Below, in pieces: positions 1-64,000 of a stretch of 64,000 nt of DNA. Where the stretch lies: positions 1,364,001 through 1,428,000 of the forward strand of contig NZ_CP053381.1 in NCBI RefSeq assembly GCF_017868775.1. The letters run 5' to 3'. The DNA comes from Billgrantia sulfidoxydans (GTDB lineage Bacteria; Pseudomonadota; Gammaproteobacteria; Pseudomonadales; Halomonadaceae). Within the stretch, counting starts at the first letter, position 1. Every line of letters starts with the position of its first letter. The notes beneath the pieces were generated by a model. It did not search any database. It was not told the origin of the DNA and worked only from the letters and a program-made list of their open reading frames with translations. Position numbers and translations under genes: made by a program.

Positions 1-145
1 TGTCATTCTAACCCAAGCATGAGTCGCTTACATTCGTATATGTATGTCATGCTTTCCGGTGTGACGCCATCGCCCCCTGTCCCTCGTATTCCACGCAGTG
101 GCAAGGTATAACGGATCGAACACTGTTCTGCTTCTGGAAGGGCCC

Positions 146-1177
146 ATGCCCCGCGCATCTTTTGAGCTCAACGGCATCAGGATCAATCCCGGCAGCCGCC
201 TTCAAGTCGACGTGCCGGTAGCGCGACTCTACACTCATGCTCCGCTGCACATCCCCGTCGAGGTGGTGCATGGTCGCCGCCAGGGACCGGTCATGCTGGT
301 CTGCGGTGGTATTCATGGCGACGAGATCAACAGCGTCGAGATCGTGCGCCGGCTGATGCGCTCGCGCCAGATTCAGGGGCTCAACGGCACGCTGATCGCC
401 GTGCCTATCGTCAACGTGTTCGGCTTCATGCAGCACAGCCGCTACCTGCCCGACCGGCGCGACCTCAACCGCTGCTTCCCCGGCAGCGAAACGGGCTCGC
501 TGGGGGCACGGGTGGCGGCGCTGTTCCGAGAGCAGATCGTCGATCACGCCACGCACATCATCGATCTGCACACCGGGGCCATCCATCGCACCAACCTGCC
601 GCAGATTCGCGCCCAGTTGAGCCCGGGCAGCGAGACCGAGCGCATGGCCAACGCCTTCGGCGCGCCGGTGATTCTCAATGCGGAACTGCGCGAGGGCAGC
701 CTGCGCCACTACGCCCAGACGCGGGGTATCCCGGTGTTGACCTACGAGGCCGGCGAGGCGCTGCGTTTTGACGAGTGGGCGATTACCCCGGGGGTGCGTG
801 GCGTGCTGCGGGTCATGCGGCGGCTGGGCATGTTGGCGGGTGAGCATCGCCGCCGGCCGCCCCCGGCGGCCGAACTGGCCAACGGTTCGAGCTGGGCGCG
901 AGCGCCCATCGACGGCATCCTGCGTCCCAAGGTGCGCCTCGGCGCGCGGGTGAGCAAGGGTGACGTGCTGGGGAAGGTGGCGGACCCCTTCGGCAACGCC
1001 GAGGCCAGTGTGAAGGCCATGGCCGACGGCATCGTGATCGGCATGAGCCGGCTGCCGCTGGCCAACGAGGGTGAGGCGCTGTTCCACATCGCCCGCTTCG
1101 ATGCCATCGAGGAGGCCGAGAGCGCCATCGAGACCTTCCACTCCAGCCTCGAGCCGCCACCCGACCCGCTCTACTGA
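146..1177 (+). CDS. Succinylglutamate desuccinylase/aspartoacylase-family zinc hydrolase
   Basis: Predicted cytoplasmic M14-type zinc amidohydrolase of 343 residues. Its fold family removes acyl groups from N-acyl amino acids; the substrate here is unknown. The zinc site is readable: GGIHGDE gives His57 and Glu60, DLHTG gives the third ligand His142, and TYEAGE holds a candidate catalytic Glu near residue 201. The C-terminal part (about 250-318, with GxxV/KGDxLG patterns) looks like the barrel-sandwich domain common to this family. I chose the ATG at 146 over one at 98 because GGAAGGG sits just upstream and homologues start near MPRASF. It converges with dusA, the two stop codons being directly adjacent. 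It is not AstE by length or context, and no arginine-catabolism genes are nearby. Confidence 0.85.
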   Translation: MPRASFELNGIRINPGSRLQVDVPVARLYTHAPLHIPVEVVHGRRQGPVMLVCGGIHGDEINSVEIVRRLMRSRQIQGLNGTLIAVPIVNVFGFMQHSRYLPDRRDLNRCFPGSETGSLGARVAALFREQIVDHATHIIDLHTGAIHRTNLPQIRAQLSPGSETERMANAFGAPVILNAELREGSLRHYAQTRGIPVLTYEAGEALRFDEWAITPGVRGVLRVMRRLGMLAGEHRRRPPPAAELANGSSWARAPIDGILRPKVRLGARVSKGDVLGKVADPFGNAEASVKAMADGIVIGMSRLPLANEGEALFHIARFDAIEEAESAIETFHSSLEPPPDPLY

Positions 1178-2215
1178 TCACGCCTCGGCAAGGCAGGGCC
1201 TGGCGGCGCTCTCGTCTCTCTCCGGCACCAGGCTCAGCGCATCGTCGAAGACCCGCAGGCAGGCGCCGTCGAGATGGCCGTTTTCGGAGAGGTGGCGGCG
1301 GAAGCGGCGTCCGCCCGGCTGGCCCTGGAACAGGCCCAGCAGGTGGCGGGTGACGTGGTTGAGCTTGGCGCCCTCCTCGAGCCGGCGGGCAATGTAGGGG
1401 CGGAAGGCGCGGGCGGCGGCATGCCGGCTCGCGGCCGGGCCGGGCACGCCGTACAGCGCCTCATCCACCTCGGCCAGCAGCCACGGGTTCTGGTAGGCCT
1501 CGCGGCCGACCATCACGCTGTCCACGTGAGCCAGCTGCTCGCGACACTCGTCGAGGGTCTTGATGCCGCCGTTGATGCCGACGTGCAGCGCCGGCCGGCT
1601 GGCCTTGAGGCGGTGCACCCGCGGGTAATTCAGCGGCGGTATGTCGCGGTTCTCCTTGGGCGAGAGCCCCTGCAGCCACGCCTTGCGCGCGTGCACGATG
1701 AACGTCTCGCAGCCGGCGTCCGCCACCGTGGCGATGAAGCGCTCCAGATCGGCGTCCTCGTCCTGATCGTCGATACCGATGCGACACTTCACCGTGACCG
1801 GAATGCTCACCGCCTCGCGCATCGCGCGCACCGCCGCGGCCACCTTCTCGGGGTGGCCCATCAGGCAGGCGCCGATCAGGTTGTTCTGCACCCGGTCGCT
1901 GGGGCAGCCGACGTTGAGGTTCACCTCGTCATAGCCCCATTCCTCGGCGATCGCCGCGCACTCGGCCAGCTCGCCCGGGTCGCTGCCGCCCAGCTGCAGC
2001 GCGATGGGGTGCTCCACCTCGCCGTAGCCGAGGAATCGCTCCCGCGGGCTGCCGTGCAGAATCGCCCCGGTGGTCACCATCTCGGTATACAGCAGCGCCT
2101 GACGGGTCAGGGTGCGGGCGAAGGCACGGTAGTCGCGGGTGGTCCAGTCCATCATGGGTGCCACCGCAAACCGGCGCGCCCGGGCCAGCGGGTCGTTTCC
2201 AGTCGTGTCGCTCAT
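1178..2215 (-). CDS. dusA: tRNA-dihydrouridine(20/20a) synthase DusA
   Basis: FMN-dependent enzyme that reduces uridine 20/20a in the tRNA D-loop. The 345-residue product has the Dus TIM-barrel signatures: APMMDWT at about 19-25, the catalytic Cys104 in LNVGCPS, the KCRIG strand at about 143, and the segment HARKAWLQGLSPKENR that is typical of the DusA subfamily rather than DusB or DusC. The C-terminal helical domain carries HLLGLFQGQPGGRRFRR. The start at 2215 is supported by GGAGG six bases upstream; an upstream in-frame extension to 2350 lacks family similarity. It stands alone and converges with the preceding hydrolase gene. Confidence 0.95.
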   Translation of the reverse strand: MSDTTGNDPLARARRFAVAPMMDWTTRDYRAFARTLTRQALLYTEMVTTGAILHGSPRERFLGYGEVEHPIALQLGGSDPGELAECAAIAEEWGYDEVNLNVGCPSDRVQNNLIGACLMGHPEKVAAAVRAMREAVSIPVTVKCRIGIDDQDEDADLERFIATVADAGCETFIVHARKAWLQGLSPKENRDIPPLNYPRVHRLKASRPALHVGINGGIKTLDECREQLAHVDSVMVGREAYQNPWLLAEVDEALYGVPGPAASRHAAARAFRPYIARRLEEGAKLNHVTRHLLGLFQGQPGGRRFRRHLSENGHLDGACLRVFDDALSLVPERDESAARPCLAEA

Positions 2216-2441
2216 CGATGGCCTCCAGAAGTCCTGCCGTTGGATCCGGCTCATCTCGCCATTCGCCTCGCAAGTACCGATACGTCGCCGGACGCCGCAT
2301 GACGCGCAGCGTGACGAGAGGCAGGGAGCGGGAATGAGATGGCCGATCATTGTACGTAAGAAGCAGCGGCGAGCCTAGAGCCGATCCAGGTACGGGCCCC
2401 GCCGCACCGTGTCCGGCGGCAGAGGCCCTTGTCTCGAATGG

Positions 2442-2615
2442 CTAGTGCTTCAGGATCACGTAGAACGCGTGGAGGATGCCCGGGATGAAACCCAGGAAGG
2501 TCAGCAGGATGTTCAGCCAGAAGTGGCCCTTCAGGCCGACCTCCAGAAACACGCCGACCGGCGGCAGCAGGAGGGCGAAGATCATCTTGATGGGGTCTGT
2601 TGCGGTAAGTGCCAT
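2442..2615 (-). CDS. Pmp3/YqaE (UPF0057) family small membrane protein
   Basis: A 57-residue hydrophobic peptide that I translated by hand because it is shorter than the usual ORF cutoff. It contains two transmembrane segments and the Pmp3 family pattern LLPPVGVFLEVG followed by FWLNILLTFLGFIPGILHAFYVIL. Pmp3/YqaE proteins are stress-linked inner-membrane proteolipids, in yeast tied to cation homeostasis and membrane potential; the bacterial role is not settled. GGAG (as ACGGAGCTGAT) lies upstream of the ATG. It lies between dusA and the small-RNA array, transcribed away from the array. Confidence 0.92.
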   Translation of the reverse strand: MALTATDPIKMIFALLLPPVGVFLEVGLKGHFWLNILLTFLGFIPGILHAFYVILKH

Positions 2616-2750
2616 ATCAGCTCCGTTGAACGTGGCGTGCCTGTTCCTACCTCCAGCCTAGCGTATTCTCAGGCGCTGTCTGCGTGCGTTGACCTTCGAC
2701 GCGGGGCCATCGGCAAGGCATCGGGGCGCATATCCTCGTTTCAAGCGCTG

Positions 2751-2768
2751 TGTAAGAGATATCCTACA
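2751..2768 (+). promoter_or_regulatory. GacA-type upstream activating sequence
   Basis: TGTAAGAGATATCCTACA matches the GacA box consensus TGTAAG-N6-CTTACA at 11 of 12 fixed positions. It is about 70-90 bp before the first GGA-rich RNA, the distance at which GacA boxes precede rsmX/Y/Z genes in Pseudomonas. No gacA/gacS gene is in the window. Confidence 0.75.
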
Positions 2769-2837
2769 AACACGAAGCCAATTTCGTACGCCCTTCGATA
2801 TCCTGGGTTAAACCACTTTTCTCCGAAAGCAACTATC

Positions 2838-2985
2838 GTGGGAACAACGGGCGAGGGAGAGCCCTACAGGGAAGGCCGAGCGACGGAGCGCTCAGTACCA
2901 AGGACGCTTGGGCAGGAAGCCCGAGGTTGGTCGATAGGGAAGCGTTGATTGAAAGCCCGGCCCCAGCGGTCGGGCTTTTTTTCGC
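2838..2985 (+). ncRNA. CsrB/RsmZ-like sRNA, unit 1
   Basis: Predicted regulatory RNA that sequesters the translational regulator CsrA/RsmA. Seven GGA motifs lie between 2841 and 2940. Three sit in the loops of short hairpins: GGGC/GCCC around GAGGGAGA (2850-2864), GAGCG/CGCTC around ACGGAG (2878-2893), and CTTGGGC/GCCCGAG around AGGAA (2907-2925). An intrinsic terminator follows at once. The GacA-like box at 2751-2768 lies upstream. The 5' end is approximate; it could be anywhere from about 2830 to 2846. No convincing ORF covers it; the reading frames across it have no family similarity or ribosome binding site. Confidence 0.82.
2952..2982 (+). terminator. Intrinsic terminator of sRNA unit 1
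   Basis: AAGCCCG...CGGGCTT stem-loop followed by a run of seven T. Confidence 0.9.
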
Positions 2986-3209
2986 TGTGCAGGCCGCCCT
3001 GGCGAGTGGCGCTGCACGCTTTGCCCTTGCGAGAGACGCCATGGTTTCGCGTTCCTCAGGTTCGCCAAAATATCGCGTCTCGTCGCGCCTGCCCTGGCTA
3101 CCGGCCGGGGCCTTTTCTTGCGCATCGACGAGGCTCTCTTCAGCGGACTCTTGTGCATTGGCTTATCCCAGGTTAAGGAACCTTTCCGCAATGAGCTGTC
3201 AGAGTAACT

Positions 3210-3346
3210 GCATCGGGACAGGGAAAGCCCGTCATGGAAGGCTGAGTCAGGGACGGCTCACGTACCAAGGAGGCTCGAGCAGGAAGCTTGAGGAAGAAGT
3301 AGGGAAACGAAGATATAGCCCGGCCGCCAGGCCGGGCTCTTTTTTA
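3210..3346 (+). ncRNA. CsrB/RsmZ-like sRNA, unit 2
   Basis: Second GGA-rich unit, with eight GGA motifs between 3216 and 3305. It is clearly homologous to unit 1: both share TACCAAGGA and a GCAGGAAGC hairpin. The stem of that hairpin is CTTGGGC/GCCCGAG in unit 1 and CTCGAGC/GCTTGAG here, so bases changed on both sides while pairing was kept, which is evidence for selection on RNA structure. A second hairpin GAGTC/GGCTC shows AGGGAC in its loop. It ends in a strong terminator. Only a degenerate GacA-like box (near 3152-3169) is visible upstream. The 5' end is approximate. Confidence 0.8.
3317..3345 (+). terminator. Intrinsic terminator of sRNA unit 2
   Basis: Nine-base-pair stem AGCCCGGCC/GGCCGGGCT with a GCCA loop and a following T run. 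Confidence 0.92.
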
Positions 3347-3455
3347 GGTCCATGGGGAGACTATCTGACGGCCGGGCTCATCTTTTCGCTCTGTTACACA
3401 AGGGAACGTTTCTTTTCCTTAATAGCCTTGAGTTGGGGTAAAGGCAAACTATTCT

Positions 3456-3640
3456 GAGGATGCAAACGAGGCATGGAAGCCTTTCAAGGCAGACAGCCTT
3501 GCGGGTCAGGAAGCCTGCGGATGGAACAGGGAAGGCCGAGTGAGGACAGGATGCCATGATGGCCAGGGAGTTCCAGAAGCGGTTATCCGCATGGTGCAGC
3601 TCATCAGCCCCCTCACTAAGTGAGGGGGCTGCTATTATTT
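3456..3640 (+). ncRNA. CsrB/RsmZ-like sRNA, unit 3
   Basis: Third GGA-rich unit, with nine GGA motifs from 3458 to 3569. Hairpins that expose the motif include AGGC/GCCT around ATGGAA (3470-3482) and GCGGG/CCTGC around TCAGGAAG. A sigma-70-like promoter is visible just upstream: TTGAGT at 3428-3433, 16 bp, TATTCT at 3450-3455. That would start the RNA near 3461 and leave the first GGA outside it. A poor GacA-box relative (TGTTAC at 3392) is upstream. The unit ends in an 11-bp stem whose downstream tract is only moderately T-rich. Confidence 0.72.
3606..3640 (+). terminator. Probable terminator of sRNA unit 3
   Basis: Stem AGCCCCCTCAC/GTGAGGGGGCT with a TAA loop, followed by GCTATTATTT. The stem is very strong, the T tract imperfect. 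Confidence 0.75.
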
Positions 3641-3801
3641 GGCTATTATTTTTAATAGGAAATTGAATTATATCGCTTTTTTCGATTTCTGGCGATGGCT
3701 GATGACACACTTGCTCCCCTTGGTCAACCCTCTGGTAGGTGTCAAAGGTGGGGGGCTTGGTCGGCTGGGTGGGAGATAAATAGTCACTGTATTACATCCC
3801 C

Positions 3802-3819
3802 TGTCGGCAATGGCTTACA
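3802..3819 (+). promoter_or_regulatory. GacA-type upstream activating sequence
   Basis: TGTCGGCAATGGCTTACA keeps TGT and the complete CTTACA half-site with a 6-bp spacer. It lies 67 bp before the first GGA motif of sRNA unit 4, a position like that of the box before unit 1. Confidence 0.65.
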
Positions 3820-3867
3820 GAACAAAGGGACGAAATCAGCATTATTTCCTCGGCCGATCTGGCAAGC

Positions 3868-3999
3868 TGTGTCTGGTCGAGCCAGGGAGGCTCTCCAGGG
3901 AAGAAGCGCCAGGATGGTGTGTACAGGGAGTTGGGTAAGGATGCCGTTGTGGTGTGGAAGGAATCGACACAAGCCCGGCTGTATGGCTGGGCTTTCCTT
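3868..3999 (+). ncRNA. CsrB/RsmZ-like sRNA, unit 4
   Basis: Fourth GGA-rich unit, with seven GGA motifs between 3886 and 3962. The hairpin GAGCC-AGGGA-GGCTC (3879-3893) is a perfect presentation of the CsrA/RsmA target in a loop; CAGGGAA, CCAGGATGG and ACAGGGAG follow. The unit is preceded by a good GacA-like box at 3802-3819. It ends in a stem-loop AAGCCC/GGGCTT with a weak T tract, so readthrough toward unit 5 is possible. The 5' end is approximate. Confidence 0.75.
3971..3999 (+). terminator. Probable terminator of sRNA unit 4
   Basis: AAGCCCGGC...GCTGGGCTT stem with G-T pairs, followed by TCCTTG. Weaker than those of units 1, 2 and 5. Confidence 0.6.
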
Positions 4000-4131
4000 G
4001 TGCTTCACTCAGCAGGCAACGCTTGCCTGAAGGGGGCACACCGGTGGATTGTCATAAGCTTTCGATACGTCACTGGCGATGAAGTATGGTCATTAGCCAG
4101 CGCCAAATTTCGTCGTTATTCTGTTAGGTAT

Positions 4132-4277
4132 CTCGCAAGGAGGCGGGGAAACAGGGAAGACAGAGCAGTGGAGGCTCATTGATTGCCAAGATTACAAGGA
4201 TGCATGACAGGATCGTCATGGTGAGCTGGAAAGGAACCAAGAATTGAAGCCCGGCCTTGTGCCGGGCTTCCTTTTTC
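4132..4277 (+). ncRNA. CsrB/RsmZ-like sRNA, unit 5
   Basis: Fifth GGA-rich unit, with eight GGA motifs between 4139 and 4235. Hairpins include ATGAC-AGGATC-GTCAT (4205-4220) and GAGC-AGTGGAG-GCTC (4163-4177), each with GGA in the loop. A distant relative of the GacA box (TGTCATAAGCTTTCGATA, 4050-4067) lies 72 bp before the first GGA. It ends in a strong intrinsic terminator. No ribosome binding site plus ORF of plausible composition is present on either strand. Confidence 0.75.
4246..4277 (+). terminator. Intrinsic terminator of sRNA unit 5
   Basis: Ten-base-pair stem GAAGCCCGGC/GCCGGGCTTC, then CTTTTT. Confidence 0.92.
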
Positions 4278-4737
4278 CCTCGCCTTTTTCATCAAGCCTG
4301 CCCTACTCGCGCTGTGCTATGGTCTAAGCTGCGCTACGGTGTGCGCTACGGTGAGTGCCCCTGCCGCAATAAGACGAGAAGTGTTTCAGTAACGAAACGA
4401 AAAATCCTGCATTAAAAATTAACCCAAGTTAATTCATTCGCTTCCTGACGGTGGCACTGTAGGTTCCGCCATTGGGACTGGTGTATGGACTGTCATCGCA
4501 TGAGCCACGAGGCTGTCAGCCAGGGAGCGGTGCCGTCCAGCGGCTCGCAACTCATGCCTCCCACGAAGCCTATCCAAGCATTGATCGGCCTTCCCCTCGG
4601 CAGGGAGGGCGTGCTCCGAAGCGTGTGCCGCAAGCCTGGCCAGTCCCTCTGTCATCGAATGAGAACCTTGCACGGAAGGAGTTTCAATCAGGCTGAACGA
4701 CAGCCTCTCTCGGGACTACTGACGCAGGAGAAGAAGA
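4278..4737. other. Intergenic stretch without a recognised gene
   Basis: A 460-bp gap between the last sRNA terminator and the next CDS. It has a short direct repeat TGCGCTACGGTG near 4330-4355 and an AT-rich patch around 4390-4435 that could hold a promoter. Small ORFs on both strands (4434-4696) show no family resemblance and I do not call them. CAGGGAG occurs twice near 4522 and 4601, but without a hairpin-terminator architecture, so I do not extend the sRNA array into it. Confidence 0.5.
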
Positions 4738-5340
4738 ATGATCGAGCTAATGTGGAAGGCAGGATCAAAGTTTCTTGACGACATGGGTCCTGGTGTCGCT
4801 ATCGCACTGTTCGCCATCTTCATGTCTTGGGTGCTGTCCTGGCCTCATGGGCAAGGGCTCGCCATGGACACTGCCGACGTGGAGCCAGAGGCCATGAGGT
4901 ACGAGTCGGCCCATACCACCGACTCCCGCGGCGCGGCTGAGCTGATGCACCTCGAAGGTGATGACTTGGCTCGCTATCCCAGCACCTTGGACATGCAAAG
5001 ATATTATTGCTTGCTGATAGAGCGTTTGAGTTCAGGGCAGCGAGAGCAAACTGCCCCAGTATCCGTGTCGCGCTATGCGACCTTGTGCGACATCTTCACC
5101 GATGCGGCGAGGAGGGTCGACGTCTATGCCGATCGTCTCGACGGCCAGGGAGGATTCCATCCTGAGCCACATGGGTTCATGTTGCACAGGCAAGGAACGG
5201 TGCAGGCAGTCGGCCCCTTCCATGCGCAAGGTGAGTGCAGCGAGATAGCCGCGAGACTGGCCCTGATCGGTGAACAACCTTCACGCTGCAAGCCTTATGC
5301 CGAGATTCGGCAGGCCTCGCTGCTACGTGAACGGGGCTGA
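4738..5340 (+). CDS. Hypothetical membrane-anchored protein
   Basis: A 200-residue product that I do not recognise. One hydrophobic segment at about residues 16-36 (GPGVAIALFAIFMSWVLSW) suggests an N-terminal anchor, with the remaining polar part probably facing the periplasm. Four cysteines (in YYCLL, TLCDIF, GECSE and SRCKP) lie in the soluble part and could form disulfides if it is periplasmic. The start at 4738 is preceded by GGAG. It is flanked by the sRNA array upstream and a terminator downstream, so it appears to be a single-gene unit. Codon use resembles neighbouring genes, which supports a real gene. Confidence 0.7.
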   Translation: MIELMWKAGSKFLDDMGPGVAIALFAIFMSWVLSWPHGQGLAMDTADVEPEAMRYESAHTTDSRGAAELMHLEGDDLARYPSTLDMQRYYCLLIERLSSGQREQTAPVSVSRYATLCDIFTDAARRVDVYADRLDGQGGFHPEPHGFMLHRQGTVQAVGPFHAQGECSEIAARLALIGEQPSRCKPYAEIRQASLLRERG

Positions 5341-5359
5341 GGCCAAGCCGAAGTCACTG

Positions 5360-5396
5360 AGGCCACGACTGCCGGCAGGGCGGACGTGGCCTTTTT
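5360..5396 (+). terminator. Intrinsic terminator after the hypothetical gene
   Basis: AGGCCACG/CGTGGCCT stem enclosing a second small hairpin (CTGCCGGCAG), followed by TTTTT. Confidence 0.85.
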
Positions 5397-5495
5397 CGTC
5401 ATCGCCCTTCGGGGGCGCGCTTGCTGTGACGCAGTGAGTGGAGGCTTGTTCCATATGCTATGTAGAAGGAAGGCAACCTTCTCGGGAGATAGGAG

Positions 5496-5828
5496 ATGGA
5501 ACAGCGTCAAGAGTGGCTCGAAGCGCTGCGCGATGAACTGATAGAGCGGGTGGATCGCTACAAGGTTCACAAGATGCGTCTGGAAAATCCCTTGGATCGG
5601 GACATGGAGGAGCAGGCGATCGAGCTCGAGAACGAAGACGTGATCGACGCCCTCGAGGACGAGGCCGAAGAGGAGCTGGGGCAGGTACTGCATGCGCTCG
5701 AGCGGATCGAGGAGGGGGAGGGCGAGCTGTGCGAGCGATGCGGCGAGCCGATCGATCCTCGAAGGATCGAGGCGATTCCCTATGCGACGCTCTGTCTCGA
5801 CTGCGCCGAGCAGGAAGGAGAGCCCTGA
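5496..5828 (+). CDS. DksA/TraR-type C4 zinc-finger protein (short form)
   Basis: A 110-residue acidic helical protein with a C-terminal four-cysteine zinc finger: CERC (Cys79, Cys82) and CLDC (Cys100, Cys103), the hallmark of the DksA/TraR family. DksA binds in the RNA polymerase secondary channel and modulates initiation, with ppGpp, at stable RNA and amino acid promoters. E. coli DksA is about 151 residues, so this is a short paralogue. It has one coiled-coil-like acidic region (about 1-70) but not the DxxDxA tip motif I would expect in canonical DksA, so its activity may differ. GGAGATAGGAG provides the ribosome binding site. Confidence 0.85.
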   Translation: MEQRQEWLEALRDELIERVDRYKVHKMRLENPLDRDMEEQAIELENEDVIDALEDEAEEELGQVLHALERIEEGEGELCERCGEPIDPRRIEAIPYATLCLDCAEQEGEP

Positions 5829-5899
5829 GTGTCCTGAACGGGACGTGCCAACCGCCGCGATGCTAGTCTAGGGCATCGATTCTCGGTCAGGAGAAGGGC

Positions 5900-6478
5900 A
5901 TGAAGGCATGGCGTCGATCCTGCGCAGGGCTGTTGGCCGTGCTGTGGCTGTCAGGCTGTGGTAACGAGGGCAGCGGCGAGGCAACGGAGGAACAGCAGCA
6001 GGAACCGCCGGCCGAGGTCATCAGCGAGCCGCCCGAGGCACCAGCCGACGTAGCTCCGCTGACGGTCGAGATCGCGGTGTCGGCTGCCCTTCGTGACGAT
6101 CGTCGGCTCATGATCGAAGGGGAGACCAACCTGCCCGATGACGCGCGGCTACAGGTAGTGGTGGAGCGCGAGCTGAGCGGCGTACGCTGGCAATCGCGCA
6201 CTTCGGTATCGCAGGAACGCTTCACCGCGGGGCCGTTCGGGCCGGGTAGCGGCTTGCCCGACGGTGGTTACACCCTGACCGTCCACCTGGTGGAAGCCAG
6301 CGTTCAGCCAGCGACCGTGCGCGAGCGAATCGGCGACAAGGGGGAGCATCTCGCGGGGCCGCTGGTCCGGAGTGCTCGCCATGGCCTGGGGCAGGTGGCC
6401 AGCTACTCGCGCCGCTACCTGATCGGCAGTGAGCCGCGTCGGGCCACCGATCAGGTAGAGGTGCTGGAGGTCGAATGA
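5900..6478 (+). CDS. Putative lipoprotein of unknown function
   Basis: A 192-residue product with a lipoprotein signal: basic start, hydrophobic core and the lipobox LSGC with Cys20 as the likely acylation site. It is followed by a low-complexity Glu/Gln/Pro linker (about 24-52) and a compact beta-rich domain (about 55-190) with no family I can name. The residue after the Cys is Gly, not Asp, so outer-membrane sorting by Lol is expected. GGAGAAGGG precedes the ATG. It converges with the XRE regulator, with 12 bp between them. Confidence 0.75.
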   Translation: MKAWRRSCAGLLAVLWLSGCGNEGSGEATEEQQQEPPAEVISEPPEAPADVAPLTVEIAVSAALRDDRRLMIEGETNLPDDARLQVVVERELSGVRWQSRTSVSQERFTAGPFGPGSGLPDGGYTLTVHLVEASVQPATVRERIGDKGEHLAGPLVRSARHGLGQVASYSRRYLIGSEPRRATDQVEVLEVE

Positions 6479-6490
6479 CGCCAGGGGCCT

Positions 6491-7087
6491 TCAGGCATTT
6501 TCCTTGCGCCAGCGAGCCAGCAGCCTTCCCACGACGCGTTCGCTCGTATCCAGCGGAGCGGGTGCCGCCGTGGCGTCTTTTCCGGCGCGGAACAGGAGTT
6601 CGCCGCTCTCTCCATGTTCGAGTTGGCCGATATAGAGCCCCCCGGCTCCCTCGATCAGGTAGCGCCCAGGCTGGTCGCAGTTCTCCGTAGGGCCGAAGGC
6701 GGCGAGATCCCCGTTGTCGAGGTAGTCGAACCGTTCCCCCGGCGCGGGCGTGACGAGATAGCACTCACCCTGCCAATCGATACCTGCCAATATCTCGTTG
6801 GATATCGTGAACTGGTTGGCGTTGGGATCCAGCCACGGCACGGGCGGCTGGCCGCGAAGGTAAAGAGGGGTTGGTGTCAGCCGGGCCTCGTCTTCGAGCA
6901 GTTGGGCCAGCGAGCAGCCGAGGGCATCCGCCAGCGCCACCAGTCTCTCATGGCCGATCTGCTTGATGGCGCCCGATTCCCAATACGAGATCGTGACGTC
7001 GGAGACCCCGACCTTTCTTGCCAGCGCGGCCTTGTTCAGGCTCGCTTGAAGGCGCAAGTGCTTGATTCTTTCACCCAATGAATCCAT
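6491..7087 (-). CDS. XRE-family helix-turn-helix regulator
   Basis: A 198-residue protein with an N-terminal Cro/C1-type helix-turn-helix (about residues 5-60; LGERIKHLR, NKAALARKVGVSDVTISYWESG, LADALGCS). The C-terminal half (about 75-190) is not a clear S24 peptidase: I see no obvious Ser-Lys dyad motif, though overall spacing resembles the LexA/phage-repressor layout. I place the start at MDSLGERIK (7087) because the HTH normally begins at the N-terminus; a longer start at 7135 is possible and neither has a strong ribosome binding site. It diverges from gltX across about 240 bp. Confidence 0.82.
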   Translation of the reverse strand: MDSLGERIKHLRLQASLNKAALARKVGVSDVTISYWESGAIKQIGHERLVALADALGCSLAQLLEDEARLTPTPLYLRGQPPVPWLDPNANQFTISNEILAGIDWQGECYLVTPAPGERFDYLDNGDLAAFGPTENCDQPGRYLIEGAGGLYIGQLEHGESGELLFRAGKDATAAPAPLDTSERVVGRLLARWRKENA

Positions 7088-7288
7088 TTCGATCAACCCG
7101 GCGACTGTTAATTCCCAAAGTATGACGATAGTCAATGATCTGTGTTAACTGTGCAAATTTAACGCGTCAACGATAAATGTACTTTTTAAGTGCTTTCGTT
7201 GCCAATAAGAATCATTCTATATGCGCCGGGTCATGCCGACCATCGCACGCTGGGTGATGGCGCGGCTGTCTGCCTCGATCCAGGTGCG

Positions 7289-7294
7289 TATAAT
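7289..7294 (+). promoter_or_regulatory. Candidate gltX -10 element
   Basis: Perfect TATAAT 37 bp before the gltX start. No good -35 hexamer is visible at the expected distance. Confidence 0.55.
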
Positions 7295-7330
7295 GCCGCC
7301 ATACGCATTTCCGACTGGATATAGGACGAC

Positions 7331-8809
7331 ATGACTGTACGTACTCGCATTGCGCCGTCACCCACCGGCGATCCTCACGTGGGAACCGCCTACATTGCGC
7401 TGTTCAATCTCTGCTTTGCGAGGCAGCGTGGCGGGCAATTCATCCTGCGCATCGAGGATACCGACCGTGTGCGCTCCACTGCCGAATCCGAGCAGATGAT
7501 TCTCGACTCGCTGCGCTGGCTCGGCCTCGAATGGGACGAGGGTCCCGATGTCGGCGGTCCGCATGGCCCCTACCGCCAGAGCGAGCGTGGCGATCTCTAC
7601 GCCGAGTACGCTCGCCAACTGATCGAGGCGGGGCATGCCTTCAAGTGCTACCGCACCAGTGAAGAGCTGGACGAACTGAGGGAGGCGCGCAAGGCGAGCG
7701 GCATGCATCTCGCGCTCAAACCCGCCGACCTGGCGCTGCCCGAGGAGGAGGCCACCCGCCGCGAGCGCGAGGGCTGGCCCTACGTGGTACGCATGAAGGT
7801 GCCCTCAGGCGGTACCTGCGTGATCGACGACATGCTGCGTGGCCCCATCGAAGTCGACTGGGCGCAGGTCGATGCCCAGGTGCTGCTCAAGTCCGATGGC
7901 ATGCCGACCTATCATCTGGCCAACGTGGTGGACGACCATTTGATGGGCATTACCCATGTGCTGCGTGGCGAGGAGTGGATCAACTCGGCGCCCAAGCATC
8001 AGTTGCTCTACGAATACTTCGGCTGGAGCATGCCGGCGCTGTGCCATATGCCGCTGTTGCGCAACCCCGACAAGTCGAAGCTCTCCAAGCGCAAGAATCC
8101 CACTTCCATCAACTATTACCGGCGCATGGGATTCTTGCCCCAGGCGGTGATCAACTACCTGGGCCGCATGGGCTGGTCGATGCCCGACGAGCGCGAGAAG
8201 TTCAGCCTCGACGAGATGATGGCACACTTCGACATCCAGCGGGTCTCGCTGGGCGGGCCTGTCTTCGACCTGGAGAAGCTCACCTGGCTCAATGGGCTCT
8301 ATATCCGTGAGGATCTGGATGACAGGGCATTCCTCGAGGCGCTGATGGAGTGGGCGTTCAACGAGGAGTATGTCGGCCAGATCCTGCCGCAGGTGCGGAC
8401 CCGAGTGGAGACGCTATCCCAGGTCGCGCCGCTGGCCGGCCATTTCTTCTCGGGCCTGCCGGCGATCGGTGAAGCCGACTTCGACAGCGCCAAGCTGGAG
8501 CGCGAGGAGCTGCTCAAGCTGCTTCAGTTCCTGGTGTGGCGCTTCGAGGCGGTGCCGGCCTGGCACAAGGAGGCGCTGCTCGCCGAGGTCAAGGCGCTGG
8601 CCGGCCACTTCGAGCTCAAGATGAAGGAGTTCCTGGCGCCCGTTTTCATCGCCGTCACCGGCTCCACCGCCAGCACCTCGGTCATGGACGCCATGGCGAT
8701 CCTCGGCTCCGACGTGACCCGGGCGCGGCTGCGTCATGCCATCGAGGTGCTCGGCGGGGTGTCCAAGAAGCAGGCCAAGCGCTTCGAGAAGGAGTACAAG
8801 GAGCTGTAA
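7331..8809 (+). CDS. gltX: Glutamyl-tRNA synthetase
   Basis: Class I aminoacyl-tRNA synthetase that charges tRNA-Glu with glutamate; 492 residues, the usual length. The HIGH-type signature is in [13 protein letters not shown] (residues 9-21) and the KMSKS-type signature is KLSKR at residues 250-254. The Rossmann fold and C-terminal anticodon-binding domain both look complete. AGGA precedes the ATG. The gene is followed, 123 bp on, by tRNA-Ala and tRNA-Glu, so enzyme and cognate tRNA are neighbours. Confidence 0.98.
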
Positions 8810-8877
8810 GATGCGGCTGCGCCGCTTGAAAGAAGGAAGAGCGGCGCTTCGCCCTTGAAGAGGTGGGAAGGAAACGG

Positions 8878-8906
8878 TTGACGAAGATGGGGTGAATCAG
8901 TAACAT
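8878..8906 (+). promoter_or_regulatory. Promoter of the tRNA-Ala/tRNA-Glu unit
   Basis: TTGACG at 8878-8883, a 17-bp spacer and TAACAT at 8901-8906, with a GC-rich discriminator (ACGCCCCG) of the type found at stringently controlled stable-RNA promoters. The predicted start is about 20 bp before tRNA-Ala. Confidence 0.7.
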
Positions 8907-8932
8907 ACGCCCCGTCTTCACGGCACGCATAT

Positions 8933-9008
8933 GGGGCCTTAGCTCAGCTGGGAGAGCGCGACACTGGCAGTGTCGAGGTCAGCGGTTCGATCCCGCTAGG
9001 CTCCACCA
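8933..9008 (+). tRNA. tRNA-Ala (GGC anticodon)
   Basis: A complete 76-nt cloverleaf: acceptor GGGGCCT/AGGCTCC, D-arm GCTC/GAGC, anticodon arm CGACA-CTGGCAG-TGTCG with anticodon GGC, T-arm AGCGG-TTCGATC-CCGCT, and an encoded CCA. It reads GCC/GCU alanine codons. Confidence 0.97.
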
Positions 9009-9039
9009 ATCTTGCGTGCCGAATCGTGAATGACGCTGC

Positions 9040-9115
9040 GTCCCATTCGTCTAGTGGTCCAGGACACCGCCCTTTCACGGCGGGAACAGGGGTTCGAACC
9101 CCCTATGGGACGCCA
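9040..9115 (+). tRNA. tRNA-Glu (TTC anticodon)
   Basis: A complete 76-nt cloverleaf: acceptor GTCCCAT/ATGGGAC with a G discriminator and encoded CCA, anticodon arm CCGCC-CTTTCAC-GGCGG with anticodon TTC, T-arm GGGGT-TCGAACC-CCCTA (with an end mismatch). It follows tRNA-Ala by 31 nt, probably on the same transcript. A T-rich tail (CTTCTTTCTCATTTTTC) follows. Confidence 0.97.
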
Positions 9116-9611
9116 CTTCTTTCTCATTTTTCGTTCCCCTCTTGTCCTGCCGACTCATACCGCGGCCGGTTGTTGCGCACGTTGTGTATGGTTGCGTTAC
9201 TGTGCGTTTCCTTGCGTGAAAAACTCATTGAAGCGCCTATTTTCACGGCGTTTAGGGCTTGACTTGTCCACTTGTGCAATGTCCTGCCCGTCCTCCTGTG
9301 CGTAATCCCTTGAATCAGGCACTTTCCCGTGTGCAGTCGCAAAAAATCAAAATTATCAATGAGTTACGATTGGTCAAAAAGTGATCAATTTAACGGCAGG
9401 CCCCTTCTCATGCCGATTTGATGGAGTTTTCTTGCGGTTGTGAACAGGGTTATCCACAGAATGTGTGGAAAACGTCCCGGCCCTCCGGAAGCCTTGATTC
9501 GCTCCGTGTAATTTAGCGATTGTCAAGCGTTGGCTAGTACTTTTCTGGTACTTCCCGCTGAGGAGCGTCGCGGGTAGCCGACGCTCCTCGGCGGGCGGCT
9601 CGCGGCCCGGC
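9116..9611. other. Non-coding stretch with a DnaA-box pair
   Basis: About 500 bp between tRNA-Glu and the dehydrogenase gene, with an AT-rich section (about 9335-9400). A perfect DnaA box TTATCCACA is at 9450-9458, and a one-mismatch box in the opposite orientation (TTTTCCACA on the minus strand) at 9464-9472. I see no protein gene: the ORFs that cross it overlap tRNA-Glu or lack any family signal. No dnaA, dnaN or gidA is nearby, so I do not call it oriC. Confidence 0.5.
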
Positions 9612-10502
9612 TCAGCCGCGCCCGAGGCTGCGCAGGCGGCGCAGCAGGGAGGAGGTATCCCAGCGTCCTCCGCCGATGGCCTGCACGTCGCCATAGAACT
9701 GGTCGACGAGGGCGGTGACCGGCAGGCGAGCCTGAAGGCGGCGCGCCTGCTCGAGACAAATCCCCAGGTCCTTGCGCATCCAGTCGACGGCGAAGCCGTG
9801 CTCGTACTCGTCGGCGATCATGGTCTTGTGGCGATTCTCCATCTGCCAGGAGCCGGCGGCGCCCTTGGAGATCACGTCGATGACGCGCTGCTGGTCGAGT
9901 CCGGCCTGTTCGGCGAAATGCAGGCCCTCGGCCAGGCCCTGCACCAGGCCGGCAATGCAGATCTGGTTGACCATCTTGGTTAGCTGTCCGCTACCGGCGG
10001 GCCCCATCAGGGTCACGGCCTTGGCGTAGTGGCCGAGGGTTGCCTCGGCGCGGGCAAAATCCGCTTCCGTGCCACCGCACATGACCGTCAGCGCGCCGTT
10101 CTCTGCGCCTTGCTGGCCGCCCGAAACCGGCGCGTCGATGAAACCGATGCCTTTCGCGCGGCAGGCGCCATCGAGCTCCTCGGCGAGATCGGCCGAGGCG
10201 GTGGTGTGGTCGACCAGCAGGCTGCCCGCCGCCATGCCGGACAGCGCGCCCTGTTCGCCCACGGTGACCTGGCGAACGTCGTCGTCGTTGCCCACACAGA
10301 CCAGCACCAGGTCGGCGCCCTGGGCGGCTTCCGCGGGGGTGGCGTGGAAACTGCCGCCATATTCGGTGGTCCAGGCCCTGGCCTTGGCGTCGGTGCGGTT
10401 GTAGGCGCGCACGCTGAGCCCTGCTCGGGCCAGGTGACCGGCCATGGGATAGCCCATGACGCCCAGACCGATGAAGGCGACGGTGGAGATCTGCTGTTGC
10501 AT
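9612..10502 (-). CDS. 3-hydroxyisobutyrate dehydrogenase-family NAD(P)-dependent reductase
   Basis: A 296-residue beta-hydroxyacid dehydrogenase. The Rossmann motif GLGVMG (residues 12-17), the substrate-binding signature DAPVSGG, and GSGQLTKMVNQ with the probable catalytic Lys (about 171) are all present. Family members oxidise 3-hydroxyisobutyrate in valine breakdown or reduce tartronate semialdehyde (GarR/GlxR); the sequence alone does not decide between them and no valine or glyoxylate genes adjoin. The start at 10502 follows AGAGGGGGA; an upstream extension to 10565 is not conserved. It lies downstream of gltA on the same strand, separated by a hairpin. Confidence 0.88.
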   Translation of the reverse strand: MQQQISTVAFIGLGVMGYPMAGHLARAGLSVRAYNRTDAKARAWTTEYGGSFHATPAEAAQGADLVLVCVGNDDDVRQVTVGEQGALSGMAAGSLLVDHTTASADLAEELDGACRAKGIGFIDAPVSGGQQGAENGALTVMCGGTEADFARAEATLGHYAKAVTLMGPAGSGQLTKMVNQICIAGLVQGLAEGLHFAEQAGLDQQRVIDVISKGAAGSWQMENRHKTMIADEYEHGFAVDWMRKDLGICLEQARRLQARLPVTALVDQFYGDVQAIGGGRWDTSSLLRRLRSLGRG

Positions 10503-10581
10503 CGAGTGTTCCCCCTCTTGTGGATGGCAGCGCCGGGAGTCCGTCATGGCTCGCCTGGCCCGCATGGTAGGTCGAGACGCA

Positions 10582-10605
10582 GAAAGCCGCCCGAAGGCGG
10601 CTTTC
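10582..10605 (-). terminator. Probable terminator after gltA
   Basis: Ten-base-pair stem GAAAGCCGCC/GGCGGCTTTC with a CGAA loop. The T tract is short on either strand, so efficiency is uncertain. Confidence 0.6.
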
Positions 10606-10640
10606 CGTTGAGCATATGCGGCCGAGCCGCTTCCTCCGGC

Positions 10641-11924
10641 CTACTTGGCAGGATAGTCGCGCTGCGGATGGCCGGTGTAGAGCTGGCGCGGACGGCCGAT
10701 CTTGTAATCGCTGGAGAGCATCTCGTGCCAGTGGGAGATCCAGCCGATGGTGCGCGACACGGCGAAGATCACCGTGAACATGTTGGTCGGGATGCCCATC
10801 GCCTTGAGAATGATGCCGGAATAGAAGTCGACGTTGGGGTAGAGCTTACGCTCGACGAAGTATTCGTCCTCCAGGGCGATCTGCTCCAGGCGCTTGGCGA
10901 TCTTGAGCTGCGGGTCGTCGATGCCGAGCTCGGCCAACACCTCGTCGCAGGTCTCCTTCATCACCTTGGCGCGCGGGTCGAAGTTGCGATAGACGCGGTG
11001 GCCGAAGCCCATCAGCTTGAACGGGTCGTCCTTGTCCTTGGCTTTGTCGATGAAGCGCTGAATGTTCTCCTCGGAATCGTCGCCGATCTCGTCGAGCATC
11101 TTCAGCACCGCCTCGTTGGCGCCGCCGTGAGCCGGGCCCCATAACGCGGCAATCCCGGCGCTGATGCAGGCGAAGGGGTTGGCGCCGGTGGAGCCGGCCA
11201 GGCGCACCGTGGAGGTGGAGGCATTCTGTTCGTGGTCGGCGTGGAGCATGAAGATGCGATCCATGGCCTTGGCGTAGACCGGGTTGACCTTGTACTCCTC
11301 GCACGGGTTGCTGAACATCATGTAGAGGAAGTTCTCTGCATAGCTCAGATCGTTGCGCGGGTAGTTGAACGGCTGGCCGACGTTGTACTTGTAGGACATC
11401 GCCGCGATGGTCGGCATCTTGGCGATCAGGCGGATCGCGCTGATGACGCGGTCTTCCTCGATGGTGATGTCCAGATGATCATGATAGAAAGCCGCCAGAC
11501 CGCCGACCACGCCGCACAGGATCGACATCGGGTGGGCGTCGCGACGGAAGCCCTTGAAGAAGTTGTTGATCTGGTCGTGGACCATGGTGTGATTGCGGAC
11601 CCGCGACTCGAAGTCGGCATACTGCGCGTCGGTGGGCAGCTCGCCGAACAGCAGGGTGTAGCACAGCTCGACGAAGTTGGATTCCTTGGCCAGCTGATCG
11701 ATGGGATAACCGCGGTGCAGCAGCACGCCCTTGGCGCCATCGATATAGGTGATGGCCGACTGGCACGAGGAGGTTGCCATGAAGCCGGGGTCGTAGGTGA
11801 ACAGGCCATCGGCGCCGAGGCCGCGAACATCGACCACGTCAGGGCCCAGGGTGCCTGAGTAGACCGGCAGTTCGATCGTCTTGTCCAGGCCGTCTACCGT
11901 CAGTGTCGCTTTCCTGTCAGCCAT
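10641..11924 (-). CDS. gltA: Citrate synthase (type II, hexameric)
   Basis: Condenses acetyl-CoA and oxaloacetate to citrate, the entry step of the TCA cycle. The 427 residues match the large gram-negative form, which is usually NADH-inhibited. Visible active-site regions are [19 protein letters not shown] (substrate His) and the [13 protein letters not shown] segment containing the conserved Arg/His and Asp-rich catalytic area. The N-terminal beta-domain (about 1-50), characteristic of the allosteric type, is present. It is transcribed divergently from sdhCDAB over a 460-bp region holding consensus-like promoters for both directions. Confidence 0.98.
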
Positions 11925-12011
11925 TCTGGCCTCCTCTCGAAGTCGAATAGAACGTTAACTCATTCTTTCGCAAACCCTGTTGAACCGCTGGCCCGCGAAA
12001 AAGGTCCGCCC

Positions 12012-12039
12012 ACTATAGAAGCGTTCCCGGGATTGTCAA
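12012..12039 (-). promoter_or_regulatory. gltA sigma-70 promoter
   Basis: On the minus strand: TTGACA (12039-12034), a 16-bp spacer, TATAGT (12017-12012). The predicted start is near 12005, giving an 80-nt leader. Confidence 0.82.
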
Positions 12040-12224
12040 TTGGGCCAAAGAGACCCTCTCCTTATGCAATGCGCATCGCCTTGTATAATATTTGGGTAAT
12101 AAATGGTGCTTTGCACCACTGGAGGGCGTCGCGGGCCGTCGGTTGGTCGAGAAGGCCCCCGTGAGGCCCATGCCATGAGCGTGCCGGTGGGCTTGTACCA
12201 TGGTCGAGTCAGGGCGGCGCGCAT

Positions 12225-12253
12225 TTGTCACTGGGGGTTCATGTCCCTATAAT
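12225..12253 (+). promoter_or_regulatory. sdhC sigma-70 promoter
   Basis: TTGTCA (12225-12230), a 17-bp spacer, TATAAT (12248-12253). It would give a leader of about 125 nt before the sdhC GTG, long enough for post-transcriptional control. Confidence 0.85.
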
Positions 12254-12386
12254 CCACACCGCGCGACTGGCAGGTACTCGTTGTCATGCCCGTCCCGGCA
12301 GCGGCGAGCCCCCTACCTCAAACCACCGCCCGCTCGAGCCTGGTCCCATCGGATGTAGAGCGAGCCAAGAGAGTGTGTATAGAGCC

Positions 12387-12764
12387 GTGAATAGCAAACG
12401 ACCCGTCAACCTAGATCTCACCACGATACATTTCCCGCTTCCCGCCTTGACGTCGATCGCCCACCGTATCACCGGCGTTATCCTGTTCGTTGGCCTCATC
12501 TTCGCCTTCTGGGCCCTCGACAAGTCGCTGTCTTCTCCCGAGGGCTTTGCGGCCGTCAAGGACGCGTTGGCCAACAATATCCTGGCGAAGCTGATTGCCT
12601 GGGGCCTGCTGTCGGCTCTGGCGTTCCATTTCGTGGCCGGCATCAAGCACCTGCTGATGGACGCCGGCTATGGCGTGACCCTGGAGGGTGGCGTCAAGAA
12701 GGCACAGGCCACTGTGGTCCTGAGTGCCGTCCTGATCATTCTGGCGGGAGTCTGGGTATGGTAA
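12387..12764 (+). CDS. sdhC: Succinate dehydrogenase cytochrome b556 subunit
   Basis: Membrane subunit of complex II that anchors SdhAB and binds haem b and ubiquinone; 125 residues with three transmembrane helices (about 25-45, 65-85, 103-123). HRITG near residue 28 and HFVAGIKH near 84 hold the conserved His and quinone-site residues. I place the start at the GTG at 12387 because family members begin M-NSKRPVNLDL; upstream in-frame codons have no similarity. The ribosome binding site is weak. First gene of the sdhCDAB unit; its end overlaps sdhD. Confidence 0.95.
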   Translation: MNSKRPVNLDLTTIHFPLPALTSIAHRITGVILFVGLIFAFWALDKSLSSPEGFAAVKDALANNILAKLIAWGLLSALAFHFVAGIKHLLMDAGYGVTLEGGVKKAQATVVLSAVLIILAGVWVW

Positions 12765-13105
12765 CCAATATCACCAATCTGGGTCGCAGTGGCCTCTCCG
12801 ACTGGCTGATCCAGCGGGTCTCGGCCATCATCCTGGCGCTCTATACGGTTTTCATCGTCGCGTACCTGCTGTTCAATCCCGGGCTCGACTACGTCACCTG
12901 GAGCAACCTGTTTGCCCAGACCTGGATGCGCATCTTCTCCCTGCTGGCCTTCATCTCGCTTGCCGGGCACGCCTGGATCGGCCTGTGGACCGTGACCACC
13001 GACTATCTCAAGTCGGCCAGCCTGCGCATCGGCGCCCAGATCGTCATCATTCTGGCCATCTTCGTGTTCCTGGTCTGGGGCATTCAAGTTCTGTGGGGAG
13101 CCTGA
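12758..13105 (+). CDS. sdhD: Succinate dehydrogenase membrane anchor subunit
   Basis: Second membrane subunit of complex II, 115 residues with three predicted helices. DWLIQRVSAI at the start of helix 1 and SLAGHAWIGLWTVTTDYL, with the likely haem-ligand His, are typical of SdhD. It overlaps the end of sdhC by 7 nt, suggesting translational coupling, and stops 3 nt before sdhA. Confidence 0.95.
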   Translation: MVTNITNLGRSGLSDWLIQRVSAIILALYTVFIVAYLLFNPGLDYVTWSNLFAQTWMRIFSLLAFISLAGHAWIGLWTVTTDYLKSASLRIGAQIVIILAIFVFLVWGIQVLWGA

Positions 13106-13108
13106 TTC

Positions 13109-14881
13109 ATGTCTAACATGCGTACCTTGTCCTACGACGCCATCATCATCGGCGGTGGCGGTTCCGGCCTGCGCGCCGCGCTCGAGCTGGCCAAGTCCGG
13201 CAAGAAGACCGCCGTGCTGTCCAAGGTCTTCCCGACCCGCTCGCATACCGTCTCCGCCCAGGGCGGCATCACCTGTGCCATCGCGTCGGCCGACCCCAAC
13301 GACGACTGGCGCTGGCACATGTACGACACCGTCAAGGGCGGCGACTACATCACCGACCAGGACGCCGCGGAGTACATGTGCTCCGAGGGCCCCAAGGCGG
13401 TCTTCGAACTCGAGCACATGGGCCTGCCGTTCTCGCGCTTCGACAACGGCCGCATCTACCAGCGTCCGTTCGGCGGCCAGTCCAAGAACTTCGGTGAAGG
13501 CGGCCAGGCAGCACGCACCTGCGCCGCGGCCGACCGTACCGGCCATGCCCTGCTGCACACGCTGTACCAGAACAACCTGAAGAACAACACCACCTTCCTC
13601 AACGAGTGGTTCGCGGTCGACCTGGTCAAGAACGCCAACGGCGACGTGGTGGGCTGCATCGCCATGTGCATCGAGACCGGCGAAGTGGTGCACGTTCAGT
13701 CCAAGGCCACCGTCATGGCCACCGGTGGCGCGGGCCGCATCTACGCCTCCACCACCAACGCGCTGATCAACACCGGTGACGGCATCGGCATGGCGCTGCG
13801 CGCCGGCTTCCCGATGCAGGACATGGAGATGTGGCAGTTCCACCCCACCGGCATCTACGGTGCCGGCGTGCTGGTCACCGAGGGCTGCCGCGGCGAGGGT
13901 GGCTACCTGGTCAACAAGGATGGCGAGCGTTTCATGGAGCGCTACGCGCCCAATGCCAAGGACCTCGCCGGCCGCGACGTGGTGGCGCGCTCCATGGTCA
14001 TGGAGATCCTCGAGGGCCGCGGCTGCGGCGAGAAGGGCGACCATGTCTTCCTCAAGCTCGACCACCTGGGCGAGGAGGTGCTCAACAAGCGCCTGCCGGG
14101 CATCAGCGAACTGTCCAAGATCTTCGCCCACGTCGATCCGGTCAATGCGCCGATTCCGGTGGTGCCGACCTGCCACTACATGATGGGCGGAATTCCGACC
14201 AACGTGCATGGCCAGGCGATCATGCAGGACGCCGACGGCAACGATCGCGTCGTCAACGGCCTGTTCGCCTGCGGCGAGGCGGCCTGCGTTTCGGTCCACG
14301 GCGCCAACCGCCTGGGCGGCAACTCGCTGCTCGACCTGGTGGTGTTCGGTCGTGCGGCGGGCATGTTCATCGAGGGCGCGCTCAACGAGGGCATCGACTA
14401 CCTCGGCGCCACCGACTCCGACATCGACGCGGCGATGAAGCGCATCACGCGCTGGAACGAGTCCACCGGCGGCGAGTCCGTGGCGGCACTGAAGACCGAG
14501 CTGCAGGGCATCATGCAGAACTCTTTCGGCGTGTTCCGCCAGGAGGAGCACATGCAGGAGGGCGTCAAGCAGCTCGCCGACCTGCGCGGCCGCATCGCCG
14601 AGGCGCACCTGGCCGACAAGTCCGGCGCCTTCAATACCGCTCGCGTCGAGGCGCTCGAGCTCGACAACCTGATGGAAGTGGCCGAGGCCACCGCCATCGC
14701 GGCGCTGGAGCGCAAGGAGAGCCGCGGCGCCCATTCGCGCTACGACTACCCGGACCGTGACGACACCAACTGGCTGAAGCACTCCATGTACTTCCCGGCC
14801 GAGAAGCGGGTCGGCAAGCGCGACGTCAACTTCAAGCCGAAGACCGTCGACACCTTCGAGCCGAAAATCCGTACCTATTAA
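13109..14881 (+). CDS. sdhA: Succinate dehydrogenase flavoprotein subunit
   Basis: Catalytic subunit of complex II that oxidises succinate to fumarate and passes electrons to SdhB; 590 residues. The FAD-binding [10 protein letters not shown] is at 15-24, and [10 protein letters not shown] carries His46, the residue to which FAD is covalently bound in the family. The active-site segments QFHPTGIYG and GRDVVAR are present, as is the [13 protein letters not shown] motif near 400. The C-terminus ends in [15 protein letters not shown], typical of proteobacterial SdhA. It sits between sdhD and sdhB, 14 bp before the latter. Confidence 0.98.
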
Positions 14882-14895
14882 GGGGGAGTCACGAG

Positions 14896-15600
14896 ATGCT
14901 TCAGGTATCCATCTACCGCTACAACCCGGAAACCGACTCCGCGCCCTACATGCAGGAGTACCAGCTCGACACCCAGGGCCGCGACCTGATGGTGCTCAAC
15001 GTGCTGGAGATGCTCAAGGCCGAAGACACCACCCTGGCCTTCCGCCGCAGCTGCCGCGAGGGCGTGTGCGGCTCCGACGGCATGAACATGAACGGCAAGA
15101 ACGGCCTGGCCTGCATCACCTCGCTGTCCGACGTGGTCAAGGACAACAAGCTGGTGCTGCGTCCGCTGCCGGGCCTGCCGGTGGTGCGCGACCTGGTGGT
15201 CGACATGGGGCTGTTCTACAAGCAGTACGAGCGCATCCAGCCGTACCTGCAGAACGACACCCCGGCGCCGGCCATCGAGCGCCTGCAGTCGCCGGAGGAC
15301 CGCGATAAGCTCGACGGCCTCTACGAGTGCATCCTGTGCGCCTGCTGCTCCACCTCCTGCCCGTCGTTCTGGTGGAACCCGGACAAGTTCGTCGGCCCGG
15401 CCGGCCTGCTGCAGTCCTACCGCTTCCTGGCGGACTCGCGGGATACCGCCACCCGCGAGCGCCTGTCCGAGCTGGAGGACCCGTTCAGCGTGTTCCGCTG
15501 CCGCGGCATCATGAACTGTGTCGCGGTGTGCCCGAAAGGGCTCAACCCCACGCGGGCGATCGGCAAGATCCGCGACATGCTGCTGGCGAATGCCACTTAA
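14896..15600 (+). CDS. sdhB: Succinate dehydrogenase iron-sulfur subunit
   Basis: Electron-transfer subunit of complex II, 234 residues. The [2Fe-2S] site is CREGVCGSDG...GLAC (Cys53, Cys58, Asp61, Cys73; the Asp third ligand is as in E. coli). The [4Fe-4S] and [3Fe-4S] sites are in CILCACCSTSCP and CRGIMNCVAVCPKGLNP. GGGGGAG precedes the start. Two strong hairpins follow before sucA. Confidence 0.98.
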   Translation: MLQVSIYRYNPETDSAPYMQEYQLDTQGRDLMVLNVLEMLKAEDTTLAFRRSCREGVCGSDGMNMNGKNGLACITSLSDVVKDNKLVLRPLPGLPVVRDLVVDMGLFYKQYERIQPYLQNDTPAPAIERLQSPEDRDKLDGLYECILCACCSTSCPSFWWNPDKFVGPAGLLQSYRFLADSRDTATRERLSELEDPFSVFRCRGIMNCVAVCPKGLNPTRAIGKIRDMLLANAT

Positions 15601-15637
15601 ATCGTGGCGCGTAGCTTGCTATCATACTGGCCGCAGT

Positions 15638-15664
15638 TCGACCGCGACGTCATGTCGCGGTCGA
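15638..15664 (+). repeat. Perfect inverted repeat in the sdhB-sucA gap
   Basis: An 11-bp stem TCGACCGCGAC/GTCGCGGTCGA around GTCAT. No T tract follows, so it looks more like an RNA-processing or stabilising element than a terminator. Confidence 0.7.
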
Positions 15665-15682
15665 CTCGCCGACGACAAGCAA

Positions 15683-15712
15683 GAGAGCCGGTGCCCGAGG
15701 TGCCGGCTCTTG
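15683..15712 (+). repeat. Second hairpin in the sdhB-sucA gap
   Basis: AGAGCCGG/CCGGCTCT with an 11-nt loop, 18 bp after the previous hairpin and also without a T tract. Confidence 0.6.
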
Positions 15713-15854
15713 AGCATGAATTGCAAGGATTCCGGCCTCGCGGCCGGAGCCGCCGGGAAAGAGAAGATGCCCCTCCGGCAGGGCACCAGCCAAGCCGTCG
15801 CGGCTGGCCCGCAACGGCGCCGACAACACCCCATCAGTGTAGGGTGACCGAGAG

Positions 15855-18683
15855 ATGCAACAAGGCATAATGGAGTTGATGTGGAACAGCTCCCACGTGA
15901 GCGGCAGCAACGTTCACTATGTGGAAGCGCTCTACGAGCAATACCTCGCCGACCCAGGTTCCGTGCCCGACGAATGGCGGACCTACTTCGATCAGCTGCC
16001 GAAAGTCGAAGGCAGTGCCACCCATGATGTTCCCCTCAGTCCCGTGCGCGATCAGTTCCAGCAATTGGCACGCGCGCGCCGGGTCGCGACGGCCGCCGCC
16101 GACAGCGGCGAGAGCAAGAAGCAGGTCAAGGTGTTGCAGCTGATCAACGCCTATCGCTTCCGGGGCCACCAGAAGGCCGATATCGACCCGCTCAAGCTGC
16201 GCAGCCAGGCCCCCGTTCCCGACCTCGATCTCTCCTTCCACCAGCTTTCTCCGGCCGATCTGGATACCGACTTCCAGACCGGCTCTTTCTTTCTGGGGAT
16301 GGACAAGGCGCCGCTGCGCGAGATCGTCGAGGCACTGGAGCAGACCTACTGCCGCTCGATCGGCTGCGAGATCATGCACATCGTCGATACCGAAGAGAAG
16401 CGCTGGCTGCAGCAGCGTTTCGAATCGGTTCGCTCGGCACCCAAGTACAGCGACGAGGTACGCAAGCACCTGCTGGAGCGCCTGACCGCGGCAGAGGGCC
16501 TGGAGAACTACCTGGCCTCCAAGTACCCCGGTACCAAGCGCTTCGGCCTCGAGGGCGGCGAGGCGTTCATTCCCATGATGGACGAGTTGATCCAGCGCAG
16601 CGGTGGCTACGGGGTCAAGGAGGTCGTCATCGGCATGGCCCACCGCGGCCGCCTCAACCTGCTGGTCAACATCCTCGGCAAGAACCCCTCGGAGCTGATC
16701 GACGAGTTCGACGGCAAGAAGTTGATCGAGCGCGGCTCGGGTGACGTCAAGTACCACCAGGGCTTCAGCTCCAACGTCATGACCCCGGGCGGCGAGGTAC
16801 ACCTGGCGCTGGCCTTCAACCCCTCCCACCTGGAGATCGTCTCGCCGGTGGTGGAGGGCTCGGTGCGCGCCCGCCAGGACCGCCGCGACGACTTCGAAGG
16901 CACCAAGGTGCTGCCGATCAACGTGCACGGGGATGCCGCCTTCGCCGGGCAGGGCGTGGTCATGGAGACCTTCCAGATGTCTCAGACCCGTGCCTACAAG
17001 ACCGGTGGCACGCTGCACATCGTCATCAACAACCAGGTCGGCTTCACCACCTCGCATCCGCAGGACACGCGCTCCACCGAGTACTGCACGGACATCGCGA
17101 AGATGGTCCAGGCGCCGATCTTCCACGTCAACGGCGACGACCCCGATGCGGTGCTGCATGCCACTCAGGTGGCGCTGGATTACCGCCAGCAGTTCCGCAA
17201 GGACGTGGTCATCGATCTGGTCTGCTACCGCCGCCGCGGCCACAACGAGGCCGACGAGCCGTCCGGCACCCAGCCAATGATGTACCAGAAGATCAAGGAG
17301 CATCCTTCAGCGCGGACCCTTTATGCGCAGCGCCTGGTGGAGCAGGGGGTGCTGTCCGAAGACGAAGCCCAGGCGATGATCGAGACCTATCGCGAGGATC
17401 TCATGGCCGGCAACCACGTGGCTAACGCGCTGGTGCAGGAGCCCAATACCTCGTTGTTCGTCGACTGGAAGCCCTACCTCGGTCACGAGTGGAGCGGCTA
17501 CGCCGAGACCGGGGTCGAGATGAAGCGCCTTCAGCGGCTCGCCGCGCGCATGTGCGAGATCCCCGACGGTGTCGAAGTGCAACGGCAGGTCGCCAAGATC
17601 TACGAGGACCGCCGCAAGATGCAGGCCGGCGGTCTGGGCCTGAACTGGGGCTTTGCCGAAACCTTGGCCTATGCCACGCTGCTCGACGAGGGCCATCCGG
17701 TGCGTATCACCGGTCAGGACGTGGGCCGTGGCACCTTCTCCCACCGCCACGCCGTGGTGCACAACCAGAAGGATGGCACCACCTACGTGCCGCTGCAGCA
17801 CATGTCCGACGGTCAACCGCGTTTCACCATTCACGACTCCTTCCTCTCCGAGGAGGCGGTGCTGGCGTTCGAGTACGGCTACGCGACTACGGCACCCAAC
17901 GACCTGGTGATCTGGGAGGCGCAGTTCGGCGACTTCTTCAACGGCGCCCAGGTGGTGGTCGACCAGTTCATCTCCTCCGGCGAGACCAAATGGGGGCGGC
18001 TGTGCGGGCTGACCATGCTGCTGCCCCACGGCTACGAGGGGCAGGGGCCCGAGCACTCCTCCGCACGCCTCGAACGCTTCCTGCAGATGTGCGCCGAGCA
18101 CAACATGCAGGTCTGCGTGCCGACGACCCCGGCGCAGATCTTCCACCTGCTGCGTCGCCAGGTGATCCGCCCGCTGCGCAAGCCGCTGGTGGTGATGTCG
18201 CCGAAGAGCCTGCTACGCCACAAGGAGGCGACGTCCAGTCTCGACGACCTGGCCAACGGCCATTTCCACATGGTGCTGCCGGATCAGGGCAACCTCGAGG
18301 CCCAGCGCGTCAAGCGCGTCGTCATGTGCGCCGGCAAGGTCTACTACGACCTGGCGGCCTGGCGTGCCGAGAACGAGCGCGACGACACAGCCATCGTGCG
18401 CATCGAGCAGCTCTATCCCTTCCCCAAGGAGGAGCTCTTCGAGGCGCTCAAGGACTACGTCAACCTCGAAAGCATGGTGTGGTGCCAGGAGGAGCCGCTC
18501 AACCAGGGCGCCTGGTACTCGAGTCAGCACCACATGCGGGCCGTGGCCGATACGCTCAAGAACGGCCTGGGAGGCGAACTCAAGTTCGCCGGTCGACCGG
18601 CATCGGCGGCACCCGCGGCGGGCTACATGTCCGTGCATACCGAACAGCAGCGCCAGCTGGTGGAAGACGCCTTCAACGTCTGA
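15855..18683 (+). CDS. sucA: 2-oxoglutarate dehydrogenase E1 component
   Basis: Thiamine-diphosphate enzyme that decarboxylates 2-oxoglutarate and loads the succinyl group onto SucB lipoate; 942 residues, the usual size. The N-terminus (SGSNVHYVEALYEQYLADP) matches the E1o assembly region that docks on the E2 core. GMAHRGRLNLLVN, the ThDP-binding GDxxxx...N stretch around GDAAFAGQGVVMET, and GQDVGRGTFSHRHAVVH are characteristic. I use the ATG at 15855; a second Met six codons on is possible. It begins the sucAB-lpd unit, 255 bp after sdhB. Confidence 0.98.
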   Translation: MQQGIMELMWNSSHVSGSNVHYVEALYEQYLADPGSVPDEWRTYFDQLPKVEGSATHDVPLSPVRDQFQQLARARRVATAAADSGESKKQVKVLQLINAYRFRGHQKADIDPLKLRSQAPVPDLDLSFHQLSPADLDTDFQTGSFFLGMDKAPLREIVEALEQTYCRSIGCEIMHIVDTEEKRWLQQRFESVRSAPKYSDEVRKHLLERLTAAEGLENYLASKYPGTKRFGLEGGEAFIPMMDELIQRSGGYGVKEVVIGMAHRGRLNLLVNILGKNPSELIDEFDGKKLIERGSGDVKYHQGFSSNVMTPGGEVHLALAFNPSHLEIVSPVVEGSVRARQDRRDDFEGTKVLPINVHGDAAFAGQGVVMETFQMSQTRAYKTGGTLHIVINNQVGFTTSHPQDTRSTEYCTDIAKMVQAPIFHVNGDDPDAVLHATQVALDYRQQFRKDVVIDLVCYRRRGHNEADEPSGTQPMMYQKIKEHPSARTLYAQRLVEQGVLSEDEAQAMIETYREDLMAGNHVANALVQEPNTSLFVDWKPYLGHEWSGYAETGVEMKRLQRLAARMCEIPDGVEVQRQVAKIYEDRRKMQAGGLGLNWGFAETLAYATLLDEGHPVRITGQDVGRGTFSHRHAVVHNQKDGTTYVPLQHMSDGQPRFTIHDSFLSEEAVLAFEYGYATTAPNDLVIWEAQFGDFFNGAQVVVDQFISSGETKWGRLCGLTMLLPHGYEGQGPEHSSARLERFLQMCAEHNMQVCVPTTPAQIFHLLRRQVIRPLRKPLVVMSPKSLLRHKEATSSLDDLANGHFHMVLPDQGNLEAQRVKRVVMCAGKVYYDLAAWRAENERDDTAIVRIEQLYPFPKEELFEALKDYVNLESMVWCQEEPLNQGAWYSSQHHMRAVADTLKNGLGGELKFAGRPASAAPAAGYMSVHTEQQRQLVEDAFNV

Positions 18684-18725
18684 GCAACTCCACCGGGACG
18701 AGAGAGAACATACAAGGGAAACGAC

Positions 18726-20291
18726 ATGGCTACCGAGATCAAAGCGCCCACCTTTCCGGAATCCGTTGCCGAAGGCAGCGTGGCGGCCTGGCACAAGAAG
18801 CCGGGGGACAGCGTCGAGCGCGATGAGCTGATCGTCGAGATCGAAACGGACAAGGTGGTGCTCGAGGTGGTGGCGCCGGAAGCCGGCACCCTCTCTGAGG
18901 TGCTGGTCGAGGAGGGCGATACCGTGCAGTCCGAGCAGGTGCTGGGCAAGATCGGAGCAGGCGCCGCCAAGGGCGGCGAGCAGAAGAGCGAGAAAGGCAA
19001 CGAGAAGGCCGACGCCAAGGCCGAGCCGAAGAGTGAAACCAAGGCGGCACCGGCCGCCGGCGGCCAGATCCACGAGGTGAAGGCACCGACCTTCCCCGAG
19101 TCGATCCAGGAAGGCACCGTGGCCACCTGGCACAAGAAGGTGGGCGAGGCGGTCAAGCGCGACGACGTGCTGGCCGACATCGAGACCGACAAGGTGGTGC
19201 TCGAGGTGGTGGCACCGGCCGATGGCGCCATCGCCGAGATCAAGGCCGAAGAGGGCAGCCAGGTCGAATCCGAGGCGGTACTGGCGATCTTCACCGAAGG
19301 TGCCAGTGGTACTGGCGGCCCCGACACGGCAGCCGACAAGACGCCGAAGGCTTCTGCCGACGACGGCGCCGGCGACGAGAAGATCGGCGACAAGATCCTG
19401 GCGCCGGCCGCGCGCAAGCTGGTCGCCGAGCACGACCTGGATGTCGGCAAGATCGACGGCACCGGCAAGGGCGGTCGTATCCTCAAGGAGGACGTGCAGC
19501 GCGCCGTGAAGGCCGGCACGGCCAAGAAGAGCGCGGCGCCGGCCGCCGCACCCAAGCAGGCCACCGCGACAGCGCCGGTGGTCGAGGGCGAGCGCCCCGA
19601 GAAGCGCGTGCCGATGAGCCGCCTGCGCCAGACCATCGCCAAGCGCCTGGTCCAGGCCCAGCAGACCGCCGCCATGCTCACCACCTACAACGAGGTGGAC
19701 ATGGGCGCGGTGATGGAGCTGCGTGCCCAGTACAAGGACACTTTCCTGAAGGCCCACGACGTCAAGCTCGGCTTCATGGGCTTCTTCGTCAAGGCGGCCT
19801 CCGAGGCGCTCAAGCGGTTCCCCGACGTCAACGCCTCCATCGACGGCACCGACATCGTCTATCACGGCTACCAGGACATCGGCGTGGCGGTTTCCACCGA
19901 CCGCGGCCTGGTGGTGCCGGTGCTGCGCGATACCGACAGCATGAAGATCGCCGACGTCGAGAAGGGCATCGTCGACTTCGGCAAGCGCGCGCGTGACGGC
20001 AAGCTCGGCATCGACGAGATGCAGGGCGGCACTTTCACCATCACCAACGGCGGCATCTTCGGCTCGCTGATGTCGACGCCGATCCTCAATCCGCCGCAGA
20101 CCGCCATCCTGGGCATGCACAAGATCCAGGAGCGTCCCATGGCCGTCAACGGCAAGGTCGAGATCCGGCCGATGATGTACCTGGCCCTGTCATACGACCA
20201 CCGTATGATCGACGGCAAGGATGCGGTGCAGTTCCTGGTTACCATCAAGGAGCTGCTCGAGGATCCGGCGCGCCTGCTGCTGGATATCTGA
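18726..20291 (+). CDS. sucB: Dihydrolipoyllysine succinyltransferase E2 with two lipoyl domains
   Basis: Core subunit of the 2-oxoglutarate dehydrogenase complex, 521 residues against about 400 for typical SucB. The extra length is a second lipoyl domain: domain 1 spans about 2-77 with the lipoyl-lysine Lys43 in [11 protein letters not shown], and domain 2 about 116-190 with Lys156 in the same 11 residues. Each is followed by an Ala/Glu/Lys/Pro-rich linker. A peripheral-subunit-binding domain (about 223-260, [16 protein letters not shown]) and the catalytic domain (about 290-520) follow, with active-site His492 and Asp496 in DHRMIDG. Two lipoyl domains recall pyruvate dehydrogenase E2, but the operon and catalytic domain indicate SucB. 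Confidence 0.95.
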
Positions 20292-21782
<1,491 letters not shown>

Positions 21783-21804
21783 GCCAGCCCATGCAGTACA
21801 ACAA

Positions 21805-21826
21805 GCGCCATCCAGCGGGATGGCGC
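21805..21826 (+). repeat. Hairpin between lpd and sucC
   Basis: Nine-base-pair stem GCGCCATCC/GGATGGCGC with an AGCG loop and no T tract. It may terminate weakly or act as a processing site. Confidence 0.6.
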
Positions 21827-21936
21827 GTCGTGCCCGGCCATGTACCGGGGGCGGACGGGGGTGACCCGACAACGACCGTCGCAGGCGGTGTTTCGCGGTT
21901 ACCATTCGAGTCACATGCAACCAATGGCATGAATCG

Positions 21937-23102
<1,166 letters not shown>

Positions 23103-23103
<1 letters not shown>

Positions 23104-23975
23104 TGAGCATCCTGATCGACAAGAACACCAAGGTCATCTGCCAGGGCTTCACCGGCGGGCAGGGGACCTTCCACTCCGAGCAGGCGATCGCCTACGGCAC
23201 CAAGATGGTCGGCGGCGTGACCCCGGGCAAGGGCGGCCAGGAGCACCTGGGCCTGCCGGTGTTCAATACCGTCAAGGAAGCGGTCGAGAAGACCGGCGCC
23301 GAGGCCAGCGTGATCTACGTGCCGGCCCCGTTCTGCAAGGACTCGATCCTCGAGGCGGCCAATGCCGGCATCAAGCTGATCGTGTGCATCACCGAGGGCA
23401 TTCCCACGCTGGACATGCTCGACGTCAAGGTCAAGTGCGACGAGCTGGGCGTACGCCTGATCGGTCCGAACTGCCCCGGCGTCATCACCCCAGGCGAGTG
23501 CAAGATCGGCATCATGCCGGGTCACATCCACAAGCCGGGCCGCGTCGGCATCGTGTCGCGCTCCGGCACCCTGACCTACGAAGCCGTCAAGCAGACCACC
23601 GACCACGGTTTCGGCCAGTCCACCTGCGTGGGCATCGGCGGCGACCCGATCCCGGGTTCCAACTTCATCGACATCCTCGAGATGTTCGAGAAGGATCCGG
23701 CGACCGAGGCGATCGTCATGATCGGCGAGATCGGCGGTACCGCCGAGGAAGAGGCGGCGGCCTTCATCAAGGCCAACGTGACCAAGCCGGTGGTCTCCTA
23801 CATCGCCGGTGTCACCGCGCCTCCGGGTAAGCGCATGGGCCATGCCGGTGCGATCATCTCCGGTGGCAAGGGCACCGCTGACGAGAAGTTCGCCGCGCTG
23901 GAGGATGCCGGCGTGCGGACCGTTCGCTCCCTGGCCGAGATCGGCGATGCACTGAAGGACGTCACTGGCTGGTAA
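23103..23975 (+). CDS. sucD: Succinyl-CoA synthetase alpha subunit
   Basis: Partner of SucC, 290 residues. The N-terminal CoA-binding Rossmann domain begins [24 protein letters not shown]. The phosphohistidine is expected in [14 protein letters not shown] (about residue 245). Last gene of the sdh-suc block and followed by an intrinsic terminator. Confidence 0.98.
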
Positions 23976-24003
23976 GAGCAGCGACGACCACCGATAGGCG
24001 AAG

Positions 24004-24030
24004 AGGGCGCTCCTTGCGGGCGCCCTTTTT
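24004..24030 (+). terminator. Intrinsic terminator after sucD
   Basis: AGGGCGC/GCGCCCT stem followed by TTTTT. Confidence 0.9.
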
Positions 24031-24047
24031 CTGGCCTGTGCGTCGCT

Positions 24048-25907
24048 TCAGCCGAGCAGGCCGAGGTCGCTGCCGTCGTGCATGCCGAGCAGGGCGACAT
24101 CCAGGCCATCCGCGCCGGTAACGGCGTCGGGCGTGGGAGCGTCGCCCTGGGCGCGATAGGCGAAGCGCCACGCCTCGCCGGGGGCGAGCTCGCCGGCGTC
24201 GTCGTCGCGGATGAGGTAGGCATCACCGTCGCGGCTCAGCTCGCCGTTCCACAGGGTGTCGATCGTATCGTCGGTGGTCAGCCGCAGCTCGGGTGCCGCA
24301 AGCGCTTCGTCGGTCACGTTCTCGACGAAGATCTCGGCGACGTAGCCGTCGTCCCAGCGCCGGGTCGTGCTGCCTGCTACCAGCAGCTCGGCGCCGTCGT
24401 CCAGCAGCCCGTCGGGAATGGCATTGCCGCCGAGAATGGCATCGGCGTCAGGAACGTCGAGTGCCGCGGCCTGGTAGATGCCGCGGGAAGCCGTGTGCAG
24501 CACGGTGCCGTCGGCGAAGCTGACCAGCTCGATTTCCTCGAGCGTGTCGGTGGCGCCCATGTCGCTGTGGATGTTGACCCGGTCGCCGTCGAAATCGATC
24601 TGGTAGGCATCGAGCCCGCGGGCGTAGCGCACCGTGTCCATGCCATCGCCGCCGACCAGGCGGTCGTCGCCATCGTACCAGTCGTCGCCGGGCCCCCCCT
24701 CCAGCAGGTCGTGGCCGGCGCCGCCGGTCAGCGTGTCGTGGCCCAGCCCGCCGTTGAGGTAGACGCCGTCGTCGCTGCCCTGCAGCACGTCGCTGCGACG
24801 CGAGCCCAGCACGTAGTCGAAGCGGACCTGGTTGGCGTCGGCATCGGTGATGGCGCCGAAGCTCTCGCCGCCGGCATTGACCCACAGCGTGGGGGAGAGC
24901 TCGTCGGAATCGGCGTTGCGGATGGCCTGCGCCACCCTGACCTCGTTGTCATGGTCGCGTCCGCCGTGAAAGTTGATGTCGCGGTCGGTGAAATCGACCT
25001 CGATCTCGTTGCCGACGGAGGAGCGCCAGGAGGCGAACAGCACCCCATGGCGCATGCCGCTGTCCTCGAGGTGGCTGAAGCTGCCGTCATAGCTCTCCTT
25101 CAGCTCGAAACCGTAGCCGTTGCCGCCGCTGCCCTTGTTGAAGGCGCCCTCGGCGCGCAGGGAGTCGGCCTCGAGATCCAGTGAGCGGGCGATATGGAAG
25201 GCCGTGGAGGGACCGTTCACGACCGCGACATCCTCCAGCCGGGCATCGCCGGTGCCATCCAGGCGAATGGCCTGGTAGCCGGTCAGATGGCTGCGGGCAT
25301 TCGAGAACGCCGCGGCGTCCGGGGTACCCAGCTCATAGTCGACGCTGAATCCCTCGAGAGAGACGTTGTCGGCAGGCACGATCTGCTCGAGCTGAGCCTG
25401 CCCCTGGGAAAAGTCGAAGTGCGCGCCGCGGTCGAGCGTAATGGTGTCGCCGTTCACGGCCTCGACTCTGGCCATGCTGGTGCGTAGCTCGGCATATTCC
25501 TGCTTGCGCCAGGTGGTGTCGCCGATCGCGTCGAGGAAGGCCGTGTCGTTGTCCTGCCAGATCCTGACCGTATCGCCCTGCGCCAGGCCATGCCCGACAC
25601 CGAGTCGCACGCTGCGCTCGCCTTCCGCCAGGTCGGCCGCGAGCGTGCCGAGCGTCACGCCCTGCACGTCGCCTTCGATGCCGATGCCGAAGCCAGCGCT
25701 GTCGTCCAGGGCGGTATCGGTGAATGTCAGGGTGGTGGCATCGGTGCCCGCCCCCTTGAGCGTGATGTCGGAGCGGTTGATGCGCAGGGCCTGGTCGAGT
25801 CGGTAGTCACCGGACTCGAATAGCAGGGTCGATCCACCTGGGGCGGTGTCGATCGTCTCCTGAAGCGCTCGTGCCGATGTGCCGCGGGCGACATCGATGG
25901 TCGGCAT
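24048..25907 (-). CDS. RTX right-handed beta-helix protein with CBM2-like C-terminus
   Basis: A 619-residue acidic protein, predicted to be exported by the adjacent type I system. It has no Sec signal. Residues about 1-370 look like a pectate-lyase-type right-handed beta-helix (opening ARALQETIDTAPGGSTLLFESGDY, later repeated short strands with Asn/Asp turns), resembling mannuronan C5-epimerase and polysaccharide-lyase folds. Residues 386-425 hold four RTX nonapeptides (GGLGHDTLT, GGAGHDLLE, GGPGDDWYD, GGDGMDTVR) for calcium-dependent folding. Residues about 515-595 (WDDGYVAEIFVENVT, LWNGELSRDG, ELAPGEAWRF) resemble a CBM2 cellulose-binding module. GGAGGAACC supports the start at 25907. Activity is unproven; a surface polysaccharide-active role is an inference. 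Confidence 0.8.
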   Translation of the reverse strand: MPTIDVARGTSARALQETIDTAPGGSTLLFESGDYRLDQALRINRSDITLKGAGTDATTLTFTDTALDDSAGFGIGIEGDVQGVTLGTLAADLAEGERSVRLGVGHGLAQGDTVRIWQDNDTAFLDAIGDTTWRKQEYAELRTSMARVEAVNGDTITLDRGAHFDFSQGQAQLEQIVPADNVSLEGFSVDYELGTPDAAAFSNARSHLTGYQAIRLDGTGDARLEDVAVVNGPSTAFHIARSLDLEADSLRAEGAFNKGSGGNGYGFELKESYDGSFSHLEDSGMRHGVLFASWRSSVGNEIEVDFTDRDINFHGGRDHDNEVRVAQAIRNADSDELSPTLWVNAGGESFGAITDADANQVRFDYVLGSRRSDVLQGSDDGVYLNGGLGHDTLTGGAGHDLLEGGPGDDWYDGDDRLVGGDGMDTVRYARGLDAYQIDFDGDRVNIHSDMGATDTLEEIELVSFADGTVLHTASRGIYQAAALDVPDADAILGGNAIPDGLLDDGAELLVAGSTTRRWDDGYVAEIFVENVTDEALAAPELRLTTDDTIDTLWNGELSRDGDAYLIRDDDAGELAPGEAWRFAYRAQGDAPTPDAVTGADGLDVALLGMHDGSDLGLLG

Positions 25908-26299
25908 GTTGGTTCCTCCTGATGAGTCATTCTCGGCCCCGTGGCATCGCTGCCAGGAGGCCATGCGATCTGCAGCGGCATCTGTTATCTTCCGCTTCGC
26001 TGCGCATGCTAGCGAGCCTGGCGCCGGAGGCAAGAGCGCTCGGGCGACGCACGTATGTAAGTGCGGGGGGTTTTTACATTTAATCGAGAGATCGGGCTGC
26101 TCGATTTCGATATTTAATTGAAACGCTGGGTGTTTTTTTGTCAAAGTCAAGTTCGGTACTTTTCCGCCTTACTTTTCATCTCATTAATACACAAAAAAAT
26201 TAATAAGTTAGCCGAGTGCCCGGGGGCGGTTTGCTAGTGTGCCGTTCTGCAAGCCTCGGTAAGGCCCCGCATCGTTTTCCCATCGATTCCGTGAGCGCC
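25908..26299. other. AT-rich divergent region between the RTX and T1SS genes
   Basis: About 390 bp whose right half (26070-26210) is much more AT-rich than its surroundings. It contains a perfect 7-bp inverted repeat AATCGAG (26082-26088)/CTCGATT (26100-26106), a possible operator, and several candidate -10 sequences such as TTTAAT and TTAATA that I cannot pair confidently. No gene is seen in it. Confidence 0.5.
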
Positions 26300-28057
26300 A
26301 TGTCTTCAAGAACGCAAAACGACTTACAGCATGCATTGCGCCGTTGCCGGCCTGCGCTGCTATGGGTGGGCGGCTTCAGCCTGTTCATCAACCTGCTGAT
26401 GCTGACGCCAGCACTCTATATGCTGCAGGTCTACGACCGGGTCATCGCCAGTGGCAGCAAGGAGACCCTGCTCATGCTGACCCTGGTGACACTCTTTCTG
26501 CTGGCCGTCATGGTGGGATTGGAGTGGGTGCGTTCCCGACTGCTGGTGCGGGTGGGCAACCACCTCGATGCCCAGGTGAGCGGGCACCTGTATCGCGCCA
26601 TGTTCCGCCGTGGCTTGTCGTCGCCGGGAGAGGGCAGCGGGCAGCCCCTCGACGATCTCCGCACGGTGCGCCAGTTCCTTTCGGGCCAGGGCCTGTTCGC
26701 CTTCTTCGATGCGCCCTGGGTGCCCATCTATCTGGCCATCCTGTTCCTGTTCAACGTGTGGTTCGGGGTCTTCGCGACCGGTGCGGGGCTGCTGCTGCTG
26801 GGGCTGGCGATCATCAACGAGAAGGTGTCCAAGCGTCTGCTGGCCGAAGCCGGGCATGCGCACATCCAGGCCCAGGCGCAAGTCGGCAGCAACCTGCGCA
26901 ATGCCGAGGTGGTGCAGGCCATGGGCATGCTGCCGGCGATCATGCGGCGCTGGGAGGCGCGTCATGTGCAGTCGCTGATCAAGCAGTCCCAGGCCAGCGA
27001 TCGCAGCGGCGGGCTGAGCAATCTGTCCAAGGGGCTGCGCATCCTGGCACAGTCACTGATACTCGGGTTGGGTGCACTGCTGGTGCTGGAAGCGAGCATC
27101 ACGCCGGGCATGATGATCGCCGCCTCGATCATCATGGGGCGGGCCCTGGCGCCCATCGACCAGATGATCGGCAGTTGGAAGGGCTTCGTCGGCTGCCGGG
27201 ACGCCTACCGGCGGCTCGACGCGCTGTTGCGTGACGTGCCGGCGCAGACGCGCCGCTTGTCGCTGCCCGAGCCCCGCGGGGAGGTGGCGGTCGAGGCCTT
27301 GACCCTTACGCCGCCGGGAGCGGCCAAGCCGGTGCTTCGCGAGCTCGACTTTCACATTGCGCGAGGTGAGCACGTCGGCATCATCGGGCCGAGTGCCGCC
27401 GGCAAGACCACGCTGGCGCGTGCCCTGCTGGGTGTCTGGCTGCCCGAAACGGGGGCGGTTCGGCTCGACGGTGCCGACCTGGGGCACTGGAACCGTGACG
27501 AGCTGGGTCCGCACCTCGGCTACCTGCCTCAGGACATCGAGCTGTTCGATGGCACGGTCAGCCAGAACATCGCGCGCTTCGGCGAGGTCGATGACGCGCA
27601 GGTGGTTGCAGCGGCAAAGAAGGCGGGGGTGCACGACATGATCCTGCGCCTGCCCGAGGGTTACGAGACGCCCATCGGGGCCGGCAACGGCTCGCTCTCG
27701 CCCGGGCAGCGTCAGCGTATCGGCCTGGCGCGGGCGCTGTATGGCAAGCCTGCGCTCGTCGTGCTCGACGAACCCAACGCCAATCTCGACGATGCCGGAG
27801 AGCGGGCGCTGGCCGAGGCGCTGCGCCAGCTCAAGGCGGAAGGGACGACGCTGTTCGTCATCAGCCATCGGCGCAGCGTGCTGGCCGAGGTCGACAAGCT
27901 GCTGGTACTGAACGAGGGGCGCCTGCGCCTGCTGGGCGCTCGCGACGAGGTGCTGGCGCGTCTCGCCGCGCCGGGAGCCCGTCGGGCGAAACCGGGCAGG
28001 CCGTCCCTGTCACGAGAATCGCGTGCTGAGCTGACGGCAGCAGAGGAGGGGCCATGA
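26300..28057 (+). CDS. Type I secretion system permease/ATPase (PrtD/HlyB-like)
   Basis: Inner-membrane ABC exporter half-transporter, 585 residues. The N-terminal transmembrane domain (about 20-300) carries six predicted helices, beginning ALLWVGGFSLFINLLMLTPALYMLQVYDRV, a signature of the PrtD/AprD branch. It lacks the C39-like domain of HlyB. The ATPase domain has Walker A GPSAAGKTT (about 363-371), the signature LSPGQRQRIGLARAL and Walker B LVVLDEPNANLD. It most probably exports the divergent RTX protein. The start at 26300 fits homologues; an upstream extension to 26216 does not. It overlaps the adaptor gene by 4 nt. Confidence 0.93.
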   Translation: MSSRTQNDLQHALRRCRPALLWVGGFSLFINLLMLTPALYMLQVYDRVIASGSKETLLMLTLVTLFLLAVMVGLEWVRSRLLVRVGNHLDAQVSGHLYRAMFRRGLSSPGEGSGQPLDDLRTVRQFLSGQGLFAFFDAPWVPIYLAILFLFNVWFGVFATGAGLLLLGLAIINEKVSKRLLAEAGHAHIQAQAQVGSNLRNAEVVQAMGMLPAIMRRWEARHVQSLIKQSQASDRSGGLSNLSKGLRILAQSLILGLGALLVLEASITPGMMIAASIIMGRALAPIDQMIGSWKGFVGCRDAYRRLDALLRDVPAQTRRLSLPEPRGEVAVEALTLTPPGAAKPVLRELDFHIARGEHVGIIGPSAAGKTTLARALLGVWLPETGAVRLDGADLGHWNRDELGPHLGYLPQDIELFDGTVSQNIARFGEVDDAQVVAAAKKAGVHDMILRLPEGYETPIGAGNGSLSPGQRQRIGLARALYGKPALVVLDEPNANLDDAGERALAEALRQLKAEGTTLFVISHRRSVLAEVDKLLVLNEGRLRLLGARDEVLARLAAPGARRAKPGRPSLSRESRAELTAAEEGP

Positions 28058-29367
28058 ACCGCGAACACCTCACGCCAGCGGCGCTGCCCATCGACGGTCG
28101 TCGCTATCGTCACCTGGGGTTGCTCATCCTGCTGATCGCCTTCGGCGGGTTCGGTGGCTGGGCGCTGGCCGCCAACCTGGCGGTCGCCGTCGTGGCCCCG
28201 GGCAAGGTCTCGGTCGCCTCGTTCAAGAAGACGGTGCAGCACTACGAGGGCGGCATCGTCAGCGAGATCCGCGTGGCCGACGGCGATCATGTCGAGGCCG
28301 GCGAGGTGCTGGTGGTGCTCGACAACACCCGCGCCGCGTCGCAGCTGCAACTGGCGAGAACCCAGTACCTGATCAACCGGGCCAGTGAAGTGCGCTTGAC
28401 CGCCGAGCTCGCCGAGGCGGCGACCCTGGCGTTTCCCGAGGAGCTGCTGGCGAGCGATTCCCAGCGTGTCAGCGAGGTGCTGGCGGTGCAGCACGGCCTG
28501 TTCTTCTCACGGCGACAGTCGCTGCAAGGTACCCTGGAGACCCTCGATCAGCAGACCCGTCAGTACGAGGAGCAGCGCGAGGGCCTGGAATCGCTGGTGG
28601 AGTACAACCGCCGACAGATCGCTTCGCTGCGCGAGGAGGCGGACGACCTGCGCAGCCTGTTCGAACGCGGCCACGGCGATCGGCAACGACTGCGTGAGCT
28701 GGAGCGGGACATTCTCGAACTCGAGGGAGAAACCGCTCAGCAGCAATCCGTCATTGCCCGCATCGCGGCGCAGATCAGCGAGAACGAGCTGCAGAAGCAG
28801 ATCCACCGCCAGGAGTTCCAGGCGGAGTCCGGCGAGCAGCTGCGCGAGGTCCAGGAGCACATCACCGACGCCGAGGAGCGGATCACGGCGCTGGCCGACG
28901 AAGTGCGTCGGACCACGGTGACCGCGCCGGTGGCGGGAACCGTGGTCGGCATGCAGCTGCATACGCTCGGGGCGGTGATCGGGGCGGGCGACCCGATCCT
29001 GGAACTCGTGCCCAGCGACGAGGGCTTCGTGGTCGAGGCGCGCGTCCCGGCCAGCGACGTCGACAGCCTGTATGTCGGCCAGGCGGCCGAGATCCGTTTC
29101 AGCGCCTTCAACCAGGGGCTCACCCATGCCGTCGACGGCGAGGTGATCCATGTCTCGGCTGACAGCTTCGAGGACGAGCGCACCGGGCGTGACGTCTATC
29201 GGGTGCGGATACGGGTCACCGAGGCGGGGCGCGAGGAGATGACCTCCGACATGCGGCTGCTCGCCGGTATGCCCGCCGAAGTCATGATCCATACCGGCGA
29301 GCGCACCTTCGCCAGCTACCTGGTCAAGCCGATCGGCGACGTGCTGGCGCGGGCCATGCGCGACTAG
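28054..29367 (+). CDS. Type I secretion HlyD-family membrane fusion protein
   Basis: Periplasmic adaptor that links the ABC exporter to a TolC-type outer-membrane channel; 437 residues. There is one N-terminal transmembrane helix (about 28-50), then a split lipoyl/barrel-sandwich domain (KKTVQHYEGGIVSEIRV and TTVTAPVAGTVVGM), a long coiled coil (about 140-285, rich in Glu, Gln, Arg and Leu) and a C-terminal beta-barrel. The YEGGIVSEI motif is typical of the AprE/PrtE subgroup. The start overlaps the ATPase gene (ATGA). No tolC-like gene is nearby, so the channel must be encoded elsewhere. Confidence 0.93.
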   Translation: MNREHLTPAALPIDGRRYRHLGLLILLIAFGGFGGWALAANLAVAVVAPGKVSVASFKKTVQHYEGGIVSEIRVADGDHVEAGEVLVVLDNTRAASQLQLARTQYLINRASEVRLTAELAEAATLAFPEELLASDSQRVSEVLAVQHGLFFSRRQSLQGTLETLDQQTRQYEEQREGLESLVEYNRRQIASLREEADDLRSLFERGHGDRQRLRELERDILELEGETAQQQSVIARIAAQISENELQKQIHRQEFQAESGEQLREVQEHITDAEERITALADEVRRTTVTAPVAGTVVGMQLHTLGAVIGAGDPILELVPSDEGFVVEARVPASDVDSLYVGQAAEIRFSAFNQGLTHAVDGEVIHVSADSFEDERTGRDVYRVRIRVTEAGREEMTSDMRLLAGMPAEVMIHTGERTFASYLVKPIGDVLARAMRD

Positions 29368-29455
29368 CCGGGCCGCATCGAGCGTTGAGGTGCGTGATGG
29401 GTGGGCGCGGCGTCATGGGTTACGCTGGGGGAAACGCTTCGCAGGAGATTGTCCC

Positions 29456-30343
29456 ATGGCGCAGGTTCCCGCCGCCTACCAGGCGACCCGAGGCTCGGTC
29501 CTCGATGTCGATCGCGATTTCTACGTGCGCCTGACCGAGCCGGACGCCCGGGAGCGGGTCGATTCGCTGGTCGTGCCGATCCGTGACGGTCGAGCGTGGA
29601 AAGTGCCCGCGGGCCATGTGCTGCGACTCTCGACCCAGGAGGGGCCCCAGGTCGGTGACTTCAACCTGTGGCACCTGCACAACCCGCGCGAGCGCTTCTG
29701 GGCCTCGCGCACCCGCCAGCTGCAGCGTGCCCATGTTTCCACCTTCGACCGCCTGTGGTCGACGCTACCCTACCTGCGCCCCATGGCGACCATCATCGCC
29801 GACACCCTGGCGAACTATGGCGTCGATGGCAGCGGCATGGACGAACAGGGTGGCCGCATACACGACCTGCTGGGTACCCGCTGCGACCCCTACGTCAACC
29901 GCCTGCTCACCGGCGAGGACTTCGATCACCACTGCCACTCCAACCTGGTGCGCGCGGTATTGCCGCATGGCCTCACCGAGTTCGATGTGCACGACGTGCT
30001 CAACGTCTTTCAGTGCACCGGGCTCAACGACGACGACCAGTACTTCATGAAAGCCTGCCCGGCACGGGAGGGCGACTATCTCGAATTGTTCGCCGAGATC
30101 GACCTGCTCTGTGCGCTGTCGTGCTGTCCGGGGGGCGACCTGTCGCTGGATCTTTGGGGCCCCAGTGCCGGCGACCCGCTGCTGACCTGCCACCCCATCG
30201 GGGTCGAGGTGTTCCGCCTGGACGGGTCGCTGCTGGAGGGCTGGCAGCCACCCGCGCCGTCACCCTACGCCGGCGGCCACGGCCTCACGGGGCCTGCCAT
30301 TGACTGGGCGGGGGAGAAGCGAAGGCGGTCAGGTCAGGGATAA
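29456..30343 (+). CDS. DUF1989 (urea carboxylase-associated) family protein
   Basis: A 295-residue protein of the DUF1989 family, members of which occur next to urea carboxylase or amino acid genes; some are aminomethyltransferase-like by annotation, but the biochemical role is not established. Family features are the AGHVLRLSTQEGPQVGDFNLWH block (about 45-65), FDHHCHSNLVRAV, and CSCCPGGDLS-like CALSCCPGGDLS near the C-terminus, which has conserved cysteines. The start at 29456 follows AGGAGATT. It lies 88 bp after the T1SS adaptor on the same strand; whether it shares its transcript is unclear. No urea genes are present. Confidence 0.85.
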   Translation: MAQVPAAYQATRGSVLDVDRDFYVRLTEPDARERVDSLVVPIRDGRAWKVPAGHVLRLSTQEGPQVGDFNLWHLHNPRERFWASRTRQLQRAHVSTFDRLWSTLPYLRPMATIIADTLANYGVDGSGMDEQGGRIHDLLGTRCDPYVNRLLTGEDFDHHCHSNLVRAVLPHGLTEFDVHDVLNVFQCTGLNDDDQYFMKACPAREGDYLELFAEIDLLCALSCCPGGDLSLDLWGPSAGDPLLTCHPIGVEVFRLDGSLLEGWQPPAPSPYAGGHGLTGPAIDWAGEKRRRSGQG

Positions 30344-30389
30344 ACGGGCGACAGCGCCAGGCCCGAAGGCCGGACGCTGTCGGCGAGCT

Positions 30390-32330
30390 TCACGCGCTGG
30401 GGCGTGCCACCAGCGAACGGGTCTCCTCGCGCGCCTCGACCAGCTCGACGCGAATGCGGTCGCCGAGCTTGTAGCGCTCCTCGCCCTCGATCAGGATGCG
30501 GCCCTCCTTGTCGTCGATGGCGATCTTGTCACGGTCGCTGTGCAGCATCGGCGCCGGCACGAAGGCGGTGGCGCCGTTGGCGACGAGGCGCACGCGCATG
30601 CCGCCGCGGCTGATGCCGAAGATCTCCGCATCGAAGGCCTGCTGCGCTTCGGCCGCCGGCGTCAGATAGCGCACGTAGAGCCAGTCCTTGACGTCGCGCT
30701 CGGCCATGCGGTTGAGCCGGCGCCGCTCGGTGAGCTGCTCAGTCAGGGCCTGGGTCGCCTCCGCCGGGGCCTGCTCGCCCTTGAGCACGCGCTTGATCAG
30801 GCGGTGGTTGACCATGTCGCCGTACTTGCGGATCGGCGAGGTCCAGGTGGCGTAGGCGGCCAGGCCCAGGCCGAAGTGCGGGCCGGGCCGGGCGGACATG
30901 CTGGTAAAACCCTGGAATCGGCGCAGGCGGGCGTCGAGCCAGGCGTCGTCGCGGCTCTCCAGCGCGCGCTTGAGCTCCTTGTAGCGCGGCAGTTCCGAAA
31001 GCGCCTCGAGTTCGACCTCGATCTGCTGGGCGGTGAGGAACTCGTGGGCGGCCTGGGCCTTTTCGGGATCGAAGGCGCGGTGCACGTTGAAGATGCCGTG
31101 GCCGACGTGCTCGGCGAGCAGGTGGGCGCAGCAGGCGTTGGCCGCGATCATCGACTCCTCGATCATGCGGTTGGCGATGCGCCGCTCCTCGATGCGGATA
31201 TCCAGCACGTTGCCCGCCGGGTCGAGGTCGAAGACGTAGTCGGGGCGGTCCTTGAACACCAGCGCATGCTCGGCGCGCCAGGCAGCGCGAGCCTCGGTCA
31301 TGTCTCGCAGCGCGCGTAGCTGACCGGCGATCTCCTCGGCCGGGGTCCATTCGCCCTGGCCCTCGAGCCAGTCGGAGACGCGGTCGTAGACCAGCTTGGC
31401 CCGGGAGCGCAGGGTGGCCGCGAAAAAGCGGTAGTCGCCCAGGCTGCCGTCGGCTTCGACGTCCAGGGTACAGGCCAGCACCGGACGCTCCTCGCCCTCG
31501 CGCAGCGAGCACAGGTCGTCGGCAAGCTGCTCGGGCAGCATGGTGACGTTCTGTCCCGGCAGGTAGACGGTGAAAGCGCGGGTGCGCGCCTCCAGATCGG
31601 CGGCATGGCCCTCCTCGACGTAGGCGGTGGGGTCGGCGATGGCGACCGTCAGGCGCCAGCCGCCGCCCTCGCGTGGCTCGATGCGCAGGGCATCGTCCAT
31701 GTCGCGGGTCTTCTCGCTGTCGATGGTGAAGAACGGTTCCGCGGTGAGGTCCTGGCGTTCGAGCCCTTCGTCGCGCAGCGGCCAGTCGTCGCCGGCGTCG
31801 GGGCACTCCTGTTCCAGGGCGTGGCGGGCCAGCGTCACGCGCCACGGCACGGCGGGGTCGTCGGCCTTGGCCACCAGCTCGTCGATCTGAGTGAAGAAGG
31901 CACGGTCGTCGGGCTTCAGCGGGTGACGCACCAGGCGTGCCACGACCCAGTCGCCATCGCCGATGCTCGCCTCGTCGAGACTGTTCTTGATGCGCGCCTT
32001 GAGCGCGTTCTTGATCGAGGGGTGGTCGGGCACCACCGCCAGGCGCCCCTCGCGTTTCTGCACCCGGGCGATGAAGCGGCTGAGGCCTGCCTCGATCAGC
32101 GTATCGGGTTCGACGGAGGTCTTGTCACCGTTCTCGTGGATCACGGCCTGGACACGATCGCCATGCAGCACCTGTTTCATGGCCGGGGGCGGCACGAAGT
32201 AGGACTGACCGTCGTCGGTTTCGAGAAACCCGAAACCCTTTTCCGTGGCCTTGATTACCCCCTCGGCGCGGGGCGTGGTCTCACGAATCTGTTGCTTGAG
32301 CTGGGCGAGCAGCGGGTTGTTCTGCAGCAT
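30390..32330 (-). CDS. rnb: Exoribonuclease II
   Basis: Processive 3'-to-5' hydrolytic exoribonuclease of 646 residues, close to E. coli RNase II (644). It begins MLQNNPLLAQLKQQIRETTP, very like E. coli Rnb. It has N-terminal cold-shock OB folds, the RNB catalytic domain with the Asp cluster in TIDSEKTRDMDDAL, and a C-terminal S1 domain. The start at 32330 matches the family; the in-frame extension to 32420 does not. RNase R is longer with a basic tail, which is absent here. It converges with the DUF1989 gene and diverges from the HAD gene. Confidence 0.96.
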   Translation of the reverse strand: MLQNNPLLAQLKQQIRETTPRAEGVIKATEKGFGFLETDDGQSYFVPPPAMKQVLHGDRVQAVIHENGDKTSVEPDTLIEAGLSRFIARVQKREGRLAVVPDHPSIKNALKARIKNSLDEASIGDGDWVVARLVRHPLKPDDRAFFTQIDELVAKADDPAVPWRVTLARHALEQECPDAGDDWPLRDEGLERQDLTAEPFFTIDSEKTRDMDDALRIEPREGGGWRLTVAIADPTAYVEEGHAADLEARTRAFTVYLPGQNVTMLPEQLADDLCSLREGEERPVLACTLDVEADGSLGDYRFFAATLRSRAKLVYDRVSDWLEGQGEWTPAEEIAGQLRALRDMTEARAAWRAEHALVFKDRPDYVFDLDPAGNVLDIRIEERRIANRMIEESMIAANACCAHLLAEHVGHGIFNVHRAFDPEKAQAAHEFLTAQQIEVELEALSELPRYKELKRALESRDDAWLDARLRRFQGFTSMSARPGPHFGLGLAAYATWTSPIRKYGDMVNHRLIKRVLKGEQAPAEATQALTEQLTERRRLNRMAERDVKDWLYVRYLTPAAEAQQAFDAEIFGISRGGMRVRLVANGATAFVPAPMLHSDRDKIAIDDKEGRILIEGEERYKLGDRIRVELVEAREETRSLVARPSA

Positions 32331-32524
32331 GATCACGAACGTGTGGCGGGGTGGGAGGGCCACTATACGGATTCCTGTGGCCGGCGCCAAACGCCGGCGT
32401 AGCCGCTGACGGTAAATCATAGGCTTGGATTGAGTGATTCGCGATGAGCGCGCCGTGCTCTTTGGCTGGGCAAGCCCTGCGGGCTGCGTTAGCCTCTATC
32501 GGGTACACGACGCAATGGACGCCC

Positions 32525-33322
32525 ATGACACCGCACCTGATCGTCTCCGACCTCGACGGCACGCTGCTGGATGCCAACCACGACCTGCACCCCGAGACCA
32601 TCGAGACTCTGCGCCAGTTGGCCGAGCAGGGCCACCATCTGGCCTTTGCCTCGGGGCGGCATTACCGCGACATGCTGGCCTTTCGCGAACGGCTGGGCGT
32701 GCCGATTCACGTCATCAGCACCAACGGTGCCTACCTGCACGGCCCCGACGGCGAGCTGCTGGCCTCGCGCCATCTCGAGGCCGAGCTGGCGCGCGAGCTG
32801 ATCGCGCTCGAGCGTCACGACAGCGTGCGCCTCAACCTCTATCTCGAGGAGGAGTGGCTGATCGATGCCCCCGAGCCGCGCCTGCTGGCCTACCATGCCC
32901 ATACCGGCTTCGGCTATCGTGTGGTCGAGCCGACGAGTCTCGACGGGGAGGGGGTCGGCAAGGTGCTCTACATCGGCGAGCCCGAGCGGCTGGCGGGGCT
33001 TGAGGCAACAGTCCGCGCGAGCCACGGTGAACGCCTTCACGTCACCTATTCCACGATCAACTCGCTCGAGATCATGGCCGGCGGCGTCAACAAGGGCACA
33101 GCGCTGGAGGCATTGCTCGCCGCCCTCGGGATCGACAGCGAGCGCTGCCTGGCCTTCGGCGACAACCTCAACGACACCGAGATGCTCAGCCTCGCCGGCG
33201 AGGCGCATGTGATGGCCAATGCCCACCCCGAGCTGGCCCAGCGGGTGCCCGTGGCGCGGCGCATCGGCCACCACGCCGAGACGGCCGTGGCCCGGCACCT
33301 GCGGGAGCGGTTTGCGCTCTAG
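32525..33322 (+). CDS. Cof-type HAD hydrolase
   Basis: Sugar-phosphate or nucleotide phosphatase of the HAD IIB (Cof) group, 265 residues. Motif I is SDLDGTLLD with nucleophile Asp9 and Asp11, motif II is the Thr/Ser in ISTNGAY, and motif IV is FGDNLNDTEML with the Mg-binding acids. The C2-type cap domain lies between. Lys in GVNKGTALE fills motif III. The substrate cannot be read from sequence. An upstream in-frame Met at 32444 precedes a non-conserved stretch, so I use 32525. Confidence 0.9.
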   Translation: MTPHLIVSDLDGTLLDANHDLHPETIETLRQLAEQGHHLAFASGRHYRDMLAFRERLGVPIHVISTNGAYLHGPDGELLASRHLEAELARELIALERHDSVRLNLYLEEEWLIDAPEPRLLAYHAHTGFGYRVVEPTSLDGEGVGKVLYIGEPERLAGLEATVRASHGERLHVTYSTINSLEIMAGGVNKGTALEALLAALGIDSERCLAFGDNLNDTEMLSLAGEAHVMANAHPELAQRVPVARRIGHHAETAVARHLRERFAL

Positions 33323-33475
33323 GTTCATGCTGTAAGCGTGCGTCTGCCTGTAGTGGCACGCTGCGACGTTGGTCTATGTCCTCTTGCCGTGCCGACCCGG
33401 CTTGCCCATCATCGGGGCGCATAACGACAACGATTCACGGCGCTGCCAAGGCTGCGCCCCTGCCATCGGACGACG

Positions 33476-34198
33476 ATGACGACAACGCCCGCCACCCTGA
33501 TCGTGGTCGACGACGACCCCGAGATCCGCGAACTGCTGGTCGACTACCTCGGGCGCCACGGCTACCGTGCCTTGGCCGCCGAGGATGCCGAGGCGCTGCA
33601 TCGCCTGCTCGCAAGCGAAGCCCCCGACCTGCTCATCGTCGACATCATGCTGCCCGGCGACGACGGCTTTACCATCTGCCGCGACATCCGCCGCGGCAGC
33701 GACGTGCCGATCATCATGCTCACCGCCAGTGCCGACGAGACCGACCGTATCCTCGGGCTGGAGCTCGGCGCCGATGACTACCTGGGCAAGCCGTTCAATC
33801 CGCGCGAGCTGCTCGCGCGCATCAAGGCGGTGCTGCGCCGGGCGCGGGGCGGCGGCGCCGGCGATCCGGCCCGGGCGCGCCTGGTGGCCTTCGGGCCCTG
33901 GCGGCTCGACCGCATGACCCGCGAGCTGATCGATGAGCGTGAGGCGCGCACGCCGCTCTCGGGTGCCGATTTCCAACTGCTGCAGGTCTTCCTCGAGCAC
34001 CCCGAGCAGGTGCTGTCGCGCGAGGCGTTGTATGAGCTGACCCGCGGCCGGCCGGCCCCGCCGCTGGACCGCTCCATCGACGTGCACGTCTGCCGGCTGC
34101 GCCAGCGCCTGGGCGAGGACACCCACTACCATCAGCTGATCCGCACCGTGCGCGGGGCCGGCTATGTGTTCACCGCGCGGGTCGAAGCGCTGACGTGA
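33476..34198 (+). CDS. gltR: OmpR-family response regulator, GltR-like
   Basis: A 240-residue DNA-binding response regulator. The receiver domain (about 6-120) has the acidic pocket VVDDDPE, phospho-acceptor Asp56 in LLIVDIMLPGDDG, and Lys near 107 in LGKPF. A winged-helix domain (about 140-235) follows. It overlaps the sensor gene by 4 nt (GTGA) and the pair is followed by a four-gene sugar ABC transporter. The same order is seen in Pseudomonas, where GltR/GtrS controls glucose uptake genes, hence the name. The name rests on context more than on sequence alone. Confidence 0.85.
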   Translation: MTTTPATLIVVDDDPEIRELLVDYLGRHGYRALAAEDAEALHRLLASEAPDLLIVDIMLPGDDGFTICRDIRRGSDVPIIMLTASADETDRILGLELGADDYLGKPFNPRELLARIKAVLRRARGGGAGDPARARLVAFGPWRLDRMTRELIDEREARTPLSGADFQLLQVFLEHPEQVLSREALYELTRGRPAPPLDRSIDVHVCRLRQRLGEDTHYHQLIRTVRGAGYVFTARVEALT

Positions 34199-35682
34199 AG
34201 GCGGAGCGTCTCAGGCGCTGGCGCCGACGCCTGGTGCCCCTGCTGCCGCGCACGCTGCGCGGTCGCTTCGTGCTGATCATGATCGTCGGCGTGCTCACCG
34301 CCCAGCTGGCCAGCTACACCGTGTGGACCTCCCAGGTGCGCTCGAGCCAGCTCGAGCAGCTCGACGAGCTGTCGCGCAACATCGCCTACAGCGTGGCCTC
34401 GACCATGCGCTTCTTCCGCTCGCTGCCCTACGAGTATCGCCATATCGTGCTCGACCAGCTGCGCAACATGGGCGGCACGCGCTTCTTCGTCAGCGTCAAC
34501 GAACGCCGCATTCCGGTGCAGGACATCGGCTCGGGGCCGGAAAAGGCGCTGGTGGTGGACAACTTCCGCGAGATCCTGACCCGCGAGCTCAACATCGACG
34601 ACGTGCTGGTGGAGTTCTCCCGCCCCGAGACCCTGCGCGTCTACAACAATGAGGTGCTGCTGCACGACCTGCCGCCGCGCTGGGGCCAGCACAGCCTGCT
34701 GATGGAGCCGCTGTCACCGCCGATCCTGGTGGTGCAGATGGAGCTCGGCCCGGAGACCTGGCTCTACGTCGCCACGCTGCTGCCGGTGCCCGACCTGTTC
34801 AACGAGTACCGCTGGCTCTCCGGCGAGCGGCTGTTGGCGAGCCTGATGGTACTGCTGACGGTGATCGGCCTGTCGCTGCTCGGCATTCGCAGCGTGACGC
34901 GCCCACTGGCGCGGCTGTCGCGGGCGGCGCGCCAGCTCGGCGACGACCTCGATGCGCCGCCGCTGCGCGAGACCGGCCCGCGTGAGGTCGCCGCCACCGC
35001 GGTGGCCTTCAACCGCATGCAGGAGCGCATTCGCGACCAGGTCGACGAGCGCGAGCGGCTGTTCTCGGCCATTTCCCACGACCTCAAGACGCCCATCACA
35101 CGGCTGCGCCTGCGCGCCGAGATGCTCGACGACCCGCTGCAGCGCGAACGCTTCTGCGCCTCGCTCGACGAGCTCGACCTGCTGGTGAAGGGCGCCCTGG
35201 CATCGGTCAAGGGCTTCGACCTGCACGAAGCGGTGGAGCCGGTCGATCCCCGGGTGGTGCTGCAGGAGCTGGCCGACGAACTGGCGCTGCAGGGCGGGAC
35301 GGTGTGCGTCTCGGGGCACGCCGAGCCGCTGGCGGTGAAGCCGCTGGCGTTCAAGCGCTGCCTGGCGAACCTGGTGGAGAACGCGGTGTTCTACGGTCGG
35401 CGCGTCGAGGTGACGCTGAAGGATTCTCCCGAGCGACTGGCGGTCGTCATTCGCGACCACGGCCCGGGCATTCCTGAAACGCAGCACGAACGGGTCTTCG
35501 CTCCCTTTGTGCGGCTCGAGCCTTCACGCAGCCGCAACACCGGCGGCAGCGGGCTCGGGCTTGGCATCGCCCGCCATATCGCCCGCGCCATGGGCGGCGA
35601 GATCGCGCTCGCCAACCATCCCGAGGGAGGCCTCGAGGTCACGCTCCACCTGCCGCGACCGAGCAATGTTACGGCCTTGTAA
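34195..35682 (+). CDS. gtrS: Sensor histidine kinase, GtrS-like
   Basis: A 495-residue membrane sensor kinase that starts with GTG inside the response-regulator stop. It has a transmembrane helix at about 23-43 and another at about 207-230, enclosing a periplasmic sensor region of about 160 residues. A HAMP domain follows, then the H-box SAISHDLKTPITRLRLR with phospho-acceptor His295, and a HATPase domain with N-box NLVENAVFYG and G-boxes DHGPGIP and GSGLGLGI. In Pseudomonas GtrS senses 2-ketogluconate or related sugar acids; the ligand here is inferred only. Confidence 0.87.
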   Translation: MKAERLRRWRRRLVPLLPRTLRGRFVLIMIVGVLTAQLASYTVWTSQVRSSQLEQLDELSRNIAYSVASTMRFFRSLPYEYRHIVLDQLRNMGGTRFFVSVNERRIPVQDIGSGPEKALVVDNFREILTRELNIDDVLVEFSRPETLRVYNNEVLLHDLPPRWGQHSLLMEPLSPPILVVQMELGPETWLYVATLLPVPDLFNEYRWLSGERLLASLMVLLTVIGLSLLGIRSVTRPLARLSRAARQLGDDLDAPPLRETGPREVAATAVAFNRMQERIRDQVDERERLFSAISHDLKTPITRLRLRAEMLDDPLQRERFCASLDELDLLVKGALASVKGFDLHEAVEPVDPRVVLQELADELALQGGTVCVSGHAEPLAVKPLAFKRCLANLVENAVFYGRRVEVTLKDSPERLAVVIRDHGPGIPETQHERVFAPFVRLEPSRSRNTGGSGLGLGIARHIARAMGGEIALANHPEGGLEVTLHLPRPSNVTAL

Positions 35683-35752
35683 TATTGCCCCAATACTTTG
35701 AAGGACTAGGTAACCCCAAAGAAGGCAGCTCTCGGTTAGCGTTACTGACACG

Positions 35753-35765
35753 CCGGTATAACCGG
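35753..35765. promoter_or_regulatory. Palindrome before gtsA
   Basis: CCGGT-ATA-ACCGG, 28 bp before the gtsA start and overlapping a possible -10 (TATAAC). It is a candidate operator for the sugar transporter genes. No match to a known operator consensus is claimed. Confidence 0.35.
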
Positions 35766-35792
35766 GTTCAATAACAACAGCAGGAGCATGCC

Positions 35793-37064
35793 ATGCCTTC
35801 GTTCGCGCGATCGTTCAACAAGACCACACTCGCCCTGGCCACCGCCGCGGCGGCTTCGTTGGCGTTGCCCAGCGCCAATGCCGCCGAGGTGGAGGTGCTG
35901 CACTGGTGGACCTCGGGCGGCGAGGCCCGCGCGGCCAACGTGCTCAAGGAATTGATGGAAGCGGAAGGCTACGGCTGGGAGGATTTCGCCGTGGCCGGCG
36001 GTGGCGGTGAAACCGCCATGACCGTGCTCAAGTCCCGGGCGATGTCCGGCAACCCGCCGTCGGCGGCCCAGATCAAGGGGCCGGAGATCCAGGAGTGGGG
36101 CGAGCTCGGCCTGCTCGGCGAACTCGACGAAGTGGCCGAAGCCGAGGGCTGGGACGAGCTGCTCCCCCCCACCGTTGCCGAGGTGATGCGCCACGACGGC
36201 AGCTACGTCGCGGTGCCGGTCAACGTGCACCGGGTCAACTGGCTGTGGGCCAACCCCGAGGTGCTCGAGGCGGCCGGGGTCGAGATGCCGACCACGCTGG
36301 ACGAGCTGTTCAGCGCCGGCGAGGCGATCCGCGAGGCGGGCTATATCCCGCTGGCCCACGGCGGCCAGGCGTGGCAGGACGCCACCGTGTTCGAGACCGT
36401 GCTGCTGGCCACCGGCGGCACCGAGTTCTACCAGCAGGCGCTGGTCGAGCTCGACGAGGAAGCCCTGGGCGGCGAGCAGATGGTCGAGGCGCTGGAGACC
36501 TTCAAGCGCCTGCGCGAGCTGATGGACGACGACATGTCGGGCCGCGACTGGAACATCGCCACCTCCATGGTGATCGAAGGCACCGCCGGCATGCAACTGA
36601 TGGGCGACTGGGCCAAGGGCGAGTTCACCGCCGCCGGCCTTACCGCCGGCGAGGATTATCTGTGCGCCGCCGCGCCGGGCACCCAGGACGCCTTCACCTT
36701 CAACATCGACAGCCTGGCCATGTTCCGCGTCGAGGGCGAGGAGCGCGAGGCCCAGCAGGCCCTGGCACGGCTGGTGCTGGAGCCAACCTTCCAGGAAGCC
36801 TTCAACCTGGCCAAGGGCTCGATTCCCGCCCGCCCTGACCTCGACATGGGCGAATTCGACTCGTGCGCGCAGCAGTCCATGCAGGACTTCCAGCGCACCG
36901 CCGAGGAGGACGGCCTGGTACCCAGCATGGCCCATGGCATGGCCGTGCGCGCCGACGTCCAGGGCGCCATCTTCGACGTGGTGACCAACTACTTCAACTC
37001 GCGTGACATGGCCGCCGAAGAGGCTGCCCGGCGGATGGTGAACGCCGCCCAGGCCGCGCTCTAA
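35793..37064 (+). CDS. gtsA: Glucose/mannose-type ABC transporter substrate-binding protein
   Basis: Periplasmic sugar-binding protein, 423 residues, with a Sec signal peptide ending about Ala30 (SLALPSANA). The mature start [25 protein letters not shown] is characteristic of GtsA-type family 1 solute-binding proteins. [15 protein letters not shown] ([12 protein letters not shown]) and [10 protein letters not shown] segments also fit. CAGGAGC precedes the ATG. First gene of gtsABCD, 110 bp after the sensor kinase, with its own probable promoter. D-glucose is the likely ligand by analogy with Pseudomonas. Confidence 0.88.
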
Positions 37065-37142
37065 CCCGCCGCAAGCGGGGCCGGGCCTGGAATCCCCAGG
37101 CCCAGCCCCGGTGGCACGCCGTTCACGCCCGAGGTTTCCGCT

Positions 37143-38075
37143 ATGTCCCTGTCCAGTTACGCGGCGCAGCCGGCCACCGGTCCCGGTTCCCGGCGCAGCC
37201 GCTCAGGCCCGCTCCAGGCCTGGCTGCCCAAGCTGGTGCTGGCCCCGTCGGTCGCCATCTCGCTGTGCTTCGTCTACGGCTTCATGCTGTGGACCTTCAT
37301 TCTCTCGTTGACCAACTCGCGCATGCTGCCCAGCTACGACTTCGTCGGCTTCGCTCAGTATGCCCGCTTGATGGCCAACGACCGCTGGTGGGTGGCGTCC
37401 ACCAACCTGGTGCTGTTCGGTGGCCTGTTCGTGGCCATCTGCCTGGCGCTGGGGCTGCTGCTGGCCATCCTGCTCGACCAGCGCATCCGCCAGGAGGGGG
37501 CGCTGCGCACCCTCTATCTCTACCCCATGGCGCTGTCGTTCATCGTCACCGGCGTGGTGTGGAAGTGGCTGCTCAATCCCGGCCTCGGCATCCAGGCCAT
37601 GGTGCGCGGCTGGGGCTTCGAGAACTTCCGCTTCGACTGGCTGGTCGACCCCGACATGGCCGTCTACACCCTGGTGATCGCCGCGGTGTGGCAGGCCTCG
37701 GGCTTCGTCATGGCGCTGTTCCTCGCCGGGCTGCGCGGCGTCGACGACAGCATCCTCAAGGCCGCCCAGCTCGACGGCGCCAGCCTGCCGCGCATCTACT
37801 GGCGGGTAGTGATTCCCTGCCTGCGCCCGGTGGTGTTCAGCGCGGTGATGATCCTCTCGCACATCGCCATCAAGAGCTTCGACCTGGTGGTGGCGTTGAC
37901 CGGTGGGGGCCCCGGCTATGCCTCCGACCTGCCGGCCACCTTCATGTATGCCCATGCCTTCACTCGGGCGCAGATCGGCCTGGGCTCGGCAAGCGCCATG
38001 CTGATGCTGGGTGGCGTGCTGGCGATCCTGATTCCCTATCTCTACTCCGAGCTGAGGAACCGCCGCCATGGATAA
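37143..38075 (+). CDS. gtsB: Sugar ABC transporter permease, MalF-like
   Basis: Inner-membrane permease, 310 residues with six predicted helices. The EAA loop that contacts the ATPase is AAQLDGASLPRIYWRVVIP (about 216-234). Its end overlaps gtsC by 8 nt. Confidence 0.9.
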   Translation: MSLSSYAAQPATGPGSRRSRSGPLQAWLPKLVLAPSVAISLCFVYGFMLWTFILSLTNSRMLPSYDFVGFAQYARLMANDRWWVASTNLVLFGGLFVAICLALGLLLAILLDQRIRQEGALRTLYLYPMALSFIVTGVVWKWLLNPGLGIQAMVRGWGFENFRFDWLVDPDMAVYTLVIAAVWQASGFVMALFLAGLRGVDDSILKAAQLDGASLPRIYWRVVIPCLRPVVFSAVMILSHIAIKSFDLVVALTGGGPGYASDLPATFMYAHAFTRAQIGLGSASAMLMLGGVLAILIPYLYSELRNRRHG

Positions 38076-38946
38076 CGTCATTCGACGCCGCACCGTCGGC
38101 GCGCGGCTGGCCCGTGCCGCGCTCTATGCGGTGCTCCTGCTGGCCGCACTGTTCTATCTGCTGCCGCTCGCGGTGATGCTGATCACCTCGCTCAAGCCGC
38201 TGGCCGAGATCACCCCCGGCACGCTGCTCTCGCTGCCCCGGGAGCCGACCCTGGCGCCTTGGGCCAAGGCCTGGGGCGAGGCCTGCACCGGCATGCGCTG
38301 CGAAGGCGTGGGCGTCTACTTCTTCAATTCCATCGCCATCGTCGTGCCGGCCGTACTGATCTCCACGATCATCGGCGCGCTCAACGGCTACGCCCTGACC
38401 AAGTGGCGCTTCAAGGGCTCGGAGCTGGTCTTCGCGCTGATGCTGTTCGGCTGCTTCATCCCGTTCCAGGTGGTGCTGCTGCCCATGGCGCAGACGCTGG
38501 GCTGGCTGGGACTGTCGAGTTCGCGGGCGGGGCTGATCCTGGTCCACGTGGTGTTCGGCATCGCCTTCACCACGCTGTTCTTCCGCAACTTCTACGTGGC
38601 GGTACCCACCGAGCTGGTGTCGGCGGCCAAGCTCGATGGCGCCGGCTTCTTCCGCATCTTCTGGCGCATCCTGCTGCCGGTGTCGGCACCGATCATCGTG
38701 GTCTCGGTGATCTGGCAGTTCACCCAGATCTGGAATGACTTTCTGTTCGGCGTGGCGTTCTCGGCCCATGACACCCAGCCGGTCACGGTGGCACTCAACA
38801 ACCTGGTCAACACCTCCACCGGCGTGCGCGAGTACAACGTCGACATGGCGGCGGCGATGATCGCTGCACTGCCCACGCTGATTGTCTACGTGCTGGCCGG
38901 CAAGTATTTCGTCCGTGGGCTCACGGCCGGCTCGGTCAAGGGCTGA
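38068..38946 (+). CDS. gtsC: Sugar ABC transporter permease, MalG-like
   Basis: Second inner-membrane permease, 292 residues and six predicted helices. The EAA loop is AAKLDGAGFFRIFWRILLP. It overlaps gtsB by 8 nt and ends 28 bp before the ATPase gene, so the four genes are one operon. Confidence 0.9.
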   Translation: MDNVIRRRTVGARLARAALYAVLLLAALFYLLPLAVMLITSLKPLAEITPGTLLSLPREPTLAPWAKAWGEACTGMRCEGVGVYFFNSIAIVVPAVLISTIIGALNGYALTKWRFKGSELVFALMLFGCFIPFQVVLLPMAQTLGWLGLSSSRAGLILVHVVFGIAFTTLFFRNFYVAVPTELVSAAKLDGAGFFRIFWRILLPVSAPIIVVSVIWQFTQIWNDFLFGVAFSAHDTQPVTVALNNLVNTSTGVREYNVDMAAAMIAALPTLIVYVLAGKYFVRGLTAGSVKG

Positions 38947-38974
38947 GCCACCGAACAACAAAGAGGTTACCGAA

Positions 38975-40096
38975 ATGGCAGCGCTGGAAATCAATAACGT
39001 TTGCAAGGACTTCGGCAGCGAGCAGGTGCTCAAGGACGTGAGCCTGGCGATCGATTCGGGCGAGTTCCTGATCCTGGTGGGGCCCTCGGGCTGCGGCAAG
39101 TCGACGCTGATGAACGCCATCGCCGGGCTCGAGCCGGTCACCTCCGGCGAGATCCGCATCGCCGGCGAGGACGTCACCTGGCAGACCCCGGCCGAGCGCG
39201 ACATCGCCATGGTGTTTCAGTCCTACGCGCTCTACCCGAGCATGACGGTACGTCAGAACATCAGCTTCGGCCTGGAGATGCGCAAGGTGCCCAGGGCCGA
39301 ACGTGAGGCCGCCGTGGAGCGGGTGGCCGACCTGCTGCAGATCACCCACCTGCTCGATCGCAAGCCTTCGCAGCTCTCCGGCGGCCAGCGCCAGCGCGTC
39401 GCGATGGGCCGGGCGCTGGCCCGCGAACCCAAGGTCTACCTGTTCGACGAGCCGCTCTCCAACCTCGACGCCAAGCTGCGCGTCGACATGCGCACCGAGA
39501 TCAAGAAGCTGCATCAGCGTCTCGGCACCACCATTGTCTACGTCACCCACGACCAGATCGAGGCGATGACGCTGGCCGACTGCATCGCGGTGATGCGCGA
39601 CGGTCGAATTCTCCAGCTCGGTTCGCCCGACGAGGTCTACAACGATCCGGTCGACCTGTTTGTGGCCGGCTTCATGGGCTCGCCGTCGATGAACTTCATT
39701 GCCGCTACCCTGGAGGGCGAGAGTGGCGCGTACCGGCTGCGGGTGGCAACGCCGGGAGAGGAGGCGCTGGAGCTGCCCTGGCCGCAGGAGCGCGAGGCGC
39801 CGACCATGGCCGGTCAGGTGGGGCATGCGGTGCTCCTGGGGCTGCGCCCCGAGCACTTCGCCGAGGACGATGCGCGGCTCGGCGAGTTCAGCGAAGGCGT
39901 GCCGTTCACGCCGCGCATCAGCGTGGTAGAGCCCACCGGGGCGGATATCCTGCTGCAGCTCAAGCTCGGCGAGGGCGAGGCCACGGCGCGGGTGGGGCCC
40001 AAGTGCAAGGTCAAGGCGGGCGAGCGGCTGACGCTGCGCATCGACATGGGGCGCGCGGTGCTGTTCGATCCCGCCACGGAGAAGCGCCTGGCCTGA
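38975..40096 (+). CDS. gtsD: Sugar ABC transporter ATP-binding protein, MalK-like
   Basis: ATPase of the sugar importer, 373 residues. Walker A is GPSGCGKST (about 36-44), the signature LSGGQRQRVAMGRAL, Walker B VYLFDEPLSNLD, and the switch His lies in VTHDQ. The C-terminal third is a MalK-type TOBE regulatory domain. The start at 38975 follows AGAGG; the in-frame region upstream overlaps gtsC and is not conserved. Confidence 0.93.
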   Translation: MAALEINNVCKDFGSEQVLKDVSLAIDSGEFLILVGPSGCGKSTLMNAIAGLEPVTSGEIRIAGEDVTWQTPAERDIAMVFQSYALYPSMTVRQNISFGLEMRKVPRAEREAAVERVADLLQITHLLDRKPSQLSGGQRQRVAMGRALAREPKVYLFDEPLSNLDAKLRVDMRTEIKKLHQRLGTTIVYVTHDQIEAMTLADCIAVMRDGRILQLGSPDEVYNDPVDLFVAGFMGSPSMNFIAATLEGESGAYRLRVATPGEEALELPWPQEREAPTMAGQVGHAVLLGLRPEHFAEDDARLGEFSEGVPFTPRISVVEPTGADILLQLKLGEGEATARVGPKCKVKAGERLTLRIDMGRAVLFDPATEKRLA

Positions 40097-40126
40097 GCCG
40101 GTGCCGCGAAAGGCCGCCGGCACCGG

Positions 40127-40150
40127 GCCGTCGGCCTGCCGGCCGACGGC
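40127..40150. terminator. Strong hairpin between gtsD and usp
   Basis: Perfect 10-bp stem GCCGTCGGCC/GGCCGACGGC with a TGCC loop in the convergent gap, ending one base before the usp stop. No T tract, so termination is a guess. Confidence 0.45.
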
Positions 40151-40591
40151 TCAGCGAACGGTGATCACGGTGCACTCGGCGACGTGGCTGACCTTGTGCG
40201 AGACGCTGCCGACCACCAGCCCGCGCAGGTCGCTCAGGCCGCGGCTGCCCATGACGATGGCTTCGACACCGCGTCGGCGTGCCTCGCTGACGATGGTGCG
40301 GGCCGGGTCGCCCTGGCCGACCACCGTCTCGATGTGCTGGATGCCCTTGGCCCGTGCCGCCTCGGCCGCCTTGTCGACGACCTGCCTGCCGATCTCCTCG
40401 CGTTCCTGGCGAGACGCCTCGATGGCGATGGCGCCGATGCCCCACACCAGCGTCGTCTCGTGGGAAAGCTCCTCGGGGATGTGGAGGATGTGCAGGGTAG
40501 TATCGGCCTGACTGGCCAATTGGCAGGCGACGTCAAGGGCCTTCTTCGCGCCTTCGGAGCCGTCGACGGGAACCAGGATGGATTGGTACAT
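40151..40591 (-). CDS. Universal stress protein, copy 1
   Basis: UspA-family cytoplasmic protein of 146 residues. The ATP-binding pattern G-x2-G-x9-G-S is present in MGSRGLSDLRGLVVGS, so it belongs to the nucleotide-binding group. The N-terminal ILVPVDGS strand is also typical. It is very similar to the next usp gene (40847-41305), including upstream and downstream flanks, and is the downstream copy of a tandem duplication. Function beyond general stress survival cannot be read from the sequence. Confidence 0.92.
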   Translation of the reverse strand: MYQSILVPVDGSEGAKKALDVACQLASQADTTLHILHIPEELSHETTLVWGIGAIAIEASRQEREEIGRQVVDKAAEAARAKGIQHIETVVGQGDPARTIVSEARRRGVEAIVMGSRGLSDLRGLVVGSVSHKVSHVAECTVITVR

Positions 40592-40696
40592 GTCACTTTC
40601 CTTATCCGCTGTGGGGAATGGATACCCCGAGCCTAGCCCCTTGTACGCGAGACGTCATGACCGGCGTCAAGCCCTCGACTGATCGCCTGCCATTCA

Positions 40697-40850
40697 CTTG
40701 GAATCTTCCAGCTTTCGAAGCTGCTGCCAGAGTTCGCTGCGCAGGTCGGCCATGCGCGGCGCCTCGCCCTTGGCGAACAAGAGCGGTGGGGTTCAGGTGC
40801 TGAGTGGCAGGCCGAGGCGCGCCGAGAGGCGCCCGGCTAGGGAAGATCAG
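40697..40850 (-). pseudogene. Remnant of the 3' end of ycjF
   Basis: The minus strand encodes PLLFAKGEAPRMADLRSEL then WQQLRKLEDSK and a stop, matching the last residues of the intact ycjF product (PLVFAEGEAPRMADLRSEL, WQQLRKLEDTK). Upstream of this the copy degrades: a stretch of the original is deleted where CAGGCCGAGGCG joins CGCCGAGAGGCG. It was carried along when the usp gene was duplicated. It has no start codon or domain and is not expected to be functional. Confidence 0.85.
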
Positions 40851-41305
40851 CGTACGGTGATCACCGTGCACTCGGCGACATGGCTGACCTTATGCGAGAC
40901 GCTGCCGACCACCAGCCCGCGCAGGTCGCTCAGGCCGCGGCTGCCCATGACGATGGCCTCGACGCCGCGACGGCGTGCCTCGCTGACGATGGTGCGGGCC
41001 GGGTCACCCTGGCCGATTATCGTCTCGATTCGGCTCGCGCCATTGGCGCGTGCCGCTTTTTCGGCGCTGTCGATGATCTGCTGGCCGATGTCCTGGCGAG
41101 CCCGAGGTTCCTGCCTCTCCTGGCGTGACGCCTCGATGGCGATGGCGCCGATGCCCCATACCAGCGTCGTCTCGTGAGTGAATTCCTCGGGGATGTGGAG
41201 GATGTGCAGGGTGGTATCGGCCTGGCTGGCCAGCTGACAGGCGACCTCAAGGGCTTTCTTGGCGCCTTCGGAACCGTCGACGGGAACCAGGATGGATTGG
41301 AACAT
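40847..41305 (-). CDS. Universal stress protein, copy 2
   Basis: UspA-family protein of 152 residues with the same ATP-binding motif (MGSRGLSDLRGLVVGS). It differs from copy 1 by a 6-residue insertion near residue 67 (QEPRARQD region) and scattered substitutions, concentrated in the central helix. The C-terminal 50 residues are almost the same. It lies 102 bp downstream of ycjF, which suggests this position is the original one and copy 1 the duplicate, although the direction is an inference. Confidence 0.92.
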   Translation of the reverse strand: MFQSILVPVDGSEGAKKALEVACQLASQADTTLHILHIPEEFTHETTLVWGIGAIAIEASRQERQEPRARQDIGQQIIDSAEKAARANGASRIETIIGQGDPARTIVSEARRRGVEAIVMGSRGLSDLRGLVVGSVSHKVSHVAECTVITVR

Positions 41306-41407
41306 GGCGCTTTCCTTATCCGTGGTAGTGGATGGATACCCCGAGCCTAGCCCCTTGCACGCGAGACGTCATGACCGGTATCAAGTCCTCGCCCGATCAC
41401 CTGCCAT

Positions 41408-42454
41408 TCACTTGGTATCTTCCAGCTTTCGAAGCTGCTGCCAGAGTTCGCTGCGCAGGTCGGCCATGCGCGGCGCCTCGCCTTCGGCGAACACCAGCGG
41501 GCGGGTCAGGCGCAGGGTACGCAGGCCGAGGCGGGCGCTCAGCAGGCCCACCCCCATGCCCTGGCCGGCACGCGCCGAGAGGCGGCCGGCCAGATTCAGC
41601 GAGAGCAGCTCCATGCCGGCATCGCCGGCCATCTCGGTGGCGCCGGCGAAGGCCATGTTGTAGAGCACGTTGCGCAGCAGGCGCAGGCGGCTGGCGTAGC
41701 CGAGCTCAAGCCCGTAGAGACGGCAGATGCGGTCGATCATGGCCAGGCTGCGCCACGCCACCAGGAACATGTCGACCAGCGTCAGCGGGCTGACCGCCAC
41801 CATCACCGCCGTCTCGCCGGCCATGCGCGAGATCAGCCGCCGGGCCTGGCGATCGCGCGGGGCCAGCAGGTGATGCGCCAGCAGCTGCTGCACCTCCGCC
41901 CCGGCGTGGTGCGGCTCGCGGGCGGCGAGGAAGGCCTGCCAGTGGGGATGGTCGTCGTCGAGCCCGAGCTGGCGCTTGAGCACCCGGGCCAGCTCGAGCG
42001 CTTCCCGGGCATCGGCCCGAGGCAGCGTCGCCAGCCGGCTGCGCAGGGCGTCGTGCCGTTTCAGGCGGCGCAGCCGCCAAGCCTCGCGCACGAGCGCGCC
42101 GGCCCCCAGGGCGATGGCGCCGAGCCCCAGCAAGTGCCAGCCGCCGCTGAGCCAGTCGCCGCCGAGCAGTGCCTCGGGCAGGCGCATGGCCATTTCGGCC
42201 GTGCCCAGCGCGATGCCGCCGCCGAGCAAGGCCAGTAGCCCCCAGCGGCGCTTGCGCGGTCGGCCGAGGCTGGCCTCGAGGTCGCGCTCGGCGCGGCTCG
42301 CCGGGGGCTCCGCCACGGGGCGGGTGGGCAGCTGGCTGTCGAAATCGAGGCGTGGCCGCGGCGGCTCGATGCCCGGCGAGGTCGGCTCGTCGAGGGTGAA
42401 ACGGCGGGCCGGTCGCGGGTCGTCGCCCTGCGGCTCGTGGCGGCGGTCGTTCAT
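41408..42454 (-). CDS. ycjF: YcjF-family membrane protein (DUF697)
   Basis: A 348-residue protein of the YcjF/TIGR01620 family. A proline- and charge-rich cytoplasmic head (about 1-70) is followed by two transmembrane helices (about 72-92 and 100-122) and the conserved DUF697 domain (about 210-320, MAGETAVMVAVSPLTLVDMFLVAWRSLAMI). YcjF is usually paired with YcjX and responds to envelope or heat stress in enterobacteria; its biochemical function is unknown. The start at 42454 overlaps the ycjX stop by 4 nt. The reading frame stays open upstream to 43333 inside ycjX, but that part is antisense-free shadow and is not conserved. Confidence 0.92.
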   Translation of the reverse strand: MNDRRHEPQGDDPRPARRFTLDEPTSPGIEPPRPRLDFDSQLPTRPVAEPPASRAERDLEASLGRPRKRRWGLLALLGGGIALGTAEMAMRLPEALLGGDWLSGGWHLLGLGAIALGAGALVREAWRLRRLKRHDALRSRLATLPRADAREALELARVLKRQLGLDDDHPHWQAFLAAREPHHAGAEVQQLLAHHLLAPRDRQARRLISRMAGETAVMVAVSPLTLVDMFLVAWRSLAMIDRICRLYGLELGYASRLRLLRNVLYNMAFAGATEMAGDAGMELLSLNLAGRLSARAGQGMGVGLLSARLGLRTLRLTRPLVFAEGEAPRMADLRSELWQQLRKLEDTK

Positions 42455-43842
42455 TGCAGCTTGTCTCCGATCAGCCAGTCGAGGGCGGCATCGAGCCGGA
42501 TGTGGGGCAGCGCGCCGCCCTCCCGCGGGGCAGGGCGGAAGGCGCGAAAGTCGAACCCTTGGCGAGCCCAGAAGTCGGTCTCCGGCAGTTTGGCGGGCAC
42601 CTCGCCGGGAAACACCAGAACCTCCTCGCCCTCCAGGGTGGTGCCGCGCAGGGCCGGGCTGCGCTCGTTCCTGTGGTTCACCTCGTGGGCCTCGGTGGCA
42701 CGGATCGCCGCCAGCGACAGCGCCTTGACCGGCACGTTGGCGTAGCGCAGGTCCTGCAGCGGCTCGGCGAGCAGGGCCTCGAGCAGCGCGGTCAGGTTGG
42801 CGTGCTGTTCCGGGGTGACGTGGTCGGCCTTGGTCGCGGCGATCGCCAGCTTGTCGATGCGTGGCGCGAACAGTCGCGAGAGCAGGCTGCGCTTGCCGTA
42901 GTCGAAGCTCTGCATCAGCGTGGCCAGCGCCTGGGAGAGGTCCTCGAAGCGCTCGGGACCGGCATTGAGCGCGCCGAGCACGTCGACCAGCACGATCTGG
43001 CGGTCGAAGCGGCGGAAATGATCGCGATAGAAGGGCCGCACGATATGGTGCTGATAGTGACGAAAGCGGGCCGCCAGGGTGGCATAGATACTCTCCGGAG
43101 GCAGCTTGGCCAATGCCCCTTCGTCGGCCTCCGCCAGCGCCGGCAGCGGGAAGAACTGCAGCACCGGGGCGCCCTCCAGGTCGCCGGGCAGCAGGAAACG
43201 ACCCGGCTGGAGGTTGGCGAAGCCCGCCTCGCGGGCGGCTTGCAGGCTTCTGGCATAGAGCGCGGCGATGTCGGCGAGCTCGGCCTCGTTGGCTTCGGCG
43301 GCGGGGTCGAGCCTGGCCGCGGCACGCTCCCATTCGGCCAGCAGGGCGCGGCGCTGCTCGCCGGCGCCGGCGAGCATGGCGCGGCTCCAGCCCGGGTAGT
43401 CATGGCCCAGCAGCGGCAGGTCGAGCAACCATTCGCCGGGGTAATCGAACAGGTCGAGGCTGAGCTCGGCGGTCTCGCCGCGCAGCAATGCGCGCCTGGC
43501 CGGGCGGTAGCGGATCGACAGGCGCAGCTCGCTGATGCCGCGGGTGGGCTCCGGCCAACGTGGCGGCTCGCTGTCGAGCGACGCCATCGCCTGATCGTAG
43601 GGAAAGCGCGGTACGCCCAGATCGGGCTGGCTGACCCGGCGGGCGCCCAGCAGGCGGCCCTGCCGGGCCGCCGGCATCAGGTCGAGCCGGGCCTCGAGGC
43701 CGGCATGGCGCAGCTGGTTGACCAGCGAAGTGAGAAAGGCGGTCTTGCCCGAACGAGAGAGTCCGGTGACCGCCAGGCGCAGTTGGCGGTCGCGGCCGCG
43801 TTCGATCAGATTGGTCAGCTCCCGGGTGAGCGACTGGCGCAT
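42451..43842 (-). CDS. ycjX: YcjX-family GTP-binding protein (DUF463)
   Basis: A 463-residue P-loop protein of the YcjX/DUF463 family. Walker A is GLSRSGKTAF (about 27-36), and a conserved LFDYPGEWLLDLPLL segment follows near 131-145. The family is structurally related to G proteins and coupled with ycjF here, as in E. coli; the cellular role is not defined. First gene of the ycjX-ycjF unit. It is separated from the MFS gene by 26 bp on the same strand. Confidence 0.93.
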   Translation of the reverse strand: MRQSLTRELTNLIERGRDRQLRLAVTGLSRSGKTAFLTSLVNQLRHAGLEARLDLMPAARQGRLLGARRVSQPDLGVPRFPYDQAMASLDSEPPRWPEPTRGISELRLSIRYRPARRALLRGETAELSLDLFDYPGEWLLDLPLLGHDYPGWSRAMLAGAGEQRRALLAEWERAAARLDPAAEANEAELADIAALYARSLQAAREAGFANLQPGRFLLPGDLEGAPVLQFFPLPALAEADEGALAKLPPESIYATLAARFRHYQHHIVRPFYRDHFRRFDRQIVLVDVLGALNAGPERFEDLSQALATLMQSFDYGKRSLLSRLFAPRIDKLAIAATKADHVTPEQHANLTALLEALLAEPLQDLRYANVPVKALSLAAIRATEAHEVNHRNERSPALRGTTLEGEEVLVFPGEVPAKLPETDFWARQGFDFRAFRPAPREGGALPHIRLDAALDWLIGDKLQ

Positions 43843-43868
43843 CGGCGAGGAATCCCTTCACAGCAGTG

Positions 43869-45047
43869 TCAGCCGCTAATGTGAGGGTCTTGGCGGCGTC
43901 TGGCAAGGCGCTGCCAAGCCAATAGCGCAATGGGTACCAGCGACAGCGGCACCAGCAGCGCGTTGAGCAGCGTCCAGCCGAGCAGGTTGACCAAGGGGCC
44001 CGCCAGCAGCGCGGTGACGGCCACGGTGGAGAAGACCAGGAACTCGTTGGCAGCCTGGGTGCGGGCTTTCTCCACCGGCCGGTAGGCCTCGGTCAGCAGG
44101 CCGGTGGCGGGCAGGAAGGTGAAGTTCCAGCCCAGCCCGAGCAGGATCAGGGCGAAATGAAAGCCCGCCACGCCCGCCTCGACCTGGGCGGCCAGGCCGC
44201 TCGCCGCCAGTAGTACGCAGCCCGTGGCGATCATGCGCGGTGCACCGAAGCGCGCCGTCAGGTGGCCGGTGGCGAACGAGGGCAGGAACATCGCCAGCAC
44301 GTGCCACTGGATCGTGGTGGCGACATGATCGAAGTGATGGCCGGCGCCGGACATCGCCAGCGGGGTGGCAGTCATCGCCAGGTTCATCACGCCATAGCCG
44401 ATCAGCGCCGAGAGCACCGCCACCAGGAACACCGGCTGGCGCACGATCTCACCGAGCGGCCGCGGCCTGCCGTCGCCGTGGGTCGTCTCGGGCGGCGGCA
44501 GGCGGGTCGCCAGCAGCACCAGCAGCGCCACCAGGTAGAGCGCGCCCAGGCCGAGGAAGCTGCCGAGAAAAGGGGTGGTGGCCGCCTCGCGGCTGATGCG
44601 CGCCAGCCACGGGCCGAAGAAGGCGGCCAGCACGCCGCCGCCCATGACCAGACCGATGGCGCGGTCGCGCAGCGCCAGGGGCGCGGCTTCCACCGCGGCG
44701 AAGCGGTACAGCTGGCCGAAGCCGATGCCGATGCCGATCAGCCAGGTGCCCAGCATGAACGGGAAGAAGGCCTCGGCCACCAGGGCCTGGGCGGCCACCG
44801 CCACGCCGATGAGCCCCAGCAGGTTGCCCAGCAGGAAGCCGCGCTTGCGCCCCAGCCGCGCCATGATCAGCGAAGCGGGAATGGTGGCGCACATCAGTCC
44901 CAGCCACTGGGTGGCGACCGGCGCCGTGGACCAGGCCGGGTCGGGCGCGAGGCGCGCGCCGATCAGCGGCGAGACCGCGATCAGCAGGATGTTGCCGCTT
45001 ACCAGCAGCGCCTGGCACAGCGAGAGCAAGGTGACATTGAAGGGCAT
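43869..45047 (-). CDS. Major facilitator superfamily transporter
   Basis: A 392-residue inner-membrane carrier with about twelve hydrophobic segments. The MFS loop 2-3 motif appears in divergent form as ARLGRKRGFLLGN. The substrate is not evident; it resembles YfcJ/YnfM-like or uncharacterised drug-efflux carriers. The start at 45047 is supported by GGGAGG; an extension to 45182 is not hydrophobic and overlaps the next gene. It may form an operon with the GlxA-type regulator upstream (26 bp apart). Confidence 0.85.
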   Translation of the reverse strand: MPFNVTLLSLCQALLVSGNILLIAVSPLIGARLAPDPAWSTAPVATQWLGLMCATIPASLIMARLGRKRGFLLGNLLGLIGVAVAAQALVAEAFFPFMLGTWLIGIGIGFGQLYRFAAVEAAPLALRDRAIGLVMGGGVLAAFFGPWLARISREAATTPFLGSFLGLGALYLVALLVLLATRLPPPETTHGDGRPRPLGEIVRQPVFLVAVLSALIGYGVMNLAMTATPLAMSGAGHHFDHVATTIQWHVLAMFLPSFATGHLTARFGAPRMIATGCVLLAASGLAAQVEAGVAGFHFALILLGLGWNFTFLPATGLLTEAYRPVEKARTQAANEFLVFSTVAVTALLAGPLVNLLGWTLLNALLVPLSLVPIALLAWQRLARRRQDPHISG

Positions 45048-45072
45048 GGCAGCCTCCCGGGCAGAGCATTCC

Positions 45073-46068
45073 TCAGCGGAAAGTGGGCAAAGCTCGGCCG
45101 CCGGGGCCGAAGCGTTGATAGTACAGAGTGGGGGAAACGCCGTAGTGGCGCTGGAACAATCGTCGCAGTTGCTCTGCGCCACCCAACCGCCACTGGCGGG
45201 CCAGGCGCTCCAGCGGCGGCGCTTGCTCGCTGGCGACCAACGCCTGGCGGGCCTGCTCCAGCCGCAGGCGGGTCAGGTAGGCGCCTGGCGTGGTGGCGAG
45301 CTGCTGGCGAAATAGGCGCGACAAGTGTCGCGGTGTGACCCCGATAGACTCTGCCAGCGTCTCCAGCCTGTACGGCGCGGCGGGGTCGGCGTGGATGCGG
45401 TCGAGCAGGCGACGCAGCGAGCCCCTCGTGCGGTGCTGGCTGGCCAGCACCTCGCTGAACTGGGATTGGCCGCCGGGTCGGCGCAGGAACAGTACCAGCT
45501 CGCGAGCGACCCGCCCGGCCAGGTCGCTACCGTGGTCGGCCTCGAGCAGCGACAGGGCCAGATCGATGCCGGCGGTGACCCCGGCACTGGTGAAGCGTCC
45601 CGCCGACTCGACGTAGAGCGCGTCGGGCACAACTTGGATCGTGGGATACTCGCTGGCCAGCTGGGCGCAGTGTCGCCAGTGGGTCGTGGCCTGGCGTCCC
45701 TCCAGCAGGCCGGCCGCGGCGAGCAGGAAGGCGCCGGTGCAGATCGACCCCAGCCGGCGTACTCGCCGTGACTGTTCGCCCAGGGCATCGAGCAGCCCCG
45801 TATGCTGCTGCTGCGCCAGTACGCCACGCCCCCCTGCCACCAGCAGCGTGTCCACGGGTCCGACAGCGGAGAGCTCGCGCCAGGCGATGTCGGCCTGCAG
45901 CGGCAGGCCACCGTTGGTCGCCACGCTGCCCGGCGCATCGGCGGCGAGGTGCAGACGGTAGAGCGGCCGTCCGCTCACGTCGTTGGCCGAGGCGAAGACC
46001 TGCCAGGGGCCGCTGATATCCAGCAGCTGGCAGTCAGGGTAGGCGAGAAGGACGACGGTGCGCGACAT
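45073..46068 (-). CDS. GlxA-family AraC-type transcriptional regulator
   Basis: A 331-residue regulator with an N-terminal DJ-1/PfpI-like amidase domain (about 1-185; the nucleophile-elbow region is GSICTGAFLLA) and a C-terminal AraC-type double helix-turn-helix (about 215-315; LAESIGVTPRHLSRLFRQQ). The family includes GlxA, GbdR and CdhR, which control catabolism of amino acids and quaternary ammonium compounds. The effector is unknown. I use the Met at 46068, preceded by GGGGA, rather than the one at 46080. It is probably cotranscribed with the downstream MFS carrier, making that carrier a candidate target. Confidence 0.9.
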   Translation of the reverse strand: MSRTVVLLAYPDCQLLDISGPWQVFASANDVSGRPLYRLHLAADAPGSVATNGGLPLQADIAWRELSAVGPVDTLLVAGGRGVLAQQQHTGLLDALGEQSRRVRRLGSICTGAFLLAAAGLLEGRQATTHWRHCAQLASEYPTIQVVPDALYVESAGRFTSAGVTAGIDLALSLLEADHGSDLAGRVARELVLFLRRPGGQSQFSEVLASQHRTRGSLRRLLDRIHADPAAPYRLETLAESIGVTPRHLSRLFRQQLATTPGAYLTRLRLEQARQALVASEQAPPLERLARQWRLGGAEQLRRLFQRHYGVSPTLYYQRFGPGGRALPTFR

Positions 46069-46163
46069 GACGATCCCCACGACGAGTCAGGCTCAGTCTC
46101 GACCGAGCGGGGCAGGTCTGCAACGACGAATATCCCACCGATAAGGACATGATCGGTGGCGGG

Positions 46164-46343
46164 TCATGCTGCCATCAGCCACTGGGCCCAGATCGGTATC
46201 GTGGCAATGAAGAAGCCCAGCCCGGCCAGGACATAGCCCGGCCAGCGTTTCTCCAAGCGCTGGGCGAGCGTCAGACCGACGAGGCAGATCACCAGGCCGA
46301 CGAGATTGAAGACGAAGGTGAACATGCCGAGCATGGGCGTCAT
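46164..46343 (-). CDS. Small two-helix membrane protein
   Basis: A 59-residue ORF found by hand translation, with two hydrophobic segments (MLGMFTFVFNLVGLVICLVGL and YVLAGLGFFIATIPIWAQWL) around a basic loop (AQRLEKRWPG). GGGAGCTGCC lies before the ATG. I do not recognise the family; hydrophobic pattern, start context and codon use make a real gene likely. It lies between the divergent DUF924 gene and the GlxA-type regulator. Confidence 0.65.
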   Translation of the reverse strand: MTPMLGMFTFVFNLVGLVICLVGLTLAQRLEKRWPGYVLAGLGFFIATIPIWAQWLMAA

Positions 46344-46425
46344 GGCAGCTCCCGTGGCGCGTGAAAGGTGAAAAACGCGAAGTGCAGGGGCATGATATCA
46401 GCAGCCCACGCGACGAGGACACGAC

Positions 46426-46980
46426 ATGGACGCGAGACTGCCCGACCGCGATGCGGTCATCGCCTTCTGGTTCGAGGAGCTCGAGCCGGCCCAGTGGTTT
46501 CGCAAGGATGCCGGGCTCGACGGGACGATCCGCGATCGCTTCGCCGCCCTGCACGATGCGGCGGCGGCCGGCGAGCTGTGGCAATGGCGCGATACACCCC
46601 GCGGACGGCTGGCCGAGATCCTGGTGCTCGACCAGTTCTCGCGCAACCTCTTCCGCGACGATTCACGCGCCTTCGCCCAGGATGCCATGGCGCTGGTGCT
46701 GGCCCAGGAGGCCGTGGCCCAGGGCTGCGACCGCGAGCTGGAGGTCGGCTGGCGTCGCTTTTTCTACATGCCCTACATGCACAGCGAGTCGCTGGCGATC
46801 CACGGCGAAGCGCTGCGGCTGTTCGACCAGCCCGGGCTCGAGGACAACCTGCGCTACGAGCACCTGCACCGCGACATTCTGCTGCGCTTCGGCCGCTATC
46901 CGCACCGCAACGCCATCCTGGGGCGGGAGTCGAGCGAGGAGGAGCTGGCGTTCCTGGAGCAGCCCGGTTCGTCGTTCTGA
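46426..46980 (+). CDS. DUF924 family protein
   Basis: A 184-residue helical protein of the DUF924 family. Typical features are the opening VIAFWFEELEPAQWF, then LAEILVLDQFSRNLFRD and the central GWRRFFYMPYMHSES. The fold is related to tetratricopeptide-like helical bundles, and the function is unknown. GAGGACACGAC precedes the ATG. It is followed 85 bp later by a small stress-type membrane gene. Confidence 0.9.
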   Translation: MDARLPDRDAVIAFWFEELEPAQWFRKDAGLDGTIRDRFAALHDAAAAGELWQWRDTPRGRLAEILVLDQFSRNLFRDDSRAFAQDAMALVLAQEAVAQGCDRELEVGWRRFFYMPYMHSESLAIHGEALRLFDQPGLEDNLRYEHLHRDILLRFGRYPHRNAILGRESSEEELAFLEQPGSSF

Positions 46981-47065
46981 GCTACGCTTTGCAGGAAAGT
47001 CGCGCTCAGGCACTATCGAGGTGCTCAATCGAGACCGCATCGATCAAAAGGAGAGGAGAGACGAC

Positions 47066-47308
47066 ATGGGACTTATCGCCTGGCTGATCATCGGTGGGCT
47101 GGCCGGCTGGATCGCCGGCAACATCATGCGCGGCGGCGGCTTCGGCATTCTGCCCAATATCGGCGTGGGCATCGTCGGGGCGGTGATCGGCGGTTTCCTG
47201 TTCCGCCTGCTGGGGCTCCAGGCCGGCGGCTTCATCGGCTCGCTGGTCACGGCCACGGTGGGGGCGGTAGTGCTGCTATGGATCATTTCCAAGATCCGAC
47301 AATCCTAG
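47066..47308 (+). CDS. GlsB/YeaQ/YmgE family stress-response membrane protein
   Basis: An 80-residue glycine-rich membrane protein with three hydrophobic segments. GLIAWLIIGGLAGWIAGNIMRG and the GIVGAVIGGFLFRLLG repeat are characteristic of the transglycosylase-associated (GlsB/YeaQ) family, whose members are often induced in stationary phase or stress. GGAGAGGAGA supports the start at 47066, not the longer frame from 46361. A strong bidirectional terminator follows. Confidence 0.92.
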   Translation: MGLIAWLIIGGLAGWIAGNIMRGGGFGILPNIGVGIVGAVIGGFLFRLLGLQAGGFIGSLVTATVGAVVLLWIISKIRQS

Positions 47309-47324
47309 TTTCGGTGGCATGAGA

Positions 47325-47358
47325 CGAATCGGCCCGGGCAGTTGCCCGGGCCGATTCG
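47325..47358. terminator. Bidirectional hairpin between convergent genes
   Basis: Perfect 16-bp stem CGAATCGGCCCGGGCA/TGCCCGGGCCGATTCG. T-rich context is short on both sides, but placement between converging genes fits a shared terminator. Confidence 0.75.
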
Positions 47359-47376
47359 TTCGTGATGAGTGTGGCA

Positions 47377-48057
47377 TCAGAAGGTGTAGCTCACCCCCAC
47401 GACCGCCACCGGGTAGATCGGCCACTCGTTGGCTTCGTCCTCGAGACGCTGCTCCTCCTGGCGGATCTCTTGACGCAGCTGGGCCGACAGCGGATTGTCC
47501 ATGTCTTCGAATCCCTCCGAGGTTCTCAGCGACACGTCCGGATCGGTGGGGATCACGCCGATCTCGGCGAAGACGCCGAAGCCGCTGCGATGCGCCTGAC
47601 GCCAGCCGAGGCCGGCGTAGGGCTGTACGCCGTCGACGAGGGTCGCCTTGCCATGCAGGGTACCCAAGAGTTCGGCATCGTAGGTGCGGCCATTGAAAGC
47701 ATAGGACCCATTGCGTGGCCGGCCCACCACGTCGGCATCGATATCGGGCAGCATGAGGCCGGCGCTGAGGAAGAAACCGCTGGCGAAGGGGTAATAGTCC
47801 AGCGTCAGCTTGCTGGCCGCCAGGTTGACGTCACCGTCATAGTCGACGTCGTCGGTGCGGTAGTCGGTGTTCCAGTCCAGCCCGCCGGTATAGCGGGCAG
47901 AGACGCCCAGGCGTTCGCTGAAGCGCCACGCCAGGTCGGCGCCCGCGCCGGTGGTGCCGGCAACGGCACCCAGCGTCATGCGGCCATCCTGCGCATGCGC
48001 CTGGCTCGTGCCCAGCAGGCACAGGGCGATCAGGCCGGTGGTCGTCATCCTTTTCAT
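47377..48057 (-). CDS. Outer-membrane beta-barrel protein
   Basis: A 226-residue exported protein with a Sec signal peptide ending about Ala22 (LLGTSQAHA). Alternating amphipathic strands follow, and the chain ends VAVVGVSYTF, with the terminal Phe typical of BAM-assembled barrels. Size suggests an eight-stranded barrel. A charged stretch near 180-208 (QLRQEIRQEEQRLEDEANE) would be an extended loop or turn. Similar proteins in marine bacteria carry no assigned function. Confidence 0.85.
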   Translation of the reverse strand: MKRMTTTGLIALCLLGTSQAHAQDGRMTLGAVAGTTGAGADLAWRFSERLGVSARYTGGLDWNTDYRTDDVDYDGDVNLAASKLTLDYYPFASGFFLSAGLMLPDIDADVVGRPRNGSYAFNGRTYDAELLGTLHGKATLVDGVQPYAGLGWRQAHRSGFGVFAEIGVIPTDPDVSLRTSEGFEDMDNPLSAQLRQEIRQEEQRLEDEANEWPIYPVAVVGVSYTF

Positions 48058-48274
48058 CGACTCGCTCCTCGGTTTGCCATGGCTCGTGGCGGCGCGCCGC
48101 CTCGTTCGGCTAACCAGTATCGACCGCCACCGGACGGGGCATAACCCGATTAATGTTTTCTTTTGTTGCTATAGCCTGAGGCGATTGGCGACCCACGAGG
48201 GCGGGGCTACCTTTCAGGCGGAGCGCCACGTACACGAGGGAGGAAGGATCCACACTGGCTGAAGGAGCACGAGC

Positions 48275-50425
48275 ATGGCGAACAATCCCTACACCACGCC
48301 CAACAGCGGCAAACCCAACGACACCGGCTTCAAGACCGACGCGAAGAGCAAGTCGGACAGCCTGGAGCAGTATCGCAGCGATGCCACCGGCCACGACCTG
48401 CGCACCAACCACGGCACCCGCATTGCCGACAACCACAACTCGTTGAAGGCGGGCGAGCGGGGGCCGACGCTGCTCGAGGACTTCATCTTCCGCGAGAAGC
48501 TCAACCACTTCGACAACGAGCGCATCCCCGAACGCATCGTGCACGCCCGCGGCGCGGCGGCGCACGGCTATTTCCAGCCCTACGACAACGCCGCTCAGTA
48601 TTCCAAGGCGAGCCTGTTCCAAGACCCCGCGAAGAAGACGCCGGTGTTCGTGCGCTTCTCCACCGTCCAGGGCTCGCGCGGCTCCAACGACACCGTGCGC
48701 GACGTGCGCGGCTTCGCCACCAAGTTCTATACCGACGAGGGCAACTGGGACCTGGTGGGCAACGACATGCCGGTATTCTTCATCCAGGATGCGATCAAGT
48801 TCCCCGACTTCGTCCATGCGGTGAAGCCTGAGCCGCACAACGAGATCCCCCAGGGACAATCGGCCCACGACACCTTCTGGGACTTTGTCTCGCTGATGCC
48901 GGAATCGACCCACATGGTGCTGTGGACCATGTCCGACCGCGCCTTCCCGCGCCACTACCGCAACATGGAGGGCTTCGGCGTTCACACCTTCCGCCTGATC
49001 GACCGGCAGGGCAAGGCGCGCTTCGTCAAATTCCACTGGAAGCCGCTGGCCGGCACCTGTTCGCTGATCTGGGATGAGGCGCAGAAGCTATGGGGGCGCG
49101 ACCCCGATTTCAACCGCCGCATGATGTGGGAGGACATCGAGAACGGCGACTTCCTGGAGTACGAACTCGGCATCCAGGTGGTCGAGGAGGAGGACGAGCA
49201 CAGCTTCGACTTCGACCTCCTCGATCCGACCAAGATCATTCCCGAAGAGCAGGTGCCGGTCACGCCGATCGGCAAGATGGTGCTCAACCGCAACCCCGAC
49301 AACTATTTTGCCGAGACCGAGCAGGTCGCCTTCAACCCGGCCCACGTGGTGCCGGGCATCGATTTCAGCAACGACCCGCTGCTGCAGGGCCGGTTGTTCT
49401 CCTACCTCGATACGCAGATGCTGCGCCTGGGCGGGCCCAACTTCCACGAGATCCCGATCAACCAGCCGGTGTGCCCGTTCCACAACAACCAGCGCGACGC
49501 GATGCACCGCCAGACCATCAACAAGGGCCAGGCCTCCTACGAGCCCAACTCCATCGACGGCGGCTGGCCCAGCGAGACCCCGGCGGCGCCCGAAAACGGC
49601 GGCTTCGAGTCCTATCAGGAGCGCGTCGATGGCCGCAAGATTCGCGCCCGCAGCCCGTCGTTCGGCGATCACTACTCCCAGGCCACGCTGTTCTGGAACA
49701 GCCAGACCGAGGTGGAGAAGGAGCACATCATCGCCGCCTACACCTTCGAGCTCTCCAAGGTGCAGCGCCCCTGGATCCGCGAGCGCGTGATCAGGGAGAT
49801 CCTGCCCAATATCGATCTCGAGCTGGCCCGCCGGGTCGGTGAGAACCACGGTATCGAGGCGCCGAGCACCAAGCCGGCGCCGCCCGAGGAACTGGGCAAG
49901 AGCTCGCAGCTGGAGTCGCCCGCACTGAGCCTGATGGCGCGCCTGCCCGGCAATATCAGGTACCGCAAGGTGGCGATCCTGGTGGCTAACGGAGTCAATG
50001 GCGATCAGGTCGAAGCGCTCAAGAAAGCGCTCGAGGCCGAAGGCGCCCAAGGTATGGTGATCGCGCCGAGCATGGCGCCGGTAACGGCGGCTGGCGGTAA
50101 TAGCGTGACGCCCGATGCCATGCTCAACGGCATGCCCTCGGTGGCGGTGGATGCGGTGGTCGTGCCCGGCGGCAGCGACAGCGTGGATGCGCTGGCTCGG
50201 TCGGGGCAGGGGCGCTACTACGTGCAGGAGGCCTACAAGCACCTCAAGGCGATCGCCGCCGTGGGCGAGGGCAAGCTGCTGCTGGATGCGGCGGACGTGC
50301 CCACCGGCGAGGAGGGCGTGCTGACCGCTGCCACGGTGGACGATGTCTTCGCGCCGCTGCGCGACGCCATGGGGCAGCATCGGGTATGGGCACGTGACGC
50401 AAAAGCGAATGATATTCCAGCCTGA
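48275..50425 (+). CDS. katE: Catalase HPII-type (large subunit)
   Basis: Haem catalase that dismutates hydrogen peroxide; 716 residues with the C-terminal flavodoxin-like domain (about 560-710) that marks clade 2 large-subunit catalases. The distal His is in [14 protein letters not shown] (about residue 90). The proximal haem-ligand Tyr lies in [18 protein letters not shown]. An N-terminal extension of about 60 polar residues precedes the core. GGAGCACGAGC precedes the ATG. It is a single-gene unit with its own terminator, and is usually stationary-phase controlled in relatives, although no RpoS promoter is claimed here. Confidence 0.97.
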
Positions 50426-50456
50426 TAGCCTATAGCGCTCGACGACACTCGTGAAA

Positions 50457-50494
50457 ACGCCCGCCGGCATCGACTGCCGGCGGGCGTATTTTTT
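50457..50494. terminator. Terminator between katE and gabT
   Basis: Stem ACGCCCGCCGGCA/TGCCGGCGGGCGT with a TCGAC loop, followed on the plus strand by ATTTTTT. Efficient for katE; may also serve gabT. Confidence 0.92.
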
Positions 50495-50507
50495 ACTGCA
50501 CGCAAGA

Positions 50508-51800
50508 TCAGGCGGTGGCCTTGCTGCCGACCAGCTCCTTGAGCGCGGCTTCGACGATGTCCAGGCCTTCCTCGAGGATCTCGTCCTCGATGGTGACCGG
50601 CATCAGGAAGCGGATGGTATTGCCGTAGAGACCGCAGGAGAGCAGGATCAGCCCCTTCTCGCGGGCCTTCTTGCACAGCGCGGCGGCCAGGTCGGCATCA
50701 GGCGTGTGTTGGCTCTTGTCCGATACCAGGTCGATGGCCGCCATGGCGCCCATGTGGCGGGCGTTGTCGACGCAGTCGAAGTCGCTCTGCCACTGGCTGA
50801 AACGCTTGGCCAGCTTGTCGCCCAGGGCCATGCTCTTCTCGAGAATGTTCTCTTCCTCGAACACGTCGAGCACCGCCAGGGTGGCCGCGCAGGAGAGCGG
50901 GTTGCCGGTATAGGTGCCGCCCAGCGAGTTGGGGCCGGAGGCGTCCATCACCCGGTCGGTACCCACCACGGCGGAGATCGGCATGCCGTCGGCCATGCTC
51001 TTGGCCATGGTGATGATGTCCGGCTCGACGCCGCTGTGCTCGATGGCGAACAGCTTGCCGGTACGGCCGAAGCCCGACTGCACCTCGTCGACGATCATCA
51101 GCATGCCGTGCTCGTCGCAGATTTCGCGGATCGCCTTGAGGAAGCTGGCCGGGGCCGGGTAGAAACCGCCTTCGCCGAGCACCGGCTCGAGCACGATGGC
51201 GGCGGTGTCGCGGGGATTGGCGTCGGTCTTGATCGCCATCTTCAGGCCGCGGATCGCCTCGTCCTCGCTGACGCCGTGGTAGGGCACCGGATAGGGGGCG
51301 CGGAAGACGTTGCCCGGCATGCTGCCGAAGTCGCTGGCGTAGGGCGCGACCTTGCCGTTCATGGCCATGGTCATGAAGGTGCGGCCGTGGTAGCCGCCGT
51401 CGAAGCAGATCACGTTGTTCTTGCCGGTGGCGGCGCGGGCGATCTTGACCGCGTTCTCCAGCGCCTCGGCGCCGGAGTTGGCCAGCATCACCTTGGCGTG
51501 TCCACGCACGGGCGTGACCTGGCTCAGGCGCTCGGCCACCTTGACGTAGCCCTCGTAGGGCATCACGGTCTGGCAGGTGTGCATCACGCGGTCGAGCTGG
51601 GCCTTGACCGCTTCCACCACCTTGGGATGGCGGTGGCCGATGTTGAGCACGCCGATGCCGCCGGCGAAGTCGATGATACGATTGCCATCGGCGTCCCAGA
51701 TCAGCGCGTTCTCGGCGCGGTCGGCGAACTGGGTGGCGGGGCTGGCGGCGCCGTTGGCCACGTAGCGCTGCTTGAGTTCGTTGAGCTGTGCGTTGTTCAT
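50508..51800 (-). CDS. gabT: 4-aminobutyrate aminotransferase
   Basis: PLP-dependent class III aminotransferase that converts GABA and 2-oxoglutarate to succinate semialdehyde and glutamate; 430 residues. Key features are the SGAEALENAVKIAR helix, the PLP phosphate/ring region FDGGYHGRT, VDEVQSGFGRTG, and Lys in MAKSMADGMP as the Schiff-base residue. It follows gabD on the same strand by 33 bp. The semialdehyde is oxidised by GabD to succinate, which feeds the TCA genes earlier in the window. Confidence 0.96.
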   Translation of the reverse strand: MNNAQLNELKQRYVANGAASPATQFADRAENALIWDADGNRIIDFAGGIGVLNIGHRHPKVVEAVKAQLDRVMHTCQTVMPYEGYVKVAERLSQVTPVRGHAKVMLANSGAEALENAVKIARAATGKNNVICFDGGYHGRTFMTMAMNGKVAPYASDFGSMPGNVFRAPYPVPYHGVSEDEAIRGLKMAIKTDANPRDTAAIVLEPVLGEGGFYPAPASFLKAIREICDEHGMLMIVDEVQSGFGRTGKLFAIEHSGVEPDIITMAKSMADGMPISAVVGTDRVMDASGPNSLGGTYTGNPLSCAATLAVLDVFEEENILEKSMALGDKLAKRFSQWQSDFDCVDNARHMGAMAAIDLVSDKSQHTPDADLAAALCKKAREKGLILLSCGLYGNTIRFLMPVTIEDEILEEGLDIVEAALKELVGSKATA

Positions 51801-51833
51801 CTTGCCTCCCTTCTGCTTGGACGTTGCGGGCGA

Positions 51834-53279
51834 TCAAAGGCCGCCGACACAGACGTATTTTAGTTCAGTGAATTCATCCAGGCCGTGATGCGAGCCCTCG
51901 CGTCCCAGGCCCGACTCCTTGACGCCGCCGAAGGGCGCCAGCTCGGTGGAGAGAATGCCCTCGTTGACCGCCACCATGCCATATTCCAGCCCCTCCATGA
52001 CATGCCAGATACGGCGGTAGTCGCGGGCGTAGAAATAGGCCGCCAGGCCGAATTCGGTGGCATTGGCCATGGCAATGGCCTGGTCGTCGCTGTCGAAGCG
52101 GAATACCGGCGCCAGTGGGCCGAATGTCTCCTCGCGGGCCACGCGCATCGCGTCGGTGACGTCGGCGATCACCGTGGGCTGGAAGAAGGTGCCGCCGAGT
52201 GCATGGGGCTCGCCGCCGCACACCAGCCGGCCGCCCTTCTCCAGGGCGTCGGCGATGTGGGACTGGACCTTGTCCACCGCGGCAGGGTTGATCAGTGGCC
52301 CCTGCACCACGCCGTCGTCGAGGCCATTGCCGACCTTGAGTTGAGCGACGCGGGCGGCAAGCTTGTCGACGAAGGCGTCATACACGCCGGACTGGACGAG
52401 CAGGCGGTTGGTGCACACGCAGGTCTGGCCGGAGTTGCGGTACTTCGATGCCACCGCCCCCTCGACCGCGGCGTCCAGGTCGGCATCGTCGAAGACGATG
52501 AAGGGCGCGTTGCCGCCGAGTTCCATGGAGGCCTTCTTGACCGTGCCGGCGCACTGGGCGAGCAGCCTCTTGCCCACCGGCGTGGAGCCGGTGAAGGAGA
52601 CCTTGCGCACCCGCGGATCGGTGGTCAGCACCTCGCCGATCTCGGCGGGGCGGCTCGCCGTGACCACGTTGAGTACGCCGGCGGGGAAGCCGACGTCCTC
52701 GGCCAGCCTGGCCAGCGCCAGAGCGGTCAGCGGCGTGGCCTCGGCGGGCTTGATCACCACCGGGCAGCCGGCAGCGAGTGCCGGGGCGCACTTGCGCGTG
52801 ATCATCGCCAGCGGGAAGTTCCACGGGGTGATGGCCGCGACCACGCCGATCGGCTCGCGAAAGACCAGGATACGCTTGTCGGCACCGTGGCTCGGCAGGG
52901 TCTCGCCCGCCATGCGCTTGGCCTCCTCGGCATAGAACTCGACGAACGACGCGCCGTAGGCCACCTCGCCGCGGGACTCGGCCAGCGGCTTGCCCTGCTC
53001 GAGCGTCATCAGCCGCGCCAGCGGTTCCCGATGGGCCATGATAGCGTCGAACCAGGCGCGCAGCAGGGAGGCGCGCTGCTTGGCCGGCAGGCGGCGCCAG
53101 GCCGGCCAGGCCGCTTCGGCCGCGGCCACGGCAGTGCGGGCATCGTCCGCGGTGAGGTCGGGCACGCGGGCCAGCGTCTCGCCGGTAGCGGGGTTGGTCA
53201 CGCTGAAGCGGCGCTCGGCGTCGCACCACTGGCCGTCGATATAGGCCTTGTCGATGAAGATCTCGGCAGGAAGTGACAT
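51834..53279 (-). CDS. gabD: Succinate-semialdehyde dehydrogenase
   Basis: NAD(P)-dependent aldehyde dehydrogenase, 481 residues. Catalytic Glu lies in MELGGNAPFIVF and nucleophile Cys in NSGQTCVCTNR; the extra Cys two residues later matches the redox-regulated Cys pair of GabD enzymes. SFTGSTPVGKRL is the NAD-binding segment. First gene of gabDT. The upstream region carries an inverted repeat that may be an operator. Confidence 0.95.
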   Translation of the reverse strand: MSLPAEIFIDKAYIDGQWCDAERRFSVTNPATGETLARVPDLTADDARTAVAAAEAAWPAWRRLPAKQRASLLRAWFDAIMAHREPLARLMTLEQGKPLAESRGEVAYGASFVEFYAEEAKRMAGETLPSHGADKRILVFREPIGVVAAITPWNFPLAMITRKCAPALAAGCPVVIKPAEATPLTALALARLAEDVGFPAGVLNVVTASRPAEIGEVLTTDPRVRKVSFTGSTPVGKRLLAQCAGTVKKASMELGGNAPFIVFDDADLDAAVEGAVASKYRNSGQTCVCTNRLLVQSGVYDAFVDKLAARVAQLKVGNGLDDGVVQGPLINPAAVDKVQSHIADALEKGGRLVCGGEPHALGGTFFQPTVIADVTDAMRVAREETFGPLAPVFRFDSDDQAIAMANATEFGLAAYFYARDYRRIWHVMEGLEYGMVAVNEGILSTELAPFGGVKESGLGREGSHHGLDEFTELKYVCVGGL

Positions 53280-53307
53280 GGAGGCTCCGGGGTGTTGATT
53301 ATCTTGT

Positions 53308-53342
53308 TTGGCGAGTGTGCATTATTTAAAACGTTTCGCCAA
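53308..53342. promoter_or_regulatory. Inverted repeat upstream of gabD
   Basis: TTGGCGA (53308-53314) and TCGCCAA (53336-53342), a perfect 7-bp pair with a 21-bp spacer in an AT-rich stretch, 29-63 bp before the gabD start. A candidate operator for an unidentified regulator. Confidence 0.45.
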
Positions 53343-53482
53343 GCCTCCGCTCGCCGGCCCGCAATGCTTTTTTTGCCGCCTAGAGCCATCGGCGTGCGCC
53401 GCGCTTTCCGCTACACTAGGCGCCGATTTCCCCGGTGCGGCAGTGCTGCATCATTCTCTGTGGTTGAACGTCGAGGTGAGAC

Positions 53483-55948
53483 TTGGTCGATCCCCTTTAC
53501 GCCTGGTGGGCTCAACAGCTGGTCCTGTGCGACTGGGCCTTCGAGCCCGAACCCGACACGATCGAGGTCCGGGCGGCCAGCGCCAGGTTGCAGGCGCTGG
53601 GCGTCAGCGATCGCGGTGAGCTGGGCTGGCGTCTGGTCGAGGCCTTTGGCACCGGCACTGCCGACCCGGCACGCTTGTTGGCGGCGCTCGAGCTGCTCGC
53701 CCTGGCAGGATCGGCTGGCTGGCTCAGCGAATCGCGTCTGCGCAACTGGCTGGTGCGCTTGACCGACGAGATCACTCGCCAATACCCCAACCTGGAGAGC
53801 TGGCTCGGGGCGCTGCGACACGCCAAGAGTGCCGAGGGCTGGGTGCGCGGAGACGACGGCTTCTGGGAGGCCTGCGAGGCGTTGGCCGTGCTCGAACGTG
53901 ACGGAGAGGGCGTGACCTGGGACACCCTGACCGAGTGGGTAGCCCTGCAGCGCCAGGACAAATCCCTCTCGCTCTGGCCCGATGCGCCCCACGCCCATGG
54001 CTGGCGCCTGCGGGCGGCCTTTGCCCCGGTGGTGGAAGTGCCGCCTGGCGAGGTGGATTGGCCCGATGCCAAGGAGTGGCTGTGGCGCTACTGGCAGATC
54101 GACGACCGCGCGGGGCTGGTGCAGAGCCTGCTGTGGCTGGCGGGCTATGGCCATCGCCAAGGCTGGGATCTCGATGCCACGCGCCTGCTGGCGGCCTCGG
54201 GCGACGAACGCCAGGCCTGGCTCGACGGGCTCGCCAGCGCCGAGCGCGACTACGGCCGGGTGCTGCTGGCCTTCATCGAGCGCGGTGAGCCGCTGGAATG
54301 GGCTGCCTGGGACTGGCTGCGGCTGGTCGACCTGGCCTGGGCCGGTGCCTGTGCGGGCTGGCTCGACGTGACCGAGGCCCGCGATTTCGCCAGCCATGGC
54401 GCCGACCTGGTGCTGCGCCGTTACAGCGACTGGTCGGCGCTGGCGCGGGCCTATCAGCGCGGCTGCAGCCTGTTCGAGGGGCAGGATCGATTGCCCGACA
54501 TGCAGCGGGACTGGAATCTTCTGCTCAACTCGCCCGTCAGCCCCTGGCGGGCACCGCTGCAACAGCTGCTGAGCGAGGAGGAGCGGGAGTCATCGCGGCG
54601 TTCGATCCTGGCCTGGCGGCGCCCGCCGCGGCACTGGGTGCTGGCGCTGGCCTCGGTGCGCGAGCCCGAGTTCGGCATGCGCCAGGGGCCTCCCGTGGCG
54701 GTTGCCGTCGAGCGGCGTGGCGAGGCCCTGCGCTACCTCGACGAGACTCTCGGGCTCCACCCCGACGAGGGCGTGGAGGCGCTGGCTCGCTACTGGCTGC
54801 CGGCCCAGGCGCACCATCTCAACCAGCTGGCGGCCGACGCCGCCCACGGCGCTCTGCCCGCCGCCACCACCCCGTTTGGGCGGCCCGAAGCTGAAGATCG
54901 GGAAAGCCTCGTGGCGCTGAAGCAGGGCAGCCGCCATGCGGCGACCATCCACATGGCCGAGAAGTACGCCTTCTATCTCCAGATGGCCATGGACAGCGAG
55001 GCATTCGATGGCGAGGCGCTGGAGGCCCTGGCCGAGGCGCTGCGCGGCACGCTGTGTCGCTTCTACCCCGATGCCCGTCGTCTACTTGAGGCCTGGTCGC
55101 AGTGGGAGCGCCTGTTGCCGGAAGGCGAGCATCCGCCGCTGATCAACGAGATCCGCTGGCACCTGGACGATCCGGGGAGTCCGTTTCATTGGCTCGACTG
55201 GCATTCGTCCCAGTGGCGCGAGCCCGGCCCGCGCCCGACACTGTCGCGCTTCACCGCCATGGCGCTGGTGGGCCCGCTCAACAGTGCCGCCTGGAGCGAG
55301 CCGCACGTCGAGAGCGAGCGAGAAGCGGTCTCGATTCGCGAGTGGATCGATGGCCACTACGGCCTGCACGGCGAAGCCGAACTGCACGAGTTCCTCGATT
55401 TCCTGCTCGAGGCGGGCGACCGCCAGGAGTACCAGATCAATTACGCTCCCTATACGCTCAATACCCAGCGGCTGGCCTCGGAGATCGCCATGCTGGAGAG
55501 CGGCGACTGCAGCGAGGAGGATCGCACCCACCTGCTGCGCCTGCAGCGGGTGCGCGACAACACCGATGGCTGCAACGAACTGGACATGACCGCCTGGGAC
55601 GTGGCCCAGGCGGTGGACCTGGCGATTGCCGGGCGCCAGCTCGGCTGGCTGGATGGCACCGCTTTCAGCCGTGTGCTGGAGCGCGCCCATGCGCTGGCGG
55701 CAGAACACTACGGCAGTTGGGAGGCGTACGCCCGCGGCCTCTACGCCGGGTTCTCCTTCTTCATGGGCGAGACCTCCGAGCGCAAGAGCTTCCTCGACGG
55801 CTTTCGCCAGGCCCTGGTCGCGTGGCTCTCGGGAGCACCGCCGCTGGCCGGCCCCTGGGCGAGCCTGGATTTCCCCGGTGCCAGGCCGCGCCACTGGGCG
55901 CCGATGCATATCGACACGCTACCGGGCGACGTCAAGACGCTACATTAG
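53483..55948 (+). CDS. Large DUF1266-repeat protein
   Basis: An 821-residue soluble protein. Near 702-770, AWDVAQAVDLAIAGRQLGWLDG followed by HYGSWEAYARGLYAGFSFFMG is a good DUF1266 module. Two more degenerate copies are seen at about 47-120 and 272-340 (AAWDWLRLVDLAWAGACAGWLD ... RYSDWSALARAYQRGCSLF), so the protein seems built from three related modules. Family members such as E. coli YbeU/YbeR have no known function. Trp is unusually abundant. I place the start at TTG 53483, which follows GAGGTGA; no in-frame ATG is near the conserved N-terminus. It diverges from gabD. Confidence 0.8.
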   Translation: MVDPLYAWWAQQLVLCDWAFEPEPDTIEVRAASARLQALGVSDRGELGWRLVEAFGTGTADPARLLAALELLALAGSAGWLSESRLRNWLVRLTDEITRQYPNLESWLGALRHAKSAEGWVRGDDGFWEACEALAVLERDGEGVTWDTLTEWVALQRQDKSLSLWPDAPHAHGWRLRAAFAPVVEVPPGEVDWPDAKEWLWRYWQIDDRAGLVQSLLWLAGYGHRQGWDLDATRLLAASGDERQAWLDGLASAERDYGRVLLAFIERGEPLEWAAWDWLRLVDLAWAGACAGWLDVTEARDFASHGADLVLRRYSDWSALARAYQRGCSLFEGQDRLPDMQRDWNLLLNSPVSPWRAPLQQLLSEEERESSRRSILAWRRPPRHWVLALASVREPEFGMRQGPPVAVAVERRGEALRYLDETLGLHPDEGVEALARYWLPAQAHHLNQLAADAAHGALPAATTPFGRPEAEDRESLVALKQGSRHAATIHMAEKYAFYLQMAMDSEAFDGEALEALAEALRGTLCRFYPDARRLLEAWSQWERLLPEGEHPPLINEIRWHLDDPGSPFHWLDWHSSQWREPGPRPTLSRFTAMALVGPLNSAAWSEPHVESEREAVSIREWIDGHYGLHGEAELHEFLDFLLEAGDRQEYQINYAPYTLNTQRLASEIAMLESGDCSEEDRTHLLRLQRVRDNTDGCNELDMTAWDVAQAVDLAIAGRQLGWLDGTAFSRVLERAHALAAEHYGSWEAYARGLYAGFSFFMGETSERKSFLDGFRQALVAWLSGAPPLAGPWASLDFPGARPRHWAPMHIDTLPGDVKTLH

Positions 55949-56180
55949 GCTCGCCCTGATCAGGAAGTGTGGTTTATAGTCAGCGAGTTTGATGAGATGG
56001 CTTCCTGAGGGAAGCCTTCACGTGAATAATCGTCGCGAGCCGGCGCAAGGCCGCTCTGGCAGTGGTACGGGCAGCGAAATGGCCAGGCACCACTGCCACA
56101 GCGATCCTCCCCGAGTAGCAGGTAGGGCTTGTCGCCCGACCCGGGAGTGCGTGCGGCTCAGGGATAGAGGACCTTGCAAG

Positions 56181-56804
56181 ATGTTGGCCACGGGATCGAG
56201 TCGTATCGCTGTGCTCGGTATGTCGCTGGCGTTGCTGTCCGGTTGTGCAGGGCCATCGACATCGTCGCTGGAAGCGCCGGACGACTACTTTGCACGACAG
56301 CTACCCGGCATGTCGTCTTCCTCCAACCCGATGATGTCCCCGGTGGACAACCCCATCCTGCGCGTGAGCAGCCTGCACAATCCGCCGCCCGAGCTGGTGC
56401 GCGAGGCGCTGCTGGCGCAGCACGAGCGCTGGGCCGGCACGCCCTACCGGATTGGCGGCACCGGCCGCAACGGGATCGACTGCTCCGCGCTGGTCCAGGC
56501 CATCTTCAGCGAAACCTTCCGCCTGCAGCTGCCGCGCTCCACCGGCGAGCAGGTGCGAGAGGGCACGCAAATTTCCCGCGATGAGCTGCAGATTGGCGAT
56601 CTGGTCTTCTTCCGCCCGCCGGGGCGCTACGACCACGTTGGCATCTACGTCGGCGACGGCTATTTTCTGCACGCCTCCACCTCACAGGGGGTGATGCTCT
56701 CCGAGCTCGACAACAGCTACTGGCAGCGCTACTACTGGCAGGCGCGCCGGACCCTGGAGCCCACCACCCTGGCGCAGCGCGTCATCGAGCCCGACGAAGG
56801 CTGA
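56181..56804 (+). CDS. NlpC/P60 family lipoprotein (cell-wall endopeptidase)
   Basis: A 207-residue lipoprotein with lipobox LLSGC (Cys22) and a C-terminal NlpC/P60 domain (about 75-195). The catalytic Cys101 is in GIDCSALVQ, with His152 (DHVGIYVG) and a third polar residue, probably His165 (FLHAS). These enzymes cleave D-glutamyl-meso-diaminopimelate links in peptidoglycan; Spr/NlpC in E. coli are close relatives. The start at 56181 is chosen because the signal peptide begins there; the frame upstream to 55989 encodes no conserved sequence. It follows the DUF1266 gene after 232 bp without another gene. Confidence 0.92.
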   Translation: MLATGSSRIAVLGMSLALLSGCAGPSTSSLEAPDDYFARQLPGMSSSSNPMMSPVDNPILRVSSLHNPPPELVREALLAQHERWAGTPYRIGGTGRNGIDCSALVQAIFSETFRLQLPRSTGEQVREGTQISRDELQIGDLVFFRPPGRYDHVGIYVGDGYFLHASTSQGVMLSELDNSYWQRYYWQARRTLEPTTLAQRVIEPDEG

Positions 56805-56887
56805 GAAGCGCCTGCGCTCGGCGCTCTGCCCAGTTCCCATCCATCGCTCGCTAGCGTTAAAGACGCGTCAGCGCTGGCGCTTCGCTC

Positions 56888-57775
56888 TCACAAGACTTCG
56901 CGATGGGCGATGACGTACTCCACGAAGGCGCTTTCCGCCCGCGACAGGTAGGCGTCCCGCGCCCAGGCCAGCGACAGGTCGAGCCAGGCCGGGGTGTCGA
57001 AGGAGACCGCGGCCAGCTCCGGCTCGTCGACCACCCGGCGCAGGAAGGTGGTGATGCCGAAGCCCTGGCGCACGATCGCCTTGGTCAGGGGGATCAGGTT
57101 CGACTGGAAGGCGATGTTGGCGGCTAGGCCGGTCTGGCGTGAGAGCGCGTCGACGAACTCACGATGAAAGTAACCGTCCTGGAACAGCACCAGCGGCTCC
57201 TGGAAGAACTCGGAGGCATTCACGCGGCTGCGCCGCGCAAAGGGGTGCGAGCGCGGCACGCAGACCACCATCTCCTCCCGCGTCAGGTGGCGCCGTTCCA
57301 GATGGCGGCTCTGGTCGTCGTCGATGACCACGCCGAGGTCCAGCTCGCCGCCGGCAATCATGCTCTGCAAGCGCCGCGCGCCGGCCTCCACCACGGTCAG
57401 ACGAATGCCCGGATGGCGCGCCTTGAATCCCATCAGCAGTGGCGGGAAGTAGTAGGAGCCGAGCATCGAGGGTATGCCGATGCGAACTTCGCCCTTGACC
57501 AGCCCATGCAGCTCGCGCATGGCCAGTTGGGCGGTCTCGGCGCGCGTCAGCAGCTCTCGGGCGTGGGCATACAGAGCCGTGCCCTCGGGCGTCAGCGCGA
57601 TGCGTCGCTCGTGGCGGTGGAACAGCGTCAGCTCCAGCTGGCGCTCGAGGTTGGCGATGGTCTGGCTGACCGCCGACTGGGCCACGTGGAGCTCGCGAGC
57701 CGCGGCGCTGAAGCCGGCTCGGTCGGCGACGGTGACGAAGACCCGCAGGGCACGCAGGTCGAAGGGGAGGGACAT
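56888..57775 (-). CDS. LysR-family transcriptional regulator
   Basis: A 295-residue LysR regulator. The winged helix-turn-helix is at about 6-65 (LRVFVTVADRAGFSAAARELHVAQSAVSQTIANLE), and a periplasmic-binding-like effector domain follows (about 90-290). The start at 57775 is supported by GAGGAG; the reading frame extends upstream but without similarity. It diverges from an MFS carrier gene over 109 bp, the same arrangement as ynfL-ynfM in E. coli, so that carrier is the likely target. Confidence 0.93.
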   Translation of the reverse strand: MSLPFDLRALRVFVTVADRAGFSAAARELHVAQSAVSQTIANLERQLELTLFHRHERRIALTPEGTALYAHARELLTRAETAQLAMRELHGLVKGEVRIGIPSMLGSYYFPPLLMGFKARHPGIRLTVVEAGARRLQSMIAGGELDLGVVIDDDQSRHLERRHLTREEMVVCVPRSHPFARRSRVNASEFFQEPLVLFQDGYFHREFVDALSRQTGLAANIAFQSNLIPLTKAIVRQGFGITTFLRRVVDEPELAAVSFDTPAWLDLSLAWARDAYLSRAESAFVEYVIAHREVL

Positions 57776-57884
57776 GGTGCTCCTCGATAAGCTGAGCAGA
57801 TGGTAGCCATCGTTTAATTCTGTTTGGCTTATCATAAGCCATGCCCGATCATGTCCGACAGCTCCATTCCGCTCAGGTGGTCGC

Positions 57885-59087
57885 ATGATCGTCGCTCGCT
57901 CCCGCGCCTGGTGGCGCGCCACCCTGGCGCTCTGCCTCGGCTCCATCCTGGTCTTCGTCAACCTCTACGCGCCGCAGCCGCTGCTGCCGGAGCTGCGTCA
58001 GCTGTATGGCGTGTCGACCCTGGGGGTCAGCCTGGTCATGTCGGTCGCCACGCTGTCGCTCGCCGGCGCGCTGCTGGTCTTCGGCCCGCTGTCCGACGCC
58101 ATCGGCCGCGGCGGGATCATGCGCGTGACGCTGCTGCTCGCCGGGCTGTGCTCGCTGGCACTGGCCTTCGCCCCCACTTTCGAGACGCTGCTGGCGGTGC
58201 GCCTGGTGCAGGGCTTCGTGCTCGGTGGGTTGCCGGCGGTGGCCATTGCCTGGATGGGCGACGAGTTCGACCGCCCGGCGCTGATGGCGGCCGTAGGCCT
58301 CTACATCGGGGCCAATACTCTGGGCGGCATCGGCGGGCGGCTGATCGGCGGTGGCGTCGGCGAGATCGGCGGGGCCGGCGCCGGCTTCCTGACGGTGGGC
58401 CTGGTGACCCTGGCCGGGGTGGCGCTGTTCTGGAAGCTGCTGCCGGCGCCGCGTCAGTTCACGCCGCGCCGCTTCGAGCTGCGCGGTGCCCTGGCGGACC
58501 TGGGCGGGCACCTGCGCCACCCGCTGCTGTTGGCCGCCTACCTGCTGGGTGGCATCAACTTCCTGATCTTCATCAACCAGTACAGCTACATCACCTTCCG
58601 CCTGGCCGATGCTCCGTTCGGGCTGGGCGCCCGATGGCTGGGCATGATCTTCCTCACCTACCTGGGCGGTACCCTGAGCTCGGCACTCTCGGGCCGCCTG
58701 ACGCGGCAACTCAGCCAGCCGGCCTGCATGGCGCTGGGGGTGCTGATCCTGATGGGCGGCACCCTGATCACCCTGGCGGATTCTCTGGCCTGGATCGTCG
58801 CCGGGCTGACCATCAACGCGGTAGGCTTCTTCCTGGCCCACTCCATGGCCTCGAGCTGGGTCGGCCGCCAGGCGCAGCGGGCGCGGGGCAGCGCCTCGGC
58901 GCTCTACCTGGTCTTCTACTATCTGGGGGCGAGTCTCGGCGGTTTCTGGCTCGAGCCGTTCTGGCAGCGCGGGGGCTGGTTCGGCGTGGCCATCGGCTCC
59001 TGGCTGCTGCTCGGCGTCACGCTCGCCATCGCGCTGTGGCTATGGCGCAGCGAACGCTGTCCGGGGCGGGTGTCAATGGCCCGCTAG
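57885..59087 (+). CDS. MFS transporter, YnfM-like
   Basis: A 400-residue inner-membrane carrier with twelve predicted helices. FVNLYAPQPLLPEL in helix 1 and GPLSDAIGRGGIM in loop 2-3 resemble the YnfM/arabinose-efflux-like MFS group. The substrate is unknown. It converges with msrA; the two coding ends overlap by 15 bp. Confidence 0.9.
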   Translation: MIVARSRAWWRATLALCLGSILVFVNLYAPQPLLPELRQLYGVSTLGVSLVMSVATLSLAGALLVFGPLSDAIGRGGIMRVTLLLAGLCSLALAFAPTFETLLAVRLVQGFVLGGLPAVAIAWMGDEFDRPALMAAVGLYIGANTLGGIGGRLIGGGVGEIGGAGAGFLTVGLVTLAGVALFWKLLPAPRQFTPRRFELRGALADLGGHLRHPLLLAAYLLGGINFLIFINQYSYITFRLADAPFGLGARWLGMIFLTYLGGTLSSALSGRLTRQLSQPACMALGVLILMGGTLITLADSLAWIVAGLTINAVGFFLAHSMASSWVGRQAQRARGSASALYLVFYYLGASLGGFWLEPFWQRGGWFGVAIGSWLLLGVTLAIALWLWRSERCPGRVSMAR

Positions 59088-59693
59088 GCCGCCAGCCTCG
59101 TCGCCCCAGATCTCCTTCAGGCGCTCCTCGCGGCCGCAGGCCGACTTGTAGAAGTTGTAGCGCACGGGATTCTTGCGGTAGTAGTCCTGATGGGACTCCT
59201 CGGCGGGATAGAACGCCTCGAAATCGCTGATCTCGGTGACGATCTCCCTGTCGAAGCGCTCGGCGAGTTCGGCGCGCGTGGCCTCGGCCAGTTCGCGCTC
59301 CTCCGCGCTGGCGGTATAGATCACGCTGCGGTAGCTCTCGCCCTTGTCGCAGAACTGGCGATCGACGGCAAAGGGATCGACGTTGCGCCAGAACACGTGC
59401 AGCAGTTCGGCGTAGTCGACCTCGGCGGGGTCGTACTCCACCCGAACCACTTCGGCGTGTCCCGTGTCGCCGTCGACCACCTGGCGGTAGCTGGGGTTCT
59501 CGAGGTGGCCGCCGCTGAACCCGGACGTGGTCGAGACCACGCCCTCGACCTTGTCGAAGGCCTCCTCCACGCACCAGAAGCAGCCACCGCCGAACACGGC
59601 GCTGGCCGTCGCTTCGTCCGCGAGGCCCTTGCCGACGGGCATCACCAGTAGAAACGGTATCCACGGCAAGATGTTGCGTTTCCCGATCATCAT
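59073..59693 (-). CDS. msrA: Peptide-methionine (S)-S-oxide reductase with signal sequence
   Basis: Repairs methionine-S-sulfoxide in proteins; 206 residues. The catalytic Cys38 is in FGGGCFWCVE, and the GHLENPSYRQVVDGDTGHAEVV and RNPVRYNFYK-like (KNPVRYNFYK) segments are typical. Unlike cytoplasmic MsrA it begins with a signal-like sequence (MIGKRNILPWIPFLLVMPVGKGLADEA), so it probably acts in the periplasm or at the membrane. Two adjacent Met codons (59693 and 59690) are possible starts; GAGGTGGG favours the first. Confidence 0.92.
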   Translation of the reverse strand: MMIGKRNILPWIPFLLVMPVGKGLADEATASAVFGGGCFWCVEEAFDKVEGVVSTTSGFSGGHLENPSYRQVVDGDTGHAEVVRVEYDPAEVDYAELLHVFWRNVDPFAVDRQFCDKGESYRSVIYTASAEERELAEATRAELAERFDREIVTEISDFEAFYPAEESHQDYYRKNPVRYNFYKSACGREERLKEIWGDEAGGLAGH

Positions 59694-59801
59694 GACCCAC
59701 CTCGTTGCTGGCGTTGCAGAGTGTAAGGTTGGAAGCTGTCCGACGACACAGGTTCCGTATAACCTCTGTTTAAAGTGTACCTCCAATCCCGGGAGTCGCC
59801 C

Positions 59802-62036
59802 GTGAGGCATCGTCGTCTACTGCTCGTACTGGTACTGGTCGCCATCGTAGCCGCCTACTTTCTCAGCGGTGCCAACGAGGCGCTGACGCTGGCCAACCTG
59901 CAGGCCGAGCAGGTGCGCTTCCAGGCCTGGCTGGCCGATGATCCGCTCACGGTGGTGGGCGGTTTCTTTCTCTTCTACGTGATCATGGCGGCGCTGTCGC
60001 TGCCCGGTGCCACGCTGTTGACCCTGCTCGGCGGCGCGCTGTTCGGGCTCGGCTGGGGGCTTCTGATCATCTCCTTTGCCAGCACCCTGGGCGCCACCCT
60101 GGCCGCCCTGATCGCCCGAACCCTGGCCCGGGGGCCGTTGGAGAGGCGCTTTGCCGTGCAACTCGAGCGCATCAATGCCGGGATCCGCCGCGAAGGCGCC
60201 TTTTACCTCTTCACCTTACGCCTGATCCCGCTGTTTCCCTTCTTCGTCATCAACCTGGTAGTGGGGCTGACGCGCATGCGCCTGTGGACCTTCTATTGGG
60301 TCAGCCAGCTGGGCATGCTGCCGGGCACGGCGGTCTACGTGAATGCCGGGCGCGAACTCGGCAACCTGCAATCGCTCTCCGGCGTCCTCTCGCCGGGACT
60401 GATCGGCTCGTTCGTGCTGATCGGCCTGTTTCCATGGCTGGCTCGCGGCCTGGTGGCCATTGCCAAGCGTCGGCGCCTGGCGCGCCGCTACCGCCGCCCG
60501 GCGCGCTTTGACTACGACATCGTGGTGATCGGCGGCGGCTCGGCGGGGCTGGTGGCAAGCTACATAGCGGCGGCAGTGAAAGCGCGAGTGGTGCTGGTGG
60601 AGCGTGACCGGCTGGGCGGCGACTGCCTGAACACCGGCTGCGTACCGTCGAAGGCGCTGATCCGCGCCTCACGGGTAGCCGAAGACATTCGCGGAGCCGG
60701 CCGCTATGGTATCCATGCCGGCGAGCCGCAGGTCGATTTCGGCGCGGTGATGGCGCACGTGCAGCGTGCCATACGCCAGGTGGAACCCCACGACAGCCGT
60801 GAGCGCTACGAGGGGCTCGGCGTCGAGGTACTGGCCGGCGAGGCCCGTCTCCTGGATCCGTGGCGGGTATGCGTGAACGGCGATACGGGCGAGCGAGTGC
60901 TCACCACGCGGCACGTGATCATCGCCAGTGGGGCGCGGCCGAAGGTGCCGCCCTTGCCCGGGCTCGAGGCCATTGAGATCCTGACGTCAGACAATCTGTG
61001 GCAGCTCGAGGCCCTGCCAGAGCGGCTGGTGGTGCTGGGCGGCGGCCCCATCGGCTGCGAGCTGGGCCAGAGCTTCGCCCGCCTGGGCAGCCGGGTGAGT
61101 CTGGTCGAGATGGGGCCCCAGCTGCTGCCCCGCGAGGACCACGATGCTGCCGATACGCTGCGGTTGCGGCTCGAGCAGGATGGGCTGGAGCTATGGCTCG
61201 ACACCCGCGCCGTGCGCGTGGTACCGAACGCGGATGCCGATGGTGGCCATGCGCTGGAGGTGGAGCGTCGCCTGGCCTCGGGCGAAGCCGAAGTGCATCG
61301 GCTGCCCTTCGATCGCCTGCTGGTCGCGGTGGGGCGCCAGGCCAATGTGGCCGGCATGGGGCTCGAGGCGTTGGGCGTCGAAACGCGTGCGGACGGCACC
61401 CTGGCCGTTGACGAGAGCCTGCAGAGCGTGCTGCCCAACGTCTGGGCCTGCGGCGACGTGGCCGGCCCCTTCCAGTTGACCCACGCCAGCGGCCACCAGG
61501 CCTGGCATGCCGCGGTGAATGCGCTGTTCGGCGAGCTCAAGCGCTTCCGCGTCAGCTACCGGGCGCTGCCGGCAGTGACCTACACCGAGCCGGAGGTGGC
61601 GCGGGTGGGGCTCAGCGAGGGCGAGGCGCGCGCCCGCGGCATCGACTTCGAGGTGACCCGCTATGAACTGGCAGAGTTGGACCGCGCCATCGCCGAGGGC
61701 CGGGCCGAGGGTTTCGTCAAGGTACTGACGGTGCCGGGAAAGGATCGCATCCTCGGGGCGAGCGTGGTGGGGCAGGGCGCCGGCGAGCTGCTGGCCGAGT
61801 TCACCCTGGCGATGACCCACGGCCTCGGCCTGAACAAGCTGCTGGGGACGGTGCACCCCTATCCCACCTGGTCGGAGGCGGCCAAGGCCACGGCAGGAGT
61901 ATGGAAGAACGCCCACAAGCCCGAGCGTCTGCTGGGCTGGCTCGAGAAATACTTCGCCTGGCGCCGGGGAGCCGTGGCGGCGGGGGCCGAGACACCACGG
62001 GAGACCAAGGGGGAGACGAGGAGGCAGGATGCTTGA
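59802..62036 (+). CDS. VTT (DedA-like) membrane domain fused to a FAD disulfide reductase
   Basis: A 744-residue two-domain protein. Residues about 1-230 are a VTT/SNARE-associated (TVP38/DedA-like) membrane domain with about five helices (GGALFGLGWGLL; RLIPLFPFFVINLVVGLTRM). Residues about 235-700 are a class I pyridine nucleotide-disulfide oxidoreductase: GGGSAG FAD motif, redox pair Cys275/Cys280 in GGDCLNTGCVPSK, GGGPIGCELGQ for NAD(P)H, and C-terminal HPYPTWSE. It resembles lipoamide or mercuric reductase but lacks the C-terminal Cys pair of MerA. GTG at 59802 follows GGGAG; the frame also allows 59775. It overlaps the next gene by 8 nt. The substrate is unknown. Confidence 0.9.
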   Translation: MRHRRLLLVLVLVAIVAAYFLSGANEALTLANLQAEQVRFQAWLADDPLTVVGGFFLFYVIMAALSLPGATLLTLLGGALFGLGWGLLIISFASTLGATLAALIARTLARGPLERRFAVQLERINAGIRREGAFYLFTLRLIPLFPFFVINLVVGLTRMRLWTFYWVSQLGMLPGTAVYVNAGRELGNLQSLSGVLSPGLIGSFVLIGLFPWLARGLVAIAKRRRLARRYRRPARFDYDIVVIGGGSAGLVASYIAAAVKARVVLVERDRLGGDCLNTGCVPSKALIRASRVAEDIRGAGRYGIHAGEPQVDFGAVMAHVQRAIRQVEPHDSRERYEGLGVEVLAGEARLLDPWRVCVNGDTGERVLTTRHVIIASGARPKVPPLPGLEAIEILTSDNLWQLEALPERLVVLGGGPIGCELGQSFARLGSRVSLVEMGPQLLPREDHDAADTLRLRLEQDGLELWLDTRAVRVVPNADADGGHALEVERRLASGEAEVHRLPFDRLLVAVGRQANVAGMGLEALGVETRADGTLAVDESLQSVLPNVWACGDVAGPFQLTHASGHQAWHAAVNALFGELKRFRVSYRALPAVTYTEPEVARVGLSEGEARARGIDFEVTRYELAELDRAIAEGRAEGFVKVLTVPGKDRILGASVVGQGAGELLAEFTLAMTHGLGLNKLLGTVHPYPTWSEAAKATAGVWKNAHKPERLLGWLEKYFAWRRGAVAAGAETPRETKGETRRQDA

Positions 62037-62655
62037 CCGCTGGGCCATGCCGCTGACGCAGGCGCCGCTGGCGCTCATCGCCCGGCGACTCATGCGCTGG
62101 GGAACCCGGCCCGACCAGGTCACCCTGGTGGCCTTCGGCATCGGCATGCTCAGCCTGCCGCTGTTGGCCCTGGAGTGGTACCTGGCGGCGCTGGTGGCGA
62201 TCCTTCTCAATCGCCTGGGTGACGGGGTGGACGGCGCCCTGGCCCGGCTCGCGGGCCGTGCCAGCGATGCCGGCGGCTTTCTCGACATCGGCCTCGACTT
62301 CGTCTTCTATGCGGCCGTGGTGCTCGGCTTCGCGCTGGCCGACCCGGATGCCAATGCGCTGGCAGCGGCCTTCCTACTGTTCGCCTTCATCGGCACCGGC
62401 ACCTCGTTCCTGGCCTTCGCCATCATGGCGACCCGCCACGGACTCGAGCGCCCGCGCTTCCAGCAGAAGGCCTTCTACTATCTGCACGGCCTGACCGAGG
62501 GTACCGAGACCATCCTGGCCTTCGTGCTCTTCTGCCTGCTGCCGAGTCACTTCGCCTGGCTGGCCACGCTCTTCGCCGTCGCCTGCCTGATCACCACCTT
62601 CACCCGGCTATGGGGAGGCTATCGCACCCTGCGCGGCCTCGAGGTGAAGGGTTAG
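62029..62655 (+). CDS. CDP-alcohol phosphatidyltransferase family protein
   Basis: A 208-residue integral membrane enzyme with about five helices. The complete motif D-G-x2-A-R-x8-G-x3-D-x3-D is present: Asp68, Gly69, Ala72-Arg73, Gly82, Asp86, Asp90. The family links an alcohol to a CDP-activated lipid to make phospholipids, but this branch is not PgsA or PssA by sequence and its substrate is unknown. It overlaps the VTT-flavoprotein gene by 8 nt, so the two are very probably one functional unit. Confidence 0.9.
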   Translation: MLDRWAMPLTQAPLALIARRLMRWGTRPDQVTLVAFGIGMLSLPLLALEWYLAALVAILLNRLGDGVDGALARLAGRASDAGGFLDIGLDFVFYAAVVLGFALADPDANALAAAFLLFAFIGTGTSFLAFAIMATRHGLERPRFQQKAFYYLHGLTEGTETILAFVLFCLLPSHFAWLATLFAVACLITTFTRLWGGYRTLRGLEVKG

Positions 62656-62691
62656 GCGCCGCCGAGCCCATAGGCCAGGACCCGAACGACA

Positions 62692-62717
62692 GAAGGGGCA
62701 GCCTTGGCTGCCCCTTC
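62692..62717. terminator. Hairpin between convergent CDP-alcohol transferase and slyD genes
   Basis: Perfect 12-bp stem GAAGGGGCAGCC/GGCTGCCCCTTC with a TT loop. No T run on either side, but the convergent location fits a shared terminator. Confidence 0.6.
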
Positions 62718-62745
62718 GGAACCGCTCGCACGAGGACTCGACGAC

Positions 62746-63228
62746 TCAGTGCTCGACGCCGCCTTCACCGTGCACGTGGCCGTGCTCGATCTCTTCCTGG
62801 CTGGCTTCGCGCACGTTGGAGATCTCGACGTCGAAGTTGAGCTTCTGCCCGGCCAGCGGATGGTTACCGTCGACCGTCACGGTATCGCCTTCCACCTTGG
62901 TCACGGTGACCATCAGCGGGCCGCCCTGGGTCTGGGCCTGGAACTGCATGCCCGGTTCCACGGACTCGACGCCCTGGAAGGCGTCACGCGGCACTTCCTG
63001 GACGAGCTGGGGTTGAACCTCGCCGTAGCCCTCTTCGGGAGAGACGGTCACGTTAAGCTTCTCGCCGGCCTCACGGCCTTCGAGCTGTTTCTCGAGCCCG
63101 GGAATGATGTTGCCGGCGCCGTGGAGATAGGTCAGCGGCTGACGGCCTTCCGAACTGTCCAGCACCTCACCTGCATCGTTGGTCAGGGTATAGTGGAACG
63201 CGACAACGGAATTCTGCGCAATCTGCAT
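62746..63228 (-). CDS. slyD: FKBP-type peptidyl-prolyl isomerase SlyD
   Basis: Cytoplasmic folding helper of 160 residues, with an FKBP domain interrupted by an IF (insert-in-flap) chaperone domain (about 70-130). It begins MQIAQNSVVAFHYTLTNDAG, and YLHGAGNIIPGLEKQLEG and PEEGYGE are typical. The C-terminal tail is His-bearing but short (HGHVHGEGGVEH), much less metal-rich than E. coli SlyD. The start at 63228 follows AAAGG. Confidence 0.93.
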   Translation of the reverse strand: MQIAQNSVVAFHYTLTNDAGEVLDSSEGRQPLTYLHGAGNIIPGLEKQLEGREAGEKLNVTVSPEEGYGEVQPQLVQEVPRDAFQGVESVEPGMQFQAQTQGGPLMVTVTKVEGDTVTVDGNHPLAGQKLNFDVEISNVREASQEEIEHGHVHGEGGVEH

Positions 63229-63437
63229 TGATGAACCTTTCGGTGAGAGCATGTAGACACTATGGTAACGCGCGACATCCGCACTGTCAGGGGGGATGCG
63301 TTTTTTTCAGCTTGCCGAGCCTTGCCCTGAGCGTCATTCACGCCTTTTGGCGTGGTTGCGCCCTCATGGCCCCACGGCTACCCTAGCGGGATTCCTTTCC
63401 TGTCCGATCCTAGCCAACCTCTGCCTGGAGCGAATCC

Positions 63438-63722
63438 ATGACCGAAATCGTGATCTGGTTGATTGCCTTTGTCCTCATCCTGTTCTTCAGCATCAAGATG
63501 TGGGAGACGTCCGTCAGCGCTGGTTTGAACAAGGTGATCCCGCGCGTCATCAAGAGCGACGACGACAACCGCTGGGTCTGGTCCGTGGCGCTCGCCGTGC
63601 TGGGTGCCACGACGCTGGTGCGCCCCATCGACATGCTGCTCACCGCGATCGTCATTGCCGTGTTGGCGTTGATCGTCAAGAAGGTGGCCGGCTGGGCCAT
63701 GGGCAAGGCCAACTTCCACTGA
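63438..63722 (+). CDS. Small membrane protein of unknown family
   Basis: A 94-residue protein with an N-terminal hydrophobic helix (VIWLIAFVLILFFSI) and two more near 48-62 and 66-82, around a charged segment (KVIPRVIKSDDDNRW). I do not recognise a family. Codon use, the stop-flanking terminator and position after a gap support a real gene. GAGCGAATCC offers only a weak ribosome binding site. Confidence 0.75.
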   Translation: MTEIVIWLIAFVLILFFSIKMWETSVSAGLNKVIPRVIKSDDDNRWVWSVALAVLGATTLVRPIDMLLTAIVIAVLALIVKKVAGWAMGKANFH

Positions 63723-63759
63723 GAAGCGGCTGGCCGCCTGGATTGGCGGCCGACATGTA

Positions 63760-63797
63760 GAGAGGGCCCGCAGCAGGCTGCGGGCCCTCTCGTATTT
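63760..63797 (+). terminator. Terminator after the small membrane protein
   Basis: Fifteen-base-pair perfect stem GAGAGGGCCCGCAGC/GCTGCGGGCCCTCTC with an AG loop, then GTATTTTC. It also faces the convergent partial gene. Confidence 0.88.
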
Positions 63798-63835
63798 TCG
63801 CGACGGGGGCTGTAGCGGCCCTCGTGCAGCCAGAC

Positions 63836-64000
63836 TCAGTAAGGCGCCACGCTGACGTTGGCGCCGCTGCCGATCATGCGCACGCGCTGGCCGACCTGAT
63901 AGGGGCGATCGGCTTTCTGCACGATCACGACGTTCTGGCCGTCGTCACGTCGAATCTCCATTTCCCAGGCGCGCACGCGGTTGGCCGACTCCTCTGCGGC
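63836..64000 (-). CDS. SlyB/Pcp-like outer-membrane lipoprotein, 3' end only
   Basis: The last 54 residues of a protein whose start lies beyond the window. The reading is AWEMEIRRDDGQNVVIVQKAD then PYQVGQRVRMIGSGANVSVAPY, which matches the C-terminus of SlyB/Pcp-type glycine-zipper 2TM lipoproteins (E-I-x-R-x-D-x-G-Q... VGQRVR). SlyB in enterics is a PhoPQ-regulated envelope-stability lipoprotein. The lipobox and glycine zipper are not visible here, so the call rests on this tail. Confidence 0.7.
   Translation of the reverse strand, partial: AAEESANRVRAWEMEIRRDDGQNVVIVQKADRPYQVGQRVRMIGSGANVSVAPY

Follow-up and report, generated by a model that had tools for sequence, protein, structure and literature searches.

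Positions 2838-4277 of the window, as we term the whole analysed stretch of 64 kb (bases 1364001-1428000 of a 4.49 Mb genome, one contig), hold five non-coding units that lie on the same strand and each end in a hairpin. These units very probably represent five paralogous, separately transcribed decoy RNA genes of the Csr/Rsm type, whose inputs would be partly different. A tandem decoy array, as proposed in the first-pass annotation, is supported as the best reading of their anatomy, their conservation and the GacA-type boxes, together with the finding that the genome encodes csrA and gacA. Each predicted RNA, about 135-185 nt in length, would display 7-9 GGA motifs, most of which are unpaired or lie in the loops of hairpins, and these motifs would bind CsrA dimers and thereby release the target mRNAs of CsrA. 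The csrB RNAs of Vibrio are longer than these units. The array provides candidates for the CsrA-antagonist RNAs that are so far missing in relatives of Halomonas and constitutes a natural system in which to ask why decoy RNAs multiply.

Organization of the array

According to Pfam assignments, the gene order of the slot is aspA - dusC - (pmp3) - array - hypothetical ORF - dksA/traR-like gene - ORF - HTH gene - gltX, which agrees with the earlier placement of the array between pmp3 and a hypothetical ORF and assigns it to a dusC-gltX slot. Among the named loci, the GltX of the window is closest to that of Billgrantia lactosivorans, with 95% identity, which makes a salt-loving Billgrantia (formerly Halomonas) the most likely host.

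The units were scored with a covariance model, R1, which was built from unit-1 and unit-2 types and trained entirely on sequences from the own genus or from a named Billgrantia. Candidate unit 1 (2838..2985, forward strand, as all features described here) contains 7 GGA, is represented in alignment A1 and scores 129.3 bits as a member of the training set; its terminator hairpin has a stem at 2959-2976 followed by a T-run. Candidate unit 2 (3204..3346), with 8 GGA and a terminator at 3317-3338, scores 140 bits and likewise belongs to the training set. Candidate unit 3 (3456..3640) features 9 GGA, 8 of them mostly unpaired, and a terminator at 3605-3631; it is the most divergent of the five, and its copies in relatives were found by blastn. 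As R1 barely recognises this unit (10.3 bits), its kinship with the other units lacks sequence support. R1 also matches two types outside its training set, namely candidate unit 4 (3867..4001; 7 GGA, 41.6 bits, alignment A3, also returned by the scanner described below), which ends in a terminator-like hairpin at about 3971-3992 with a weak T-run, and candidate unit 5 (4124..4277; 8 GGA, 51.8 bits, alignment A4) with a terminator at 4246-4270. The boundaries given by R1 (2838-2984, 3204-3346, 3867-4001 and 4124-4276) lie within a few bases of those drawn at first pass, and the GGA counts reported then (7, 8, 9, 7 and 8, 39 in total) proved exact. Pairwise identity among the five units amounts to 0.44-0.72.

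A coding reading of the interval was rejected, because indels between relatives break the frame and the stems covary. On the 3' side of unit 5, no sixth unit was found in the window, the best full-model score being 3.0 bits (4643-4689); in three relatives, a weak candidate sixth unit lies just after unit 5 (L125:6254-6366, 37.8 bits; L121:7494-7616, 27.4 bits; L122:8789-8911, 24.1 bits). Downstream of the array, a 200-aa ORF (4738-5340) belongs to no Pfam family and found no match in a protein search against plasmids; it is present in several relatives of the Billgrantia group with 31-68% identity.

Folding and termination

The earlier statement that every unit ends in a terminator-like hairpin stands for units 1, 2, 3 and 5, each of which holds one site in a terminator scan that returned eight sites in 2400-4800 versus 2.7 expected from shuffles, including an additional site (3091-3111) that lies in the spacer separating units 1 and 2. 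The hairpin of unit 4 was accepted by our own scanner only, and since its T-run is weak, read-through after this unit is possible.

The earlier statement that many GGA motifs reside in hairpin loops is likewise borne out. In the folding ensemble, 31 of the 39 motifs are more unpaired than paired, and the summed accessibility of GGA exceeds that of dinucleotide shuffles for units 2-5 (P = 0.005, 0 of 200, 0.010 and 0.005, respectively), while unit 1 is borderline (P = 0.075). The mere number of motifs, on the other hand, is not above chance (P = 0.35, 0.08, 0.12, 0.055 and 0.135 for units 1-5) and was discarded as proof, the shuffles equalling the observed counts in 5.5-35% of cases. Units 2-4 have low fold energies (z -2.9, -3.6 and -2.4), that of unit 1 is weakly low (z -1.8), and that of unit 5 is not low (z -0.8). 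A simple scanner demanding a terminator, at least 6 GGA in 145 nt, accessibility and few TCC, with thresholds picked in knowledge of the units, returned the five unit positions and nothing else in the 64 kb of the window, with zero on the other strand and zero in the reversed window.

Conservation at the RNA level

Conservation between species is the decisive test of the array, and it was passed. Alignment A1 comprises 38 of the 54 sequences of unit-1 and unit-2 type that were found; the remaining 16, mostly close relatives of kept rows and including one truncated row, were dropped by eye. The 18 GGA columns of A1, which make up six GGA blocks, show 97.1% identity versus 72.7% in the 98 other columns outside the terminator. 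Moreover, 10 of 20 base pairs changed on both sides, and pairing is kept in 98.7% of cells; neither value was reached by any of 500 shuffles, a control that is inflated by relatedness and by the derivation of the structure from the same alignment. When the partners are slid by one column or more, pairing drops to 52% or less, and in the central AGGA hairpin all seven pairs exhibit changes on both sides. For units 3, 4 and 5, represented by 10, 8 and 11 sequences, the GGA motifs stay in loops and compensatory pairs are few (3, 2 and 4). Compensatory stems together with a terminator, as expected of non-coding RNAs, were accordingly found, on fewer sequences for units 3-5 and with a weak T-run in unit 4.

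Between the window and the relative G008, the units are 69-93% identical, while the flank before the box of unit 1, the spacer between units 3 and 4 and the sequence after unit 5 reach 53%, 41% and 45%, respectively. This simple picture is weakened by the spacer between units 1 and 2, which at 74% is as conserved as units 2 and 4, and by the 109 bases upstream of unit 3, which are only 50% identical.

Order and copy number in relatives

Blastn with the window interval yielded matches in 26 of 90 genomes of the genus, the own one included, with at most four candidates scored per genome and with four of the positives (G034, G039, G063 and G085) resting on matches of 25-40 bases. Among the fetched relatives of the Billgrantia (formerly Halomonas) clade, the order of the units is kept between dusC and gltX, unit 3 being traced by blastn. 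Five units in the order 1-5 occur in G008, and five in the order 2', 2, 3, 4, 5 in G074 and G043, whereas G009 and G068 contain six (1, 2', 2, 3, 4, 5) and G084 four (1, 3, 4, 5). In addition, six units were found in G072, five in G057 (L070) and three near dusC in G001 and G025. Farther afield, three of four Chromohalobacter loci bear a single unit, placed between dusC, which was detected there, and the HTH gene, and Modicisalibacter xianhensis carries four units upstream of gltX in a locus in which dusC was not detected. A guanidine-II riboswitch match (L155:2078-2128) was noted in the locus of a G043 decoy unit.

The simple scanner, which was run on all 80 gltX neighbourhoods (R1 on 52 of them), was positive in 12, namely seven of the Billgrantia group (L040, L044, L045, L047, L049, L056 and L070, six of them named Billgrantia or Halomonas sp.), four of Chromohalobacter and one of Modicisalibacter; it misses units found by blastn or R1, for instance in L048, L056 and L085. 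A tree of 52 units places each of the classes 1, 4 and 5 on one side of a branch with good support (98/93, 100/99 and 100/100), while class 2 is weakly supported (78/77); 22 rows outside the classes are uncounted, and class 1 also takes in two dispersed copies. Judging from the kept order and the tree classes, the array positions look orthologous rather than recently copied.

Upstream control elements

In gamma-proteobacteria, a GacA/UvrY box upstream of decoy genes is usual, if not universal. Sites were scored on 12 positions of what we take to be the GacA box consensus, after removal of three rows whose upstream sequence was too short. A palindromic sequence upstream of rsmX, rsmY and rsmZ is mentioned in PMC2375449, and PMC6262261 presents a VarA site similar to the consensus used here. 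By pattern search, GacA-type palindromic boxes were found upstream of unit 1 (2751..2768, TGTAAGAGATATCCTACA) and upstream of unit 4 (3802..3819, TGTCGGCAATGGCTTACA), while units 2, 3 and 5 are devoid of a good one.

Across genomes, boxes with at least 10 of 12 matches are located at -87/-88 from the unit start in 14 of 20 unit-1 type genes with enough upstream sequence, and all eight unit-4 genes feature a box of 9 or 10 matches at -60. Genes of unit-2 type possess a box of at least 9 matches near -65 or -90 in 19 of 31 cases; for array unit 2 proper, no in-register site of at least 9 was found in six genomes (the own one, G008, G009, G043, G068 and G074), and its box is degenerate to varying degrees, with 8 of 12 positions retained in G009, G068 and G074 and a best box of 7 of 12, out of register, in the window. 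None of ten unit-3 genes reached 9 of 12, and the single such site among 12 genes of unit-5 type lies out of register at -114. Since single boxes are not rare by chance, with the best site in random 140-base stretches of the same loci equalling the counted boxes in 0-17% of draws, the argument rests on the fixed spacing. Genome-wide, a strict form of the box occurs at eight places and its reversed pattern at none; four of the eight precede a decoy directly, namely unit 1, unit 4 and the dispersed units at 123367 and 1511147 described below, while no good box precedes the one at 121508, likewise dispersed.

For unit 3, the upstream alignment disclosed by eye a sigma-70-like promoter (TTGAGT, 16 nt, TATTCT; 3428..3455), the -10 region of which is common to seven of ten unit-3 rows; a promoter scan of 2400-4800 reported a site on the reverse strand only and not this promoter. 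Unit 5 is preceded by a conserved upstream block of its own. Given site and spacing, units 1 and 4 would be switched on by phosphorylated GacA via the palindromic box, while units 2, 3 and 5 may have lost a good box or never had one. Other promoters probably drive these three, in which case several inputs would sum into one pool of free CsrA.

CsrA, GacS/GacA and the genome-wide inventory

The genome encodes one csrA. Of the 90 genomes examined in the genus, 87 yielded exactly one csrA match; the three without any are assemblies of 72-87% completeness. A gacA gene is present (287.6 bits versus a cut-off of 280), and the best GacS/BarA-like kinase scores 617 bits, which is below the cut-off of its model (890). 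The genome contains CsrA along with a GacS/GacA pair, with the reservation that the GacS-like kinase falls below the curated cut-off.

At E below 1e-6, R1 recovers seven units in the own genome, namely 1, 2, 4 and 5 of the array and dispersed ones at 121508, 123367 and 1511147, while unit 3 was not found in this search. At E 0.001, matches occur in at least 141 of 275 Halomonadaceae genomes and 11 of 24 genera, including at least 24 of 90 own-genus genomes; two more (G010 and G036) among the 26 R1-positive genomes of the genus have single weak matches that are lost at this threshold. The matches in the ten other genera are independent, given the origin of the training set described above. Most other genomes hold 1-3 matches, and the lineages g14, g12 and g21 reach at least 11, 9 and 9, respectively, all survey copy numbers being lower bounds and a missing match no proof of absence. 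In the own genus, at least 12 matches were reached at E 0.01 when more candidates were scored per genome (35 versus 11, the latter being the ceiling that g14 attains), both surveys applying stricter filters than the blastn one. The family also spreads by dispersal, since copies sit on separate contigs in G040 (eight matches on eight contigs) and G042 (seven on five; loci L176 and L175). A match to a group II intron was noted in L176 as well.

A ninth candidate decoy, of a different type, is located in the own genome (C1, about 591804-591993; L230:5805-5994), with 190 nt and 11 GGA, between eno- and fdxA-mutS-like genes (named by eye) about 11 kb before csrA. Pseudomonas rsmZ also adjoins fdxA. 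An RNA of this kind, with 177-190 nt and 10-13 GGA, occurs in nine hand-picked genomes, the own included (four with arrays and five with box loci flagged by the scanner), five of which lack R1 matches; in the four examined genomes with arrays it has an imperfect GacA-like box, and no Rfam Csr/Rsm family matched it at E up to 1. This RNA may be an older, general decoy of the genus. Altogether, a single CsrA would face the five array genes and four candidate decoys elsewhere, i.e., nine candidates.

Relation to known decoy RNAs

None of the Rfam families CsrB, CsrC, PrrB_RsmZ, RsmY and rsmX, which the first-pass annotation had named for such a search, reached its gathering threshold in the window, and the Csr/Rsm families were likewise not found in 20 further R1-matched loci (two of the own genome, 18 of relatives). 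At E up to 10, the listed sub-threshold matches, from which CsrC is absent and two lower-scoring overlapping clan matches are omitted, are RsmY (23.7 bits), PrrB_RsmZ (23.3), rsmX (16.7) and CsrB (11.9). Units 2 and 5 resemble PrrB_RsmZ (RF00166) and RsmY (RF00195), which they match weakly, in length, GGA hairpins and terminator, but with 23.3 bits for unit 2 and 23.7 for unit 5 they stay far from the gathering values of 44 and 57. By anatomy the array units look like Csr/Rsm decoys, and by Rfam's own threshold they stand outside those families.

The earlier view that Csr/Rsm genes are normally single and dispersed was too strong. Tandem rsmX-1/rsmX-2 pairs are described for several Pseudomonas, with tandem rsmX also listed for F113, P. 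stutzeri and, as rsmX-3/rsmX-4, for P. syringae (PMC7911923). Like the window units, these are short decoys with several GGA and an origin by tandem duplication; however, they are two neighbours instead of five (relatives have as many as six, with weak candidates besides), they are 75-87% alike and, in P. brassicacearum, exclusively GacA-dependent according to that source, whereas the window units are 44-72% alike with differing upstream regions and score far below the rsmX threshold. In the same way, csrB3 adjoins csrB2 in Aliivibrio salmonicida (once printed Aeromonas), and Vibrio csrB1 is independent of VarS/VarA, which is read there as integration of different signals (PMC6262261). The Vibrio csrB1-4 set thus shares with the array several paralogous decoys of which one escapes the two-component system, but its members form separate synteny groups save for the A. 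salmonicida pair, and the available text of that paper describes no tandem battery. Azotobacter vinelandii resembles the present genome in harbouring many Rsm sRNAs, RsmZ1-7 plus RsmY, which are differentially expressed; in contrast to units 2, 3 and 5 with no good GacA box, they are described as GacA-activated (PMC8988225). Among the literature matches listed, from a search with most subscription journals outside its coverage, no array of more than two tandem decoys and no publication on a Billgrantia sRNA was found, and for Halomonas anticariensis the sRNA is listed as 'Unknown' in the table of a review from 2020 (PMC7366521). Hence, decoys themselves are known elsewhere, while a conserved row of five or six looks unusual. 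An idea cited in PMC7911923, that decoy number follows the number of CsrA proteins, does not fit one csrA versus nine candidate decoys.

Dosage or summation of signals

Why five genes are kept side by side can be read in more than one way. One reading, held at slightly less than even confidence, is a conserved signal-summing battery of five to six diverged decoys, whose separate promoters (GacA-driven, sigma-70-like and of other kinds) would be the reason for their retention and which would all act on one CsrA pool, as part of a Halomonadaceae family outside Rfam with about ten copies in some lineages and a single csrA. If so, the level of free CsrA would report the sum of several environmental inputs. 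Dosage alone, in which five redundant copies would lift the upper limit of CsrA titration and drift would account for the differing promoters, is a serious though rather doubtful contender. It accords with the varying copy number of the slot (one unit in Chromohalobacter, between three and six in the Billgrantia clade), with genomes such as G040 that carry many copies on separate contigs, and with the uneven degeneration of the unit 2 box; yet the units differ strongly (0.44-0.72 identity) and their classes nevertheless keep order and own upstream features between species, which is beyond the need of simple dosage. The dosage arrangement suggested at first pass is thus not the only reading, as upstream regions differ and only units 1 and 4 keep a good box. 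Both accounts are testable at this one locus owing to the adjacent promoters.

The remaining explanations are much less probable. A single transcript from the unit 1 promoter that is cut or partly terminated into units would suit the common strand, the short gaps, the weak T-run after unit 4 and the location of unit 2, which has no good box, directly after unit 1; it is nonetheless improbable in view of the terminator-like hairpin after each unit, the conserved promoter-like blocks before units and the recurrence of a GacA box before unit 4. Still less credit is due to GGA-rich structured RNAs with another job, e.g., base-pairing sRNAs of the Hfq type or binders of another protein: many sRNAs share such terminators, but six GGA blocks that are most conserved while stems change compensatorily, and GacA boxes in register before many of these genes, are typical of Csr/Rsm decoys. 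A compositional artefact or functionless extragenic repeat, which the GGA counts within dinucleotide shuffles might suggest, is hardly conceivable against covariation, GGA conservation, kept order and promoter elements between species.

GacA boxes without decoys

Four strict boxes of the genome have no decoy behind them (C1:2526303, 2560710, 2713706 and 702494; loci L189, L190, L191 and L185). By eye, the genes following them are a lapG-lapD-like pair in one case, GGDEF-type proteins in two and a small protein in one, and GacA may, through these boxes, act directly on genes of c-di-GMP turnover and biofilm formation.
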